Source: Halopseudomonas xinjiangensis (GTDB lineage Bacteria > Pseudomonadota > Gammaproteobacteria > Pseudomonadales > Pseudomonadaceae). From it: DNA of 64,000 bases. Position 1 is the stretch's first letter, and each line of letters opens with the position of its first letter. The translations under genes were made by a program, and so were the position numbers. Shown piece by piece: positions 1 to 64,000 of the stretch. The DNA lies in the NCBI RefSeq assembly GCF_900104945.1, contig NZ_LT629736.1, positions 2,480,001-2,544,000 of the forward strand, given 5' to 3'. The notes under the pieces were generated by a model that saw only the letters and a list, made by a program, of their open reading frames with translations, ran no database searches and was not told where the DNA came from.

Positions 1-106
1 ACCGGAACCCTCTTGGCAACATCGCGGAACATATCACCGAAACGGTCCGCATAGAACATCGCGTCTTCGCCTTCGACGATCCTATCGCACAGACTAGGTG
101 TCGCAT
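1..106 (-). CDS. Possible gene running off the left edge; frame uncertain
   Basis: On the minus strand an ATG at 104-106 follows a clear GGAGG ribosome binding site, so a gene very probably starts here and leaves the window. The frame of that ATG gives a basic, poorly protein-like peptide. The next frame gives an acidic, plausible stretch (DRIVEGEDAMFYADRFGD) with GC-rich third positions but has no good start. A single-base shift close to the start would join the two. No family is recognised. It lies downstream of the ybjQ-like gene on the same strand. Confidence 0.3.
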   Translation of the reverse strand, partial: MRHLVCAIGSSKAKTRCSMRTVSVICSAMLPRGFR

Positions 107-139
107 GTATTCCTCCCTGAACTCATAGTGGGCAGCGAC

Positions 140-460
140 TTACTCGACGACCACCGCCGTCCCGCTGGCCGACACCATCAACATGCCGTTACGCTCACCG
201 AGCACCTCGTAGTCGATATCTACGCCGACCACCGCATTGGCGCCCGCTTCAGCAGCTTTTTCTTCCAACTCTTTCAACGCGATGTCCCGTGCTCGGGTCA
301 GCTCCCGCTCATAGGTGGCGGAGCGACCACCCACCATGTCGCGGATGCCCGCGAACAGATCCTTGAACAGATTGGCGCCGAGGATGGCTTCGCCGGCAAC
401 GATACCGCAGTACCGGGTAATTTTCCGGCCTTCGATGCTATGCGTGGTCGATACGATCAT
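140..460 (-). CDS. YbjQ family (UPF0145) protein
   Basis: A 106-residue cytoplasmic protein of the YbjQ/UPF0145 family, whose members form pentamers and are annotated as heavy-metal-binding domains; no reaction is established. The typical opening with a strand, a G-x-V-x-G-E-A-I core near residues 20-25, the long helix [16 protein letters not shown], and the [14 protein letters not shown] strand near residues 72-85 are all present. Length is normal for the family. Its ATG overlaps the stop of the upstream ligase gene by four bases, so the two are probably translated together. Confidence 0.9.
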
Positions 461-1356
461 GGTGTGCTCCCTGGTGTGGTGGATATGATGTTTGCGACAG
501 ATTGCGGCATGTCCGGCGCCTCCTCACGGATACGCATGAACCGGGCAAATCGCGGCAGACCGGTCGAGGTCAACCCGTTGAAGCGGTAGGTGACCCAACT
601 GCCAATGGGCGGTGGATTGTCACGCTCGGCATCGCTCAAACCGCTGCCCAAACGAAAGCGCCGACCGTCGTCTCGCTCGACGATAAGGGCACCGACTTTG
701 CCGGTGTATTTACCGCTGCCTTCGGTATAGCCCACAACCCAGGCTTCGGCATCTTCATATTGTTTGTACTTGAGCAGGTCCTGGCTGCGGCCCGAGCGAT
801 ACACAGCATGCTGATGGTGAAGCATCAAGCCTTCGCCGCCGGCCGCGACCACTCTATGCAGGGCTTGATCCAGCTGGTCCGCACCGGTCACCTTGTATTG
901 CTCGACGGGCTGCAACCAGGCAGTCGCACGGCCGGCTATCTTGCGCATGGCTTCGACGCGCGCATCGAACGACCCGCCATGCGCCGGCAGATCGAACACC
1001 ATGAACCGCACGTCGCGCCAGGCTTTGTCGTTGGGAGCGGTGCTGCGCACGATGCCGCTCACCTCGTCGAAGCGACCCCGGGCGATCCAGAGCTCGCCAT
1101 CCATGGGCGTGGCGGGCCAACCGTCAGTGAACCAGTCTGGCGCTGCGATCCGATATCCTCCGCGGGTCCATAGCGAATCGCCGTCCCAGTGCCCACGCAC
1201 ACCGTCGAGCTTCTCGCTGACCCAGTATTCGGTGAGCTGCACCTCGCCGCGGTAGACACTCGCGAGCATGGGCTGGTGCGGCGAGCCTTGCTCTGCCTGC
1301 GCGAGCTGAACGAGGAAGGTAAAGCTGAGGATGAGGAACGAACAGAGATAACGCAT
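457..1356 (-). CDS. ATP-dependent DNA ligase, periplasmic LigE type
   Basis: A 299-residue minimal ATP-dependent DNA ligase. The nucleotidyl-acceptor motif SEKLDGVRG places the lysine that receives AMP at residue 49. Motif III (FMVFDLPA), motif IV (GGEGLMLHH) and motif V ([17 protein letters not shown]) follow, then an OB-fold C-terminus. No zinc finger or BRCT domain is present. The first 21 residues form a signal peptide ending in AQA, which fits the exported Lig E class known from Haemophilus, Neisseria and Vibrio. In that class the enzyme seals nicks in extracellular or incoming DNA. It overlaps the downstream ybjQ-like gene by four bases. Confidence 0.88.
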
Positions 1357-1421
1357 GCGACGTCCTTGTCGGCTGACGATGAAAAGTAATGAACGTTACG
1401 TGGCGCAGCGAACCCACCCGC

Positions 1422-2252
1422 TTACGGGCCGGCCGAATCCTGGCCGGCTCCCCCCGGCAAAGGCGGTAAATTTTCACCGAACACGGACAGCACCCGTGTG
1501 AAACTCGCGTCCGGCTCGGCGCGCAGCGTCATCGGCTCGCCAGTGACCGGATGGGCAAAGCTCATGCCGGTAGCGGCGAGCATCAGTCGGCTGTAGCCGA
1601 ATCGCTCGGCGAAGTAATGGTTGTGCCGCGTCCGGCCGTAGTTGGTATCGCCAATGATGGGATGGGCAATATGCTGCATGTGCCGGCGTAGCTGATGCTT
1701 GCGGCCGGTCTCCGGGTACAGTTCGACCAGACTGTAGCGGCTCGAAGGATAACCTTCGAGCCGGACCGGGATCTCGGTGGTCGCCAGGCGTCGAAAGCGG
1801 GAACGCGCCTCGCGCATGGGTTGCGGATCGTCCTTGCAGCGGCGGTCGATCGCATGCTCACGTAACGGGTGATCGATCAGCCCGGCCTCCGCGCTCCACC
1901 CACGAACCAGTGCAAGATAGGTCTTCTGCACTTCGCCTGCCATAAAAGCCTTGCCTAGGACACTGGCAGTATCCGGATCACGCGCGAACAGCAGCAAACC
2001 GGAGGTGGGCCTGTCCAGACGATGGACCGGATAGACATGCTCGCCGCCGTTCAAGGCACGAGCATACTGCAGCGCGAATTCGGTCTCATGCCGGTCGATC
2101 GGGCTGCGGTGCAGCAACAGGCCGGCGGGTTTGTGCACGGCCAGCAGATAGGGGTCGCGAAAGAGTTCGACCAGCGGGTTCGGATCGACTGCAGTAGAAG
2201 CATGCTGTGTCGCGCCCACGCTCCGGTCAAATAAACCGGCCTGTGTGTTCAT
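1422..2252 (-). CDS. truC: tRNA pseudouridine(65) synthase TruC
   Basis: RluA-family pseudouridine synthase of 276 residues. It isomerises uridine 65 of tRNA-Ile and tRNA-Asp in E. coli. The catalytic aspartate is in HRLDRPTSG (Asp80). The preceding AVHKPAGLLLHRS, the TGRKHQLRRHMQHIAHPIIGD block and the closing LMLAATGMSFAHPVTGEPM block are characteristic of TruC rather than RluC/RluD, and no S4 domain is present. The start codon overlaps the stop of the upstream paiB-like gene by four bases, indicating co-translation. Confidence 0.9.
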   Translation of the reverse strand: MNTQAGLFDRSVGATQHASTAVDPNPLVELFRDPYLLAVHKPAGLLLHRSPIDRHETEFALQYARALNGGEHVYPVHRLDRPTSGLLLFARDPDTASVLGKAFMAGEVQKTYLALVRGWSAEAGLIDHPLREHAIDRRCKDDPQPMREARSRFRRLATTEIPVRLEGYPSSRYSLVELYPETGRKHQLRRHMQHIAHPIIGDTNYGRTRHNHYFAERFGYSRLMLAATGMSFAHPVTGEPMTLRAEPDASFTRVLSVFGENLPPLPGGAGQDSAGP

Positions 2253-2863
2253 TCGATCAGATCGGCCATGGCGTGCTCGCCATCATCCGCCAGCCCCGCC
2301 TTCACCCCGGCGCGGTTGGCCTCCGGTTGGTTCTGGCTGGCTTTGAGTTTACCGGTCAGCTTGTCGATCCTGATTTCCACGCCAACGATCCCGCGGATCA
2401 GCTTGTTCGTGTAGTCCCGTGGCGCGTCGTCGACCGACCAGGGGCTGGCTCGCCCGGACTCGTGCTGGCCGCTCAGAGCACGCAGGTGATGCCCCAGCCA
2501 GCCGGCGTCCTCTACTAGTCGCACCGGGCCTTCAACGTGGACGGCGAGATAATTCCAGGTAGGCACAACCCGGCCATGCTCGGCTTTGGAGGGATACCAC
2601 GAGGGCGACACATAAGCATGTGGCCCCTTAAACACCACCAGCACCTTCGCCCCCTGTTCGAGCCTCTGCCACACCGGATTGCCGCGCGCTAAATGACACT
2701 GCAGCACCCCCATGCAGCCGTCTGATTCGCTCAGATAAAACGGCACATGGTTGGCTTCGATGCCCTGCTCATCTGCAACGATCAGCAAGCCGAAACCGTG
2801 CTGGCGGATGTATTGCAGCAGCGTTTCGGTGTTGTCCTGCTTGAAATGGCTGGGCACGTACAT
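2249..2863 (-). CDS. PaiB family FMN-binding protein
   Basis: A 204-residue protein of the PaiB (FMN-binding split barrel) family, named after a Bacillus negative regulator of sporulation and protease genes; most proteobacterial members have no known role. It opens with the family hallmark MYVPSHFKQDNTETLLQYI, then shows HVPFYL, and carries PHAYVSPSWYPSK and VPTWNYLAVHVEG in the middle. Length is typical. It precedes and overlaps truC. Function as a transcription regulator is only by family name; a flavin-dependent enzyme is equally possible. Confidence 0.85.
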   Translation of the reverse strand: MYVPSHFKQDNTETLLQYIRQHGFGLLIVADEQGIEANHVPFYLSESDGCMGVLQCHLARGNPVWQRLEQGAKVLVVFKGPHAYVSPSWYPSKAEHGRVVPTWNYLAVHVEGPVRLVEDAGWLGHHLRALSGQHESGRASPWSVDDAPRDYTNKLIRGIVGVEIRIDKLTGKLKASQNQPEANRAGVKAGLADDGEHAMADLIE

Positions 2864-2923
2864 GGTCTGAACCTCTGGTTGCCAACACGGCGGATCATAC
2901 CTGCCCGCCTGTTGATGGAACAG

Positions 2924-3122
2924 TTAGCGAACGTCGCGCTTGAAAAGCAGCACAACCAGATAGACAAGAGCGAACGGCGGGATGGCCGAGAGCAGCACAC
3001 GCAGCAAATCCGGCGATGACGGGTGTCTGCGTTTTGCGGCGGCCAAGAAAATAGCTTAACGCGCCGACTATCAACGCAAGTCCCGACAGAATGTCGCCGA
3101 GTAATGTGAGGCTTATATTCAT
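2924..3122 (-). pseudogene. Small two-helix membrane protein with an apparent one-base frameshift
   Basis: The first 40 or so codons from the ATG at 3122 encode a membrane helix and a basic turn (ILSGLALIVGALSYFLGRRK, then TQTPVIAG). In the same frame the sequence then degenerates to a Cys/Ser/Arg-rich tail. The next frame encodes LLRVLLSAIPPFALVYLVV, then LLFKRDVR and a stop at 2924. Removing one T from the TTT run at 3006-3008 joins both into a smooth protein of about 65 residues with two transmembrane helices. Small membrane proteins of this layout occur in marine gammaproteobacteria as far as I recall, without known role. It is either a recent pseudogene or a homopolymer sequencing error. 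Confidence 0.6.
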
Positions 3123-3212
3123 TCAGGTGCCTCCTTGGCAAGATGCTCGATCCTGACGGTCGGCCTGCTTTTCGATACTGATCCACTTCCTTTGAGTCGA
3201 CGCGCTAGCGTC

Positions 3213-3919
3213 TTACTGTTGCGAAGAACATACATGGCCACCGGAGGCTTGTGGGCCACGGAGCAGAGACGGAGCGTCGACGTCCCGATTATCGATCACG
3301 AACGTCGCCTGCTCCATCGGGGAGCACCGTAGCCGGTAAAGTGCTTGCCCTGCTACATAGCGTTTTCCCAGCGGTGAATCCGGATCTCGCGGTATGCCGT
3401 CTCGTTTCGCCAGCCTTTCGATAGAGGTGATCGGATCGACGTCCAGATAGAGCGAAACGTCCCAGTAGGCTCTCAATTCTGGGCGGTGAGTGAAGATACC
3501 ATCGAACAAGAGCACATCCCGGGCCGGGCTAGTCGCGGCTCAACCGAGACACGCCGATCCGTGACGTGGTCGAACGCAGCGGACACATACTTGCCCGCGC
3601 CACCCGGGGAAAGCGGATCGAGCAGCAGGCGCTTCAAGGCCGGATAGTCATAGGAATCGGAATAGAAACCTTCTGCCGAGTACCGGCCGCGCCGATACCT
3701 AACGGCGCGTGGCTGATGAAACCCGTCTACCGACGCGCGCATCACGCCTACGCCCCATGCATCCAAGCGATGAGCCAATGAAGCGGCAAACCGGGTCTTG
3801 CCCGCACCGTCCGCGCCGTCGATGGCAACGCGAGTGACGAATTCGCCTCGCGCTTGCAGAACGTAGCGCGCGATGTCGTCCAGCAGGTCGGTCATGTGCT
3901 TGCGTCCATGCTCTGTCAT
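3213..3919 (-). pseudogene. Uridine kinase-like P-loop protein, frameshifted
   Basis: Two overlapping reading frames together make one uridine kinase/phosphoribulokinase-like protein. The N-terminal frame (start 3919) holds the P-loop AIDGADGAGKTRFA, the substrate segment VDGFHQPRAVRYRRG, and YSDSYDYPALKRLLLDPL. The C-terminal frame continues with DVLLFDGIFTHRPELRAYWD and VSLYLDVDP and ends at 3213. The break lies in the GC run at 3518-3529; adding one C would restore LARPRDVLLFDG. Such kinases occur singly near acyltransferase genes and are often annotated uridine kinase without proof. As it stands the product would be truncated and inactive. Confidence 0.7.
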
Positions 3920-4009
3920 CCGCCGCAGCCAACTGGAACACCAGCCTTGAGCGAAGACGTCTTAGAAGGAGGGGGGGCCTTGATCCGGCCGTGAATTGGG
4001 GCAAGGTTA

Positions 4010-4528
4010 TCAGCTCAGATGCTCAAGCGTTCGGTCCCACGCTTCGACGCAAGCAGGCTTCTGGCGTGCGCACTCTCCAAATACGCTACCCGGCGGAACG
4101 GTACGACCGTCCTTCTTGAACTTCATCTTCACCAGAATTTGACCGTGCCGTTGGTCTTCAAGGAAGAGCACATGCGAGAAATAGGCACACCGATCGTCCG
4201 CGAAGAGAATGGCGGTCTCGATACGGACCCGCTTGAACATTGCGACAGGCTTGAGAAAAACGACTAGCTGGGAGGTGTTGACGAACTTGTGTCCTTTGCG
4301 CAGAAGGGTGCCGAGCAAACCCGTCCTAACCAGGAAATCGAGTTGAGCCGACTCGGCTATTTGCAGGTATTTGTCGCTTTTCAAAACCCTCGTACCACAG
4401 TCGAAAGGAGTGACCCAAAAGTGTTTATGCACGGTCGCCCACGGGCCGGCTCGATGACGCATGGCAAGCGCGGATATCAGCGTTAGGAGGTTCCGGATGA
4501 TGCCTGACATGCTTTTCCATGAGCCCAT
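4010..4528 (-). CDS. THEM6-like acyl-CoA thioesterase family protein
   Basis: A 172-residue hotdog-fold protein of the 4HBT_2/THEM6 type. The family pattern is a beta strand with Phe-Asp-Cys-Gly (VTPFDCGTRVLKSDKYLQIAE), a hydrophobic helix ending in FLVRTGL, and strands LVVFLKPVAMFKRVRIETAIL and CAYFSHVLFL. In this class the substrate is presumed to be a long-chain acyl thioester; the actual one is unknown. The basic leader before residue 25 could be a membrane-proximal helix. The surrounding region is accessory, with broken genes on one side and cassette-like genes on the other. Confidence 0.7.
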   Translation of the reverse strand: MGSWKSMSGIIRNLLTLISALAMRHRAGPWATVHKHFWVTPFDCGTRVLKSDKYLQIAESAQLDFLVRTGLLGTLLRKGHKFVNTSQLVVFLKPVAMFKRVRIETAILFADDRCAYFSHVLFLEDQRHGQILVKMKFKKDGRTVPPGSVFGECARQKPACVEAWDRTLEHLS

Positions 4529-4645
4529 CTTCGCGGGCGGGATTCGTTGGAGTTGTATTCGGAGCGAATCGTCAGTTTTCTGATGCGTCCGGCAGATCAG
4601 CGCGCCCGAAGAGGATGCGCGAACTCAGGTGACGCTTCGGGGGCC

Positions 4646-5152
4646 TTAGCTTCGCGCTCCCAATAAACGAACGCGGTAAATGAAGCCGAGAACACCTTTG
4701 TATCCAAGCACCAGCCATAACGCGAAAACAAGTTCGGCAAACGAGGCGATGATCGACCCTATCTGCGAAGCAGAAACCGATTCGCCGTAGCCTTGATTTG
4801 AGATGATCAGCCAATACAGAGACCATTGCACGACATCAGAGAGCGCCGACGCAAACAGCCATAGTCCGAGCAGCGTGCAACCAATCTCTAGTATGGGCGT
4901 CGTGTCGGTAGAAACCTTAGTTCCGCCTCCGTCCGTCACGGGTAGCAACTTGCGTGCAATGCTGAGCGGGAAACGCCAGAGGACAACAGCGATGGCAAGG
5001 GTGAACGCAGCCCCGAATAGCGTAGCCAGCAGCAGACTCTTATGATCGTATCCAGTCGCTGAGGCAATCAACGTCCCAGACCTGACCGCCAGCACGAACA
5101 GAAAAACCGAGAACAACCGTGAAGCGATAGCAACGATATCTTCCTTTGACAT
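4646..5152 (-). CDS. Unrecognised integral membrane protein
   Basis: A 168-residue protein with no family I recognise. Starting at the ATG at 5152, which follows the strong ribosome binding site GGAGGAGG, it has four hydrophobic segments near residues 8-30, 38-60, 85-110 and 130-155. A longer reading from 5221 would add 23 residues but lacks a ribosome binding site and runs through an attC-like inverted repeat, so the shorter form is preferred. The gene begins only about 17 bases from that repeat, as is usual for integron cassettes. Confidence 0.65.
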   Translation of the reverse strand: MSKEDIVAIASRLFSVFLFVLAVRSGTLIASATGYDHKSLLLATLFGAAFTLAIAVVLWRFPLSIARKLLPVTDGGGTKVSTDTTPILEIGCTLLGLWLFASALSDVVQWSLYWLIISNQGYGESVSASQIGSIIASFAELVFALWLVLGYKGVLGFIYRVRLLGARS

Positions 5153-5168
5153 GTCAACCTCCTCCAAT

Positions 5169-5241
5169 CGTAACGCGAAGCTAAGCGGCGTACTGAGCAG
5201 GGCAACCTGCGTACGGAACACGTGTTGAACGAATAGTTACG
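5169..5241. repeat. attC-like imperfect inverted repeat
   Basis: The ends CGTAAC (5169-5174) and GTTACG (5236-5241) are exact reverse complements. Next to them, read on the minus strand, are TATTCGTTCAA and GCTTAGCTTCGC, which resemble the inner boxes of integron attC sites. The centre folds as CGTAC, three unpaired bases, GCAGG, a 4-base loop, CCTGC, GTACG. Total length is 73 bp, normal for attC. It separates the stop of the DUF3291 gene from the ribosome binding site of the membrane protein gene. The outer box departs from the GTTRRRY consensus, so the assignment is tentative. Confidence 0.45.
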
Positions 5242-5260
5242 TTGCCGGACATTCACCAGC

Positions 5261-5734
5261 CTACGTCTCGCCTGATCGTTGGAAGCTCTCGCTGGGAGCC
5301 GGGAATGCTTTCCTGAATGTGAAAGCTTCCTTTGTAGGTCCCGATGTTCTCAACGTATTCAGCTTGGCGGCTGCCTCTTCGATCGACGGAATATGGCCAG
5401 CGGGAACCCACCAAAGCACCATGTGCGACTCTGCCATTTTATGAAACCACTCTTTCTTGCGGCGCATGATCTCAACGTGGGCAGACCGGTAAACATAATG
5501 ATGCAGAGCTTCGATCGAGTCCCACAGCGACACATTAACGATATGGTCGGAACCGAAATAGTCGATGCCAGTGGCGTCCCCATCCTCGGTTTGTAACCGC
5601 CAGATGAACCCAGGGGACTGGTCTGCCAACGAGTTGATGCGGTTCAGATTCTCAACAAAATCGAAAAGCTGCAGCGAATCGATTGGAGCCATCAGGCTGG
5701 CAATGTTGAGCTGAGCAATATGGTATTGGAGCAT
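5261..5734 (-). CDS. DUF3291 domain protein
   Basis: A 157-residue protein of the DUF3291 family, a ferredoxin-like alpha/beta-barrel fold related to monooxygenase-like small domains; function unknown. Family features are the start YHIAQLNIASLMAPIDS, a central SPGFIWRLQTEDGD, the strand HIVNVSLWDSIEALHHYVY and the HMVLWWVPAGHIPSIEEA block near residues 105-122. A GGGAGGGAG ribosome binding site precedes the ATG. The gene is enclosed between two attC-like folds with very short flanks, the usual layout of a mobile gene cassette. Confidence 0.85.
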   Translation of the reverse strand: MLQYHIAQLNIASLMAPIDSLQLFDFVENLNRINSLADQSPGFIWRLQTEDGDATGIDYFGSDHIVNVSLWDSIEALHHYVYRSAHVEIMRRKKEWFHKMAESHMVLWWVPAGHIPSIEEAAAKLNTLRTSGPTKEAFTFRKAFPAPSESFQRSGET

Positions 5735-5753
5735 CTCTCCCTCCCTGCAAAAC

Positions 5754-5818
5754 GCTTAACGTTGGACACTGAAGGCGGCCTGCGGTAAGGGACGACGTCC
5801 CTAAACAGCGTGTTTACT
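5754..5818. repeat. Possible second attC-like element
   Basis: Read on the minus strand, the element ends in GTTAAGC (5760 to 5754), an exact match to the GTTRRRY cassette-boundary consensus, 20 bases before the DUF3291 ATG. Upstream lie AGTAAAC (5818-5812), CACGCTG paired with CAGTGT, and a perfect central hairpin GGGAC/GTCCC. The outer boxes match each other at only four of seven positions and box spacing is irregular, so this could be a decayed attC or chance. Confidence 0.3.
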
Positions 5819-5953
5819 CGGCGACGCGCGATAAACCGATTGGTAGTGGGAGACTACCGGAAACGGATCGTAGAAATGGTGGCGCAGCTTCTCTCAGTCT
5901 TAGTACTCGACAGATTCGATAATCAATGTCCCGCGCCGTGCGGTGTGCGCCAG

Positions 5954-6580
5954 TCAACTGCTAGCCGGAAGCACGTCCGCCTGGGACGAAACGGACCGAC
6001 TCAACAGATATTCAAGGTGTGCGCGCACCTCTGGCCATTCTCCCTTGTGCAGGCTGTACATCACCGTGTCCCGGATCGTTCCGTCGCGGCGCAACCCGTT
6101 GCCGCGAATAACCCCGTCCTTCTTCGCGCCGAGCCGCTCGATGGCCCGCTGGCTGGCGAAGTTGAAAACGTCGGTCCGCCAGCCGACGACGTTACAGCCC
6201 AGCGTGTCGAAAGCGTGCGTTAACATCAGTAGCTTGCACGTGGTGTTGATATGCGTCCGCTGCGCTCGCTTGGCGTACCAGGTGTAGCCGATCTCCACGC
6301 GCTTCGGGTCAGGCAGTATGTCGTGATAACTGGTGGAGCCAAGCACTAGGCCGCTGGCCTCTTCAACCACAGCGAAAGCAAACCGGTGACCCTCCGCCCG
6401 GCTTTTGAGCGCAGCTTCAATGTAACCGCGCGTCTGGTCGGGCTCTGGAATTGAGGTGACCCGCACATCCCATAGCGCGCCGTCCGCAGCTGCGGCGTGC
6501 AGACCGGCTTCGTGGTCAAGTACAAGCGGGACGAGCTTTACGCCTCGTGCGGCCAGGGTGATGGGTTCGATGAAGGCCAT
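5954..6580 (-). CDS. GNAT family N-acetyltransferase (RimJ/RimL type)
   Basis: A 208-residue GNAT acetyltransferase of the RimL-like group. It has the V-x-LVLGSTSYHDILPD strand, the RVEIGYTWYAKRAQRTHINT segment that binds acetyl-CoA, then LMLTHAFDTLGCNVVGWRTD and the SQRAIERLGAKKDGVIRGN motif near residues 145-163. The acceptor cannot be predicted; relatives act on protein N-termini, aminoglycosides or small amines. The 219 bases between its stop and the DUF3291 start hold only the attC-like element. Confidence 0.85.
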   Translation of the reverse strand: MAFIEPITLAARGVKLVPLVLDHEAGLHAAAADGALWDVRVTSIPEPDQTRGYIEAALKSRAEGHRFAFAVVEEASGLVLGSTSYHDILPDPKRVEIGYTWYAKRAQRTHINTTCKLLMLTHAFDTLGCNVVGWRTDVFNFASQRAIERLGAKKDGVIRGNGLRRDGTIRDTVMYSLHKGEWPEVRAHLEYLLSRSVSSQADVLPASS

Positions 6581-6966
6581 GATCTATATGCTCTCGTTAA
6601 TCGATTGAAACGCGCAGCACGCCTAATAGGGACGCTCAATCACTTACCTTCTCGGCCGCCCTGCCACCCGTAATCGCGTGACTTCCACATTTCGTGATTT
6701 CAATACCAGGGGGGCTGCCGCGGCGCGATCAGGCGTGAGCGCTTTCGCAGGCATGCTACCGCCCTACCCTTCGCGAACAGGCATGGCGGTATGAAACGAT
6801 TAGAGGGAAAAGAGACAGCTGTCCTTGCCGCCGGGCGGGTTGGTTCAGGCATCCTCTGCCGAGTCCGAGCATATTACAGCCGATTAGCCCATTCCAATCG
6901 GGACGCGGCGCACAAAAACAAAAACCCCGACACGGGGCCGGGGTTTTTGTTTGCGTTGGTGGCGTA
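6581..6966. other. Intergenic region between GNAT gene and purL
   Basis: No coding frame here looks real. Apart from the purL terminator at 6919-6949 I see no convincing promoter, RNA or repeat. Confidence 0.5.
6919..6949 (-). terminator. Rho-independent terminator after purL
   Basis: CAAAAACCCCG and CGGGGTTTTTG form an 11-bp stem around a 9-base loop, 18 bp past the purL stop. The A/T ends make it usable in both directions. Confidence 0.85.
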
Positions 6967-9900
6967 CTAGCCGACCCACACTCGCGCATTGCGGAACATG
7001 CGCATCCAGCCGCCGTCTTCGCTCCAGTCTTCGGGAATCCAAGAGTTCTGTACGGCGCGGAAGTTGCGTTCCGGATGCGGCATGATGATGGTGACGCGGC
7101 CGTCGCGGGTGGTCAGGCCGGTGATGCCGCGCGGCGAGCCGTTGGGGTTGGCCGGGTAACGTTCGGTCATGCGGCCGCGGTTGTCGATAAAGCGTACCGC
7201 AACGCTGTTGCTCGCTTCGCAAGCGTCGACGGCTGAGGTATCAGCAAACTCCGCATGGCCTTCGCCGTGGGCGATGGCGATCGGCATGCGTGAGCCGACC
7301 ATGCCGGCGAAGAAGATCGACGGCGATGGCTGGATTTCCACCATCGCCACACGGCCTTCGAATTGCTCGGAGCGGTTGCGCACGAAACGCGGCCAGTGAT
7401 CACTGCCGGGGATCAGTTCACGCAGGTTCGATAGCATTTGGCAGCCGTTACATACGCCCAAGGCGAAGGTTTCCGGACGCTGGAAAAATGCAGTAAAGGC
7501 CTCGCGCGCCTGCTCGTTGAACAAGATCGACTTGGCCCAGCCTTCACCGGCACCCAGTACGTCACCGTAGGAGAAACCACCGCAGGCGACCAGCCCGCGG
7601 AAGTCGGCCAGATCCACACGGCCCTCAAGTATGTCGCTCATGTGGACGTCGATCGCGTTGAAGCCGGCGCGGGTAAAGCCTGCGGCCATTTCCAGCTGAC
7701 CGTTGACGCCCTGCTCGCGCAGGATCGCCACGTGTGGACGAATACCGGTGTTGATGTATGGCGCGGCAACGTCTTCATTCGGCTCGAAGCTGAGCTGCGC
7801 ATGCATGCCCGGGTTGCCGTCGTCCGCGATGGACTCGAACTCCTGGTCCGCCCCTTCCGGGTTGTCGCGCAGGCGCTGGATGCGCCAGCTGGTCTCGGCC
7901 CAGGCCTGCTGCCAGTTGGCGCGCGTACCGCTGAGCACGGTCTGATCATTGAAGCTGAAGGTCAGCGTTTGTTCAGTGGTCGGCTGGCCGATGACCGCAC
8001 TGCAGTCACCCAGGCCGGCCGCAGCCAGTTGGCTGAGAACAGCTTCGGTGTCGCCCTGGCGAACCTGAATCACGGCGCCGAGTTCTTCGTTGAACAGCAC
8101 GCCGGTAAGTTCCGTGTTGGCGTCGGCCAGCACATCCAGGCGGATGTTCAAGCCGCACCGACCAGCGAAGGCCATTTCGGCCAGAGTAGTCAGCAGACCA
8201 CCATCCGAACGGTCGTGGTAGGCAAGCAGTTGGCCGTCCTGGTTCAAACCCTGGATCACAGCGAAGAACGCCTTGAGGTCTTCGGCATCATCCAGATCCG
8301 GACCCTGGGAGCCGATGCGGTTGTAGACTTGCGCCAGTGCGGAGCCGCCCAGACGATTCTGCCCGCGGCCCAGGTCGATCAGGATCAGATCGGTCTCGCC
8401 CTGATTGCTGCGCAGTTCAGGCGTGAGGGTGAAGCGAATGTCCTGCACGGGCGCGAAGCCGGTGACGATCAGCGACAGCGGCGAGGTGACGCTCTTGTCC
8501 TGACCCTCTTCGCTCCAGCGGGTCTTCATGGACATCGAGTCCTTGCCGACCGGCACGGTGATGCCGAGTTCGGGGCATAGCTCCATGCCGACCGCTTTGA
8601 CCGTTTCGTACAGACGCACATCTTCACCGGGGTGGCCAGCGGCGGCCATCCAGTTGGCGGAGAGCTTGATGTCGGACAGCTTCTCGATGCGCGCGGCAGC
8701 CAGGTTGGTCACGGTTTCGGCAACGGCCATGCGGCCCGAAGCAGGGGCATCGAGCAGCGCCAGCGGTGTGCGCTCGCCCATGGCCATGGCTTCGCCGGTG
8801 TATACGTCATAACTGGTGGCGGTGACTGCGCAATCGGCAACCGGCACCTGCCAGGGGCCGACCATCTGATCGCGCGCGACCAGACCGGTGATGGTGCGGT
8901 CGCCAATGGTGATTAGAAAGCCCTTGCTGGCCACCGAAGGCAGGCGCAGCACGCGGCCAACGGCCTCTTCAAGATCGATCTGAGTGGCGTCAAAGTCGTC
9001 ACTCGGCGATGCTTCACGCTCAGCGCTGCGGTGCATGCGCGGCGGCTTGCCGAGCAGGACGGAGAGCGGCATGTCGACCGGCTGATTGTCGAAGTGCTGA
9101 TCGTTGAGCACCAGCAGCTGCTCTTCGGTCGCCTCACCCACCACGGCATAGGGGCAACGCTCGCGTTCGCACAGCGCCGCAAAGCGCTCGAAGTCGGCGT
9201 TGTCCACGGCCATCACGTAGCGTTCCTGCGACTCGTTGGACCAGATTTCCAGCGGGCTCATGCCTGGCTCGTCGTTCGGGACGTTGCGCAGTTCGAAGCG
9301 CCCGCCACGGCCGCCGTCGTTGACCAGCTCGGGGAAGGCGTTCGACAGACCACCGGCACCCACGTCATGGATGAAGCGAATCGGGTTCTTGTCGCCCTGC
9401 GCCCAGCAGCGGTCGATGACCTCCTGGCAGCGGCGTTCCATTTCCGGGTTCTCGCGCTGCACGGAGGCAAAATCCAGATCCTCGGCGCTGGCACCGGTGG
9501 CCATCGACGAGGCTGCGCCGCCGCCCAGACCGATCAGCATGGCCGGGCCGCCCAACACGACGAGCTTGGCGCCGACTGGAATCTCGGCCTTCTCAACGTG
9601 ACCGGCGCGGATATTGCCCAGGCCGCCGGCGATCATGATCGGCTTGTGGTAACCGCGAATCTCCGGACCGCGCGGTGACTGCACGGTCTGTTCGAAGGTC
9701 CGGAAATAGCCGGTCAGGTTCGGCCGGCCGAACTCGTTGTTGAACGCGGCGCCGCCCAGCGGGCCGTCGATCATGATCTGCAACGGGGTGACGATGCGGT
9801 CCGGCTTGCCGTTGTCTTCTTCCCAGGGCTGTTCGAAGCCAGGGATACGCAGGTTGGAGACGGTGAAACCGCTCAGGCCGGCCTTGGGCTTGCCGCCGCG

Positions 9901-10863
9901 GCCAGTAGCGCCTTCGTCACGAATCTCGCCACCGGAGCCGGTCGCGGCACCCGGAAACGGGGCGATGGCGGTCGGGTGGTTGTGCGTCTCGACCTTCATC
10001 AGGATATGAACCGGTTCCTCATGGAAGCGGTACTCGTTGCTGCCTGGCTGCGGGAAGAAACGGCCAGCCACGAAACCTTCAATGACGGCGGCATTGTCCT
10101 TGTAGGCAGACAACACACCTTCGCGGTGCAGTTCGTAGGTGTTCTTGATCATGCCGAACAGGCTTTTTTCCTGCGCCTGGCCGTCTATGTCCCAGCTGGC
10201 GTTGAAGATCTTGTGCCGGCAATGCTCGGAGTTGGCCTGGGCGAACATCATCAGCTCGACGTCGCTGGGGTTACGCCCGAGGTCGGTAAAGCTCTGGACC
10301 AGATAGTCGATCTCGTCTTCAGCGAGCGCCAGACCGAGCGTCTGGTTGGCCTCTTCCAATGCCGCACGGCCGCCGGCGAGAATATCGACGCGGTTGAACG
10401 GCTTGGGCTGGGTGTGGGCAAACAATCCTTCGGCCGCATCGAACTGCTCTAGCACCATCTCGGTCATACGATCATGCAGCAGAGCGGCAATCCGTTGACG
10501 TGCGTTGGCGTCCAGATCACCCTTGACGTAGTAAGCGAGGCCGCGCTCGATTCGAGCGACCGACTGCAATCCGCAGTTATGCGCGATATCAGTAGCCTTG
10601 CTCGACCAGGGCGAGATGGTGCCGAAGCGCGGGACGACCAGAAACAGCTTCCCTTCCGGTTCCTCCACCGCGACGGACGGGCCATAGCGCAGCAGCCGCG
10701 CGAACACTTCGTGACCCCGATCATCCAGTTCGGCGGAAAGCTCTGCAAAATGCATGAAATCGGCATACAGTCCGGAAACGGCCGGCACTTCGGACTGGAT
10801 ACGCGACAGCAGCTTATTGCGGCGGAAATCGGAAAGGGCTGGGGCTCCACGCAGGATATGCAT
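6967..10863 (-). CDS. purL: Phosphoribosylformylglycinamidine synthase
   Basis: The single-chain FGAM synthase of de novo purine synthesis (FGAR + Gln + ATP to FGAM), 1298 residues, full length for the gammaproteobacterial type. It has an N-terminal PurS-like part, two AIRS-type ATP-binding halves ([44 protein letters not shown]), and a C-terminal class I glutaminase with [12 protein letters not shown] (nucleophile Cys) and MPHPERNF (His). The start is [14 protein letters not shown] at 10863; the frame extends 43 codons further upstream without matching the family. It is divergent from mltF across 185 bp. Confidence 0.98.
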
Positions 10864-11048
10864 GTCGGTAACGGCCTCGGAGAAACAGGGATGGAAAATG
10901 AAGGCGCATAGGATAACCCAAGGACGGCGTGACGGCCATGCTGGCTGACCGGCTCGGCGCCCCACGCCGCGGCTCTGCGAGCGCTCAGACAAACGCGGCT
11001 ACATGCGGTAACTATTGCCTCGCACGGCTTTTCCTTATACTGAGTCGC

Positions 11049-12494
11049 ATGTCGCCCCGCCTGATTCGAAAGATCCCCGTTCCTGCCCTGCTGGCTGCGG
11101 TCCTCACGACGCTGTTGGCAGGCTGCGGCGAACAACCCAGCCGTCTCGAGCAGATCCGCGACGACGGAACGCTGCGCGTGGTGACCCGCAATACCCCGAC
11201 CACCTATTACCAGGACCGGCATGGCGATACCGGCCTGGAATACGAGCTGAGCAAGCGCTTCGCCCAGAGCCTCGGTGTCAGGCTGGAGATCAGCACTACC
11301 GCCACCCTGGATGACCTTTACCACCAACTCTCCAGCGAAAACGGGCCGGATCTGGCCGCTGCCGGGGTAACGATCAACCCCGAGCGCGAGGATCAGGTGC
11401 GCTTCGCCGAGCCATACCTGGAGACCACGCCTCAGGTGGTCTATCGCCGGGGCAAGCGCCAGCCGCGCGATATTGAAGACCTGTACGGCAAGCGCATCAT
11501 GGTGCTGAAAGGCAGCACGCTGGCAGACATGCTGCGCGGTCTGCAGCAGGAGCATCCGAACCTGGTGTTCGAGGAATCCGACAGCCTCGAAGTGGCCGAC
11601 CTGCTGCGCCTGGTCAACGATGAAGAAATCGACCACGCCGTGGTGTATTCCAATGAACTGGTGGTCAACCAGGCGTTTTATCCTGCTGTGCGCGTCGGGT
11701 TCGACCTGGGCGATCCGCGCTCTATGGCCTGGGCGCTCCCTCGCGAGCCGGACGATACTCTGCTCGAAGCGGTGCGTGAGTTCTTCGCCGGCATCAAGGC
11801 CGACGGCACGCTGGATCAGCTCATCGAGCGTTTTTACGGGCATTCCGACGTGCTGGACTACGTCGGCGCACGAGCCTTCGCTCGGCATATGACCCAGCGC
11901 CTGCCCCGCTTCGAAACGCAATTCCGCCAGGCCGGCGACCAGTACGCGCTCGACTGGCGCCTGCTCGCCGCCATGGGTTATCAGGAGTCGCTGTGGGATC
12001 CGGACGCACGTTCGCCGACCGGGGTACGCGGGTTGATGATGCTCACGCTGCCTACCGCCAAGTTCGTCGGCGTAACCAACCGTATCGACCCCAAGCAAAG
12101 CATCTTTGGTGGAGCACGTTATTTAATCTGGGTCCGCGATCAGCTATCCACAGACATACCCGAGCCCGACCGCACCTGGTTTGCCCTGGCTGCCTACAAC
12201 GTAGGCCTGGGTCATCTCGATGACGCACGGACCCTGACTCGCAACAACGGCCGCGATCCGAACCGCTGGATCGACGTGAAGGATCACTTACCGCTGTTGC
12301 AGAAGAAGCAGTGGTATACCCAGACCCGCTACGGTTACGCCCGCGGCTCCGAACCCGTGCATTACGTACAGAACATCCGACGCTATTACGAGATCCTGCA
12401 ATGGGTCACCCAGCCGCAAGCGGAAACCGCGAGCTTGCCGGAAGGCGAATACCATGCACCGGGGATACTCGAGCAGTTGCCGCAGGGGATCTAG
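11049..12494 (+). CDS. mltF: Membrane-bound lytic murein transglycosylase F
   Basis: A 481-residue lytic transglycosylase that cleaves the MurNAc-GlcNAc bond in peptidoglycan at the inner face of the outer membrane. It has a lipoprotein signal with the lipobox LLAGC (Cys near residue 23), a periplasmic amino-acid-binding-like domain (LRVVTRNTPTTYYQDRHGD onward), and an SLT domain with catalytic Glu313 in GYQESLWDPDARSPTGVRG. The ATG at 11049 gives a normal lipoprotein signal; the upstream extension does not. Architecture and length match MltF. Confidence 0.96.
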   Translation: MSPRLIRKIPVPALLAAVLTTLLAGCGEQPSRLEQIRDDGTLRVVTRNTPTTYYQDRHGDTGLEYELSKRFAQSLGVRLEISTTATLDDLYHQLSSENGPDLAAAGVTINPEREDQVRFAEPYLETTPQVVYRRGKRQPRDIEDLYGKRIMVLKGSTLADMLRGLQQEHPNLVFEESDSLEVADLLRLVNDEEIDHAVVYSNELVVNQAFYPAVRVGFDLGDPRSMAWALPREPDDTLLEAVREFFAGIKADGTLDQLIERFYGHSDVLDYVGARAFARHMTQRLPRFETQFRQAGDQYALDWRLLAAMGYQESLWDPDARSPTGVRGLMMLTLPTAKFVGVTNRIDPKQSIFGGARYLIWVRDQLSTDIPEPDRTWFALAAYNVGLGHLDDARTLTRNNGRDPNRWIDVKDHLPLLQKKQWYTQTRYGYARGSEPVHYVQNIRRYYEILQWVTQPQAETASLPEGEYHAPGILEQLPQGI

Positions 12495-12512
12495 CGCCGC
12501 CTGTGACGGCGC

Positions 12513-12686
12513 AGCGACAAGCTGTGAGCATCAAGCGGCAAGCTATCCGAGTGGGACGATGAAACAGGTGTGCTTCTGCGGCGTGTTGCGATCCGAGGGC
12601 TCGCTAAAGCCGGGTGCGGCTTGGCTTGAAGCTTGCCGCTTGAAGCTTGTCGCTGATTGCTGAGTGCTGAGTGCTGAGTGCTGAGC
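12513..12686. repeat. Intergenic inverted repeat plus 7-bp tandem repeat
   Basis: The left arm starting at 12513 (AGCGACAAGC, later CAAGCGGCAAGCT) and the right arm at 12629-12654 (AAGCTTGCCGCTTGAAGC, TTGTCGCT) are near reverse complements. They enclose about 85 bp with no gene. Directly after it, 12659-12686 holds four copies of a 7-mer, GCTGAGT three times then GCTGAGC. Related arms occur at four other intergenic sites in the window. Confidence 0.7.
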
Positions 12687-12691
12687 GACAG

Positions 12692-13156
12692 TTATCTGTC
12701 GCGACCCCGCCGCTGCCGAAAGAATGCCGTCAGCACCGCACCACACTCCTCCGCCAGCACGCCTCCCTCCACCTGAACATGATGGTTATACCAAGGCTGG
12801 TCAAGGGTCTGGCTGCGGCTGACGATGGCGCCGGCACGCGGTTCGCTGGCGCCGTAGACGAGTCGGGAAATACGACTGTGCACCAGCAGGCCGGCGCACA
12901 TGGTGCAAGGTTCGAGGGTGACGTAGAGGGTAGCGCCGGGTAGCCGGTAGTTGCCGAGAGCGTCGGCGGCCTGGCGAATGGCGACCATTTCCGCGTGAGC
13001 GCTGGGGTCGTGGGCGCTGATTGGCTGGTTGAAGCCCTTGCCGACCACGGCCCCATCGACAACCAACACCGCCCCGACCGGCACCTCGCCAAGCAAGGCA
13101 CCCCGCTCGGCTTCGGCCAGCGCCAGCCGCATGAAGTCTATGTCAGCTGGCTTCAT
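12692..13156 (-). CDS. tadA: tRNA-specific adenosine deaminase
   Basis: Deaminates A34 to inosine in the anticodon of tRNA-Arg(ACG); essential in most bacteria. A 154-residue cytidine-deaminase fold with zinc ligand His54 and proton shuttle Glu56 in AHAEM, and zinc cysteines 84 and 87 in LEPCTMCAG. The GASEPRAGAIVS and FFRQRR tail motifs distinguish TadA from other deaminases. It lies 12 bp downstream of cysNC on the same strand. Confidence 0.96.
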   Translation of the reverse strand: MKPADIDFMRLALAEAERGALLGEVPVGAVLVVDGAVVGKGFNQPISAHDPSAHAEMVAIRQAADALGNYRLPGATLYVTLEPCTMCAGLLVHSRISRLVYGASEPRAGAIVSRSQTLDQPWYNHHVQVEGGVLAEECGAVLTAFFRQRRGRDR

Positions 13157-13168
13157 GGCCGGCTCCCG

Positions 13169-15076
13169 TCAGACGAGCTTCCGCTCGCGCAGCAGACCAA
13201 TGACCTTGTCGACGCAGCTTTCCAGGTCCATGTCAGCGGTGTTGATCACCAGATCGGCATTTTCCGGCGCTTCGTACGGGTAGGACACGCCCGGAATCGT
13301 ACCTTCGACATTGGCTGCGTAGAGGCCTGACGGGTCACGCGTCTGGCAGACATCCAAGGGTGCGTCCAGATGCACCAGCAGGCAGCGCTCGCCGAGAATA
13401 TGCCGAGCGGTGTCACGGCTTTCCTTGGTCGGCGCGACGAAGGCGCCCAGGGCGATCAGACCGGCTTCGTTGAGCTGACGGGCGATACGCACGCCCTTGT
13501 GCAGATTCTCCGCACGACCGGCTGCGTCCTGGGCCAGGCCCTTGGACAGGTCCTGGCGCATGGCCTTGCCATCGAGCACGTAGCAGGCGCGGCCCTGGTC
13601 GAACAGCTTGCGCTCCACGGCGTAGGCGATGGTGCTCTTGCCCGAGCCCGACAGGCCGGTGAACAGGACCGTAACCGGATCCTGACCAAAGCGCGCGGCA
13701 CGCTCGGAAGCCGTGACGTGGGCGAAGCGGCCGTGGTGGCTTTCGCCGCTGTTCTGCCCCATCAGACCCTTGGCGACGATCATGCCGGCGCCGACGGTGC
13801 CGTTGGTCATGCGGTCGATGACGATGAAGGCGCCGGAGGTGCGGTTGCTGCGGTAGTCGTCATAGGCGATCGGGCGCTCGAGCGACAGCTCGACCCGGCC
13901 GATCTCGTTCAGGCCCAGCTGGCCGGCTTCCTGCTGCTCCAGCGTGTTCACATCGATGCGATGCACGATGCGCGTGAACGAGCCCGGGCTGTAGCTGGTA
14001 GCGCGCTTGATGTCGTACTTGCGCCCCGGCTGCATGGGTTGCTCGGCCATCCACACGATATTGGCCTCGAAGTGGTCGCCGATCAGCGGGCGGTTATCGA
14101 CGTGGGCGAGCATGTCGCCACGGGAAATATCGATCTCGTCCTCCAGCGTCAGCGTGACAGCCTGGCCGGGGCCGGCTGTTTCCAGCTCGCCATCATAGGT
14201 GACGATGGATTTGACGCGGCTGCTCTTGCCCGAAGGCAATACGACCAGCTCGTCGCCCTTGTGCACGATGCCCGAGGCGATGGTGCCGGCGAAGCCACGG
14301 AAGTTCAGGTTCGGCCGGGTGACCAGCTGAACCGGGAAGCGCAGATCCTTGACGTTGCGATCAGCCGCCACTTCCACCGTTTCCAGAATCTCCATGAGGG
14401 TCTGGCCGGTATACCAGGGGCTACGCTCGCTACGGTTGACCACGTTGTCGCCCTTGAGAGCAGACATCGGCACGAAGTGCACGCTGTTGCCGTCGAGCAT
14501 TTCCAGCCCCTTGGCGAACTCGCGATAGTCGTCGCAAATCTGATTGAACACGCCTTCATCGAAGTTTTTCAGGTCCATCTTGTTCACGGCGACGACGATG
14601 TGCTTGATGCCCAGCAGCGAGGCGATGAAGCTGTGCCGCTTGGTCTGGGTCTGCACGCCGTAACGCGCATCAATCAGAATAATCGCAAGATCACAGGTCG
14701 AGGCGCCAGTGGCCATGTTGCGCGTGTACTGCTCATGTCCGGGGGTGTCGGCGATGATGAACTTGCGCTTGGCTGTCGAGAAATACCGGTAAGCCACGTC
14801 GATGGTGATGCCCTGCTCACGCTCGGCCTGCAGACCGTCAACCAGCAGCGCGAGATCAATGTCTTCGCCAGTGGTACCGGACTTCTTCGAATCGCGGGTG
14901 ATGGCTTCCATATGATCTTCGTAGATCATCTTGGAGTCATGCAGCAGACGCCCGATCAGGGTGCTCTTGCCGTCATCGACGTTACCGCAGGTCAAAAAGC
15001 GCAGCAGCTCCTTGCGTTCGTGCTGCGACAGGTAGGCCAGAATGTCCTGACCGATCAGATCCGATTGGTGACTCAT
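13169..15076 (-). CDS. cysNC: Bifunctional sulfate adenylyltransferase subunit 1 / APS kinase
   Basis: A 635-residue fusion. Residues 1 to about 440 are the CysN GTPase (P-loop [10 protein letters not shown] at 30-39, switch [15 protein letters not shown]), which drives ATP sulfurylase. From about residue 450 follows APS kinase with P-loop [11 protein letters not shown] and [17 protein letters not shown]. Together with CysD it converts sulfate to APS and then PAPS for assimilation. The natural N-C fusion is typical of Pseudomonas. It lies 30 bp after cysD, in the same operon. Confidence 0.97.
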
Positions 15077-15106
15077 GTAATTCGTTCTCCGGGCCGAGTG
15101 TCGCGC

Positions 15107-16012
15107 TTAGAAATAACCTTGACGTTTTTTCTCTTCCATCGAGCCTGCCTGATCGTGATCGATCACGCGGCCCTGGCGCTCGGACGTTCTGGTCAGAAGC
15201 ATTTCCTGAATGATGTCGGGCAGGGTCGCCGCGCTGGATTCGACTGCGCCGGTCAGCGGATAGCAGCCCAGGGTGCGGAAGCGCACCATCTTCATTTCCG
15301 GCTTTTCGCCTTCGTTGAGCGGCATGCGCTCGTCGTCGACCATGATCAGCGAGCCGTTACGCTCGACAACCGGGCGTTCAGCAGCGAAATACAACGGTAC
15401 GATCGGGATGCTTTCCAGATAGATGTACTGCCAGATGTCCAGCTCGGTCCAGTTCGACAGGGGGAACACGCGGATGCTTTCGCCCTTGTGCACTTTGCCG
15501 TTGTAGATGTTCCAGAGCTCGGGACGCTGGTTCTTCGGGTCCCAGCGGTGGTGCTTGTCGCGGAACGAATACACCCGCTCCTTGGCTCGGGACTTTTCCT
15601 CGTCGCGGCGTGCGCCACCGAAGGCTGCGTCGAAACCGTACTTGTCGAGCGCCTGCTTCAGACCCTGGGTCTTCATGACATCGGTATGTACCGCACTCCC
15701 GTGAGTGAACGGGTTCACGCCCTGGGCCAGGCCTTCCGGGTTCTGATGCACCAGCAGGTCAAGATCCATCTCGTTGACCATCTTCTCGCGGAACTTGTAC
15801 ATCTCGCGAAACTTCCAGCCTGTATCCACGTGCAGCACCGGGAACGGCAGCTTGCCGGGATAGAAAGCCTTGCGGGCCAGATGCAGCATGACTGCCGAAT
15901 CCTTGCCGATCGAATACAGCATGACCGGATTCTGGAACTCGGCCGCAACCTCACGAATGATATGGATGCTTTCCGCTTCCAGCTGTTTCAGGTGAGTCAG
16001 TTTTTCCAGCAT
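15107..16012 (-). CDS. cysD: Sulfate adenylyltransferase subunit 2
   Basis: The 301-residue adenylating subunit of ATP sulfurylase. It belongs to the PAPS-reductase/N-type PP-loop family, with the pyrophosphate loop [10 protein letters not shown] near residues 33-42 and [16 protein letters not shown]. It ends in KKRQGYF, as in CysD. The start [16 protein letters not shown] at 16012 is chosen; 19 further codons upstream lack a ribosome binding site. A promoter lies about 55 bp upstream, and a GGGACGCC/GGCGTCCC hairpin sits in the leader at 16034-16050. Confidence 0.97.
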
Positions 16013-16067
16013 GGCGCTCTCGCAACGATAAGGGGGACGCCGGGCGTCCCGAATTCGAATTGGCCGC

Positions 16068-16096
16068 ATTGTAACAAAGCAGGTTGCTTATAATAA
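16068..16096 (-). promoter_or_regulatory. Probable sigma-70 promoter of cysD-cysNC
   Basis: On the minus strand, TTATTA (16096-16091), a 17-base spacer and TACAAT (16073-16068). The -35 lies in the palindrome GCTTATAATAAGC. The leader to the cysD ATG would be about 50 bases. Confidence 0.5.
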
Positions 16097-16165
16097 GCGC
16101 ACCGACAAGAACCTTGAGCTATATGGATATTCGAAAGCGCTTGTCGCTCTGGCATCGCGCACGGC

Positions 16166-16924
16166 TCAAACCGGATTGTCGATATCGATGAACTCATGCT
16201 CGATGTCGAAGCGTTCCGCCAAGTGCTCGCCTAGCGCTTTAACACCGTAGCGCTCGGTGGCGTGATGCCCTGCCGCAAAGAAATGAATGCCATGTTCCCG
16301 AGCCGCGTGTACCGTCGGCTCGGAGACTTCGCCGGTAATGTAGGCGTCGACGCCAAGCGCGACTGCCTTTTCTATATAACCTTGCGCTCCGCCCGTGCAC
16401 CAGGCGATACGGCGAATCGGCCGGCCGCTGCCGGCAATGTGCAGGGGCGCCCTGCCCAGCGCCTGTTCAAGCGAGGCAGCGAAGGCCTCGCCCGAACACG
16501 TCTCGCTGGCCTGCCCTACAAGTCCGACCGATCGCGGATTGCCGGGCTCGAGCCCACCTTCGATCGTCCAACCCATCAGCCGCGCGAGCTGCACGTTATT
16601 GCCCAGTTCGGCGTGCACGTCGAGCGGCAAGTGGTACGCCAGCAAGCTCATGTCATGGTCCATCAGCTTCTTGATGCGACGATAACGCATGCCGGTGATG
16701 GGCGCGGCCTCGCCCTTCCAGAAATAGCCATGATGGACCAGCACAAGCTGCGCGCCGCGCTCGGCTGCGGCATCGAGCAACGCCTGGCTGGCCGTGACCC
16801 CGGTAACGATCCGGCGAACCTGCCCTGCTCCCTCGACCTGCAGCCCATTCGGACAGTAGTCCTGGAAGGCGTGCTGCTCCAGCAGCTCATCGCAATACTG
16901 CACCAGCGCGGTACGCTCGATCAT
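16166..16924 (-). CDS. Nif3-like dinuclear metal center protein (YbgI family)
   Basis: A 252-residue Nif3/YbgI protein. Relatives form hexameric toroids with a two-metal site; in some bacteria they are called GTP cyclohydrolase 1 type 2, but function is unsettled. Metal-binding residues are visible as VLVHHGYFWKG (His64, His65), near YHLPLDVHAELGNNV, and in the C-terminal FAAGHHATERYG with a distant Glu. Length matches E. coli YbgI (247). It is divergent from algW with 142 bp between the starts. Confidence 0.9.
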   Translation of the reverse strand: MIERTALVQYCDELLEQHAFQDYCPNGLQVEGAGQVRRIVTGVTASQALLDAAAERGAQLVLVHHGYFWKGEAAPITGMRYRRIKKLMDHDMSLLAYHLPLDVHAELGNNVQLARLMGWTIEGGLEPGNPRSVGLVGQASETCSGEAFAASLEQALGRAPLHIAGSGRPIRRIAWCTGGAQGYIEKAVALGVDAYITGEVSEPTVHAAREHGIHFFAAGHHATERYGVKALGEHLAERFDIEHEFIDIDNPV

Positions 16925-17066
16925 GGTTATCTCCGGGACGCGACAAAACCGACATTTTCGGTATCTGAACGGGTATTACAAGGAACCCGCTCTCTACAGA
17001 CCACGGGCGGCGACCTATAATGCTCGCTTCCGCGCTTACCGCCTGCAACTCAAAGGGAAAACATCG

Positions 17067-18212
17067 ATGAAGGATCACTTGCGCAGCCTGGGCTGGCCCG
17101 TCACTTGGGGACTGCTGCTGGCGCTATTGGTCATCGAGGCGTTCCCTCACTGGCTCGGGCTCGCGCCCAATGCCAATGTCGAGATTCAGGTCACGCCCGA
17201 GCCCGAGCGTGTCGTGAGCTCGTCCGGCCCGGTTTCCTACAGCGCGGCGGTGCGCCGAGCAGCACCCGCAGTAGCGAACATTTTCACCAGCAAGGAAGTG
17301 ACGCCGGAAGAAGCAGCAGGTCAGCTCAACCCTACGCTACGCGATTACGCCGACAACCTGCCGGGCTCGTCCCGCCGCCAGTCCAGCCTCGGGTCGGCGG
17401 TGATTCTGAGCAGCGATGGTTACCTGTTGACCAACAACCATGTGATCGCCGATGCCGACGAAATACTCGTCGCCTTGCAGGACGGTCGCGAGACCATCGC
17501 CCGATTGATCGGTACCGATCCGGAAACCGACCTGGCGGTCCTGAAGATCGACCTGCCGAACCTGCCGGCAGTCACCATCAGCCCTGCCGAGGATCAACGG
17601 ACCGGTGATGTGGTCATGGCGATCGGCAACCCGTTCGGGCTCGGCCAGACGGTAACCATGGGGATCATCAGCGCCACCGGTCGCAACCAGTTGGGGCTGA
17701 ACACCTATGAAGACTTCATCCAGACCGACGCAGCGATCAACCAGGGCAATTCCGGGGGCGCGCTCATCGATGCGCACGGCAGCCTGATCGGTATCAATAC
17801 GGCGATCTTCTCCCAGTCAGGTGGCTCTCAGGGGATTGGTTTCGCGATTCCCGCCAAGCTGGCCGCTGAGGTCATGCAGGCAATCATTGCCAACGGCCGG
17901 GTGATTCGCGGCTGGCTGGGCGTAGAGGTACAGCCGCTGAGTGCCGAGCAGGCCGCGGCTGCCGACCTGGAATTCGGTCAGGGGATCGTTGTGTCGGGGT
18001 TGTATCGGGAAGGCCCCGCCTGGCAGGCCGGCTTGCTGCCGGGCGACATCATCCTGAGCATCGATGGCCAGCCCGCCATCAACGGCCGCAGCGCGATGAA
18101 CCAGGTGGCCCGGGCGAAACCGGGCGAGACGGTCAGCATGCGCGTGCTGCGTGACGGCGACACCAAGAGCTTCCGGGCCGAAGTCGGCGTGCGTCCCAGC
18201 TTCCGACCTTAA
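17067..18212 (+). CDS. algW: AlgW/DegS-type periplasmic serine protease
   Basis: A 381-residue trypsin-like protease anchored by one N-terminal membrane helix (residues 12-30), with the catalytic triad His125 (TNNHVIAD), Asp155 (ETDLAVLK) and Ser229 (NQGNSGGALID), then a single PDZ domain (residues about 285-375, GIVVSGLYREGPAWQAGLLPGD). In Pseudomonas, AlgW senses misfolded porins or MucE and makes the first cut in anti-sigma factor MucA, releasing AlgU. One PDZ domain and a non-cleaved anchor separate it from DegP/MucD. The start at 17067 gives the expected short N-terminus. Convergent with hisC. Confidence 0.93.
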   Translation: MKDHLRSLGWPVTWGLLLALLVIEAFPHWLGLAPNANVEIQVTPEPERVVSSSGPVSYSAAVRRAAPAVANIFTSKEVTPEEAAGQLNPTLRDYADNLPGSSRRQSSLGSAVILSSDGYLLTNNHVIADADEILVALQDGRETIARLIGTDPETDLAVLKIDLPNLPAVTISPAEDQRTGDVVMAIGNPFGLGQTVTMGIISATGRNQLGLNTYEDFIQTDAAINQGNSGGALIDAHGSLIGINTAIFSQSGGSQGIGFAIPAKLAAEVMQAIIANGRVIRGWLGVEVQPLSAEQAAAADLEFGQGIVVSGLYREGPAWQAGLLPGDIILSIDGQPAINGRSAMNQVARAKPGETVSMRVLRDGDTKSFRAEVGVRPSFRP

Positions 18213-18229
18213 GAATTACCGCTGCCGCT

Positions 18230-18249
18230 GAACCGTCAGATGACGGTTC
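18230..18249. terminator. Palindrome at the hisC 3' end
   Basis: A perfect GAACCGTCA / TGACGGTTC stem with a 2-base centre, partly inside the last codons of hisC and 17 bp after the algW stop. It sits between two convergent genes but has no T-tract, so it is at most a weak bidirectional terminator. Confidence 0.35.
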
Positions 18250-19291
18250 GCAAGGCCTGCAGCAACGCCTCGTTCTGTTCCGGCGTACCGATGGTGATCC
18301 GCAGATACTGCTCGATGCGCGGCAGGCGGAAATGCCTAACGATGATGCCGTGCTCGCGCAGACCCTGAGCGAGCTCGACCGCGTCTCGAGACGAATGCCG
18401 CGCGAAGACGAAGTTAGCGGCTGAAGGCAGTACGCCGAACCCCATCTCTTCCAGCTGTGCGGTCAGTTGTTCACGGCTGTCGATCACACGGCGGCGCGTG
18501 TCGTCGAACCATTGCTGGTCCTCGAACGCCGCCACGGCGCCAACGATTGCCAGACGATCAAGGGGATAGGAGTTGAAGCTGTTCTTGATCCGCTCCAGCG
18601 CCTCGATCAGATCCTTGTGGCCGACCGCCAGACCGACCCTCAAGCCCGCCAGGGAGCGGGACTTCGACAGGGTCTGAGTTACCAGCAGATTCGGGTAGCG
18701 ATCGACCAGGCTGATCGACGTCTGGCCTCCGAAATCCACATAGGCTTCATCCACCACGACGACCGAATCACGATTCTGCTGGAGCAGCCGCTCGATCTCC
18801 TCGAGCCCCAGCGGTACGCCGGTTGGCGCATTCGGGTTGGGGAAGATGATCCCGCCATTGGCACGAGCGTAGTCATCGACATTGATGCTGAAGTCGTCTC
18901 CCAGCGCCACCGGTTGCGGCTGGATACCGTACAGACCGCAATACACCGGATAGAAGCTATAGGTGATGTCCGGGAACAGCAGCGGCCGGCCGTGCTGGAA
19001 CAGACCATGAAAAACATGCGCAAGCACTTCGTCGGAGCCGTTGCCGACGAAGACCTGTTCGGTGCTGACGTTGTAGTACTCGGCTATGCGCTGCTTGAGC
19101 GCATCCGCATTCGGGGCCGGATACAGGCGCAACCTGTCGTCCAATTCGGCACGGATCGCTTCGATTACCTTTGGCGAAGGACCATAGGGGTTTTCATTGG
19201 TGTTGAGTTTGACCAGATTGGCCAACTTCGGCTGCTCGCCTGGCACATAGGGCACCAGCTCGTGTACGAAGGGACTCCAGAAACGGCTCAC
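18236..19291 (-). CDS. hisC: Histidinol-phosphate aminotransferase
   Basis: A PLP-dependent fold-type I aminotransferase, 351 residues, converting imidazole-acetol phosphate to histidinol phosphate. It has [15 protein letters not shown] near residue 30, [29 protein letters not shown] (PLP Asp) and the Schiff-base lysine in [17 protein letters not shown]. It follows hisD by 99 bp on the same strand; that gap holds a member of the dispersed repeat family. Confidence 0.96.
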
Positions 19292-19310
19292 AGCGATCTC
19301 CTTGGGAGAG

Positions 19311-19390
19311 GGACAAGCATCAAGCTGGACGCTACAAGCCGACCCCGGCGCGCAGACCGGCGGTTAACGTGCCGCGTGCTGCCTGTCGCT
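19311..19390. repeat. Dispersed intergenic repeat, hisC-hisD gap
   Basis: The left arm reads GGACAAGCATCAAGC, then GGACGCTACAAGCC, and the right arm CTGCCTGTCGCTTC. The same AAGC-rich heptad pattern occurs at the other repeat sites, but complementarity between arms is weaker here. Confidence 0.45.
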
Positions 19391-20701
19391 TCAATTCTTG
19401 ATTCGGTATTCCGCGCTACGGGCGTGGGCAGTGAGGCTTTCACCGCGCGCGAGCACCGAGGCAGTCCTGGCCAGATCCGATGCGCCGTCCGGAGAACAGA
19501 AGATCACCGAGGAGCGTTTCTGGAAATCGTACACGCCAAGCGGTGATGAGAAGCGCGCGGTACCGGAGGTCGGCAATACGTGATTCGGGCCGGCACAGTA
19601 GTCGCCCAGCGCCTCGGGAGTGAAGCGCCCCATGAAGATGGCGCCAGCGTGGCGGATCAAGGGCAGCAGCGCCTCGGGATCGGCGACGGACAACTCGAGG
19701 TGTTCCGGAGCGATGCGGTTGGACACTTCACAAGCCTGCTCGAGACTGTCTACCTTGATCAGCGCGCCGCGCGTTTCCAGCGAGGTTCTTACGATGTCGG
19801 ACCGCTCCAGTTCACCCAGTAGGCGGTTGAGACTGGCTTCGACGGCGTCGAGAAAGGCCGCGTCGGGGGACAGCAGGATCGACTGCGCATCCTCGTCATG
19901 CTCGGCCTGTGAGAACAGATCCATGGCGATCCAGTCCGGGTCGGTCTGGCCATCGCATACCACGAGAATTTCCGATGGGCCGGCGATCATATCGATCCCG
20001 ACCTGGCCGAACACCGCCCGCTTGGCGGTGGCGACATAGATATTCCCGGGCCCGACGATCTTGTCGACACGCGGCACGCTTTCCGTGCCATAGGCCAGCG
20101 CGGCGACGGCCTGGGCACCGCCAACGGTGAAGACGCGATCGACCCCGGCCAGACAGGCCGCGGCCAGCACCAACTCATTGATCTCGCCACGCGGAGTCGG
20201 AACCATCATGACGACTTCTGGCACCCCGGCAACCTTCGCGGGAACGGCGTTCATCAATACCGAAGACGGGTAGGATGCCTTGCCGCCGGGCACATAGAGG
20301 CCGGCACGATCGAGCGGCGTGATTTGCTGGCCCAGTACGGTTCCGCTGGGCTCGGTATAGCGCCAGGAGTCCTGACGCTGCTTCTCATGGTAGCTGCGCA
20401 CGCGCTCGGCAGCGACTTCCAGCGCCTGTCGCTGATCGGCGGTGATGCGTTCAAGCGCCAGCTCCAGGCGCGCACGATCGAGGATCAGATCATCCATGGA
20501 GTCGACGCTCAGGCCGTCGAAGCGCGCGGTGTATTCGACAACCGCCGCATCGCCGCGCTGGCGCACGGCCTGGATGATTTCTTCGACGCGTTCGTTGACC
20601 GATTTGTCGGAGACGCTTTCCCAGGCGAGCAGCGCGTCCAGATGGCTGCCGAAATCAGCCTGATTGGCATCGAGACGGGCTATCTGCAGCGGCTTGCTCA
20701 T
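19391..20701 (-). CDS. hisD: Histidinol dehydrogenase
   Basis: Oxidises histidinol to histidine in two NAD-dependent steps; 436 residues. Characteristic segments are [20 protein letters not shown], the signature beginning [28 protein letters not shown], the zinc and catalytic histidine/glutamate segments QAEHDEDAQ and APEHLEL, and [12 protein letters not shown]. The ATG at 20701 is preceded by AAGGTG; an in-frame GTG nine bases earlier is less likely. It lies 26 bp after hisG. Confidence 0.97.
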
Positions 20702-20727
20702 GGGGGTCACCTTGGTATTGGAACGGA

Positions 20728-21369
20728 TCAGCTGGCGCGGCTCTCGACCGCGTCCCGCAACACTTCGATCAGCGCCTTGATGCGGGCGTGCTTCATCTTC
20801 ATCGAAGCCTTGTTGACGATCAACCGTGAACTGATGTGGGCGATCAGCTCCTGCGGTTCGAGGCCGTTGGCCTTGAGTGTGTTGCCAGTATCGACGACAT
20901 CGATGATCTTGTCCGCCAGCCCGACCAGAGGGGCTAGCTCCATCGAGCCATACAGCTTGATGACTTCGACCTGCCGGCCCTGTTCGGCGTAATAGCGACG
21001 CGCGACATTGACGAACTTGGTCGCCACCCGCAGACGCCCGTTCGGCTCCGGCGTATCAACCGGGCCGGCGGTCATCAGCTTGCAGTTGGCGATCTTCAGG
21101 TCCAGCGGCTCATAGAGCCCCTGGCTGCCGTATTCCATCAGCACGTCCTTGCCAGCGACACCCAGGTCCGCCGCACCGTGCTCAACGTAGGTAGGCACGT
21201 CGGTCGCCCGTACGATCAACAGACGTACGTCGGGATCGGTGGTGGTGAAGATCAGCTTGCGGCTCTTCTCCAGGTCCTCAACCGGCTCGATGCCTGCGAG
21301 CTTGAGCAGCGGCAACGTGTCATCGAGGATCCGTCCCTTGGAAAGCGCAATGGTCAGACTCTGGCTCAT
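20728..21369 (-). CDS. hisG: ATP phosphoribosyltransferase, short form
   Basis: The first enzyme of histidine synthesis (ATP + PRPP to PR-ATP). At 213 residues it is the short form that lacks the regulatory ACT-like domain and needs HisZ, which is not in this window. It shows [15 protein letters not shown] at the start, [19 protein letters not shown] and the PRPP loop [16 protein letters not shown]. The start at 21369 matches short HisG; the longer frame overlaps murA. It is 7 bp from murA, an arrangement common in Pseudomonas. Confidence 0.97.
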
Positions 21370-21376
21370 AAGCTCC

Positions 21377-22666
<1,290 letters not shown>

Positions 22667-22906
22667 TCAGGAACGGCTGGCCCATGCTTCGCGAGTAAAG
22701 AACTTCATGGTCACCGCATGGATGCTGCCATCGGCGATATGCTCATTGAGCAGTGCATAGATCTGTTGCTGACGCTTGACTGGCGACAGCTTGGCCAATT
22801 CGTCGCTGATCAGCAGCAGCTGGAAATTGCAGCCCTCGCCTTCGACCGCCACTTCGGCGTCCGGTAGCTGTGACTCGATCAGTTGCTTGACCTCGTTGGC
22901 CTGCAT
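22667..22906 (-). CDS. ibaG: BolA family protein IbaG
   Basis: A 79-residue BolA-type protein. It starts at MQANEVKQLIESQLPDAEV (ATG at 22906, GGAGAGTTAC upstream); the longer open frame is not protein-like. The BolA motif VEGEGCNFQLLLISDEL and the helix SIHAVTMKFFTREAWASRS are present. IbaG proteins pair with monothiol glutaredoxins to bind 2Fe-2S clusters and lie next to murA and the mla genes in many gammaproteobacteria. Confidence 0.92.
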   Translation of the reverse strand: MQANEVKQLIESQLPDAEVAVEGEGCNFQLLLISDELAKLSPVKRQQQIYALLNEHIADGSIHAVTMKFFTREAWASRS

Positions 22907-22940
22907 AGTAACTCTCCGGTATTCGGTGAAGGGCGGTACG

Positions 22941-23261
22941 TTAACCTGCGCTGCCCGACGCGGCAATCGACTCGATCCACTGATCGAGGCCGCACACCAC
23001 GGCCATGCTTCGCAGCCCGGCAGGCATGCCACTAACGGTAAGCGAACCCTGGCGTGCCTCGACGACGCGCGCAGCAACCAGTATCAATGACAGGCCGACG
23101 CTGTTGACGCGGGTTACGCCGGAAAAATCCAGACGTACCGATGGTCCTGCCGCAGCGACACGTCGCTCAAGCTCCGGACGGACGGTGACTGCCGAACTGA
23201 AGTCGAGTTCGCCTTCGAGCCGCAAGCAGTCGGCCTGGTCGGCGAGCAGGCGAACGCTCAT
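22941..23261 (-). CDS. mlaB: STAS-domain protein MlaB
   Basis: A 106-residue STAS-domain subunit of the MlaFEDB transporter, which moves phospholipids between inner and outer membranes to keep lipid asymmetry. The STAS fold is seen as CLRLEGELDFSSAV, VRLDFSGVTRVNSVGLSLI (threonine/serine at the site usually phosphorylated) and the closing QGSLTVSGMPAGLRSMAVV. It overlaps the mlaC stop by four bases. Confidence 0.92.
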   Translation of the reverse strand: MSVRLLADQADCLRLEGELDFSSAVTVRPELERRVAAAGPSVRLDFSGVTRVNSVGLSLILVAARVVEARQGSLTVSGMPAGLRSMAVVCGLDQWIESIAASGSAG

Positions 23262-23902
23262 TCGGCAACCTTTTTCTCGACAGTCTCGCGCGACTGCGCG
23301 ACGACGCCACCCCAGTTATCGATCACGGCATCCAGGTCGTTGCGGTTGGCCTGCATGGCCTGGGCGAACTGATCGCGGAACAGCAGACCGATGTTGATGC
23401 CTTCGACAATGACATTGCGCACCTTCCACTGTCCGTCCAGATTGACCATGGTGTAGGTGACCGGGTAAACGTTGCCGTTGTCCGCGCGAATCTCCATGTT
23501 CACACTGGCCCGATCCGGACCCTGCTGGTCGCGGTTGTTCGGTGGCAGCACCTTGATGTCGCCGCTATCGAACTCAAGCAGTGCGTTACCGTAGAACTGC
23601 ACCATGCTGCGCTTGAACGTCTCGATGAAACGCTGCATTTGCTCTTCGCTCGCGCTGCGGCTGTACCGCACGGTCATGACGCTGCGGGCAATGCCGTCGA
23701 AATCCACGACCGGGTCGAGAACCTGATTGAGGCCCTGCAGGAAGGCTTCGGTATCCTTGCGATAGGTTTCCCGGTTGGCGTCCAGGACGTCCATCACTTT
23801 TCGGGATGTATCTTCAACCACCTGTTGAGGTGTCTGGGCAGCATGCGCCAGCCAGGGCAGTGACAGCATCAATACAGCGGCAAACCTGAATAAAGTGCGC
23901 AT
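23258..23902 (-). CDS. mlaC: Phospholipid-binding periplasmic shuttle MlaC
   Basis: A 214-residue MlaC/Ttg2D protein. It has an N-terminal signal peptide (cleavage after HAA near residue 22), then the family pattern QVVEDTSRKVMDVLD, VVDFDGIARSVMTV, RFIETFKRSMVQFYGNALLE and a C-terminal VNLDGQWKVRNVIVEGINI. It carries phospholipid across the periplasm between the outer-membrane MlaA complex and MlaFEDB. Confidence 0.95.
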   Translation of the reverse strand: MRTLFRFAAVLMLSLPWLAHAAQTPQQVVEDTSRKVMDVLDANRETYRKDTEAFLQGLNQVLDPVVDFDGIARSVMTVRYSRSASEEQMQRFIETFKRSMVQFYGNALLEFDSGDIKVLPPNNRDQQGPDRASVNMEIRADNGNVYPVTYTMVNLDGQWKVRNVIVEGINIGLLFRDQFAQAMQANRNDLDAVIDNWGGVVAQSRETVEKKVAE

Positions 23903-23916
23903 GCGGATCTCCGGGA

Positions 23917-24381
23917 TCAGTCGTCTGTGCTGACAGTGTTGAGCAGGAAGCGCCCGATCAGCTCTTCCAGAACCAGTGCTGACTGCGTGTCGTGAATTTC
24001 GTCGCCGTCGGCCAGCAAATCGTCTTCGCCACCAACGGAGATACCGACATATTTCTCACCCAGCAACCCCGCCGTGACAATCGAGGCAGTGCTATCGGCC
24101 GGCAGCGTATCGACATCCGAGCTGATCGCCATCTCGACGAAGCCGGTGTAGCGGTTCTTGTCGAATTGGATGCTCGTAACCTGGCCAATGGTCACACCTG
24201 CCATGGTCACCTTCGCACGAGGCGTCAGGCCAGCGACGTTGTCGAAATGGGCATAGACACGGTAGGTGTCGCCGGACGTGGTCGAACTCAGGCCGCTGAC
24301 TCGCAGGGCCAGGACAACCAGGGCAAGCACCCCGATCAGGATGAACAGACCAACGGTCAGCTCGAGAGTACGCGTACGCAT
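23917..24381 (-). CDS. mlaD: MCE-domain subunit MlaD
   Basis: A 154-residue inner-membrane-anchored MCE protein: one N-terminal helix (LTVGLFILIGVLALVVLAL), then the MCE domain (YRVYAHFDNVAGLTPRAKV, GVTIGQVTSI) with SIVTAGLLGEKYVGIS. It forms the hexameric ring of the Mla transporter. The start MRTRTLELT at 24381 is chosen over a longer frame that overlaps mlaE. Confidence 0.95.
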   Translation of the reverse strand: MRTRTLELTVGLFILIGVLALVVLALRVSGLSSTTSGDTYRVYAHFDNVAGLTPRAKVTMAGVTIGQVTSIQFDKNRYTGFVEMAISSDVDTLPADSTASIVTAGLLGEKYVGISVGGEDDLLADGDEIHDTQSALVLEELIGRFLLNTVSTDD

Positions 24382-24401
24382 GATGCAAAAGTCCTTCAGG
24401 T

Positions 24402-25184
24402 TCAGAACATCAGAGCGGTGAGAATGAAGTCCAGGCCGAGCACGGCCAGAGACGCATAGACGACAGTCCGGGTCGTCGCGCGGCTGATGCCCTCGGAAGT
24501 CGGCTCGCAATCGTAACCCTGGAATACGGCGATCCAGGTAATGACGAAAGCGAACACCAGCGCCTTGATGAGCCCGTTAAGGACGTCATCACCAAACTGG
24601 ACGGCGTTCTGCATGTTGACCCAGTAGGAGCCGGAGTATACCCCCAACCAGTCCACGGCGACCATGGCGCCACCCCAGATCCCGACGACGCAGAAGATCA
24701 GCGAAAGCAGCGGCATGGAAATGAAGCCGGCCCACAACCGCGGGGCGACGACATACTTGAGCGGGTCGACGCCGATCATCTCCAGACTCGACAACTGCTC
24801 GGTGGTCTTCATCAGGCCGATTTCCGCAGTCAAGGCCGAACCCGCGCGACCAGCAAACAGCAGACCGGTCACTACCGGGCCGAGCTCGCGCAGCAGCGTC
24901 AGCGCCACCATCTGCCCCACCGCTTGCTCGGAACCATAGCTGACCAGAATGTTGTAGCCCTGCAGCGCCAGCACCATACCGATGAACAGCCCGGAAACGA
25001 TAATGATCGGCAGTGACAGCACGCCCACCGCGAACAATTGGCGCAGCAACAGCTGCCAGCTCTTGCCGAAACGGGTGCGACCGAACAGGGCGAGAAAGAG
25101 GAATACGCCGGCACGCCCCAGCGCAGAAACAAGGTCGATCCCGGAACGCCCGAGCCGGGCCAGTCGATTGGCCGCGGCATTCAT
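24402..25184 (-). CDS. mlaE: Mla transporter permease MlaE
   Basis: A 260-residue permease of the MlaE family. It has an amphipathic N-terminus, then about five membrane segments, with the conserved [21 protein letters not shown] loop that contacts the ATPase, [20 protein letters not shown] and [25 protein letters not shown] coupling sequence (here [11 protein letters not shown]). The start codon overlaps the mlaF stop by four bases. Confidence 0.95.
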
Positions 25185-26014
25185 GGCTTGCTCCCCTTGC
25201 CGAGAAGATCCTGCACATAATCCTGTGCCGGGTAGTGGAATGCGACCGGACCGTCGGGCTCGCCCTGCATGAATTGTCGGATGCGGGGATTTTCCGAGTT
25301 CATCAGCTCGTCCGGCTCGCCCTGACCAAGGACCTGCCCGTCGCCCACGACATACAGGTAATCGGCAATGCTCGCGGTCTCGGCCAGGTCATGCGATACC
25401 ACGATACTGGTCAGTCCCAGCGCATCGTTCAGCAAACGGATCAGCCGTACCAGCACACCCATGGAAATCGGATCCTGGCCGACGAACGGCTCGTCATACA
25501 TCATCAGCTCCGGGTCCAGCGCAATCGCACGGGCGAGCGCCACCCGACGCTTCATGCCGCCGGAAAGCTCGTCAGGCATCAGTTTCCAGGCACCACGCAG
25601 CCCTACCGCCTGCAATTTGAGCATGACGATGTCACGAACCATGTCTTCCGGGAGAGAGGTATGCACACGTAGTGGGAAAGCGACGTTCTCGAACACATCC
25701 AGATCAGTGAACAAGGCACCGGACTGAAACAGCATGCCCATGTCCTGGCGCGCCTCGAATAGCTCTTCACGACCCAATCTGGGAATGTTCCGGCCGTTGA
25801 CGAGTATCGAACCGCTGTCCGGTCGCAACTGCGCCCCGATCAGGCGCAATAGGGTAGTCTTGCCGCAGCCGGACGGCCCCATGATGCCCGTGACCTTCCC
25901 GCGAGGGATGCGGATGTCGACATTGTTGAAGATGGTTCGGCCCGAGCGGCTGAACGTCACCTTCTGCATATCGACGATGTAATCCGAGGAAGCGGCCATG
26001 TCTGGTTGATCCAT
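25181..26014 (-). CDS. mlaF: Mla transporter ATPase MlaF
   Basis: The 277-residue ABC ATPase of the Mla system. It has Walker [17 protein letters not shown]-loop QSGALF, signature [15 protein letters not shown] and Walker [14 protein letters not shown] followed by H-loop VVSHD. It is the first gene of a minus-strand run mlaF-E-D-C-B-ibaG-murA-hisG-hisD-hisC. The N-terminal Met1 or Met6 could be the start. It is divergent from kdsD. Confidence 0.95.
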
Positions 26015-26181
26015 CCCTTGCTACCGGCAATGGCCGGAAAAAATGACGCGCCAATATACCAGTTCGGCCAGCCGCACCCAAGCAGTGCAACATCTACTAA
26101 CCGAACAGGGTTGGCAAAGCCGCATTTCCGTTGCTAAAGGTGAGATGAATCCGACAAGTCGTTATACTTAGCGGCTGATCC

Positions 26182-27171
26182 ATGACCAGTAGCCGACCCA
26201 TGCCCGAATTCGATTTCATTGCCTCGGCCCAGCGCACCATCAATCTCGAACGGGATGCGGTGCACACGCTGTTGACCCGCCTCGACGAACACTTTGAACG
26301 CGCCTGCGAAGTGCTGCTCGCTAGCAGCGGCCGCGTGGTCGTGACCGGCATGGGCAAGTCCGGTCATATCGGCCGCAAGATCGCGGCCACGCTGGCCAGC
26401 ACCGGCACGCCGGCCTTTTTCGTTCACCCAGGCGAAGCCAGCCATGGCGACATGGGCATGATGACTCGCGACGATGTGGTTATCGCTCTGTCCAACTCGG
26501 GCAATACCGCCGAGGTGGTGACCTTGCTGCCTCTGATCAAGCGTTTGGGCATTCCGATGATCAGCATCACCGGCAACCCGGATTCGACCCTTGCTCGCGC
26601 CGCAGTGGCCAACCTCAATACCGCCGTGGACATCGAAGCCTGTCCGCTGAATCTGGCGCCCACCTCAAGTACCACCACTGCTCTGGTGATGGGTGACGCC
26701 CTGGCCATCGCGTTGCTTGAAGCGCGCGGCTTCAGTGCCGAGGATTTCGCTTTTTCCCATCCTGGCGGCACGTTGGGGCGACGCCTGCTGCTTCTGGTCG
26801 ACGACATCATGCACGGCGGCGAACGCATGCCGCTGGTTGCGCCCGAAACCCCTCTGCGGGATGCCTTGCTGGAAATGACCCGTAAAGGGCTCGGCTTGAC
26901 CGGCGTGGTCGACTCGGCTGGCCAGCTCAGTGGCATCTTCACCGACGGCGACTTGCGCCGCACGTTGGACAACGACGTCGACATGCGCAGCGCGACAATT
27001 GCCTCGGTGATGACGGCTCGCTGCAAGACGGTGCAGCAAGGCATCCTCGCTGCCGAAGCGCTGAAGGTGATGGAGGACCTGAAGATCAACGGGCTGTTCG
27101 TGGTCGATCAGGATGGCAAACCGGTAGGCGCACTCAACATGCATGACCTTCTGCGAGCGGGGGTGGTATGA
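26182..27171 (+). CDS. kdsD: D-arabinose 5-phosphate isomerase
   Basis: Isomerises ribulose 5-phosphate to arabinose 5-phosphate, the precursor of LPS Kdo. It has 329 residues, with a SIS domain (VVVTGMGKSGHIGRKIAATLASTG cut here into its parts VVVTGMGKSGHIG and IAATLASTG; HPGEASHGDMGM) and two CBS domains from about residue 205. A TATACT -10-like box at 26163-26168 lies so close that the in-frame Met at 26200 (MPEFDFIAS) is an equally good start. First gene of a tightly packed plus-strand cluster. Confidence 0.94.
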   Translation: MTSSRPMPEFDFIASAQRTINLERDAVHTLLTRLDEHFERACEVLLASSGRVVVTGMGKSGHIGRKIAATLASTGTPAFFVHPGEASHGDMGMMTRDDVVIALSNSGNTAEVVTLLPLIKRLGIPMISITGNPDSTLARAAVANLNTAVDIEACPLNLAPTSSTTTALVMGDALAIALLEARGFSAEDFAFSHPGGTLGRRLLLLVDDIMHGGERMPLVAPETPLRDALLEMTRKGLGLTGVVDSAGQLSGIFTDGDLRRTLDNDVDMRSATIASVMTARCKTVQQGILAAEALKVMEDLKINGLFVVDQDGKPVGALNMHDLLRAGVV

Positions 27172-27701
27172 GTCACGAACTGGATACATTGGTCGAGCGA
27201 GCCCGGCGGATTCGCCTGGCAATCTTCGACGTCGACGGAGTACTGACTGACGGCCGCCTGTACTTCATGCCCGACGGGACAGAATTCAAATCCTTCAATA
27301 CCCTGGACGGCCACGGGATCAAGATGCTGCGCGCTTCCGGCGTGGAGGTGGCTATCATCAGTGGCCGCAACTCTCCGCTGGTAGAGAAGCGTGCCGCCAA
27401 CCTGGGCATCCCCCATCTGATTCAGGGTCGCGAGGACAAACTCAATGCGCTGGACGAACTGCTTCGCCTGGTGCCGGTAGAACTGGACCAGGTCGCGTTT
27501 CTCGGCGACGACCTTCCCGACCTGCAGGTAATGCGCCGGGTGGGTCTGGGCATGGCAGTGGCCACGGCTGACTCCTTCGTCCGCGAACACGCTCATGGCA
27601 TCACCCTGGCCGCTGGCGGACAAGGCGCGGCACGGGAGTTCTGCGAGCTGATCATGCGCGCCCAGGGCACGCTCGAACAGGCCCGGGCGGCGTATCTGTG
27701 A
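27168..27701 (+). CDS. kdsC: 3-deoxy-manno-octulosonate-8-phosphatase
   Basis: A 177-residue C0-type HAD phosphatase with no cap domain, dephosphorylating Kdo 8-phosphate. Motif I is FDVDGVLTDGRLYF, motif II VAIISGRNS, motif III lysine near KRAANLGIPHLIQG, and motif IV FLGDDLPDLQVM. It overlaps the kdsD stop by four bases and lptC by four bases. Confidence 0.95.
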   Translation: MSHELDTLVERARRIRLAIFDVDGVLTDGRLYFMPDGTEFKSFNTLDGHGIKMLRASGVEVAIISGRNSPLVEKRAANLGIPHLIQGREDKLNALDELLRLVPVELDQVAFLGDDLPDLQVMRRVGLGMAVATADSFVREHAHGITLAAGGQGAAREFCELIMRAQGTLEQARAAYL

Positions 27702-28279
27702 TCATCAAGCTGCCTCGATATGTGGTACTTGCGATCGTCGTCGGCACCGGAGTCCTGGCCGCGTTGGCCATGGGGTACTGGAACATCCGCCCCGCCAGCT
27801 TCCAGCCTGATCCTCTGGTAATCGACCCGCGGCAACCGGATTTCTTCATGGAAAACGCGCGCATTCGCAAGCTCAATGTCGAAGGTACGGTTTCCTACGA
27901 ACTGACTACCGAGCGCGCCACCCATCTGGCTAGCGATGAAAGCACGCTGCTCGAAGAGCCTTACCTGGTATTTTTCCGCAAGGGCGAGCCCCAGCCATGG
28001 GAGCTGCGGGCACGCCATGGCCAGGCGGATGCAGGCGGCGACCGTGTGCGCCTGACTGAAGAAGTCGAGCTTCAGCAGAAACTTCCCGACCGGGCGCTCA
28101 CCCAGCTCACCACCTCGCTGCTGGACGTGTATCCGCAGCGCGATTATGCCGAGACCGACCAACCGGTTAGAATCGAAGCGGCCAATGGCGTGACGACTGC
28201 GGTCGGCATGCAGGTTCAGTTCAATGACGGCACCATGACGCTGCTGTCCAACGTAAGAGGCGAACATGAGGTGCGTTAA
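27698..28279 (+). CDS. lptC: LPS export system protein LptC
   Basis: A 193-residue bitopic membrane protein: one helix (YVVLAIVVGTGVLAALAMGYW), then a periplasmic beta-jellyroll that passes LPS from LptB2FG to LptA. It shows PDFFMENARIRKLNVEGTVSY and LDVYPQRDYAETDQPVRIE, both typical. Translation starts with GTG inside the kdsC stop (GTGA overlap) and ends inside lptA. Confidence 0.92.
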   Translation: MIIKLPRYVVLAIVVGTGVLAALAMGYWNIRPASFQPDPLVIDPRQPDFFMENARIRKLNVEGTVSYELTTERATHLASDESTLLEEPYLVFFRKGEPQPWELRARHGQADAGGDRVRLTEEVELQQKLPDRALTQLTTSLLDVYPQRDYAETDQPVRIEAANGVTTAVGMQVQFNDGTMTLLSNVRGEHEVR

Positions 28280-28796
28280 AGCCATACTCGCTGCCGCGAT
28301 GCTCGGAGCCAGCCTGCCGGCAATGGCGCTGCCCGAAGACAGCGAACAGCCGATTCGCATACAGGCCGATACCGCCAGGCTGGACGAGCGTCGCAACGTA
28401 GCGGTCTACACCGGCGACGTGATCATCACCCAGGGCAGCATGCGCCTTACCGGCCAGGAGGTAACCCTGACCACGGATGCCGACGGCGCCGTGACCAAGG
28501 TCGTCAGCAAAGGCAGTCCGGCTACCTTCGTGCAGACGCCGCAGCCTGGCCAGACGCCCGTCAATGGACGCGGTCGAACGATCGAATACCACGCCACCGA
28601 TGAAACGGTAGTGATGATCGACAACGCGCATCTGGAGCAGGACGGCAACACCTTCCAGGGCGACTATGTCAGTTACGACGTAGCGCGCCAGGTCGTCGAT
28701 GCCGGTCGCACTGCAGGCGCGCAGGGAACTGGGCAGCAGCGCATCGAGATGGTCATTCAACCACGTCGCCGGAACGAGCCCGCCACCAATGAGTAA
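28266..28796 (+). CDS. lptA: LPS transport periplasmic protein LptA
   Basis: The 176-residue periplasmic bridge protein of LPS export. It has a signal peptide ending near ALP (residue 20), then the OstA-like jellyroll: [39 protein letters not shown] and [15 protein letters not shown]. It overlaps lptC upstream by 14 bases and lptB downstream by 8 bases. Confidence 0.94.
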
Positions 28797-29514
28797 GCTC
28801 GAAGCGCGGCATCTGGCCAAGGCATACAAAGCACGCAAGGTAGTGCGCGACGTCTCGGTGGCCATCCACAGCGGCGAGGTGGTCGGCCTGCTCGGCCCCA
28901 ACGGCGCAGGCAAGACCACCTGTTTCTACATGATCGTCGGGCTGGTCAAGGCCGACGAGGGCAACATTCTGATCAATGACGTCGATGTTACCAAGCTGCC
29001 TATGCACGGCCGGGCACGTCAGGGCATCGGATATTTGCCGCAGGAAGCTTCCATCTTCCGCAAACTCACGGTCGGCCAGAACATCATGGCGATCCTGGAG
29101 ACGCGAAAGGACCTGAACGCCAAGGGGCGAGAAGGCAAACTCGAATCACTCTTGCGCGAGTTTCATATCCACCACCTCAAGGACAGTCTTGGCATGAGCC
29201 TGTCAGGCGGAGAACGGCGGCGCGCCGAGATCGCCCGGGCCTTGGCGACGGAGCCCAAGTTCATTCTGCTCGACGAGCCCTTCGCCGGGGTGGACCCGAT
29301 TTCGGTCAACGACATCAAGCAGATCATCCAGCACCTGCGCGACAAGGGCATCGGCGTACTGATCACGGACCACAACGTGCGTGAAACGCTGGATATCTGC
29401 GACAAGGCATACATCGTCAATGACGGTCACATCATTGCCGAAGGCAATGCAGAAACCGTACTCTCGAACCAGACGGTCCGTGATGTGTACCTCGGTCATG
29501 CCTTCCGCCTGTAA
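28789..29514 (+). CDS. lptB: LPS export ATPase LptB
   Basis: The 241-residue ABC ATPase powering LPS extraction with LptF and LptG (not in the window). It has Walker [18 protein letters not shown]-loop [14 protein letters not shown], signature [16 protein letters not shown], Walker [14 protein letters not shown] and H-loop [10 protein letters not shown]. The start [13 protein letters not shown] at 28789 is chosen; the frame extends 30 codons further into lptA without homology. Confidence 0.97.
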
Positions 29515-29601
29515 CTGGCTCGGTGATTCAGGCATGCTAAAGGCATCGGGCCACATTCTCGGTCAGGGCATCATCCAGCGCACAGGGTACTTCACCGCAT
29601 A

Positions 29602-31101
29602 ATGAAACCATCGCTCGTCCTCAAGATGGGGCAGCAGCTGACCATGACGCCTCAGCTGCAGCAAGCCATCCGACTCCTTCAGCTCTCCAGTCTCGACCTC
29701 CAACAGGAAGTCCAGGAGGCACTGGAAGCCAACCCCATGCTGGAAATGGCCGATGATGGTGACGACGAGTACGGTTCAGGCTCCCACGAGCAATCTTCCG
29801 ATGGAGACGACGCCCCGGCGGTGACCATTCCCGAGCCAGTCGAGCTCGACTCCATCGAGCAGCATGGTCAGGGTGAGGAAGGCAACTGGAACGAGCAGAT
29901 TCCCACTGAGCTGCCAGTCGATACCCAATGGGAAGATGTGTACCAGACTTCTGCCAGTTCATTGCCGAGCAATGACGACGAAGACTGGGACTTTACCGCT
30001 CGCACCGGGACCGGCGAGACGCTTCAGAGCCACCTGGAGTGGCAGCTCAACCTCATTCCCTTGTCAGAAACTGATTACCAGATTGCCTTGGCGCTGATCG
30101 ATGGCATCAACCCGGACGGCTATCTGAGCGAATCGCTCGAAGAAATCCTCACCTCGCTTGATCCGGAGCTTGAGGTAGAACTCGACGAAGTCGAGATGGT
30201 GCTTCACCGGATTCAGCAATTCGAGCCGGTCGGCGTCGGCGCACGTGACCTGCGCGAATGTCTGCTTCTGCAATTGAGACAGTTGCCTGCCGACACGCCG
30301 ATGCTGGAACAGGCCACGCGTGTGGTGAAGGACCATCTGGAGCTGCTCGGCAACCGCGATTTCGCTCAGTTGATGCGGCGCTCCAAACTCAAGGAAGACC
30401 AGCTTCGCGATGCTGTTGCGCTGATCCAGACGCTCAACCCGCGTCCCGGATCGGAGATCGCCTCGGGCGATGCCGAATACGTCATTCCCGATGTGATCGT
30501 GCGCCGCGACACCAATCGCTGGATCGTCGAGCTGAACCAGGACGCCGTCCCCAAGGTACGCGTGAACGGCCATTACGCATCAATGGTCCGCCGCGCTGAC
30601 AGCAGCGAAGACAACACCTACCTGCGCAACCATCTGCAGGAGGCCCGCTGGTTCATCAAGAGCCTGCAGAGCCGCAACGAAACGCTGATGAAGGTCGCCA
30701 CGCAGATCGTCGAGCATCAGCGCGGCTTCCTCGAGCACGGCGAAGAAGCCATGAAGCCACTGGTATTGCACGACATCGCCGAAGCGGTCGGCATGCACGA
30801 ATCGACAATTTCGCGCGTCACGACGCAGAAATACATGCACACGCCGCGGGGAATCTTCGAACTCAAGTACTTCTTCTCCAGCCATGTCGGCACCACCGAA
30901 GGCGGGGAATTTTCCTCGACCGCCATTCGCGCACTGATCAAGAAACTGGTTGCAGCAGAAAACCCGAAGAAACCATTGAGCGACAGCAAGATCGCTGGTT
31001 TACTGGAAGAACAGGGAATATCGGTAGCCCGCAGAACGATTGCCAAATATCGCGAGTCGCTCAACATCGCGCCGTCGAGCGAACGCAAGCGGTTGGTGTG
31101 A
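29602..31101 (+). CDS. rpoN: RNA polymerase sigma-54 factor
   Basis: Sigma-54, 499 residues. Region I is Gln/Leu rich ([20 protein letters not shown]), region II is acidic (residues about 55-115), and region III holds the core-binding part, a helix-turn-helix ([19 protein letters not shown]) and the RpoN box [14 protein letters not shown] near the C-terminus, which reads the -24 element. It stands 87 bp after lptB and before hpf, the standard order. Confidence 0.98.
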
Positions 31102-31131
31102 CCAGCCGGGATTTTCAGGTGGCACCATCGG

Positions 31132-31159
31132 GTGACAGTCAGCGTCGCCCCGCTATATC
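31132..31159 (+). promoter_or_regulatory. Possible promoter of hpf
   Basis: GTGACA (31132-31137), 16 bases, then TATATC (31154-31159), about 20 bp before the hpf ribosome binding site AGGAGAAG. Confidence 0.35.
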
Positions 31160-31180
31160 AAGCCAATCAGGAGAAGCCGT

Positions 31181-31489
31181 ATGCAATTGAACATCAGCGG
31201 TCATCAACTAGACATCACCGACAGCCTGCGCGACTACGTCACGGAAAAGATGTCACGGCTCGAGCGACATTTCGACAAAATCACCAACGTGCAGGTCATC
31301 CTGGAAGTCGAAAAGGTACGGCAAAAGGCAGAGGCCATTCTTCACGTGGCCGGAGGCGAAGTCGTCGCCAATGCTGAAGCGACCGATATGTATGCAGCTA
31401 TCGACCTGCTTACTGACAAACTGGACCGTCAGTTGATCAAGCACAAGGAAAAGAACATCAACCGCCTTCAAGGCGCCAACGACCGCTAA
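31181..31489 (+). CDS. hpf: Ribosome hibernation promoting factor, short form
   Basis: A 102-residue HPF/RaiA-family protein that binds the 30S subunit in stationary phase and promotes 100S ribosome dimers. It shows MQLNISGHQLDITDSLRDYV, then HFDKITNVQVILEVEK and the DMYAAIDLLTDKLDRQLIKHK helix. No C-terminal dimerisation domain is present, so it is the short form used together with RMF. It is part of the rpoN-ptsN cluster. Confidence 0.95.
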   Translation: MQLNISGHQLDITDSLRDYVTEKMSRLERHFDKITNVQVILEVEKVRQKAEAILHVAGGEVVANAEATDMYAAIDLLTDKLDRQLIKHKEKNINRLQGANDR

Positions 31490-31510
31490 GGCCGCATACG
31501 CCGAAGACCC

Positions 31511-31966
31511 ATGCAAATAGACCATATCCTCACCCCCGAGCGCACCTTTGCCGGTGTGCAGGGGGGCTCGAAGAAACGTGTGCTGGAGCAGATCGGCAAG
31601 TTGATTGCCCAGCACACCAACCTTGACCCTGATGCCATCTACGAAAACCTGATCGCTCGGGAGCGACTCGGCTCGACTGGCTTCGGCAACGGTATCGCTA
31701 TTCCGCACAGCCGCTTGGCCGGCTGTGATCGTGCCATCGGCGCCCTGCTGCAACTGGAGAGCAAGATCGATTTCGACGCGCTAGACGGCGAGCCGGTGGA
31801 TCTGATCTTCGTGTTGCTGGTCCCACAACAGGCAACCGAGCAACACCTGCAGATTCTGAAGATGCTGGCCGAGAAGCTCGATCAGCAAAGCGTGCGCGAA
31901 TCGCTGCGCGCCGCTCCCGACTCGCAGTCGCTCTACCAGGCGATGATCGGCGCGGGCGGAAACTGA
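31511..31966 (+). CDS. ptsN: Nitrogen PTS enzyme IIA
   Basis: A 151-residue EIIA-Ntr protein, the end acceptor of the regulatory PTS (PtsP-PtsO-PtsN). The phosphorylated histidine is His66 in [13 protein letters not shown]. In Pseudomonas it tunes carbon/nitrogen and potassium responses and KinB/AlgU signalling. It is two bases from rapZ; ptsP is not in this window. Confidence 0.95.
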
Positions 31967-31968
31967 GC

Positions 31969-32823
31969 GTGCGTCTGGTGGTGGTCAGTGGTCGCTCCGG
32001 CTCTGGAAAGAGTACGGCGCTGCACATGCTCGAAGACAACGGCTTCTACTGTATCGACAACCTGCCAGCCGGACTGTTGCCCGAATTGGCCAGACAGGCG
32101 AACCAGACCGATGTGCGCCTGCCCAAGGTTGCGATCAGTATCGATGCGCGGAATCTGCCCAGCGACCTGGCGCGCTTCCCGGCGCTGCTGCGCAAGGTCC
32201 GCGAAACAGGCACGCAGTGTGACGTACTGTTCCTCGCTTCGACCGATGACGTGCTGATCAAGCGTTTCTCCGAGACCCGGCGCAAACATCCGCTGACCGA
32301 CGAGCATCATTCGCTGGCCGAGGCGATCTCCGAGGAGATGCGCCTGCTCGAGCCGATCATCGATCTCGCCGACCTGAAGATCGATACCAGTCACCTCACC
32401 CTGTACCAGTTGCGCGATGTGCTCAAGCAACGGCTACTTGGCGCGGAGGCACATGAGCCTTCGGTACTGATCCAGTCATTCGGGTTCAAGCGCGGCGTTC
32501 CGGTGGACTCCGATCTCGTGTTCGACGTCCGCTGCCTGCCTAACCCTTACTGGAAGAAGGATCTACGTCCCTTCTGCGGCAAGGACCAGGAAATCCGCGA
32601 CTACCTCGGCGCGGAGCCCGAAGTGGAAGAGATGTACCAGGACATCCGTCAGTTCCTGGAAAAATGGTTGCCACGTTACGCCGCCGGCGAACGCAGCTAT
32701 ACAACCATTTCCATCGGTTGTACTGGCGGGCATCATCGTTCGGTATACATAGCCGAACGCCTGCTAAAGGAACTGAGCGCGAATACCTCCAATTTGCTGA
32801 TACGCCATCGCGACCTACCTTGA
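31969..32823 (+). CDS. rapZ: RNase adapter protein RapZ
   Basis: A 284-residue RapZ/YvcJ protein: an N-terminal P-loop ([19 protein letters not shown], residues 6-24), then [11 protein letters not shown], and a C-terminal half with [18 protein letters not shown] and the [16 protein letters not shown] segment. In E. coli it delivers the sRNA GlmZ to RNase E and binds GlcN6P; the role in Pseudomonas is less defined. It starts with GTG just after ptsN and overlaps ptsO. Confidence 0.95.
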
Positions 32824-33098
32824 TGATGTTGACCAGACGTATCCAGATCATCAACAAACTGGGGCTGCATGCACGAGCCGCTGCCAAGTTTGTTGGCGTC
32901 GCCAATCGCTACGATTGTGATGTCGCTGTCGGAACGAGCGAAGAATCGATGGTCAACGGCAAGAGCATCATGCAGGTGATGATGCTAGCCGCTGGCAAGG
33001 GCAGCGAGATATACATACAGTGTCAGGGTCCACAGTCCGAAGCGGCCATGAACGACCTCTGCGCGCTGATTGATGACTATTTCGAGGAAGGGGAGTAA
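32823..33098 (+). CDS. ptsO: Phosphocarrier protein NPr
   Basis: A 91-residue HPr-like protein that passes phosphate from PtsP to PtsN. The active site His16 is in NKLGLHARAAAKFVG, followed by VNGKSIMQVMMLAAGKGSEI. The Ser46-type regulatory serine of Gram-positive HPr falls at GKSIM. The ATG at 32823 overlaps the rapZ stop (TGATG); a second Met immediately follows. Confidence 0.94.
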   Translation: MMLTRRIQIINKLGLHARAAAKFVGVANRYDCDVAVGTSEESMVNGKSIMQVMMLAAGKGSEIYIQCQGPQSEAAMNDLCALIDDYFEEGE

Positions 33099-33104
33099 CC
33101 CCCC

Positions 33105-33250
33105 AGCTACAAGCTGAAAGGATCAAGCGGTCCGAGGCGGAGGGAGTCCGTCGCCATAACAGCCATAACAGCCATAACAGCCGACATGGATTCCCCTTCA
33201 CATTTTCCTAGCCAGATATCCTCGATGGCCTGCGTCTGCTCGCAGCCTGT
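33105..33250. repeat. Dispersed intergenic repeat and 9-bp tandem repeat, ptsO-pmbA gap
   Basis: The left arm reads AGCTACAAGCTGAAAGG, then ATCAAGCGG, and a fragment of the right arm reads GCAGCCTGTCGCT. Between them, 33153-33179 is three exact copies of GCCATAACA followed by GCC. The region separates convergent ptsO and pmbA, and no gene is seen in it. Confidence 0.5.
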
Positions 33251-33275
33251 CGCTGGCAACTGACCGTAGGCGACG

Positions 33276-34628
33276 CTACGCGCCGCCCACGGTCATCCCG
33301 TCCACCAGCCAGCTGCCGGTCAGGTAATTGCCGCGCCGCTCGACATCAGAACCGACGCAGCGCAGCTGGCGGAACATGTCTCGCAGATTGCCGGCGATGG
33401 TGACTTCCTTGACTGGATGCTTGATCTGCCCGTTCTCCACCCAGAAACCGCCCGCTCCGCGCGAATAGTCACCGGTAACACCGTTGACACCTTGCCCCAT
33501 CATCTCGGTGACCAACAGCCCGGTGCCCATTTCGGCCAACAGCGCTGTCAGATCCCCTGCGTTGCTGGAGATATGCAGGTTGTTCACACCGCCGGCGTTG
33601 GCGGTGCTGGGTAAGCCGAGCTTGCGACCCGAGTAGGTACTGAGAACCCAGCTGCGCAGGAGACCGTGCTGCACGAAAAACTGGTTGCGGGTAGCCAGAC
33701 CATCGGAATCGAACGCAGCACTGCCAAGCGCCCTGGGCAGGTGCGGCCGTTCGTCGACGTTTACCCAATCCGGAAACACTGGCGCACCGAGCGCGTCGAG
33801 CAGGAACGTGGACTTGCGATACACCGCCCCGCCGGCAATAGCGCCGACCAGATTTCCCAGCAAGCCGGCGGCCTGGTCGGCAGCGAAAAGCACGGGGACC
33901 TTCGCCGTCTTGATCGGACCCGCTCCGAGCCGTGCCAGAGCGCGCTCCGCGGCCTTGCGACCAAGTGCCTCGGGGCTCTGCAGCTGCGCAGCGACCCTGT
34001 CGACCCCGTACCAGTAGTCCCGCTGCATGCCCTGATCGGACGAAACGATCATGACCGCCGACGCGCTGTGACGCGTTCCCAGGCTGCTGCCGATGAATCC
34101 ATGGCTGTTCCCGTAAACGCGGCAACCTTCCTGAGTACTGACGTTGGCTCCGTCACTGGTCAACCGTGGGTCCATATCCAAGGCGGCTGATTCGGACTGC
34201 AGCGCACGCTCGATCAAGGCTTCGGCAGACTGGTTCCAGGGGTGGTACAGGTCAAGCTCAGGCAAGCTAGTGGCCATGAGCTCGGCATCGGCAAGGCCCG
34301 CATAGGGGTCTTCCGAGGCGTGGCGAGCGATTGCCAGAGCGGCTTCGATCGATGAGGTTATCGCCGCGTCCGAGGTGTCCGAGGTGCTTACGGTGCCCTT
34401 GCGATTGCCCAGGTAGAGAGTAATTCCGAAGCCCTGGTCGCGATTGAATTCGACTGTCTCGACCTCCCCCTGTCGCACGCCGACAGACAGTCCGGTGTTC
34501 TGACTCACGACCACTTCGCAGGCCGATGCGCCCTGCTTGCTTGCGGCATCGAGAATGAAGGCGACGCGTTGTTCCAGGTTACGTTGCATCTCTTGCGGAT
34601 CGTTCGGGCTGTTCGGCGTATCGGTCAT
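33276..34628 (-). CDS. pmbA: Metalloprotease PmbA (TldE)
   Basis: A 450-residue member of the TldD/PmbA family. With TldD (not in window) it forms a heterodimeric zinc protease that degrades CcdA and matures microcin B17 and other peptides. PmbA is the non-catalytic partner, so the HExxxH site is expected only in TldD and none is seen here. It carries [41 protein letters not shown] and the C-terminal IAGNLRDMF. The start at 34628 gives [15 protein letters not shown]; the longer frame runs through darP's 5' flank. Confidence 0.94.
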
Positions 34629-34725
34629 GGGGTCTCCTTTGCTCGGGTCATTGTACTCCGGACAGCCGTGGTGTGAACGGGTATCATGCCACCCTGACGA
34701 ATCAGCAAGAGGCGATGGCGGCGGC

Positions 34726-35244
34726 ATGACAGATTTTCACGATGAGGACACCTCTGAAGAGGAACTCCCCAGCAAGTCCCAGGTGAAGCGGGAAATGCAG
34801 GCGCTGCAGGACCTCGGCCGCCGGCTCACCGAGCTCAAACCCGAGCAGCTGGCAAAACTGGAGCTCACCGACAAGTTGCGCAACGCCCTTGCCGAAGCCC
34901 ATCGGCATACGGCTCGCGGCGCACTCAAGCGCCACCTGAGTTTCGTCGGCAAATTGATGCGCGATCAGGATGTCGAAGCCATTCAGATCTATCTTGACCG
35001 GCTCGACAGCAGTAGCCAGGTGCATGCGCAGCACTTCCATCAACTCGAGCGCTGGCGTGACCGTCTGCTCACCGGCGATCCGGTCGAACAGGAAGCCTTC
35101 ATTGAAGCCTACCCCGCAGCGGACCGGCAGACGATTCGTCAGCTCGTTCGCCAGGCGAAGAAAGAAGCGGCGGAGAACAAGCCACCCGCCGCGTCACGCA
35201 AGCTGTTCAAATTGATCCGCGAAGTCGTTGAACAGTCACTCTAG
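34726..35244 (+). CDS. darP: Ribosome biogenesis factor DarP (YjgA)
   Basis: A 172-residue DUF615 protein that binds late 50S assembly intermediates near the peptidyl transferase centre in E. coli. It shows the acidic start [19 protein letters not shown], the helical core [23 protein letters not shown] (in parts [28 protein letters not shown]) and [14 protein letters not shown]. It is divergent from pmbA with 97 bp between starts, the usual neighbour pair. The start at 34726 has GGCGGC just upstream, not a strong site. Confidence 0.93.
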
Positions 35245-35362
35245 ACGATCGGGGGGATAACTCCGTCCCGATTCAATCGCATCAGAGTCAATCGATTCGT
35301 CGATTGGCCAAAGCGTCGACCCGGTGCTAGCTTGATTCAGAAAGCCTGACACCGAGGTCTCC

Positions 35363-36343
35363 GTGAATATAGCTCTGCCATCGCCACGCATCGAAACAAT
35401 CATCCAGCCCGACCCGTCGGCGGAAAAAGCTCAACTGCTTTCCGGCTTGCTGTCGCCTCAGGCTCGAATCGATCCGAAATACTTCTACGATGACCTGGGT
35501 TGCGAGCTGTTTACCCGGATCTGCGAACTCGACGAGTACTATCCCACGCGCACCGAGGCGGGGATCTTCGAGGATTGTCGAGACGAGATCAGCACAGCCC
35601 TGCCCTCGGCAGCCCAATGGGTCGACCTCGGCTGCGGTGACTGCGCCAAGTCGGCACGGTGGCTGGACCATGTGGCACCGACTCGACTGGTCGGTGTGGA
35701 TATCGCTGGCGACTTCCTGCAGAGCTCACTGACTGGCGTAGCAGCGCGGTACCCGAGGATCGACTGCGTCGGCGTGGTCAGCGACTTTACCCAGTCCATG
35801 GATATCCAGGGTCTGCTCGCCGAGAAGCCTGAATCACCGCCAGTATTCTTTTACCCCGGCTCGTCCATCGGCAACTTCGATCGTCCGCATGCGCTGCGAT
35901 TTCTGCGCAGTATCCGCCAGCACTGCGGCGCCGACGGCAGGCTGCTGATCGGCGTCGATCTGGTGAAAGACCGCGACATTCTCGAAGCTGCCTATGACGA
36001 CGCTCAGGGCGTCACCGCCGCGTTCAATCTCCACGTTCTCGAAGTGGTCAACCGCGAGCTCGGCGCGGACTTCGACCCCGACAGGTTTCGGCATCGCGCG
36101 CTCTTCGACAGTGAACAACAGCGCATTGAAATGCAGCTGGTAGCCCGTCGCGAACAGGCGGTGCACTTCACTGGCGAAGCAACCCGGCATTTTGCCGAGG
36201 GCGAGCATGTCCTCACCGAGTATTCGCACAAGTACACCATTGATGGCTTCGGCAACATGCTCAGGGAAGCCGGCTTCGGTCGCTACCAGGTCTGGACGGA
36301 CGCGAACCAATGGTTCGGCGTGTTCCTGGCGGAGCCGATCTGA
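35363..36343 (+). CDS. egtD: L-histidine N-alpha-methyltransferase (ergothioneine)
   Basis: A 326-residue EgtD-type SAM methyltransferase (DUF2260) that trimethylates histidine to hercynine. It shows IDPKYFYDDLGCELFTRI, EYYPTRTEAGIFEDC, the SAM loop WVDLGCGDCAKSARWL (near residue 93), FYPGSSIGNF and the carboxyl-end EYSHKYTIDGF with the glutamate/serine pair that holds histidine. Its stop overlaps the egtB start by one base, so both are made together. It starts with GTG at 35363. Confidence 0.93.
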   Translation: MNIALPSPRIETIIQPDPSAEKAQLLSGLLSPQARIDPKYFYDDLGCELFTRICELDEYYPTRTEAGIFEDCRDEISTALPSAAQWVDLGCGDCAKSARWLDHVAPTRLVGVDIAGDFLQSSLTGVAARYPRIDCVGVVSDFTQSMDIQGLLAEKPESPPVFFYPGSSIGNFDRPHALRFLRSIRQHCGADGRLLIGVDLVKDRDILEAAYDDAQGVTAAFNLHVLEVVNRELGADFDPDRFRHRALFDSEQQRIEMQLVARREQAVHFTGEATRHFAEGEHVLTEYSHKYTIDGFGNMLREAGFGRYQVWTDANQWFGVFLAEPI

Positions 36344-37554
36344 TGAGCGTGCACAACCCCCTACTCCGCTCCGAAGTCCTCGCATCCCGCTACGATGAGG
36401 TCCGCGCTCATACTCGCTCGCTCATCGAGGGGCTTAGCGATGAAGATTGCCAGCTGCAGTCGATGGCCGACGCCAGCCCCACCAAGTGGCACCTGGCGCA
36501 CACCACCTGGTTTTTCGAGACGTTCGTTCTCGCGTCGCTCGAGAATCCGCCGCCCCCCTTCGACCCGGCGTTCAAGGTGCTTTTCAATTCATATTACGTG
36601 GGCGTCGGCGAGCGCCATCAACGCAATGAACGAGGCCTGATTTCCAGGCCTTCTCTGAAAGAGGTACTCGAGTACCGAGATGTCGTCGACCAACAGGTGC
36701 GCAAGGCCTTCGCCGCCGGCGGCTTCAGCGATACATTGCTAGCGCTGGTAGAGCTCGGCCTCAATCATGAGCAACAACATCAGGAGTTGTTGCTCACGGA
36801 CCAGAAACATCATTTCGCCTGCAATCCTCTGTGGCCTGCCTGGCGCAGCAGCTCGCGTGACCAGGCCCCACAGGCCGGACGCGACCAGGCCAGGCAGTTC
36901 GCCCGCTGTGAAGGTGGACTGGTTGAAATCGGTCATGTCGGTGACGGCTTCAGCTACGACAACGAAGGACCGCGCCACCGAGTCTGGCTGGACCCCTTCG
37001 AGATTCAGACGCGCAACGTAAGCAACGGCGACTACCTCGCCTTCATGGCCGAAGGCGGTTACAACCGTCCGGAACTCTGGCTCTCCGATGGTTGGGATGA
37101 GCTGAACAAGCAGGGCTGGCAGGCGCCGTTGTACTGGCGCTACCGAGACGGCGACTGGTATTCGTTCACCCTGCATGGCGAGCAGGCAATCGATCATGAG
37201 GCGCCTGTCACCCACCTGAGTTTTTACGAAGCCGAGGCGTATGCACGCTGGGCCGGAGCGCGGCTACCGACCGAGGCCGAATGGGAATGCGCAGCGGCCA
37301 GCGATCTGCCGCTTTCAGGGCTGTTCGACGAGGTCTGGCAGTGGACCAATAGCGCGTACCTGCCCTACCCCCGTTATCAACCGGCCGCTGGCGCGGTGGG
37401 CGAATACAACGGCAAGTTCATGATCAATCAGATGGTGCTGCGAGGCAGCTCGCTGGCCACGCCCCCGGGGCATGCCCGCGTCAGCTACCGCAACTTCTTT
37501 CCGCCGCAGGCACGTTGGCAATTCAGCGGGTTGCGACTGGCCCGCTGCATCTGA
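36343..37554 (+). CDS. egtB: Ergothioneine biosynthesis sulfoxide synthase
   Basis: A 403-residue iron enzyme that joins hercynine with a thiol (gamma-glutamylcysteine or cysteine) using O2. The N-terminal DinB-like domain holds the iron ligands, a histidine in WHLAHTTWFFET (His50 or His53) and LNHEQQHQELLL (His142, His146). The C-terminal formylglycine-generating-like domain has GDGFSYDNEGPRHRVWLDPF, RLPTEAEWECAA and QMVLRGSSLATPP. Neither egtA, egtC nor egtE is nearby, so the thiol donor and lyase must come from elsewhere. Confidence 0.93.
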   Translation: MSVHNPLLRSEVLASRYDEVRAHTRSLIEGLSDEDCQLQSMADASPTKWHLAHTTWFFETFVLASLENPPPPFDPAFKVLFNSYYVGVGERHQRNERGLISRPSLKEVLEYRDVVDQQVRKAFAAGGFSDTLLALVELGLNHEQQHQELLLTDQKHHFACNPLWPAWRSSSRDQAPQAGRDQARQFARCEGGLVEIGHVGDGFSYDNEGPRHRVWLDPFEIQTRNVSNGDYLAFMAEGGYNRPELWLSDGWDELNKQGWQAPLYWRYRDGDWYSFTLHGEQAIDHEAPVTHLSFYEAEAYARWAGARLPTEAEWECAAASDLPLSGLFDEVWQWTNSAYLPYPRYQPAAGAVGEYNGKFMINQMVLRGSSLATPPGHARVSYRNFFPPQARWQFSGLRLARCI

Positions 37555-37563
37555 ACCGGGCAT

Positions 37564-37597
37564 AAAAAAGCCGCCCCGGTTTCCCGGGGCGGCTTTC
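37564..37597. terminator. Bidirectional terminator between egtB and acyl-CoA dehydrogenase
   Basis: AAAGCCGCCCCGG, 4-base loop, CCGGGGCGGCTTT: a 13-bp perfect stem between convergent genes, with A-tract on one side and T-tract on the other. Confidence 0.92.
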
Positions 37598-37619
37598 GTG
37601 TCACCACTTCAAACCGGCA

Positions 37620-39425
37620 TCAGTAGCCCAGCGCGAAGTTTTCCTCATCCATGGCCATCAGGTTGTCGGCACCCGACAGAATGGCATCCACATGCATGCG
37701 GGTACGCGGCAGGATGCGCTGGAAGTAGAAGCGCGCAGTCTGCAGCTTGGCTTCGTAGAACGCCTTGTCTTCGGTGCCGGCAGCCAGCTTCTCGCCAGCC
37801 ACACGAGCCATGTCCGCCCAGAAGTAGGCCAGGCAGGCGTAACCCGAGTACATGCAGTAGTCGACTGCGGCCGCGCCAACCATCTCGCGGTCCTTCATCG
37901 CTGCCATGCCGATCTTCATGGTCAGCTCGCCCCATTCCTTGTTCAGCTGCGCCAGCGGACCAACCAGTTCCTTGATCGCCTCGTTGCCTTCGTTGGCCTG
38001 GCAGAACTTGTGAACGATCCTGGTGAAGCCTTTCAGCGCTTCGCCCTGGCTCATCAGAACCTTGCGGCCCAGCAGATCCAGCGCCTGGATGCCGGTGGTG
38101 CCTTCGTACAGCATGGCGATACGCGCGTCACGCACGTTCTGCTCCATGCCCCACTCGGAGATAAAGCCATGGCCACCATAGATCTGTACGCCGTGGTTGG
38201 CTGCTTCGAAGCCAACTTCGGTCATGAACGCCTTGGCGATCGGAGTGAGGAAAGCCAACAGAGCATCAGCCTGCTTGCGCTGTTCTTCGTCCTGGCTACG
38301 GCTGACGATGTCGACCTGCTTGGCCGTGAAGTACACCATCGCCCGGTTACCCTCGGCGAAAGCCTTCATGGTCAGCAGCATACGACGTACGTCAGGATGC
38401 ACGATGATCGGGTCAGCCGGCTTGTCTGGCGCCTTCGGGCCAGTCAGCGCACGCATCTGCAGACGCTCACGAGCGTACTTGATGCCGCCCTGGAAGCCGA
38501 TTTCAGCGTGAGCCAGACCCTGCAGAGCAGTACCCAGACGGGCCGTGTTCATGAAGGTAAACATGCAGTTCAGGCCCTTGTTCGGCGGCCCGATCAGGAA
38601 CCCGGTCGCGCCGTCGAAGTTCATCACGCAGGTAGCGTTGCCGTGGATACCCATCTTGTGTTCGAGCGAACCGCAGTTGACTGTGTTGCGCTCGCCCTTG
38701 TTGCCCTCGGCATCGACCAGGAACTTCGGCACGATGAACAGCGAAATGCCCTTGGTACCGGCCGGAGCGTCCGGCAGACGTGCTAGAACGATATGCACGA
38801 TATTGTCCGACAGGTCATGCTCGCCGGAAGAAATGAAGATCTTGGTGCCGGAGACCTTGTAGCTGCCATCGGCCTGCGGCTCGGCCTTGGTGCGCAGCAT
38901 GCCCAGGTCAGTACCGCAATGCGGCTCGGTCAGACACATGGTGCCTGTCCACTCGCCGGATACCAGCTTCGGCAGATAGGCGTGCTTCTGCTCGTCGGTA
39001 CCGTGCGCTTCGATGGTGTTCATGCAACCGTGGGAAAGGCCCGGATACATGCCGAAAGACCAGTTGGCCTGACCGACCATTTCGCTCATGGCCAGGCCCA
39101 GCGACTCCGGCAAACCCTGACCGCCATGATCCGGGCTGTGGGTCATGCTCGGCCAGCCACCTTCCACGAACTGCTTGTAGGCTTCCTTGAAGCCGGTCGG
39201 CGTCGTTACGCCCTCGGGTGACCAGGTGCAGCCTTCGATATCGCCGACACGGTTCAGCGGGGCAATGACCTGTTCGCAGAACTTGGCACCTTCTTCCAGG
39301 ATGGCGTTGACCATGTCAGGAGTCGCGTCTTCGCAGCCTGGCAGGCTGTTGTAGTGCTCTTCGTAACCCAGCAATTCGTCGCGTACAAAACGGATGTCAC
39401 GCAAAGGAGCCTTGTAGTCTGGCAT
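37620..39425 (-). CDS. Acyl-CoA dehydrogenase, 601 residues, PsrA-controlled
   Basis: A FAD-dependent acyl-CoA dehydrogenase of the long (about 600-residue) FadE-like type, first step of beta-oxidation. It has [40 protein letters not shown] (in parts [14 protein letters not shown]), [16 protein letters not shown], and [21 protein letters not shown] with [19 protein letters not shown]-terminal extension domain follows. By position beside the biotin genes it is the counterpart of P. aeruginosa PA0506 (FadE1). The start [11 protein letters not shown] at 39425 is chosen. Twin PsrA-type boxes lie upstream. Confidence 0.9.
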
Positions 39426-39500
39426 GGTGCTCGACCTCAACTAATCAGGAATTTTCTAGTGCAGCCGGCGGCTACACGATTTGCTGCGGCGCAGCGAATT

Positions 39501-39527
39501 CAAACAGACGTTTGAAACTTACGTTTG
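39501..39527 (-). promoter_or_regulatory. Twin PsrA-type operators
   Basis: CAAACAGACGTTTG (39501-39514) is an exact match to the PsrA box (G/C)AAAC-N2-4-GTTTG(C/G), and GAAACTTACGTTTG (39514-39527) is a second copy of the same form sharing one base. They lie 75-100 bp before the acyl-CoA dehydrogenase start. PsrA is a TetR repressor released by long-chain fatty acids or acyl-CoA. Confidence 0.75.
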
Positions 39528-39718
39528 CAGCAGGCGAATGTCAAGCCCTGGTGAATGACTCGTCATAACGAAGACCGTAGCTGCGGACGATTGGCCCGGA
39601 TGCGAGCGCGCACCGATCCGAGCATGCACGGCACCGTTCAGCATTCGACAGGATAGAGGAAGTACGAAAGGATTAACTCGAGAGGGAATACCACCGCCCC
39701 GCCGAAACGGGGCGCTGG

Positions 39719-40027
39719 TCAGGCATTGACGTCGAGGAGCGTGCCGAGCACTTCGCTTGCGGTATCAATGACCGCGGCACCGGCCTCGACTTCCTGGCGG
39801 CTCTGCTGCAGCGCAACGAGATTGTCCACCAGATTGACTGGACGATTACTGTCGACCTGCGTCGACGAGGCAGCCTGGCCAGTAGCCGGCTGGACCGGAA
39901 CCGATGGTTTCGCCGCCGGATCAGCGGGAACGCCTGCACGGCCTATTTCCGCGGCAGCGGTGTTGGCGCGGTATTGGCCCTGGCGGACCGTGTTCAAGCC
40001 GGAGGACATCAGATCAAGGGTAGCCAT
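39719..40027 (-). CDS. Hypothetical protein with a flagellar rod/hook-like C-terminus
   Basis: A 102-residue protein with no assigned function. The N-terminal 30 residues (LDLMSSGLNTVRQGQYRANTAA) are helical. The middle is a Pro/Ala-rich linker. The C-terminal 40 residues (PVNLVDNLVALQQSRQEVEA, then GAAVIDTASEVLG) follow the NVNLVEEMVNLIQTQRAYEA-like pattern of FlgG/FlgE ends. This similarity is by eye. A GCCCCG/CGGGGC stem-loop follows the stop at 39695-39714. A small gene stands in the same position near the bio genes in P. aeruginosa. Confidence 0.7.
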   Translation of the reverse strand: MATLDLMSSGLNTVRQGQYRANTAAAEIGRAGVPADPAAKPSVPVQPATGQAASSTQVDSNRPVNLVDNLVALQQSRQEVEAGAAVIDTASEVLGTLLDVNA

Positions 40028-40091
40028 GGTGCTTGCCTCGGTAGTGATCGCCTTTATCTAAGCATACAAAATGGCGAAGCGCCATCACCCG

Positions 40092-40772
40092 TCAGATTAG
40101 CGGCGTCAAATCAAGATGATCGGCAACCCGCTCAGCAGAAGGTGATTCGAGCCAGGGCACCACGCCCAGACACGGCGCTTTGATCAGACGTTGCAGTGTC
40201 GCGAGGTTTTCCTCCGGCCGGCTCATGTCAGGGTCGACCCGATTGGCAACCCAGCCCGCCAGTTGCAAGCCGTCCGCGGCGATCGCTTCGGCGGTGAGCA
40301 ACGCATGATTGATACAGCCCAGACGCATCCCCACCACCATGATGACCGGCAGGCGCAGGGCTGCGGCCAGATCAGCCAGCGTTTCGCTGTCATTGAGCGG
40401 GACGCGCCAGCCTCCGGCGCCTTCGACCAGCGTCAAATCGCGGCCGAGCTCGAACACGCGCTGACAACCCTTCACGAGGGTGTCGCGGGTCAGAACGGTC
40501 CCCTCTTCCACCGCTGCGATGTGCGGCGCGATCGCCGCTTCGAGGGTGATGGGGTTGATCAGTCCGTATTCGAGTCGCGGCTCGCACTGTGCCTGCAACG
40601 CAAGCGCATCTTCATTGCGCAGGCCTTCGCCGGTACGTTCGCAGCCTGCCGCGACCGGCTTAGCCGCTGCGGTGGTCATACCGCTCAGCCGTGCCTTGTG
40701 TAGCAGCCCGGCGGAAATGGTGGTTTTGCCGATTTCGGTATCGGTTCCGGTTACGAAATAGATATTGCTCAT
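40092..40772 (-). CDS. bioD: Dethiobiotin synthetase
   Basis: A 226-residue P-loop carboxylase closing the ureido ring of biotin (DAPA + CO2 + ATP). P-loop FVTGTDTEIGKTTISAG at residues 5-21, then AAAKPVAAGC and VEGAGGWRVPLND, all typical. It follows bioC by 19 bp and is the last gene of the bioBFHCD run. Confidence 0.96.
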   Translation of the reverse strand: MSNIYFVTGTDTEIGKTTISAGLLHKARLSGMTTAAAKPVAAGCERTGEGLRNEDALALQAQCEPRLEYGLINPITLEAAIAPHIAAVEEGTVLTRDTLVKGCQRVFELGRDLTLVEGAGGWRVPLNDSETLADLAAALRLPVIMVVGMRLGCINHALLTAEAIAADGLQLAGWVANRVDPDMSRPEENLATLQRLIKAPCLGVVPWLESPSAERVADHLDLTPLI

Positions 40773-40791
40773 GGTACGTATCGTCTTCCCG

Positions 40792-41583
40792 TCAGCGGGT
40801 GGGGCCTTTGCGCAGTATCACCTGCGCTACATCGTATGTGGCAGGCAAACCCTGCCCGGTTCTGAATGCTTCGTAGGCTTCGGTCAGTGCGCGCAGGCGT
40901 GAGCGGCCCGTAAGCCCGCCTGGCCGTCCTGCATTGACGTTATGCGCGCCGATTGCCTTGAGCTCTCGCGTCAGGTCGGACAACTGCTCATAGCAGAGCA
41001 CGTGGCGCTCGACTTCGCAGTGCCAGAAGGTGAAACCCGCCTGGCAGAGGTGGGCTTGCAGTGTTTCGAGCGTCATGAATCGATTCACGTGGACGAACCC
41101 GTCGACGGTGGTCCAGGCATCTCTCAGCTCGTGCAACGAAGCATCGAGTAGCGTGTTGAAAGCCAGATAGCCGCCTGGGCGCAGGGCGCGCCATGTCTCG
41201 TGCAGAGCCTGCTGGAGATCAGAGCACCACTGCAAAGCGAGGCTGGAGAAGATTAGGTCCTGCGAGGCATCACGCAGCGGCAGACGCTCGGCATCAGCGG
41301 CGACCCAGCGGGTATGGTCGCTTTGCCGGCAAGCGTAGCGCAGCATGCCTTCGGCGAGATCCAGCCCGCAAACCGAAGCGCCATAGCGCGTTTCCAAAAG
41401 CCGGGTAAAGTGGCCGGTGCCGCATCCCAGATCCACGACATCGGCCGGAACGAACCGGTCGGGCAGTCGATGCATGAGATTGCGACCTACCGTTCGCTGG
41501 AAGGCAGCGGCCTGATCGTAGGTCGCGGCAGCGCGGCCGAACGAATCGGCGATCCGCCGCTTGTCCAGAATGGCCTCAGACAT
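40792..41583 (-). CDS. bioC: Malonyl-ACP O-methyltransferase BioC
   Basis: A 263-residue SAM methyltransferase that caps malonyl-ACP as a methyl ester to enter biotin synthesis. It opens RIADSFGRAAATYDQAAAFQ, the BioC signature, then VVDLGCGTGHFTRLL and LALQWCSDLQQALHE. The start at 41583 ([10 protein letters not shown]) overlaps the bioH stop by eight bases; a longer frame extends into bioH. Confidence 0.95.
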   Translation of the reverse strand: MSEAILDKRRIADSFGRAAATYDQAAAFQRTVGRNLMHRLPDRFVPADVVDLGCGTGHFTRLLETRYGASVCGLDLAEGMLRYACRQSDHTRWVAADAERLPLRDASQDLIFSSLALQWCSDLQQALHETWRALRPGGYLAFNTLLDASLHELRDAWTTVDGFVHVNRFMTLETLQAHLCQAGFTFWHCEVERHVLCYEQLSDLTRELKAIGAHNVNAGRPGGLTGRSRLRALTEAYEAFRTGQGLPATYDVAQVILRKGPTR

Positions 41584-42292
41584 CACGCGCCTCGACGAAC
41601 TCGGCGATCCGCTCGGCAAGCCACATCGGCTGCTCTAGCGGCAAGGCATGACTGGCGTCCGGATGTACGGCCAGCTCGGCTGTGGCATTGCAAGCCTCCA
41701 GCCGCGTGGCCGCGGTTACCGGGACCAGGGCGTCGCGCGCACCCAGGCAATGCATGACCGGCCCACTGGCGTCACGCAACAGCACCCGGTTATCCAGAAT
41801 GCCGAGAACCGCCAGCATATGCAGCCTCTGCTCAGGATCACGATCATCCCAGACCAAGGAGCGTGCCAGCGTGCGTCGCTGCTCGCTACCCTGAGTCACC
41901 AACAGACCAAACCGCTTGTGAGCTTTCTCTGACTCGTACCGATATTCGTTGTAGAAGTTTCTGAATGTCTCGCGCGACATCGCTTCCGGCCAGTCCTCGC
42001 GGGTCACGAAACACGCGTTGCTGCAGACGGTTATCACCGCGGCAAAGCGATCCGGGAAGCGCCGCATGAGCTGCAGCGCCAACATACCGCCAAGTGACCA
42101 GCCGACCAGAATTCCGGGCGGCGTCGACTCGGCCAGCGCGGCCAGATCCTGCTCCAAAGTGCCGAGAGTCATTACCGGCAACTTCTTCGCGCTAACACGC
42201 GCCTGCGGCATACGCTCCAACAGTGCCGAACGCAGCGGATCGAGCGAGGCGGCAGCGAGCGACCATCCCGGTAATAACGTCATGTCAGTCAT
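41576..42292 (-). CDS. bioH: Pimeloyl-ACP methyl ester carboxylesterase BioH
   Basis: A 238-residue alpha/beta hydrolase that removes the methyl cap put on by BioC. The nucleophile Ser66 is in VGWSLGGM, the acid in GARDALVP and the histidine in [13 protein letters not shown]. It overlaps bioF by eight bases and bioC by eight. Confidence 0.94.
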
Positions 42293-43457
42293 GGGACTCC
42301 GGCAGGCTGGCTACGGCCTGTTGCAGGGCTTCGAGCAGCCGGTCGATATCGGCGTGGGAATGTTCAGCACACAAGGTGACACGCAAACGCGAAGTTCCGC
42401 GGGGCACTGTCGGCGGACGGATTGCAGTGACCAGGATGCCGCGCTCACGCAGGGCCGCAGACAGCGCCAGCGCTCGCGCGCTGCTGCCGACCACGATCGG
42501 CTGGATCGGCGTGGAGCTGTCCATCAGCTGTAGCCCGATGGCTGACACGCCCTGGCGGAAGCGAGCGATGAGGCTGCCCAGGTGCTCCCGGCGCCAGCCT
42601 TCTTCGCGCAGTAATTGCAAACTGCGCAGCGTCGCGCAGGCCACCGCTGGCGGCTGGCTGGTGGTGTAGATATAGGGACGGGCAAACTGGATAAGCGACT
42701 CGACGAGATCGTCACTACCAGCGACGAATGCGCCAGCGGTGCCGAACGCCTTGCCCAGCGTGCCGATCAGCACCGGCACGTCATTCAGCCCGAGCCCGAA
42801 GTGCTCGACGATTCCGCCACCAGTCTTGCCCAGACAGCCGAATCCGTGCGCATCATCGACCATGACCCAGGCGCCGTGCGTACGCGCTGTGTCGCAGATG
42901 GCCGGCAACTCGGCGAGGTCGCCATCCATACTGAACACACCATCGGTGACCACCAGCGTATCGCCTTCGGCCTTGGCAAGACGACTTTGCAGACTGGCGA
43001 CGTCATTGTGCAGGTAGCGGGAAAAACGCGCGCCGCTAAGCAGACCGGCGTCGAGTAGCGAAGCGTGGTTCAAACGATCCTCAAGCACCGTGCCGCCCTG
43101 CCCGACGAGCGCCGTGACAGTGCCGAGATTGGCCATGTAACCGCTGGACAGCAACAGCGCACGGGGCCGCCCGGTGAATTCTGCCAGCGCCTCTTCAAGC
43201 TCATGGTGCGGAGTGCTGTGGCCGACCACAAGGTGCGATGCGCCACCACCTGCGCCCCAGCGCCGCGCGCCCTCGGCAAACGCCTCGGTGACCTGAGGGT
43301 GATTGGCCAGGCCGAGATAATCGTTGCTGCAAAAAGCCAGCAACGGCTCGCCATCGACCATAACGTTCACGCCCTGCGGTGTTTCCAGCAGGGGACGCTG
43401 ACGGTAAAGGTGAGCGGCGCGGCGTTCAGCCAGGCGGGAGGACAGATCGAAAGACAT
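42285..43457 (-). CDS. bioF: 8-amino-7-oxononanoate synthase
   Basis: A PLP enzyme of the alpha-oxoamine synthase family, 390 residues, condensing pimeloyl-ACP with alanine. It has [45 protein letters not shown] and the Schiff-base lysine in [15 protein letters not shown]. The start [16 protein letters not shown] at 43457 is preferred; the extension upstream runs into a repeat. Confidence 0.96.
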
Positions 43458-43468
43458 AGCACTCACAC

Positions 43469-43580
43469 AGCGGCAAGCTCCAAGCGGCAAGCTGGCCGTG
43501 CACTATCAGGTTGCTCGGACGGGCAGACTCGACACGGCAGCAGGGCCGCTTGTAGCTTGCCGCTAATGGCTTGCAGCGGC
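43469..43580. repeat. Dispersed intergenic inverted repeat, bioF-bioB gap
   Basis: The left arm has two CGGCAAGC units (43471 and 43485) and the right arm carries GCCGCTTGTAGC and TTGCCGCTAATGGCTTGC. The arms are near reverse complements (AAGCGGCAAGC against GCTTGCCGCT) around about 50 bp. It is the same family as the repeats near 12.5, 19.3, 33.1 and 58.0 kb. Confidence 0.65.
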
Positions 43581-43581
43581 G

Positions 43582-44628
43582 TTACACCGCCGCGTTCACG
43601 AACATCTTGCTGTCACGCTGCTCGACCAGTGCCTGCTCGATGGCAGCCTGATGAATCTCGTCATCATGTTCCTGCCGCTCTTCCGGCTTGATACCCAGGC
43701 GATCGAACAGACGCATGTCTTTTTCGGCTTGCGGATTGCTGGTGGTCAGCAGACGGTCACCATAGAAAATCGAGTTGGCGCCAGCGAAAAACGCCAGAGC
43801 CTGGGTCTGCTCGTTCATCTGCTCGCGCCCGGCGGAGAGACGCACATGTGATTTGGGCATCAGGATGCGCGCAACGGCCAGGGTGCGGATGAAATCGAAG
43901 GGATCGACGTCTTCCTCGTTCTCCAGCGGAGTACCCTTGACCTTGACCAGCATGTTGATCGGCACGCTTTCCGGATGCTCCGGCAGGTTGGCCAACTGGA
44001 TCAACAGGCCGGCGCGATCTTCCAGGCTTTCGCCCATGCCGAGGATGCCACCAGAGCAGATCTTCATCCCCGCATCGCGCACGTAGGACAACGTCTGCAG
44101 CCGGTCGCCATAGGTGCGTGTGGTGATGATGTTGCCGTAGAACTCAGGCGAGGTATCGAGGTTGTGGTTGTAGTAGTCCAGCCCGGCCTCGGCGAGCGCT
44201 GAAGTCTGCTCCTTGGTCAGCTTACCGAGCGTCATGCAGGTTTCCAGACCCAGTTTGCGCACTCCACGGACCATCTCCAGCACGTAGGGCATGTCTTTCT
44301 CGGACGGGTGCTTCCAGGCAGCGCCCATACAGAAACGAGTCGCGCCGATGGCCTTGGCCGCTGCTGCCTCGTCCAGGACTTTCTGTACTTCGAGCAGCTT
44401 TTCCTTGTCCAGCCCGGTGTTGTAGTGCCCCGACTGCGGACAGTACTTGCAGTCTTCCGGACAGGCGCCGGTCTTGATCGACAACAGCGTGGACACCTGT
44501 ACCCGGTTGGCATCGAAGTGCTGGCGGTGGACGGTCTGTGCTTGAAACATCAGATCGTTGAACGGTTGGCGGAAAAGAGCCAGCACTTCGGCCGGAGTCC
44601 AGTCGTGGCGGGTCACGGAAGCGGTCAT
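43582..44628 (-). CDS. bioB: Biotin synthase
   Basis: A 348-residue radical-SAM enzyme inserting sulfur into dethiobiotin. The SAM 4Fe-4S cysteines 56, 60 and 63 lie in [18 protein letters not shown]. The 2Fe-2S ligand region includes MGAAWKHP, and the arginine in [11 protein letters not shown] replaces the usual fourth cysteine. A strong promoter lies upstream and overlaps the start of divergent comF. Confidence 0.98.
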
Positions 44629-44653
44629 CGATGAATCCTTGCGGTTTACTTGG

Positions 44654-44712
44654 GAACCGGTTTCGGTTCAGGCTATGGCCAGAGATAATAACGACGGCAC
44701 GGAGGCTGTCAA
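44654..44712 (-). promoter_or_regulatory. bioB promoter with leader palindrome
   Basis: On the minus strand TTGACA (44712-44707), 16 bases, TATTAT (44690-44685): a near-consensus sigma-70 promoter. About 15 bases downstream lies the palindrome GAACCG-AAAC-CGGTTC (44669-44654), a candidate operator. No classical BirA site (TTGTAAACC...GGTTTACAA) is seen. Confidence 0.65.
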
Positions 44713-44715
44713 CCA

Positions 44716-45426
44716 ATGAAGACGCGCGCGGTTTACAACTGGCTATTAAACATCCAATCGAAGCGCTGCATGCTGTGTCTCGCTAGCGCCGATACCGGAC
44801 GCGAGCTGTGCCATGCGTGCCATCTGGATCTGCCATGGCTAGGCCCGCACTGCCGGGTCTGCGCGCTGCCGCTGCCTAACGAAGGGCAGCTTTGCGGGCA
44901 GTGCCAGACCAGCCCGCCAGGCTTCGCTCGCGTCATCGCTCCGTTTCGCTATGCATTTCCTCTCGATAGCCTTATCCCCGCATTCAAATATCATCAGCAG
45001 TTCGCGTTCGGCCGCCTGATGGCCGAGCTTCTGGCCGAAGCAATAGCGGCTGAGTACGACGATGCTGGTCCCGTCGAATGCCTGGTCCCGCTTCCACTGC
45101 ATCATCGCCGGCAGGCCCGTCGTGGGTTCAACCAGGCAACCGAATTGGCCCGACCAATCGCCGGTGCATTGGGGCTGCCCCTGCTTCCGAAAGCCTTGCA
45201 GCGGGTGAAAGCCAGTGAAAGTCAGCTGGGGCTCGCAGCAGCGGATCGTCGCCGTAACCTGCATGACGCATTCCGCTGTCCGGCTGCCCCTCTGATCGAA
45301 GGCCGCCATGTCGCGCTACTCGATGACGTGGTCACCACCGGCGCGACAGTGCGAGCGGCCAGTCGCACCCTGCTGGAGGCCGGCGCGCGCGAAGTCAGCG
45401 TCTGGTGCGTCGCGCGCACACCCTAG
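44716..45426 (+). CDS. comF: ComF family phosphoribosyltransferase-like protein
   Basis: A 236-residue ComF/GntX-type protein needed for DNA uptake in competent bacteria. An N-terminal double zinc ribbon (C18-x2-C, CHAC; CRVC, CGQC) is followed by LVPLPLHHRRQARRGFNQATE and the PRPP loop VALLDDVVTTGATVRAA. Whether it transfers phosphoribose is unproven. It is divergent from bioB, with the start inside the bioB promoter region. Confidence 0.93.
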   Translation: MKTRAVYNWLLNIQSKRCMLCLASADTGRELCHACHLDLPWLGPHCRVCALPLPNEGQLCGQCQTSPPGFARVIAPFRYAFPLDSLIPAFKYHQQFAFGRLMAELLAEAIAAEYDDAGPVECLVPLPLHHRRQARRGFNQATELARPIAGALGLPLLPKALQRVKASESQLGLAAADRRRNLHDAFRCPAAPLIEGRHVALLDDVVTTGATVRAASRTLLEAGAREVSVWCVARTP

Positions 45427-45531
45427 CCGTTGCAGGCGCCGACCATGACGCAGTCCATCCACTGCTCCAACACGGTGTCCGGATGTATGCCACCATATAC
45501 ATAATCAAAACCGGCCAGAGCGGAGCTGAAC

Positions 45532-46512
45532 ATGGACACGCAACATCCTTTTGCCCTGCTTACACCCGACGCCGTGCTGGACGCGGTTGAGTCGCTCGGC
45601 TATCTCAGCGACGCTCGCATCCTCACGCTCAACAGCTACGAGAACCGCGTATTCCAGGTCGGCATCGAGTCCGCGCAACCGTTGATTGCGAAGTTCTACC
45701 GGCCCGGCCGCTGGACGGATGCCTCGATCCTGGAAGAGCATCGCTTCAGCCTGGAACTGGCCGAGCGTGACATCCCGGTAATCCCGCCGATGCAGATCGA
45801 CGGCCAAACCCTGTTCGAACACGCGGGGTTCCGCTTCAGTCTGTTTCGACGGTTCGGGGGACGCGCGCCCGAGTTCGACGACCCGGACCAGTTCCTGATG
45901 CTCGGCCGCTTGCTTGGTCGGCTGCATGCCGTTGGCGCGATGACTCCGTTCGAACATCGCCCTGCGCTGACCCCGCAGACGTTCGGGCGTGACAGTATCG
46001 CCACGCTTGAGCGCGTTGACTGCGTGCCCAATAGTCTCAAACCCGCCTATTTTTCGGTTGCCAAAGATCTGATCGATCGGGTCGAGGCAATTTTCAGCGA
46101 CGTGCCCTTCGAGCCGATCCGCCTGCACGGCGACCTGCACCTGGGCAATCTGCTGCTGCGTGACGACCTGTTGTACATGGTCGATCTGGACGACTGCCGC
46201 TCCGGCCCGGCCATGCAGGATCTCTGGATGATGCTGTCCGGCGAGCGCGACCAGCGCCAGGCACAGCTGTCAGAGCTGATCGACGGCTATAACGAATTTC
46301 ATGATTTCGATCCGCGTCAGTTACCGCTCATCGAGCCGCTGCGCAGTCTGCGTCTGGTGCATTACAGTGCTTGGCTCGCCAGCCGCTGGGACGACCCCGC
46401 ATTCCCGATGCATTTCCCGTGGTTTGCCAGCGAGCGCTATTGGGCCGATCAGATCCTGACATTACGGGAACAGCGGGCTGCGCTGGATGAGCCTGCGCTT
46501 CGGCTGTTCTGA
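45532..46512 (+). CDS. srkA: Stress response kinase SrkA (YihE/RdoA)
   Basis: A 326-residue APH-like Ser/Thr kinase that counteracts MazEF and envelope stress death in E. coli. It opens PDAVLDAVESLGYLSDARIL, has LNSYENRVFQV, and the catalytic loop LHGDLHLGNLL with metal ligand in MVDLDDCRSGPAMQDLWM. Length matches (E. coli 328). Confidence 0.94.
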   Translation: MDTQHPFALLTPDAVLDAVESLGYLSDARILTLNSYENRVFQVGIESAQPLIAKFYRPGRWTDASILEEHRFSLELAERDIPVIPPMQIDGQTLFEHAGFRFSLFRRFGGRAPEFDDPDQFLMLGRLLGRLHAVGAMTPFEHRPALTPQTFGRDSIATLERVDCVPNSLKPAYFSVAKDLIDRVEAIFSDVPFEPIRLHGDLHLGNLLLRDDLLYMVDLDDCRSGPAMQDLWMMLSGERDQRQAQLSELIDGYNEFHDFDPRQLPLIEPLRSLRLVHYSAWLASRWDDPAFPMHFPWFASERYWADQILTLREQRAALDEPALRLF

Positions 46513-46599
46513 TCCGGGTACATAAAAGAGATCAATGGCCGTTCTCAGTCACAGAGCGAACACATACACTGCCGGGCGTTCAATTCAGAGGTTCATGCC

Positions 46600-48402
46600 A
46601 TGACCGATATCCTTCCTGATGCCCGCAACCTGGCCTTCGAACTCTACGAAGTCCTGGATGCCGAAGCACTCACCCGTCGCGAGCGCTTCGCCGAGCACAA
46701 CCGCGAGACCTTCGACGCAGCGATCAATACCGCTCGCAACATTGCGGAGAAGTACTTTCTGCCGCATAACCGCAAGAGCGACGAGCATGAACCTCAGTAC
46801 GTCGACGGCGCAGCCGAACTGATTCCCGACGTCAAGCCGGCAGTGGATGCGTTCCTCGAAGCCGGCTTTCTGAATGCCACCCGCACCTTCGAACAAGGCG
46901 GCATGCAGTTGCCGACGCTGTTGTCACAGGCCTGCTTTACGCAGTTTCAGGCCGCCAATATTGCGACTTCCTCCTACTGCATGCTGACCATGGGCGCGGC
47001 GAACCTGATCGAGAACTTCGGCAACGAAGAGCAGAAGCAACGCTTCCTGCAGCCGATGATCGAAGGCCGCTTCTTCGGCACCATGGCACTGACCGAGCCG
47101 CATGCCGGCTCGTCCTTGTCGGATATCCGCACCCGTGCCGAACCCGCCGACGACGGCAGCTATCGTCTGAAGGGCAACAAGATCTTCATTTCCGCGGGCG
47201 ATCATCCGCTGTCGGACAACATCGTGCATATGGTGCTGGCTAAGCTGCCCGATGCACCGCCCGGCGTGAAGGGCATCTCGCTGTTCATCGTGCCGAAGTT
47301 CCTGGTCAACGATGACGGCTCGCTGGGCGAGCGCAACGATGTGACCCTGGCCGGCCTGTTCCACAAGATGGGTTGGCGCGGCACCACCTCCACCGCACTG
47401 AACTTCGGCGACAATGGCAACTGCGTTGCGTATCTGGTGGGCAAGCCGCACCAGGGGCTGAACTACATGTTCAGGATGATGAACGAGGCGCGCATCGGTG
47501 TCGGCATGGGCGCGGTGATGCTCGGCAACGCAGGCTACAAATACTCGCTGGACTATGCGCGCAACCGTCCGCAGGGTCGCCTGCCCGACGGCAAGGACCC
47601 AAGCAGCGCACAGGTATCGATCGTCGAGCACACCGACGTCAAGCGCATGCTGTTGACCCAGAAAGCCTATGTCGAAGGTGGATATGACCTGGGTTTGTAT
47701 GCCGCGCGGCTGTTTGACGACACCGAGACCCTGGAAACCGAAGAGCAACGCAAGACTGCTCTGGAGTTGCTCGACCTGCTCACGCCGATCGTCAAGGCCT
47801 GGCCCTCCGACTACTGCCTGAAGGCCAACGAGCTGGCTATCCAGATTCTGGGCGGTCATGGTTACACCCGTGAGTACCCGGTCGAACAGTACTATCGGGA
47901 CAACCGGCTGAACCCGATCCATGAGGGCACCAACGGCATCCAGTCGCTCGACCTACTCGGTCGCAAGGTGGCGATGAACAACGGCGCCGCGCTCAAGCAG
48001 CTGTCCGGCCTGATCCAGAACACCTGCAGCCGTGCCAGCGAATTCGAATCCCTGAATGCACTACGCGAGCCGCTGGAAAAGCTCCACGCACATATCGGCA
48101 AGGTGACCCTGGCACTGCTCGGCGAGATGGGCCAGGGCAAGGTCAATCAGGCGCTGGCCAACTCGGCTCTGTATCTCAACGCGTTTGGCCACATGGTGAT
48201 CGGTTGGCGCTGGCTGGAACAGGCGATCCGTGCAGAAGAAGGCCTTGCTCGCGGCAACGCTGTCGACAGCGATTTCTACCGCGGCAAGTTGCAAGCTGCG
48301 CGTTATTTCCTGACCTGGGAAGTGCCAGGTTGTCATCATGCATTGACCGTGCTGGAAAACCGCGACGCCACGTGTCTGGACATGCAGGACAGCTGGTTCT
48401 GA
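46600..48402 (+). CDS. Acyl-CoA dehydrogenase, 600 residues
   Basis: The second long FadE-like acyl-CoA dehydrogenase. It has TMALTEPHAGSSLSDIRT, KGNKIFISAGDHPLSDN, MGWRGTTSTALNFGDNG, ILGGHGYTREYPVEQYYRD and HEGTNGIQSLDLLGRK. The C-terminal domain ends in RDATCLDMQDSWF. It resembles the counterpart at 37.6 kb over its length but lacks PsrA boxes, and by position is like P. aeruginosa PA0507/PA0508. Substrate chain length is not visible in the sequence. Confidence 0.9.
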   Translation: MTDILPDARNLAFELYEVLDAEALTRRERFAEHNRETFDAAINTARNIAEKYFLPHNRKSDEHEPQYVDGAAELIPDVKPAVDAFLEAGFLNATRTFEQGGMQLPTLLSQACFTQFQAANIATSSYCMLTMGAANLIENFGNEEQKQRFLQPMIEGRFFGTMALTEPHAGSSLSDIRTRAEPADDGSYRLKGNKIFISAGDHPLSDNIVHMVLAKLPDAPPGVKGISLFIVPKFLVNDDGSLGERNDVTLAGLFHKMGWRGTTSTALNFGDNGNCVAYLVGKPHQGLNYMFRMMNEARIGVGMGAVMLGNAGYKYSLDYARNRPQGRLPDGKDPSSAQVSIVEHTDVKRMLLTQKAYVEGGYDLGLYAARLFDDTETLETEEQRKTALELLDLLTPIVKAWPSDYCLKANELAIQILGGHGYTREYPVEQYYRDNRLNPIHEGTNGIQSLDLLGRKVAMNNGAALKQLSGLIQNTCSRASEFESLNALREPLEKLHAHIGKVTLALLGEMGQGKVNQALANSALYLNAFGHMVIGWRWLEQAIRAEEGLARGNAVDSDFYRGKLQAARYFLTWEVPGCHHALTVLENRDATCLDMQDSWF

Positions 48403-48437
48403 TCGAAATGTGACCAGGATCACGTTTCGTACATCTC

Positions 48438-48463
48438 ATCAGGCCACCTCCGGGTGGCCTGAT
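48438..48463 (+). terminator. Terminator after second acyl-CoA dehydrogenase
   Basis: ATCAGGCCACC, 4-base loop, GGTGGCCTGAT, followed by ACATTTTGACGCTTTTC. Confidence 0.75.
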
Positions 48464-48545
48464 ACATTTTGACGCTTTTCCCTTGCTTCCCAATCCATTC
48501 GGGGGCGAATACCCTTCTGCCCTTTTACCCAGCGGATCTTCCCCG

Positions 48546-51500
48546 ATGCCTCGCGCTTTCACTCGCGTTCTCGCCTTTGTAGTTCTGTCGTTGCAGCTGA
48601 TGCTCGCCCCCGGCGCACATGCGCAGGAAGCCTCCGCCGAATCCGAACTGGCCCAGGCGATGGAGCAGACCCGAACAGCCATGCAGGCGCTGGCTGACAG
48701 CTCACTGTCGGATACTGAGAAGCGGGACCTGCAGGATCTCTACCAGAACACGCTGAATTTCATTCAGCGCACCCAAAGCACCTACACCGATCTGGCTGAT
48801 TTGGGCAAGCAGATCGAGCAGGCACCGGAACGCATTCGTCTGGCGCGCCAGCAGCTCGAAAGCATCCAGGCGCAAACGGCAGAGGAGCTGCAGGAGCGCT
48901 ACAAGGATCGGGACCTGGCCGAACTCGAAACACTGATCGGCGACAAGGTCAGTCGGATGTTCAGCTGGCAGAACGAGCTGACAGCAGTCAACAGCGACTT
49001 GATTGCAGCGCAGACCCGCCCGGAGCGCACCCAGGCCAGTGTGTCGGCCAATCAAAGCCGGGAACAGCAGCTCAGCGAGCAGATCCGCAGCCTTCAACGT
49101 CAGGCAGATACCCCGCTGAACACTGCCCGGCTGGCAATGATGCGCGCCGAGCAACGGGCGCTCCAACGCCATAACGAGCTGCTACGCCAACGCCTGAACG
49201 CCAACAGCGTGCTGCAGGATCTGGCGATGCAACAACGCGATCTGCTGTCGCGACAGATCGCCGATCTGGAAGCGGAAATTCAGGTGCTGCAAGACCTGAT
49301 CGACGCCAAGCGACGGACGCAGTCCGAGCGCACCGTCAGCGAGACGACCGAAGAAGTCCTTCAGGCGGGCAACCAGCAGCTGCTGCGTGAACAGGGCACT
49401 CTCAATCGGCGCCTCAGCGAGGAGCTGCTGCGGGCGACCAACCAGCTCGGCGAGCTGACGCGCAAGAACATCCTGACCAAACAGCAAATCGACAGCGTCA
49501 CCCAGATCGAAAGCGCGCTTGATCAGCAGATCGGCGTGCTGGAAGGCAGCGTGCTGCTATCGCGCATCTTGCACCAGCAGAAAAAAGCGCTGCCTGATAC
49601 CCGTCCCGACCTGACGTTGACCGACCAGATCGCCGACTTGCGTCTGCGCCAGTTCGAACTCAATCAGCTGCGCGATGAGATGACCAATCCTTCTGCGTAT
49701 CTTGCGCGTTTGGTCAACCAGTTGCCGGAGGAGCAGCGCGAGTCGCTCCGCGCCGAGTTCGAGCGCGTGGTCAACAGTCGCATATCCCTGGTCGACCAGC
49801 TCAGCGCCAATATCAACACCCTGCTGAGCCTGGCGATCACCCTGCAGATCAACCAGCGCCAGCTCGAACAAACCAGTGGCGAGCTGCGTCGCACCATCGA
49901 CGATCAGTTGTTCTGGGTAGCAAGCAACCGGCCGCTTGATCGGAGCTGGTTTCTCAACTTCCCGTCCCAGGCGCTCGCCCAGCTCGAGGCCATGGAGCCG
50001 GTTAAACAGCTGAAAATCATCGGCAATACCCTGCGCGACCATGCACTATGGCTCGCGCTTATCGCGCTGCTGGTCGGCCTGTACGTCTGGCGGCTGCCCC
50101 ATCTTCGACAGCAGCTGCGCCAGCTGCATGAAGATGTCGGTCATTTCCGGCGTGACAGCGTCCGCCATACGCCCAAGGCGCTGCTCCTGACCGCAGTCAT
50201 GATCATTCCGGTGCCACTGGTGCTCAGTGGGCTCGGCCTGATCTTCACTCGGGGCGAGGAACCCGCCATGCCGGGCCTTGGGCAGGCGTTGAGCCAGCTG
50301 GCGCTGGCCTGGTTCATGCTACACCTGGTGTACCGGGTGTTCGACCCGAGCGGCATTGCCACCCTCCACTTTCGCTGGGATCAGGATCTGGTCGACCGGC
50401 TCCACCGGCTCGTGCGCCGCGGGGCATGGATCGTATTGCCAATGGTAGTCGTCGTGGCGCTTGGCGAAACCCGCCCGGAGCAGTTGATCGACGACGTCAT
50501 CGGCCGGCTTACACTGCTTATCGGCCTGGTCCTGCTGGCTGTCCTGTTGGGACGCATGATGCAGCAGAGCCAGCCGCTGTACAGCTCCAAGGTACTTCAC
50601 GCCAGCGCCTCGCTGGTGCTGGTTCTGGCTCCACTGGCGGTCGCCGGGCTGCTGGCCTGGGGTTACAACTACACCGCGATAAAACTGACAGACCGTTTCA
50701 TCGGCACGCTCTATCTGATCATCCTCTGGATGCTGGTGGAGGGTTCGGTGATGCGCAACCTCAACGTGGCCGGGCGCCGCCTTGCCTATCAACGCTCGCT
50801 GAACAAGCGCCAGGCGCCACAACCGCGCGAAAGCGTGGACAGCGAGGTATCGGTGGAAATCCCCGAGATGGACATCCAGCAGATCAACCAGCAATCACTG
50901 CGCCTGGCGCGCATGGGTCTGGTGATCCTGTTCGGTGTACTGGTGTACTTCACCTGGTCTGACCTGATCAGCGCCGCGTCATACCTGCAGTCGGTGACGC
51001 TCTGGGAATACAACGCGGGAACGGCCGAAGCACCGGTCATGGCTCCGATCACCGCTGGGGATATGCTTGGCGCGCTGGTGATCATCGTGCTGATGCTGTC
51101 ATTGGCCCGCAACCTGCCCGGCCTGCTCGAAATCATGGTGTTGTCACGCATGGACCTGCGCCAGGGCAGCAGTTATGCCATCACCACCCTGCTGAGTTAT
51201 GTGATCGTCGGCGTCGGCCTGTTTTCGGCCCTGTCGACGCTCGGGGTCAGCTGGAGCAAATTGCAGTGGCTGGTAGCCGCCCTCGGTGTCGGCCTGGGGT
51301 TCGGCCTACAGGAGATTTTCGCCAACTTCGTCTCGGGCCTGATCATTCTGTTCGAGCGTCCGGTACGAATCGGCGACGTCGTCACCATCGGCAACCTGTC
51401 GGGCACGGTGAACCGGATACGCATCCGCGCGACGACCATCACCGATTTCGACCGTAAGGAAATCATCGTCCCGAACAAGACCTTCGTGACCAACCAGTTG

Positions 51501-51881
51501 ATCAACTGGTCGCTGAACGACACCATCACCCGGGTAACCGTGATTGTCGGTGTCGCCTATGGGTCTGATCTGGAAAAAGTGCGCGAGCTGCTACTGAACA
51601 TTTCCGACTCGAACCCCCGGGTACTCAAGGACCCGGCGCCAATGGTGCTGTTCCTCAGCTTTGGTGACAGCACTCTCAATCACGAGCTGCGCATCCACGT
51701 GAAGGAACTGATCGACCGCAACCTGTCGATCGACGAGATCAACCGGGAAATCGACCGCCAGTTCCGCGAACATGGCATCGAGATCGCCTTCCGCCAGATG
51801 GATATCAATCTGCGCAACAGTGAAGGACTCGAGCGGCTGATCGTCAGCAAGCGCATCGAAGGGCAGCAGCCCTCCGCCTGA
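48546..51881 (+). CDS. Large MscS-type mechanosensitive channel (MscK/KefA-like)
   Basis: A 1111-residue inner-membrane channel. Signal peptide ending AHA near residue 26, then about 450 residues of periplasmic coiled coil, a porin N-terminal-like domain, about eleven membrane helices, and the C-terminal MscS core with GVGLGFGLQEIFANFVSG pore helix and RIGDVVTIGNLSGTVNRIRIR beta domain (in parts RIGDVVTIGNLSG, RIRIRATTITDFD). The role is release of solutes on hypo-osmotic shock. The start MPRAFTRVLAF at 48546 gives the signal peptide. Confidence 0.93.
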   Translation: MPRAFTRVLAFVVLSLQLMLAPGAHAQEASAESELAQAMEQTRTAMQALADSSLSDTEKRDLQDLYQNTLNFIQRTQSTYTDLADLGKQIEQAPERIRLARQQLESIQAQTAEELQERYKDRDLAELETLIGDKVSRMFSWQNELTAVNSDLIAAQTRPERTQASVSANQSREQQLSEQIRSLQRQADTPLNTARLAMMRAEQRALQRHNELLRQRLNANSVLQDLAMQQRDLLSRQIADLEAEIQVLQDLIDAKRRTQSERTVSETTEEVLQAGNQQLLREQGTLNRRLSEELLRATNQLGELTRKNILTKQQIDSVTQIESALDQQIGVLEGSVLLSRILHQQKKALPDTRPDLTLTDQIADLRLRQFELNQLRDEMTNPSAYLARLVNQLPEEQRESLRAEFERVVNSRISLVDQLSANINTLLSLAITLQINQRQLEQTSGELRRTIDDQLFWVASNRPLDRSWFLNFPSQALAQLEAMEPVKQLKIIGNTLRDHALWLALIALLVGLYVWRLPHLRQQLRQLHEDVGHFRRDSVRHTPKALLLTAVMIIPVPLVLSGLGLIFTRGEEPAMPGLGQALSQLALAWFMLHLVYRVFDPSGIATLHFRWDQDLVDRLHRLVRRGAWIVLPMVVVVALGETRPEQLIDDVIGRLTLLIGLVLLAVLLGRMMQQSQPLYSSKVLHASASLVLVLAPLAVAGLLAWGYNYTAIKLTDRFIGTLYLIILWMLVEGSVMRNLNVAGRRLAYQRSLNKRQAPQPRESVDSEVSVEIPEMDIQQINQQSLRLARMGLVILFGVLVYFTWSDLISAASYLQSVTLWEYNAGTAEAPVMAPITAGDMLGALVIIVLMLSLARNLPGLLEIMVLSRMDLRQGSSYAITTLLSYVIVGVGLFSALSTLGVSWSKLQWLVAALGVGLGFGLQEIFANFVSGLIILFERPVRIGDVVTIGNLSGTVNRIRIRATTITDFDRKEIIVPNKTFVTNQLINWSLNDTITRVTVIVGVAYGSDLEKVRELLLNISDSNPRVLKDPAPMVLFLSFGDSTLNHELRIHVKELIDRNLSIDEINREIDRQFREHGIEIAFRQMDINLRNSEGLERLIVSKRIEGQQPSA

Positions 51882-51891
51882 CCCGCGCAAA

Positions 51892-51922
51892 TGCCCCGAC
51901 GCCGGCTTGCGGCGCCGGGGCA
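51892..51922 (+). terminator. Stem-loop after the MscS-type gene
   Basis: TGCCCCG-a-CGCCG, 5-base loop, CGGCG-c-CGGGGCA. No T-tract, so termination is possible but not certain. Confidence 0.45.
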
Positions 51923-51967
51923 GCCCTCGGCAGAATAGTCGTTTTGCCCACTTCCCGAGTACTGAGC

Positions 51968-52534
51968 ATGCCCAAAGCATCGGAACTGAAAAAAGGCCAG
52001 ATCGTCCAGATCAACAACCAGCCTTACATCGTCTCGCTGATCGACGTGAAAAGCCCGTCCTCACGCAGCGGTACAACGCTGTACAAGGTGCGCTTCAACC
52101 ACGCGCAAACCAAACAGAAGCTCGACCAGAGCCTGACCGGTGACGACTTTCTTGCGCCGATCGATTTCCAGAAGCGTGCCATCCAGTTCCTCTATGCCGA
52201 TGCCGATGGCTACACCTTCATGGATAACGAAGACTTCTCCCAATCTACCCTGTCGGCCGAACAACTCGAGGACGAGCTGCCCTACATGCACGATGGCGTC
52301 CAGGGGCTGTACGGTCTGCTGGTCGAAGGTGCGCTGGTCGGCGTGGAACTCCCTGCCGTAGTGGAGATGCCGATCGAGGAAACCCCGCCGGCGATCAAGG
52401 GCTCCTCGGCCAGCGCACGAACCAAGACAGCACGCTTCGCTACCGGGTTGGAAATTCAGATTCCGGAATATCTGGAGACTGGCGAGGTCGTACGCATCAA
52501 CACCGAGTCCGGAAAATTCATGTCCCGCGCTTGA
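51968..52534 (+). CDS. efpL: Elongation factor P-like protein EfpL (YeiP)
   Basis: A 188-residue EF-P paralogue that relieves ribosome stalling, in E. coli at proline and other motifs without lysine modification. The loop VKSPSSRSGTTLYKVRF carries arginine instead of the modified lysine of EF-P. The segment IKGSSASARTKTARFATGLE and the C-terminal TGEVVRINTESGKFMSRA are YeiP hallmarks. The start MPKASELKKGQ at 51968 is chosen over one 8 codons upstream. Confidence 0.94.
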   Translation: MPKASELKKGQIVQINNQPYIVSLIDVKSPSSRSGTTLYKVRFNHAQTKQKLDQSLTGDDFLAPIDFQKRAIQFLYADADGYTFMDNEDFSQSTLSAEQLEDELPYMHDGVQGLYGLLVEGALVGVELPAVVEMPIEETPPAIKGSSASARTKTARFATGLEIQIPEYLETGEVVRINTESGKFMSRA

Positions 52535-52548
52535 TCGAGGAGTAAACA

Positions 52549-53214
52549 ATGAGCCAAAACCCGCTGATTATCGACCCACCCGCCACTACCGATGCGTGCG
52601 TCGTCGTGCTCCACGGGCTGGGCGCCGACCGCTTCGACTTCGTACCCGTCGTCGAAGCGTTGAACCTGCCAGCGGGGCATGGCATCCGCTTCGTCTTCCC
52701 GCAGGCGCCTACTCGCCGGGTAACCATCAATAACGGCTTTCCCATGCCGTGCTGGTACGACATTCTCGGCATGTCGCCGGCTCGTGTGATCAACGATGAT
52801 CACATGAACGAATCGGCGGCAATGGTTCGCCAATTAGTCGATGCTCAGGTCGCCCAGGGCATCGCCGAGGAGCGAATCATTCTTGCCGGTTTCTCGCAAG
52901 GTGGCGCCGTCGTTCTGCACGCCATGCTCGAAGGTGAACTGCGCATCGGTGGCCTGGCGGCCTTGTCGACCTATGGTCCGACGGTGCCGGAACTGATCGG
53001 CCGTCAGGGGCCGGATGCGCCCGAGCTTGACGTGTTCTTCGCCCATGGTCGCAATGATGATGTATTGCCGATCAGCATGGGCCGGGAAGCACATGATCAA
53101 CTTCAGGCCGCAGGCCACCGCACCGAATGGCACGAATATCCGATGGGTCATGAGGTCTGCCCAGCGGAGGTGTCAGACATCCGCGAGTGGTTGACAAAAC
53201 GGCTTTCACACTAG
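52549..53214 (+). CDS. Carboxylesterase, alpha/beta hydrolase (EstB-like)
   Basis: A 221-residue small carboxylesterase like P. fluorescens carboxylesterase II and eukaryotic acyl-protein thioesterases. Nucleophile serine in LAGFSQGGAVVLH (near residue 117), acid in HGRNDDVLPI and histidine in MGHEVCPAE. Typical opening VVLHGLGADRFDFV. It lies 14 bp after efpL, probably cotranscribed. Natural substrate unknown. Confidence 0.92.
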   Translation: MSQNPLIIDPPATTDACVVVLHGLGADRFDFVPVVEALNLPAGHGIRFVFPQAPTRRVTINNGFPMPCWYDILGMSPARVINDDHMNESAAMVRQLVDAQVAQGIAEERIILAGFSQGGAVVLHAMLEGELRIGGLAALSTYGPTVPELIGRQGPDAPELDVFFAHGRNDDVLPISMGREAHDQLQAAGHRTEWHEYPMGHEVCPAEVSDIREWLTKRLSH

Positions 53215-53298
53215 CCAAAATTGCCGACGGGCTTCGCTAAGAGACGGGCTTGCTTTACACTGGCGAGTTAATGCCACTTGCCTGATCGAGAGAGACCC

Positions 53299-54837
53299 GT
53301 GCTCAAAGCACTGAAGAAACTGTTCAAACCCGGCGAAACGCCGGCTGTGCCGCAGCAGCCCGCTGCTGCTGAAGCTACGCAATCCGCGCCGGCAGTCCGG
53401 TCGCAAGAGCCTGCCGAACAGCCTTCCAGCACCGGGCGGGAGGCGCCGCCGAGTCGCCCGAAAAAACCGCGTCAGCCGGCCAAGCCGCGCGCAGCGAAGC
53501 CTGTTCCGCCTGCGCCATGGTCGCTCGAAGACTTCGTCGTCGAGCCGGCTGAGGGCAAGACCCGCTTCCACGATTTTCCGTTGCCCGACAGTCTGATGCG
53601 GGCGATTCAGGATCAGGGCTTCAGCTACTGCACACCGATTCAGGCCAAGGTGCTCGGCTCGACGCTGCAGGGCCAGGATGCTATCGGCCGGGCGCAAACC
53701 GGTACCGGCAAGACCGCTGCATTCCTTATCTCCACCATTACCCAACTGCTGGAAACGCCGCCCCCGGATGAGCGATACATGGGTGAGCCGCGCGCGCTGA
53801 TCATCGCACCGACCCGTGAGCTGGTCATGCAGATAGCCAACGATGCCGAGGGGTTGACCAAGCATTGCGGGCTTAACGTCATGGCCTTCGTCGGCGGGAT
53901 GGATTCGGACAAGCAGCTCAAGCAACTGGAAAAGCGCTACGTCGACATTCTCGTCGCCACACCCGGCCGCCTGCTGGACTTCTGCAACCGCGGGGAAGTC
54001 CACCTGGACCTGGTGGAGATGATGGTGCTGGATGAAGCTGACCGCATGCTCGATATGGGATTCATTCCCCAGGTACGCCAGATCATTCGTCAAACGCCGC
54101 GCAAGGGCGACCGGCAGACCCTGCTGTTCTCCGCCACATTCAGCGATGACGTCATGAATCTCGCCCGGCAGTGGACAGTAGACCCGGCCGTGGTCGAAAT
54201 CGAGCCCGAGCGCCCCGCATCGGAAAACATCACACAGAAGGTCTATGCGGTAAGCGGCGCCGACAAGTACAAGGTGCTCTATAACCTGATTACCCAGCTC
54301 GACCTGGAGCGGGTGATGGTCTTTGCCAACCGCAAGGACGAGGTTCGCCGGGTGCAGGAACGCCTGGTTCGCGACGGAATCAACGCTGCGCAACTGTCCG
54401 GCGATGTACCCCAGCACAAGCGGGTCCGCACGCTGGACAACTTCCGTGAGGGCAAGCTGCGCGTTCTGGTCGCGACGGACGTGGCTGGCCGCGGGATTCA
54501 CATCGATGGCATCAGCCATGTGGTCAACTACACGTTGCCGGAAGATCCCGAAGATTACGTGCACCGTATCGGCCGGACCGGTCGCGCCGGCGCCAAGGGG
54601 ACCTCGATCAGCCTCGCTGGCGAGGACGATGCGTTTCAGATTCCGCCGATCGAGACACTACTCGGCGGCAAGCTTGACTGCATTCCCCCTGAGGAAATCT
54701 ATCTCAAGCCCATTCCCCGCCGGCAGCAAAGCGCTGAGGAAAAGGCGTCCAGCGACGCCAACGAAGCCGAGCAAAAGGCTGCTGCGGATGCCAACCGCAG
54801 ACGCTCTTCCTCGACCAACCGCCCACGGCGCCGCTGA
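53299..54837 (+). CDS. rhlB: DEAD-box ATP-dependent RNA helicase RhlB
   Basis: A 512-residue RhlB helicase of the RNA degradosome. A Pro/Ala-rich basic N-terminus of about 80 residues is typical of Pseudomonas RhlB. Then [22 protein letters not shown] motif [11 protein letters not shown], Walker [28 protein letters not shown] and [13 protein letters not shown]. The start is GTG at 53299 with GAGAGA upstream; an in-frame TTG 21 bases before is unlikely. Confidence 0.93.
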
Positions 54838-54857
54838 GCCGACCGTTATCAGTCGTA

Positions 54858-54878
54858 CCCGGCAGCCAGCCTGCCGGG
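54858..54878 (+). terminator. Stem-loop after rhlB
   Basis: CCCGGCAG, 5-base loop, CTGCCGGG, 20 bp after the stop; no T-tract. Confidence 0.4.
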
Positions 54879-54965
54879 CCTGACCACGCAGGCGTCGCCT
54901 GCTTCACTTCGCCTTGTTCGTCCTTGCGAGCTTAAGCGCGCCCCGATGTTGCAAGGAGTACCATC

Positions 54966-55316
54966 ATGAACAAGCCATCTCTCGCCCTCACCGGCATTCT
55001 CGCGCTGGCGCTGAGCGGATGTGCCAACAAGCAACCTTCCACTGCAGACCTGATGCGTCAGCATGGCGCCCAGGACAGCTCGCGCGCCGCACTGCAAAAG
55101 GACCTGGCGAAACAGTGGGATCGCGGTAACGAACTGATCGCATCGGGAACCAAGCAGATCAAGGTAGCCGAGAAACAGATCAGTCAGGCAGAGAAACAGC
55201 TCCGCGAAGCCCAGCGAGATCTGAAGCAGGCCAAGCGTGACGTATCAAAAGGGGAACGACTCAAGCAGCGGGCAGAGAAGCGGTTTTCCGAAGAGTTTCC
55301 GCAAAGCAGCCTTTGA
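54966..55316 (+). CDS. Small coiled-coil lipoprotein
   Basis: A 116-residue lipoprotein of unknown function: lipobox LALSGCANK with Cys19, then a short linker and from about residue 55 a continuous charged heptad helix (KQIKVAEKQISQAEKQLREA, AQRDLKQAKRDVSKGERLKQ). The layout resembles small Lpp/YbgF-like periplasmic coiled coils. The strong site AAGGAG precedes the ATG. The 285 bp after it hold no gene I can support. Confidence 0.8.
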   Translation: MNKPSLALTGILALALSGCANKQPSTADLMRQHGAQDSSRAALQKDLAKQWDRGNELIASGTKQIKVAEKQISQAEKQLREAQRDLKQAKRDVSKGERLKQRAEKRFSEEFPQSSL

Positions 55317-55601
55317 GGAAATGAAGCGCCGGACCTGGCTGCAAGCGCAGCCCGGCCCACCAATATAACGCTCCTGTACCTCGGCGAATATCGCCGCCTG
55401 TCTGTTTTGCCCTAACCACGAAAAATACCCAGGACGCGCTTGTGAGCGTCGTCAACGATAGGCTATACATCGAATAACCGACCGAGGCGTAGCGGTGATC
55501 CTCTGATACCACGCGCCAGGCGAGTCGGCCAAGCGGACTGCCATGCGCAGCGTTGCGCTTGATACAGTCTGGTATTACCGGCCCTTGCGAGGTAATAGCA
55601 T

Positions 55602-56984
55602 ATGGAAGCGTGCGGACCAACCCGTCATTCCTTCTACGTACTCGATACCAACGTTCTGATTCACGACCCCAATGCCCTGCTCAATTTCGAAGAGCATCAT
55701 GTCATCATCCCGATGACCGTCCTTGAAGAACTCGACAAGCTCAAATCCGGAAAAACCAGTATTGCCGCCGATTGCCGCCAGGCGATCAGACTCATCGACA
55801 AGACCCTCGCCGACGCGCCACCCGATCAGGTCGAACAAGGCGTGCCCATATCCCGAGGCAAGCTAGGCCATCACGGAACCCTGGCGATTCTGATGGACAA
55901 GGCCCCGATCCCCTCGCACTGCCTACCGAACGACCTCAACGATAACAAGATCATCAACCAGCTCTGCCAGCTTCAGCACCGCCACCCCAACGACCGAATC
56001 GTCCTCGTTTCCAAAGATATCAATATGCGGCTCAAGGCTCGCGCCTGCGGCATCGATGCGGAGGACTACCACACCGACCAGCTCATCGACGACATTGCCC
56101 TGCTCGCGCGCGGTTATCACGAGGTTGAGGGCTCGTTCTGGGAGCGCGTCGGCAAGGTGGAGACCCACCAGCGGCTGGGCCAGACGCTGCATGAGGTGCA
56201 GTTGGCCGAGAATCTTCCGGCGTTGCATATCAACGATTTCATCATCGACGAGCAGGGTTTTGTCGGCTGGGTCAAGCACATCGACGGGCTCAATCTCACC
56301 TTGCGCGACCTGCACAAGGAGCCGTTGCTGCATCAGGAAGCCTGGGGACTGCGACCGCGCGACATCTTCCAGTCGCTGGCGATGTATGCGCTGCTCGACC
56401 CGGACATCCATCTGGTCAACCTCACCGGTGCGGCGGGCTCCGGCAAGACGATCCTGGCCCTGGCTGCGGCGATCGAGCAGACCATGGTCAGCAAGACCTA
56501 TCGCCGAATCATTGCCACCCGCAGCACCCAGGGGCTGGACGAGGATATCGGTTTCCTGCCGGGCACCGAAGCGGAGAAGATGGAGCCATGGCTCGGCGCG
56601 ATAACCGACAACCTGGAAGCCCTGCATATGGACGACGAGTGCACCCACGGCAGCGTCGACTACATCCTCGACAGGGTGCCTCTGCAGTTCAAGTCGCTCA
56701 ACTACATCCGTGGCCGCAGTTTCCAGCAGAGCTTCATTCTGATCGACGAAAGTCAGAACCTGACGCCACATCAGATCAAGACCATCATCACCCGAGCCGG
56801 CGCCGGCTCAAAAGTCGTCTGCCTTGGCAACCTGGCGCAAATCGACACGCCTTACCTGAACGCCACCAGTTCAGGGCTTACTTATCTGACCGAATGTTTC
56901 AAAGACTTCCCCCATGGTGTGCACATCCATCTGCAGGGCGTTCCACGCTCGGCGCTGGCTGAATACGCCGAGACCCATCTCTGA
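55602..56984 (+). CDS. PIN domain-PhoH family ATPase (PhoH2-like)
   Basis: A 460-residue fusion. The N-terminal PIN nuclease domain (FYVLDTNVLIHDPNAL, VLEELDKLK, VLVSKDINMRLKA) is followed by a PhoH ATPase domain with P-loop GAAGSGKTILALAAA (near residue 277) and Walker B ILIDESQNLTPHQIK. This PhoH2 pairing acts as an RNA helicase/nuclease in mycobacteria; in Pseudomonas the role is untested. A GGGCGCC stem-loop follows. Confidence 0.92.
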   Translation: MEACGPTRHSFYVLDTNVLIHDPNALLNFEEHHVIIPMTVLEELDKLKSGKTSIAADCRQAIRLIDKTLADAPPDQVEQGVPISRGKLGHHGTLAILMDKAPIPSHCLPNDLNDNKIINQLCQLQHRHPNDRIVLVSKDINMRLKARACGIDAEDYHTDQLIDDIALLARGYHEVEGSFWERVGKVETHQRLGQTLHEVQLAENLPALHINDFIIDEQGFVGWVKHIDGLNLTLRDLHKEPLLHQEAWGLRPRDIFQSLAMYALLDPDIHLVNLTGAAGSGKTILALAAAIEQTMVSKTYRRIIATRSTQGLDEDIGFLPGTEAEKMEPWLGAITDNLEALHMDDECTHGSVDYILDRVPLQFKSLNYIRGRSFQQSFILIDESQNLTPHQIKTIITRAGAGSKVVCLGNLAQIDTPYLNATSSGLTYLTECFKDFPHGVHIHLQGVPRSALAEYAETHL

Positions 56985-56988
56985 AAAC

Positions 56989-57007
56989 AGGCGCCCTCCG
57001 GGCGCCT
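56989..57007 (+). terminator. Stem-loop after the PhoH family gene
   Basis: AGGCGCCC, tcc, GGGCGCCT, five bases past the stop, followed by a weakly T-rich stretch. Confidence 0.6.
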
Positions 57008-57244
57008 CGTCGGTTCCTCTGGTAGCCACTCCACGACGCGCGCCACAGCGGTTGAGCGTGGCTGGGCCGTCAATGCCCTGGATGAGCATTGCCAAGCGTC
57101 CAGGGACGGATTCACAGCGTGTCCAACCGCGGACAACCGCTGGGGCCTCTACGGAATCATCGGCGGATTCTATCGACTCGATTTTAAGTGCCTTGGGCAG
57201 GCTTGGGGCATAATGACAGTCGATTCCCAAACGGAGCCGCACCG

Positions 57245-58021
57245 ATGTTGATGGTCATCTCGCCCGCCAAGACGCTGGACTACGACAGCACCCCGATCAC
57301 CGACCGATTCACCCAGCCGCGCTACCTCGATGACAGCCAGGAGCTGATTGACGTACTGAAGGAAAAGTCGCCGCAGGACATCGCCGAGCTGATGTCGCTC
57401 TCCGACAAACTGGCGAGCCTCAACGTGGCGCGTTACGGCAGCTGGGAGAAGAAGGCTACCGAGAGCAATGCCCGTCAGGCGCTGCTTGCCTTCAAAGGCG
57501 ACGTCTATACCGGTCTGCATGTTGAGGACTTCAGCGAGGACGACCTGGCTTTCGCCCAGGACCATCTGCGCATGCTGTCGGGGCTCTACGGAGTGCTGCG
57601 TCCGCTGGACCTGATGCAGCCGTATCGGTTGGAGATGGGCACCAAGCTGGCGAACCCGCGCGGGCGTGACCTGTACAGCTTCTGGGGAGACCGGATCAGC
57701 GAATCATTGAACGAGGATCTGGCCAGTCAGGGCGACGACATCCTGGTCAATCTCGCCTCGCAGGAATACTTCAACGCCGTGAAACCGAAGGCGCTCAAGG
57801 CTCGAGTCATCGACACGGTGTTCAAGGATCGCAAAAACGGTGATTACAAGATCATCAGCTTCTACGCCAAGAAGGCGCGCGGGCTGATGGCGCGCTACGT
57901 GATCAAGGAACGCGTGACCGATCCAAAAGGCCTTAAGGATTTCGACCTGGACGGGTATCGCTTCGACAAGACCAGCTCATCGGCAGACAAGCTGGTCTTT
58001 CTGCGCGATCAACAAAGCTGA
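57245..58021 (+). CDS. yaaA: Peroxide stress protein YaaA
   Basis: A 258-residue DUF328/YaaA protein, which lowers free iron and DNA damage under peroxide in E. coli and binds DNA. Family marks: [15 protein letters not shown] at the start, [41 protein letters not shown] and [13 protein letters not shown]. The start [11 protein letters not shown] at 57245 is chosen over the longer frame. Confidence 0.95.
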
Positions 58022-58024
58022 TCG

Positions 58025-58083
58025 CAGCGACAAGCTGCAAGCGAAGCCCCGAACAGGCTACGCGTCACTTGCAGCTTGCAGCT
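58025..58083. repeat. Dispersed intergenic inverted repeat, yaaA-aldolase gap
   Basis: AGCGACAAGCTGCAAGCG on the left and CACTTGCAGCTTGCAGCT on the right fold as a 15-base near-perfect stem around about 20 bases. It lies between convergent yaaA and the aldolase gene and may work as a terminator. Same family as the repeats at 12.5 and 43.5 kb. Confidence 0.65.
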
Positions 58084-58086
58084 GGG

Positions 58087-58860
58087 TTACTGATCGAAGC
58101 CCGGGCTGACCCGCTGCAGTTTGCGGATCAGTGCTGGCCACGCCACACCGCTACCGGCGCCGCGGGTGACCTTGCGCATGCTTTCCTTGGCGCCATCGAG
58201 AACGGCCTGCGGAATCGGGATCAGCTCGCTGCCACCGGACTGCGCAGCAATCTGGATCTCGCAGCAGCGCTGGAAGGTGTACATGGTCAGGAAGGCATCG
58301 GATACCGATTTCCCACAGGTCATCAGACCGTGGTTGCGCAGCATCATGTTGTTGGTATTGCCCAGATCGGCCTGCAGACGCGCCTTTTCCTCGTCATTGA
58401 GCGCGACCCCTTCGTAATCGTGATACGACAGGCTGCTCAGCACGAAGATCGACTGCTGTGAAATCGGCAGGATGCCATTCTTCTGCGCGGACACGCCTAC
58501 GCCAGCGTTGGTATGCGTGTGCATGACGCAGCCGGCATCATGGCGAACCTCGTGTACTGCACTGTGAATGGTGAAGCCGGCCGGGTTGATGTCGTAGGGC
58601 GAGTCCATCAGCTTGTTGCCCTGCAGGTCGATCTTCACCAGGCTCGAGGCGGTAATTTCCTCGAACATCATGCCGTACGGGTTGATCAGGAAATGTTCGG
58701 TACCGGGAATCTTGGCCGAGACGTGAGTGAAGACCACGTCATCCCAGCCGTACATGGCGATCAAACGGTAGCAGGCCGCCAGGTCCACCCGGGTCTGCCA
58801 TTCCTCTGCGCTGACCTGAGATTTGACGTCCAACTGCTCGATAGGCTGAACTGCGTTCAT
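58087..58860 (-). CDS. Class II aldolase/adducin family protein
   Basis: A 257-residue class II aldolase-like protein. It has YGWDDVVFTHVSAKIPGTEHFLINP, the zinc histidines in VMHTHTNAGVGVSAQ and NHGLMTCGKSVSDA with EVRHDAG between. Members act on phosphorylated or free sugars (fuculose phosphate, ribulose phosphate) or are adducin-like; the substrate here is unknown. Its start lies about 95 bp from the divergent Crp/Fnr-type gene. Confidence 0.9.
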   Translation of the reverse strand: MNAVQPIEQLDVKSQVSAEEWQTRVDLAACYRLIAMYGWDDVVFTHVSAKIPGTEHFLINPYGMMFEEITASSLVKIDLQGNKLMDSPYDINPAGFTIHSAVHEVRHDAGCVMHTHTNAGVGVSAQKNGILPISQQSIFVLSSLSYHDYEGVALNDEEKARLQADLGNTNNMMLRNHGLMTCGKSVSDAFLTMYTFQRCCEIQIAAQSGGSELIPIPQAVLDGAKESMRKVTRGAGSGVAWPALIRKLQRVSPGFDQ

Positions 58861-58955
58861 GGGGAGATCCTCTTATTGGCGTAATCGACGGCCTGATACA
58901 TCCCGGCCGACTTGCGGCATACTGTGAATGTTCAGATTAGCAGGGAGTCTAGAGG

Positions 58956-59717
58956 GTGACGGCGAGAAGGACTGTCAAGCACTTTACAGTGTCCGGAAAG
59001 GCAGACAGCAGCCAGCTGGTCGGGCTGCTGCAGCGTAACCGCTGGTTCCGCGATCTGCCACAGGACTGTATCGACGAGATGGTCTCCCTGGCTCGACTGC
59101 GCCTGCTGGACGATGGCGAGCGATTGCACGCCAAGGATGATCCGCCGGACGGCTTGTACGGCGTTATAAGTGGCGCGGTGAAGATAAGCAGCAGCGGGCA
59201 GGACGGCCGCGAAGCGGTGCTGACGGTGCTCAGCCCGGGCAACTGGTTCGGCGAAATCTCATTGTTCGACGGGCTGCCGCGCACCCATGACGCCCACGGC
59301 GTCGGTTCTACCGAGCTGCTGATGATCCCCCGCCAGGGCTTTCAGCAACTACTCGAGCGCCGCCCGGAGCTTTATCCGCATTTCATGCGGCTGCTCTGCC
59401 GGCGCATCCGGCTGTCCTTTGCCATGCTCGAGGACAGCGCCTTGCTCCCTCTCCCGTCGCGGCTCGCCAAGCGCCTGCTCATGCATTCGCACAATTACGG
59501 CCAGACCGATGAGAGTGGCGGTCAGGCGGCGATCCAGCTGTCGCAGGAGTCACTGGGGCTGATGCTCAACAGCTCGCGCCAGAGCATCAATAAATTGCTC
59601 AAACGTCTCGAGCAGGCTGGGTGGCTAAAGATCAACTACGGTCAGATCGTCATACTCAACGAAGAAGCCCTGACGCGGCTGGCCACCGGCGACCTTATCG
59701 CGGATCTCGCGGATTAG
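58956..59717 (+). CDS. Crp/Fnr family transcription regulator
   Basis: A 253-residue regulator: cyclic-nucleotide-like beta roll (ERLHAKDDPPDGLYGVISG, VLSPGNWFGEISLFDGLPRT), long dimer helix, and a C-terminal winged helix with LSQESLGLMLNSSRQSINKLL (in parts LSQESLGLMLNSSRQS) as recognition helix. No N-terminal cysteine cluster, so it is not an oxygen-sensing FNR. The start is GTG at 58956 after a TAGAGG sequence. The ligand and targets are unknown. It overlaps the convergent flavodoxin stop by four bases. Confidence 0.88.
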   Translation: MTARRTVKHFTVSGKADSSQLVGLLQRNRWFRDLPQDCIDEMVSLARLRLLDDGERLHAKDDPPDGLYGVISGAVKISSSGQDGREAVLTVLSPGNWFGEISLFDGLPRTHDAHGVGSTELLMIPRQGFQQLLERRPELYPHFMRLLCRRIRLSFAMLEDSALLPLPSRLAKRLLMHSHNYGQTDESGGQAAIQLSQESLGLMLNSSRQSINKLLKRLEQAGWLKINYGQIVILNEEALTRLATGDLIADLAD

Positions 59718-60172
59718 ACTTCTGCCCGCAAGGCTGCAAAGAAATCCGCCAGCCAGGGCTCTGCATCCGTTTCGGGCGTAACGGTTTCGCTGGCATCCAG
59801 ACGCAGCATTGACCGCGCCTCGCGCGCCTGCAATTCCTCAAATGTGTCACGGAACTGTTCGCCTGCAAGACAGAAAGTGTCCCCGTAGGCCGTATCGCCC
59901 AGGGCAATCACGCCGAACGGCACGTCCGTGAACAGCGGGAAGCGATCCCGAAGCTCGATATGAAAACTCATCAGGTTGTCAGGAATTTCGCCCATACCCG
60001 TGGTGGCGCAGCAGACCAGCAGCGCGTCGGCGTGCTCGGCCAGTAACGTATCGACGCTGGGCGTTTTCATCCTTGTCGCCTGAAGACCGGCTGCATTCGC
60101 CAGGCAGGCGGCCTCGTCTGCAACGAGGTCGGCTGTGCCATAAACCGATCCGCTAATGATAACGAGCTTCAT
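59714..60172 (-). CDS. Flavodoxin (MioC-like)
   Basis: A 152-residue FMN-binding flavodoxin. FMN phosphate loop ISGSVYGTADLVADE at residues 6-20, then VCCATTGMGEIPDNL and GVIALGDTAYGDTFCLAGEQF. It resembles MioC, a carrier linked to biotin synthase and ribonucleotide metabolism in E. coli. The start at 60172 has AGGAGAACGCG upstream; a longer frame extends into the LOV gene. It is divergent from the LOV gene across 117 bp. Confidence 0.9.
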   Translation of the reverse strand: MKLVIISGSVYGTADLVADEAACLANAAGLQATRMKTPSVDTLLAEHADALLVCCATTGMGEIPDNLMSFHIELRDRFPLFTDVPFGVIALGDTAYGDTFCLAGEQFRDTFEELQAREARSMLRLDASETVTPETDAEPWLADFFAALRAEV

Positions 60173-60234
60173 CGCGTTCTCCTGTGTCTTTGAAGGGGGC
60201 ATTATGCCTGAACCGTCCCGCCCGGTGCTTCCGG

Positions 60235-60262
60235 TAGACAGTGCACAGGGTTGCGATAGAAT
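60235..60262 (+). promoter_or_regulatory. Probable promoter of the LOV gene
   Basis: TAGACA (60235-60240), 16 bases, TAGAAT (60257-60262), each one base off consensus; about 27 bp before the ATG. Confidence 0.5.
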
Positions 60263-60289
60263 GAGCCGCAAACAACTGGAGCCTTTCGA

Positions 60290-60733
60290 ATGATCAACGC
60301 CAAACTCTTGCAGCTGGTCGTCAACGCATCGAATGATGGCGTGGTCGTCGCGGAACAGGAAGGCGAGGACAATATCCTCATCTACGTGAACGAGGCGTTC
60401 GAGCGGCTCACCGGCTACACCGCGGAAGAGATCCTTTATCAGGACTGCCGGTTTCTGCAGATGGGTGATCGCGACCAGAGCGGTCTGCACTTGGTCAAAC
60501 AGGCCATCGAAGAGCGCAGGCCAACGCGTCAGGTGGTGCGCAACTATCGCAAGGATGGCTCAATGTTCTGGAATGAGTTATCCATCACGCCCGTATTCAA
60601 CGAGGCTGACCAACTGACGTATTTCATCGGGATCCAGAAGGACGTCACAGCACAGGTCAAGGCCAACCAGCGCGCCGAAGAACTGGAGGCAGAAGTCGCC
60701 GCACTAAGGCAGCAGCTGGCGACCAATTCCTGA
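60290..60733 (+). CDS. Short LOV blue-light photoreceptor
   Basis: A 147-residue stand-alone LOV (PAS) domain protein with no effector domain. The core matches the short LOV proteins PpSB1-LOV and PpSB2-LOV of P. putida: VNASNDGVVVAEQEGEDNI, VNEAFERLTGY, the photoactive Cys53 in LYQDCRFLQ, NYRKDGSMFWNELSITPV and TYFIGIQKDVT with the conserved Gln. A C-terminal helix (AEELEAEVAALRQQL) would mediate dimers. Light forms an FMN-cysteine adduct; how short LOV proteins pass the signal on is not fixed here. Adjacent genes are HD-GYP (convergent, 6 bp) and litR-like. Confidence 0.94.
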   Translation: MINAKLLQLVVNASNDGVVVAEQEGEDNILIYVNEAFERLTGYTAEEILYQDCRFLQMGDRDQSGLHLVKQAIEERRPTRQVVRNYRKDGSMFWNELSITPVFNEADQLTYFIGIQKDVTAQVKANQRAEELEAEVAALRQQLATNS

Positions 60734-60739
60734 CAAACG

Positions 60740-61999
60740 TCAGATCACTTCTTCGGTGTCGGTGAGGCGAATGTTGGCTGCGGTGAAGGTCCCGAGATCG
60801 ATGCCGTACGAGCCATCCACCAGGACCTTGCTCACCCAGTAGCGCGCCATGTCCAGATCGCTGACCGAGGCCGCCAGATCGACGATGACCTGCTCGATTG
60901 GCTGCTTGTTCTCGTCACGTACCAGAGCAATCTTCGGCTGCAAACGGTGCATGGGGTCGACTGACAGCACCACGCCCACTTCACCGGTGTTCATTTCGAC
61001 CAGCGAGCCTGGCGGATAAATGCCGATGCATTCGATAAAGCTCACCACCAGCTTTTCGTCGAACTGAGTGCCGCGATTGTTGTACAGAATCTTCAATGCT
61101 TCAGCGGAAGTGTGGCTGCTGCTGTAACACCGACTGCTGGTGATCGCATCGTATGCATCAACGATCGTAATCGCGCGAATATAGAAATCCAGCGAGCTGG
61201 CCGGCAGCTGACAAGGGTAGCCCTTTCCATCGAGCCGCTCGTGGTGACTGTAAGCGACGCGAATCACCTCCTCCGGCATGTTCGGATCCTTAGCCAGCTC
61301 GTCGCGACCGTAGACCGGGTGCAGCTTGATGTGCGCGAACTCTTCTGCAGTCAGGCGTCCTGGCTTGTTCAAGATGGCCTGATCCAGGTCCATCTTGCCT
61401 ACGTCATGCATCATGCCGCATAGACCCAGCAGCTCTATATGCTTGATGCCCAGCCCCATATGCCGTCCAAGCGCCATGGCTTGAATACCGACGTTAAGGC
61501 AGTGCTCGGCCGTGTACTGGTCGACATGCTTGATGCGGGTTAGCCAGAGCAAAGCGGAGGGATTTCGAACAATGGAATCGAGACATGGACGAACGGCTGC
61601 AATCATCCGGCGGGCATCCAGGGTCTCGCCACGGCACACACGATCGAGCATGGTGCGTATTTCGCGGAACGACTCCCGGTAGCTGTGGTTGGCATTGGCG
61701 ATTTCGGTCTCGATCGAAGAGGAAATCTTGTAACTCGCCTGCGGTTTGCGGGGCTCGGTGACCGATGGGGTAAGCAGCAGGTCGCGCGTCATCGTGCGGG
61801 TTTTCACCACATCGACATGCACGTAGTCGCACAGGTTTTTCAGCGCAAACAAATCGTCAGGGTCGTCCAGCATGAACCCCTGGAACAGAAAGGGCGTTGC
61901 CAACCAATCGCAATCCAGTTCGGAGACGTACATCCCTAACTGAAGTTGCGAGCTCGGCACCTTCAATGTTTGTAGCTGCTGAATCGACTGGGACATCAT
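60740..61999 (-). CDS. HD-GYP cyclic-di-GMP phosphodiesterase
   Basis: A 419-residue protein with an N-terminal DUF3391 domain (LKVPSSQLQLGMYVSELDCDW, residues 8-28) and an HD-GYP domain with HDVGK in GMMHDVGKMDL and HHERLDGKGYP, the complete metal and GYP motifs. It should hydrolyse c-di-GMP. The start is uncertain: ATG at 61999 (MMSQSIQQLQ) is preferred over TTG at 62089, which lacks a site. It is convergent with the LOV gene, with only 6 bp between stops. Confidence 0.9.
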   Translation of the reverse strand: MMSQSIQQLQTLKVPSSQLQLGMYVSELDCDWLATPFLFQGFMLDDPDDLFALKNLCDYVHVDVVKTRTMTRDLLLTPSVTEPRKPQASYKISSSIETEIANANHSYRESFREIRTMLDRVCRGETLDARRMIAAVRPCLDSIVRNPSALLWLTRIKHVDQYTAEHCLNVGIQAMALGRHMGLGIKHIELLGLCGMMHDVGKMDLDQAILNKPGRLTAEEFAHIKLHPVYGRDELAKDPNMPEEVIRVAYSHHERLDGKGYPCQLPASSLDFYIRAITIVDAYDAITSSRCYSSSHTSAEALKILYNNRGTQFDEKLVVSFIECIGIYPPGSLVEMNTGEVGVVLSVDPMHRLQPKIALVRDENKQPIEQVIVDLAASVSDLDMARYWVSKVLVDGSYGIDLGTFTAANIRLTDTEEVI

Positions 62000-62221
62000 G
62001 AACACCATCGGGCCATCCGTGAACGCTAGCGGTACCAAGGTATTTGGACTGTCAAAATCGACATAGTTCCCTTGAACTGCTGAACGCAATGCTCAACGGC
62101 TGGGCAGCTTATCTAGGACATGGCAAGAACGCGAACGCCATTGATGGCGCTATGATGTCATTTAACGCGAGCGAGTGGTTCGACGAAAAGGGCAAAGGCG
62201 AAAAAAGGCAGGTAACGGAAT

Positions 62222-62265
62222 AAAAAAACTCCGATAGCCTGAAGTGGGGAAAGCGGCTATCGGAG
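62222..62265 (-). terminator. Strong rho-independent terminator (minus strand)
   Basis: On the minus strand CTCCGATAGCC, 15-base loop, GGCTATCGGAG then seven T's. A perfect 11-bp stem. It ends transcription coming from litR or from the promoter at 62282-62317. Confidence 0.9.
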
Positions 62266-62281
62266 TGCGCAGCGGTTTATG

Positions 62282-62317
62282 TGTACAGAGACTATACGAA
62301 TACGTTTTTTTGTACAA
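62282..62317 (-). promoter_or_regulatory. LitR-type promoter/operator upstream of the terminator
   Basis: On the minus strand: TTGTAC (62317-62312), 15 bases, TATAGT (62296-62291). The plus strand shows TGTACA (62282-62287) and TATACG (62293-62298), TNTACA-like half-sites exactly 11 bp apart, and the palindrome TTGTACAA (62310-62317). It faces the terminator, so it could make an RNA of about 60 bases. Confidence 0.5.
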
Positions 62318-62342
62318 GACATAACCAGCTTTTTTTTGGTCC

Positions 62343-63314
62343 TCACCGCACGTCAAGTCTCCCCGCCAGAAGCGAACGTATCTTACCGAGCAGCGCCTGC
62401 CCCGGATCCCCCAGGCAAGCGATGCCGCTGCGCTCCATTTCCTGATGATGAAGCTGGCAGACAGCGCCAGCGATGGCTAGCGGGCAATCGAGCGCACGCT
62501 CGAGTCTCGGCAACCTCTTTTTAAGTATCTCGGCATCCAGCGACCGACTCCCGATCAGCACCACTGCGGCCACGGAAGAACGCTGCGCGGCGAGATGAAT
62601 GTCCGGAAAGGAGGCAGTGATCGGCAATATGCTCACATTGCAACCAGCCTCGGCGACACAGGCAGCCACCAGGAGCACGTCGAGTTCTCGTAGCGGACCG
62701 GGCAGGCAGGTCACCAGAACTGTCGGGACGCCTTCCGCTACATACCCCACGCGCTGCGACAGCCGCATGCGCACAAAGCTGTCAAAGAAAGCCCACTGCG
62801 GTGACGTGCCAGGAGCGGGCTGGCCGTGGAGGCGGCGCCACACCGGCAGGAGGACGCTATTGATAACCACCGGTAGCGGGTAACTTGCAAAAACCTGACC
62901 GTAAATGCGATCCAGCGCCCCAACGCTGAACTGAGCGACCGCATCGATGAGACGCTCCTGCCAGGGCTGCATGTCGTCCGGCAAGGGCGTGTCGACCAGC
63001 TGCACGGGGCGCGGCGAGCGCCGGGCTTCCGGAGGCGGAGCCTGACGATCGATGATCGACCCGACCTTGCTCACCGCGACGCCCCGCTCGATCCACGCCG
63101 TGACCGCTCGCACCCTTTCTATGTCAGCCATCGAATAGAGACGATGTCCGCTTTCCGTCCGATGCGGCACGAGCAGACCGTAACGCCGCTCCCAGGCACG
63201 TAGCGTGACCGGGTTGACGCCGGTTAGCCTGGATACCTCGCGAATCGGGTACAGCTCTTCGGAATCCAGGTCCATCCGCACCAGCGAAGCGCTGCTCAAG
63301 GTGTCATCATTCAT
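62343..63314 (-). CDS. MerR regulator, class II LitR-like
   Basis: A 323-residue MerR-family regulator with a CarH/LitR-like body. The DNA-binding domain is LYPIREVSRLTGVNPVTLRA, then WERRYGLLVPHRTESGHRLY (residues 21-60). The C-terminal half keeps the B12-binding fold (VLVTCLPGPLRELDVLLVAA, CVAEAGCNVSILP) but lacks the histidine of the ExHxxG motif (RELDV in its place) and has no W-x9-EH motif. Such B12-independent class II LitRs act as light-controlled repressors in P. putida, together with a short LOV protein. The ATG at 63314 is preferred to one 18 bases upstream. Confidence 0.85.
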   Translation of the reverse strand: MNDDTLSSASLVRMDLDSEELYPIREVSRLTGVNPVTLRAWERRYGLLVPHRTESGHRLYSMADIERVRAVTAWIERGVAVSKVGSIIDRQAPPPEARRSPRPVQLVDTPLPDDMQPWQERLIDAVAQFSVGALDRIYGQVFASYPLPVVINSVLLPVWRRLHGQPAPGTSPQWAFFDSFVRMRLSQRVGYVAEGVPTVLVTCLPGPLRELDVLLVAACVAEAGCNVSILPITASFPDIHLAAQRSSVAAVVLIGSRSLDAEILKKRLPRLERALDCPLAIAGAVCQLHHQEMERSGIACLGDPGQALLGKIRSLLAGRLDVR

Positions 63315-63381
63315 AGGGTCGCTCGTCCGCATGGCGCAGCTGCGCCTAAATGCGGTCAGCTTACTCCCTTCACCGGACGAT

Positions 63382-63398
63382 TTGTACGGCTGTTGTAT
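63382..63398 (-). promoter_or_regulatory. TNTACA direct-repeat operator upstream of litR-like gene
   Basis: TTGTAC (63382-63387) and TTGTAT (63393-63398) are exactly 11 bp apart; on the minus strand this reads TATACA and CGTACA. It lies about 70 bp before the litR-like ATG, where self-repression would act. Confidence 0.55.
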
Positions 63399-63616
63399 AG
63401 CTTGTTGCGCCACTGACGGGATCGCCCGCCTGCGCCCCCGCCTTACTTAGCCAGGGTCGGGCGGCCTATACCAGAGCCCACCCTGTCCGTCCGAGCACTG
63501 CCGGCTGGCCGCACGTGGTACTATTCCCGGGCGAAGCCGGACGATTCTGGGACGACCTGATTGGCGACAACAGCGGTCAGACTTCTCAGCCCCATACGTA
63601 GGCGGGACGCAAAAGA

Positions 63617-63676
63617 TTGTACAGATCTGCGTCGATGCCTAAGTTTTTCTTGTACGTTACAGCTGGAAAATATAAG
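63617..63676 (+). promoter_or_regulatory. folM promoter with TTGTAC elements
   Basis: TTGTACA (63617-63623) is followed by TTGTAC (63650-63655), 15 bases, TATAAG (63671-63676). The -35/-10 layout with a 15-base spacer is the same as at 62282-62317. Confidence 0.5.
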
Positions 63677-63749
63677 TTTTGCTATTCTTCAGATCGGATT
63701 GCTTGGGTCGCCAAGTCCGTAGCCCCATCTGGTTCGTACGAGTGCACCC

Positions 63750-64000
63750 ATGAAAGCAAATGGCACCATTCTCATTACCGGAGCGGCCCAGCGCATCGGC
63801 CTGCACTGCGCGAAACGCCTGGTCGAAGATGGCTATCGCGTGCTGATAACCTGCCGTCACCAGCGTGAAGACTGGGCGCGCGACCCTCTCGACGGCATAG
63901 AAGTCATTCAGGCGGATTTCTCTACCACTGCAGGAATCGAGGCGCTTATCGCCGGACTGATCAATCGTGGCGTCCAGCTCAGGACAATGATTCACAACGC
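63750..64000 (+). CDS. folM: Dihydromonapterin reductase FolM, cut by the window end
   Basis: The first 83 residues of a short-chain dehydrogenase: Rossmann motif LITGAAQRIGLHCAKRL, then the FolM-typical IQADFSTTAGIEAL and LRTMIHNA-like stretch (here LRTMIHN). FolM reduces dihydromonapterin and dihydrofolate with NADPH. The start is ATG at 63750 without a strong ribosome binding site. The divergent position next to a light-type regulator fits the light-controlled pterin/folate and photolyase genes known for P. putida. Confidence 0.85.
   Translation, partial: MKANGTILITGAAQRIGLHCAKRLVEDGYRVLITCRHQREDWARDPLDGIEVIQADFSTTAGIEALIAGLINRGVQLRTMIHN

Follow-up and report, generated by a model that had tools for sequence, protein, structure and literature searches.

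The window (the whole stretch of 64,000 nt of Halopseudomonas xinjiangensis DNA that was analysed) ends with genes for a short LOV protein, an HD-GYP protein and a class II LitR-like regulator, and with the start of folM (Table 1). Pfam assigned PAS families and no effector domain to the LOV protein, as in switches of the PmSB-LOV/PmlR2 type, and its nearest PDB sequences, which carry the title 'Sensory box protein', are 7r5n (E 3.3e-68) and PpSB1-LOV of P. putida (3sw1; E 1.2e-54). Residue 53 is the Cys of YQDCRFLQ and is unchanged in all 12 aligned relatives, in agreement with the short Cys53 LOV protein reported in the first-pass annotation. The MerR_1 domain of the regulator scored above cut-off and its B12-binding domain below (19.6 vs 32.1 bits), its score against the CarH model was 78.6 of 400 bits, and the [DE]xHxxG motif of B12-binding domains is absent from its translation. 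Judged by its domains, this LitR is a MerR-family protein without a working B12 domain, as in that switch type, and the class II LitR of the first-pass annotation is confirmed. The divergent folM was likewise borne out, the full-length protein exceeding the dihydromonapterin-reductase cut-off. Past the window end, folE lies immediately behind folM and is followed by folX, so that folM-folE-folX adjoin litR with LitR-type boxes before folM, again as in the PmSB-LOV/PmlR2 type; phrB, suggested for a search together with folE, is present with a second LitR ~55 kb away. Gene order is that of two P. mendocina loci (L201 and L226), with identities of 73–74% for LOV, 42–44% for LitR, 58% for FolM and 80% for FolE, and this homology and order, shared with the pmSB-LOV/pmlR2/folM-folE-folX locus, support the proposal that the window holds a sensor, its regulator and folM as a target. 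That reading is not new, since PMC9758184 describes it for P. mendocina.

The shared TTGTAC-type elements described around the regulator are indeed there, with TGTAC at five positions (62282, 62311, 63383, 63618 and 63651). In a scan of the whole 3.54-Mb genome with the published LitR consensus (TRTACA-N12-TGTAYA), the site at 62293–62316 was among the five best matches; the litR1/phrB locus supplies two of these, which are exact, and the remaining three have one mismatch. With two mismatches the consensus fits 136 places, compared with 144 for the reversed control, which is background, so that weaker matches carry little meaning; the folM boxes match weakly, with two mismatches, and thus at this genome-wide background level. 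Self-control through the two boxes before litR is possible. The HD-GYP and LOV genes are convergent with 6 bp between their stop codons, as first described, and the HD-GYP translation contains HD..GK and HHERLDGKGYP, motifs by which the protein is a predicted HD-GYP phosphodiesterase. A longer, TTG-started HD-GYP frame begins at 62089.

Table 1. Features at the end of the window (positions in the window).
Feature	Position	Strand	Details
LOV ORF, short blue-light sensor, 147 aa	60290..60733	+	PAS_9 E 1.7e-21
HD-GYP protein (DUF3391 domain), 421 aa counted from the ATG at 62005	60740..62005	-	DUF3391 E 3.7e-23; HD_5 E 2.4e-21
Candidate light-controlled small RNA, ~62 nt	62222..62284	-	start near 62284 estimated from -10; end is the T-run
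T-run after hairpin	62222..62228	-	
Hairpin	62229..62265	-	11-bp stem (62255–62265 with 62229–62239), 15-nt loop containing TTTCCCC
CTGCGCA, single-stranded, 5' of stem	62266..62272	-	common to relatives in other genera
LitR-type box 3, TGTACA	62282..62287	-	located at predicted RNA start
Box 2, CGTATA	62293..62298	-	overlaps -10-like TATAGT (62291–62296)
TTGTAC, -35-like	62312..62317	-	within LitR-type box 1 (TGTACA 62311–62316)
litR, class II LitR-like MerR-family repressor, 323 aa	62343..63314	-	MerR_1 E 3.1e-16
TGTACG-N5-TGTATA, upstream of litR	63383..63399		two boxes 11 bp apart
folM promoter region	63618..63676	+	TGTACA 63618–63623; TTGTAC 63650–63655, N15, TATAAG 63671–63676
folM, dihydromonapterin reductase, start	63750..64000, runs on beyond window to 64451	+	83 codons inside window

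A candidate small RNA cassette downstream of litR

The boxes at 62282–62317 overlap a promoter-like TTGTAC-N15-TATAGT sequence, followed by CTGCGCA, a strong hairpin (fold z = -4.87) and a U-run. This arrangement, together with the comparisons below, suggests that the locus holds an undescribed, probably light-controlled small RNA that looks like the remnant of an enzyme gene stripped of its coding part; predicted lengths elsewhere in Halopseudomonas are 62–97 nt. A simple consensus scanner run over 61950–62500 reported neither promoter nor terminator, the spacer of 15 and the loop of 15 lying outside its limits. We rejected a short peptide product, as the window copy and that at L062 have no frame of six codons and the 12 copies have no common frame. 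Searches against Rfam gave nothing above a gathering score for the window stretch and, for 14 further loci, four matches of up to E 1, all below cut-offs. Of the four, three fall in L116 and L120, either at the distal end of the R1 hairpin or past it, and one is on the other strand. Membership in Rfam ar7 (RF02342) was rejected: the score of 21.1 bits falls short of the gathering score, 60, and only the hairpin matches. A target recognized by loop complementarity was also discarded: one crude search of two genomes (G000 and G009) returned nine places in each, fewer than with the reversed control, and the locus itself was the only gene in common.

Of the 25 Halopseudomonas LitR/LOV clusters, 12 have the cassette, with a single strong R1 match in each genome; it also occurs in other genera. 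Stem pairing is intact in 121 of 121 cells, and four of the 11 stem pairs have changed on both sides (shuffles averaged 0.8 and reached this value once in 500), a conserved structure with compensatory changes as looked for in a free-standing sRNA. At least two boxes lie within 130 nt in 24 of 24 cassettes, with 64 boxes in all compared with a mean of 4.2 and a maximum of 11 in dinucleotide shuffles, and in none of 20 enzyme terminators; this count excludes L126, L127 and L217, whose boxes are >130 nt from the hairpin, and its members are R1 matches except for L220, chosen after its boxes had been noticed. When 48 of the 53 R1 places were read in context, they proved to be 23 boxed cassettes, two half-deleted genes, 21 enzyme terminators and two others; three more weak places (E 0.004–0.009) are ordinary terminators without boxes. 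In a draw of 145 genomes of the order, five from outside the family matched R1 at E ≤ 0.001 (best 2.5e-7), and neither boxes nor CTGCGC were present at any of the five matches inspected (four of these and a weak one in the same-family genome G049). An R1 match alone was therefore rejected as proof, and context is needed beside it. CTGCGC is invariant in alignment A4 by selection, since A4 was picked by these letters; less selected support comes from the R1 matches, all 18 of which have CTGCGCA at one and the same position (R1 itself includes it), and from the enzyme genes, 10 of 11 of which have CTGCGC.

Relation to an acyl-CoA dehydrogenase gene

In relatives, the same boxes stand before, and the same hairpin behind, a gene for a 592-aa acyl-CoA dehydrogenase, the boxes directly preceding its ATG. 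Among the named loci, at least two boxes lie in front of all 11 enzyme genes and a CTGCGC hairpin behind 10 of the 11. Two genomes (L126 and L127) have lost the middle of the gene and retain boxes, decayed gene ends and hairpin; their remnants can be aligned with the two termini of the intact gene at scores of 100–151, compared with maxima of 25–33 for single-letter shuffles. The same SDR gene lies upstream of intact L242 and of emptied L124, L125, L126 and L246. The boxed enzyme itself is absent from 37 of 37 Halopseudomonas genomes, where the best identity was 56%. From these comparisons, we propose repeated loss of the coding part, with retention of promoter boxes and hairpin.

A proposed RNA output and its alternatives

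On balance, we lean towards a LOV/LitR switch like that published for P. mendocina, to which a small noncoding RNA would add one extra output. LitR would, in the dark, occupy the TRTAYA boxes of two promoters, that of folM and a second one downstream of litR itself. Blue light would generate a flavin–Cys53 adduct in LOV, and lit LOV would bind LitR and remove it from DNA, as extrapolated here from P. mendocina. The second promoter would give an RNA of ~62 nt comprising CUGCGCA, a strong hairpin and a U-run, and, because it closes with these last two, transcription is proposed to end before HD-GYP. By descent, this RNA would be the 3' end of the mRNA of the LitR-boxed dehydrogenase, its coding part lost. 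We infer transcription, light control and a regulatory role of the candidate RNA from these sequence features. More tentatively, Pseudomonadaceae may repeatedly have lost the protein encoded by a light-controlled acyl-CoA dehydrogenase gene while retaining its LitR promoter and CUGCGCA hairpin, because the 3' end is a regulatory RNA; the product would be a blue-light-induced sRNA under LOV/LitR, with parent gene, intermediates and finished sRNA in living species.

It is also conceivable, if rather unlikely, that boxes and terminator merely persisted after loss of the coding part, the hairpin ending the litR transcript and the short RNA being a functionless by-product. Half-decayed gene copies exist, the hairpin served as terminator of the enzyme gene, and stem conservation would be explicable by terminator function alone; furthermore, the loop is variable in the P. 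linyingensis group, where three of four copies have lost its C-rich sequence, and 13 of the 25 Halopseudomonas clusters manage without the cassette, both of which count against an sRNA. However, loop TTCCCC and unpaired CTGCGC before the stem, unneeded by a bare terminator, are identical in all 12 Halopseudomonas copies, boxes and -10 have been retained alongside the hairpin, and, of the noncoding stretches tested at the locus, none is as well conserved as the hairpin (0.89 over 40 columns; the most conserved parts of three other intergenic regions reach 0.79, 0.79 and 0.74).

That the boxes control HD-GYP, by read-through or as a regulated leader, so that blue light alters c-di-GMP, appears improbable. 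The boxes are upstream of HD-GYP and point in the same direction, and the LOV–LitR slot of P. mendocina and other Pseudomonas is filled by a ~202-aa gene. Two such products, both from other species, were compared with Pfam, where one exceeded the PilZ cut-off while the other gave no match; a PilZ-type gene in this slot of some Pseudomonas would speak for some c-di-GMP link. Nonetheless, a strong terminator-like hairpin and T-run lie between HD-GYP and the strongest nearby LitR-type site, and co-occurrence is patchy: site and hairpin occur without HD-GYP in eight of the 12 Halopseudomonas clusters having them, and the reverse holds in five of the nine (among 25) having HD-GYP, whose distribution over a 75-locus tree requires six changes. 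The c-di-GMP output proposed in the first-pass annotation is for these reasons not supported, HD-GYP as LitR target was dropped as the leading reading, and HD-GYP is best described as a neighbour of patchy occurrence that does not clearly belong to the switch. Equally doubtful is that the boxes serve an opposite-facing promoter, antisense to the litR end, or merely hold LitR: they are palindromic, and the 19+11 spacing in Halopseudomonas mirrors the 11+17 or 18 of other genera, but -10-like hexamers at N15–17 in the hairpin direction match in 56 of 72 letters over the 12 Halopseudomonas copies (maximum 48, and none of 1000 as high, in single-letter shuffles), the TTGTAC/-10 geometry recurs at folM, at a RudS-like gene and at one further site in the same genome, and relatives' boxes stand right before the enzyme ATG.

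Comparison with known systems

According to in vitro work in PMC9758184, PmSB-LOV of P. mendocina, once illuminated, lifts the repression exerted by the LitR PmlR2, and the system described there in strain NBRC 14162 is like the present one in its short LOV with Cys53, its class II LitR, and folM-folE-folX divergent from litR with TGTACA-type boxes before folM. In P. putida KT2440, according to the introduction of that source, the PplR1-3/PpSB-LOV regulon likewise has class II LitR and a short LOV, controlling phrB, folE and others (PMC9758184). The terms small RNA, sRNA and noncoding do not occur in PMC9758184, and no light- or LitR-controlled sRNA in Pseudomonas was found by title in open-licence literature. 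What is new here is a candidate sRNA cassette inside an already described kind of switch: the LOV–LitR slot, with its ~202-aa gene in P. mendocina, instead holds RNA cassette and HD-GYP. If correct, the best-defined short-LOV light switch would gain an RNA output beside its protein genes, and the steps by which an mRNA gave rise to a regulatory RNA could be followed across related genomes under one regulator. The hairpin resembles that of the alphaproteobacterial sRNA ar7 in its terminator type and C-rich loop, a likeness and not membership. Small RNAs derived from the 3' ends of mRNAs form a general class in which the RNA is the terminator end of an mRNA. The candidate RNA would likewise be such an end, but here the parent gene, half-deleted and free-standing forms occur in related genomes with one set of boxes.

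A boxed hairpin behind litR

LitR-type boxes (TRTAYA; published consensus TRTACA-N12-TGTAYA), a CTGCGC motif, a hairpin and a T-run form a cassette behind litR, and include the top LitR-type site of the module's intergenic regions, the phrB locus excepted. All 24 cassettes have at least two boxes within 130 nt of the hairpin (64 in total; dinucleotide shuffles, mean 4.2, maximum 11), and the control, 20 terminators of the enzyme gene described below, had none within that distance (0/20). A −10-like hexamer follows the first box after N15–17 in 12 copies (56/72 letters; shuffled mean 36.5, maximum 48), and the same box/−10 geometry recurs in this genome at folM and the RudS-like gene, and also before a pair of ~390-aa genes that, from their sequence, we take to be acyl-CoA dehydrogenases. 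The last site could be a further LitR target. Exact matches to the published consensus number only two in the genome, both at the phrB locus. A scan with a simple consensus method detected no promoter and no terminator at the cassette; loop and spacer fall outside the range it accepts, but the outcome still counts as negative. Box spacing is 19+11 or ~29–30 in Halopseudomonas, whereas several copies outside this genus have 11+17 or 11+18, an arrangement that looks like a reversed operator.

Features of the module and related sites (C1, contig of the H. xinjiangensis genome; L numbers, fetched loci)
Feature	Coordinates	Strand	Remark
Short LOV gene	window 60290-60733	+	
HD-GYP gene	window 60740-62005	-	
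Candidate small RNA	window 62222-62284	-	
Boxes	window 62282-62317		
Top LitR-type site	window 62293-62316		between litR and HD-GYP
litR	window 62343-63314	-	
folM	window from 63750	+	
Exact consensus sites	C1:2595777, 2597049 (L031 3777-5085)		before oxidoreductase-like and RudS-like ORFs
TTGTAC-N15-TATAAT + TGTACA-N12-CGTATA	C1:3463679-3463702 (L032 13679-13702)		flanked by methyl-accepting chemotaxis protein gene (-) and the ~390-aa gene pair (+)
~202-aa gene	L174:7517-8122	LOV strand	LOV–LitR slot of P. mendocina and other Pseudomonas; equivalents in L201, L226
anti-hemB-like stretch	L116 1443-1514	-	28.9 bits
anti-hemB-like stretch	L120 1543-1614	+	25 bits

Across 11 aligned copies every stem cell was paired (121/121), with both-sided changes at 4 of the 11 stem pairs (shuffles, mean 0.8, 1/500 as high; sliding controls, 0–2), and the folding energy of the window copy is −21.5 kcal/mol, compared with −10.24 on average for shuffled sequences (z −4.87). 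Conservation of the hairpin was 0.89 (40 columns, 11 genomes), compared with 0.79, 0.79 and 0.74 (the last from 7 genomes) for the top-scoring segments in three further intergenic regions of the locus, although among these four regions its own has the lowest conservation overall (0.36). The implied RNA is ~62 nt in the window and 62–97 nt in other copies; neither the window copy nor that of L062 contains a reading frame of six codons, and an Rfam search gave no match above the gathering score.

The end of an enzyme gene as proposed source

The covariance model R1 gave matches at E ≤ 0.001 in 51 of the 298 genomes of the family. Of 53 places listed, 48 were examined in context and comprised 23 boxed cassettes, 21 terminators of a 592-aa acyl-CoA dehydrogenase gene (the enzyme), two half-deleted copies of that gene and two unrelated places; boxes or CTGCGC accompanied none of five weak matches examined (four outside the family). 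In 11 named loci the enzyme gene has at least two boxes before its ATG (11/11) and a CTGCGC hairpin within ~30 nt of its stop (10/11), and 14 of 16 further loci show a strict three-box pattern. A second stretch past this hairpin resembles Rfam anti-hemB in two loci, below the cut-off of 49.5 bits.

Several genomes carry the enzyme gene between LitR and LOV (L128, L129 and, among the named loci, for instance those of P. peli and P. guineae). In L126 and L127 the middle of the gene is missing, but the boxes, the final codons and a start region in decay remain; in local alignments with the intact L242 they scored 115 and 151, and 100 and 148, respectively, where shuffled sequences reached no more than 25–33. 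One SDR gene precedes both intact L242 and emptied L124, L125, L126 and L246, and was not found at L127. Boxed copies are 83–98% identical to that of L128, whereas the Halopseudomonas relatives listed are 51–56% identical to that of L137, the contrast by which the 37 genomes of this genus were judged to lack the boxed enzyme. We propose the end of this gene as the origin of the boxed hairpin. Because two genomic places (LitR/LOV and SDR) share the same outcome, we infer that a single event would hardly account for it and that two or more took place independently.

On a quickly built tree of 75 loci (LOV, LitR, FolE and FolM; some rows near copies), the cassette is present at 18, the enzyme at 13 and neither at 44; the cassette requires eight changes, at least seven of them forced by well-supported branches, counts that do not separate gain from loss, and HD-GYP requires six. 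LitR was present (E ≤ 1e-40) in 30 of the 37 Halopseudomonas genomes, five RudS/phrB-linked; the gene-order comparison called for by the first-pass annotation found that in the other 25 the LitR/LOV cluster adjoins mioC or fol genes; among them is G033, whose cluster is divided between two overlapping contigs. Boxes, CTGCGC, hairpin and T-run lie behind litR in 12 of these clusters. The c-di-GMP output through HD-GYP suggested earlier is not supported, HD-GYP being absent from 8/12 cassette clusters and the cassette from 5/9 HD-GYP clusters. Judged from gene content, boxes and hairpin travel together and HD-GYP is an independent, patchy neighbour.

The light switch and its published counterpart

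Family searches bore out the short LOV, HD-GYP, LitR and folM genes of the first-pass annotation. In the single 3.54-Mb contig (window, C1:2480001-2544000), two of the genes it had sought outside the window are also present: folE, with folX, downstream of folM, and phrB ~55 kb away beside a second LitR (36% identity), which lies between phrB and an ORF that we presume to be RudS-like. In four Halopseudomonas loci (L070, L072, L073, L084) a gene 33–38% identical to the window FolM stands beside folE, behind rather than before it.

In the dark, LitR would occupy boxes over the −35, −10 and start of a short transcript and repress it; under blue light, the LOV adduct would allow a LOV–LitR complex, LitR would be released and the short RNA made, its transcription ending before HD-GYP. 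At the window locus we infer the promoter, transcript, light response and any RNA action. The cassette is probably transcribed under LitR control, and the case for a regulatory role of the RNA is evenly balanced. The C-rich loop and CUGCGCA would be its obvious pairing parts; a search by loop complement in two genomes with identical loops gave no shared target.

Sensor, repressor and folM very probably form a switch of published kind. PMC9758184 reports two results for Pseudomonas mendocina: its class II LitR, PmlR2, attaches to the promoter regions of both PME6650 and folM, and repression is lifted in vitro when PmSB-LOV, once illuminated, binds to PmlR2. The LOV–LitR interaction and derepression have been shown for that species, and the locus comprises pmSB-LOV, PME15565, pmlR2 and folM-folE-folX. 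Two fetched P. mendocina loci (L201, L226) have this gene order, and their proteins are 73–74% (LOV), 42–44% (LitR), 58% (FolM) and 80% (FolE) identical to those of the window. The earlier sensor–repressor–target reading therefore amounts to a system already published for another genus. The P. mendocina LOV–LitR gap (~715 bp) contains one frame, read on the same strand as LOV and ~202 aa long, that is probably PME15565. Of two such slot proteins from other species, one had no Pfam match and the other scored above the PilZ threshold (26.6 vs 22.5 bits), a hint of a c-di-GMP link that does not run through HD-GYP. As first framed, the locus is a further member of a known switch; among the literature matches listed (open-licence papers only), neither the boxed hairpin RNA nor its proposed derivation from the end of an enzyme gene was found.
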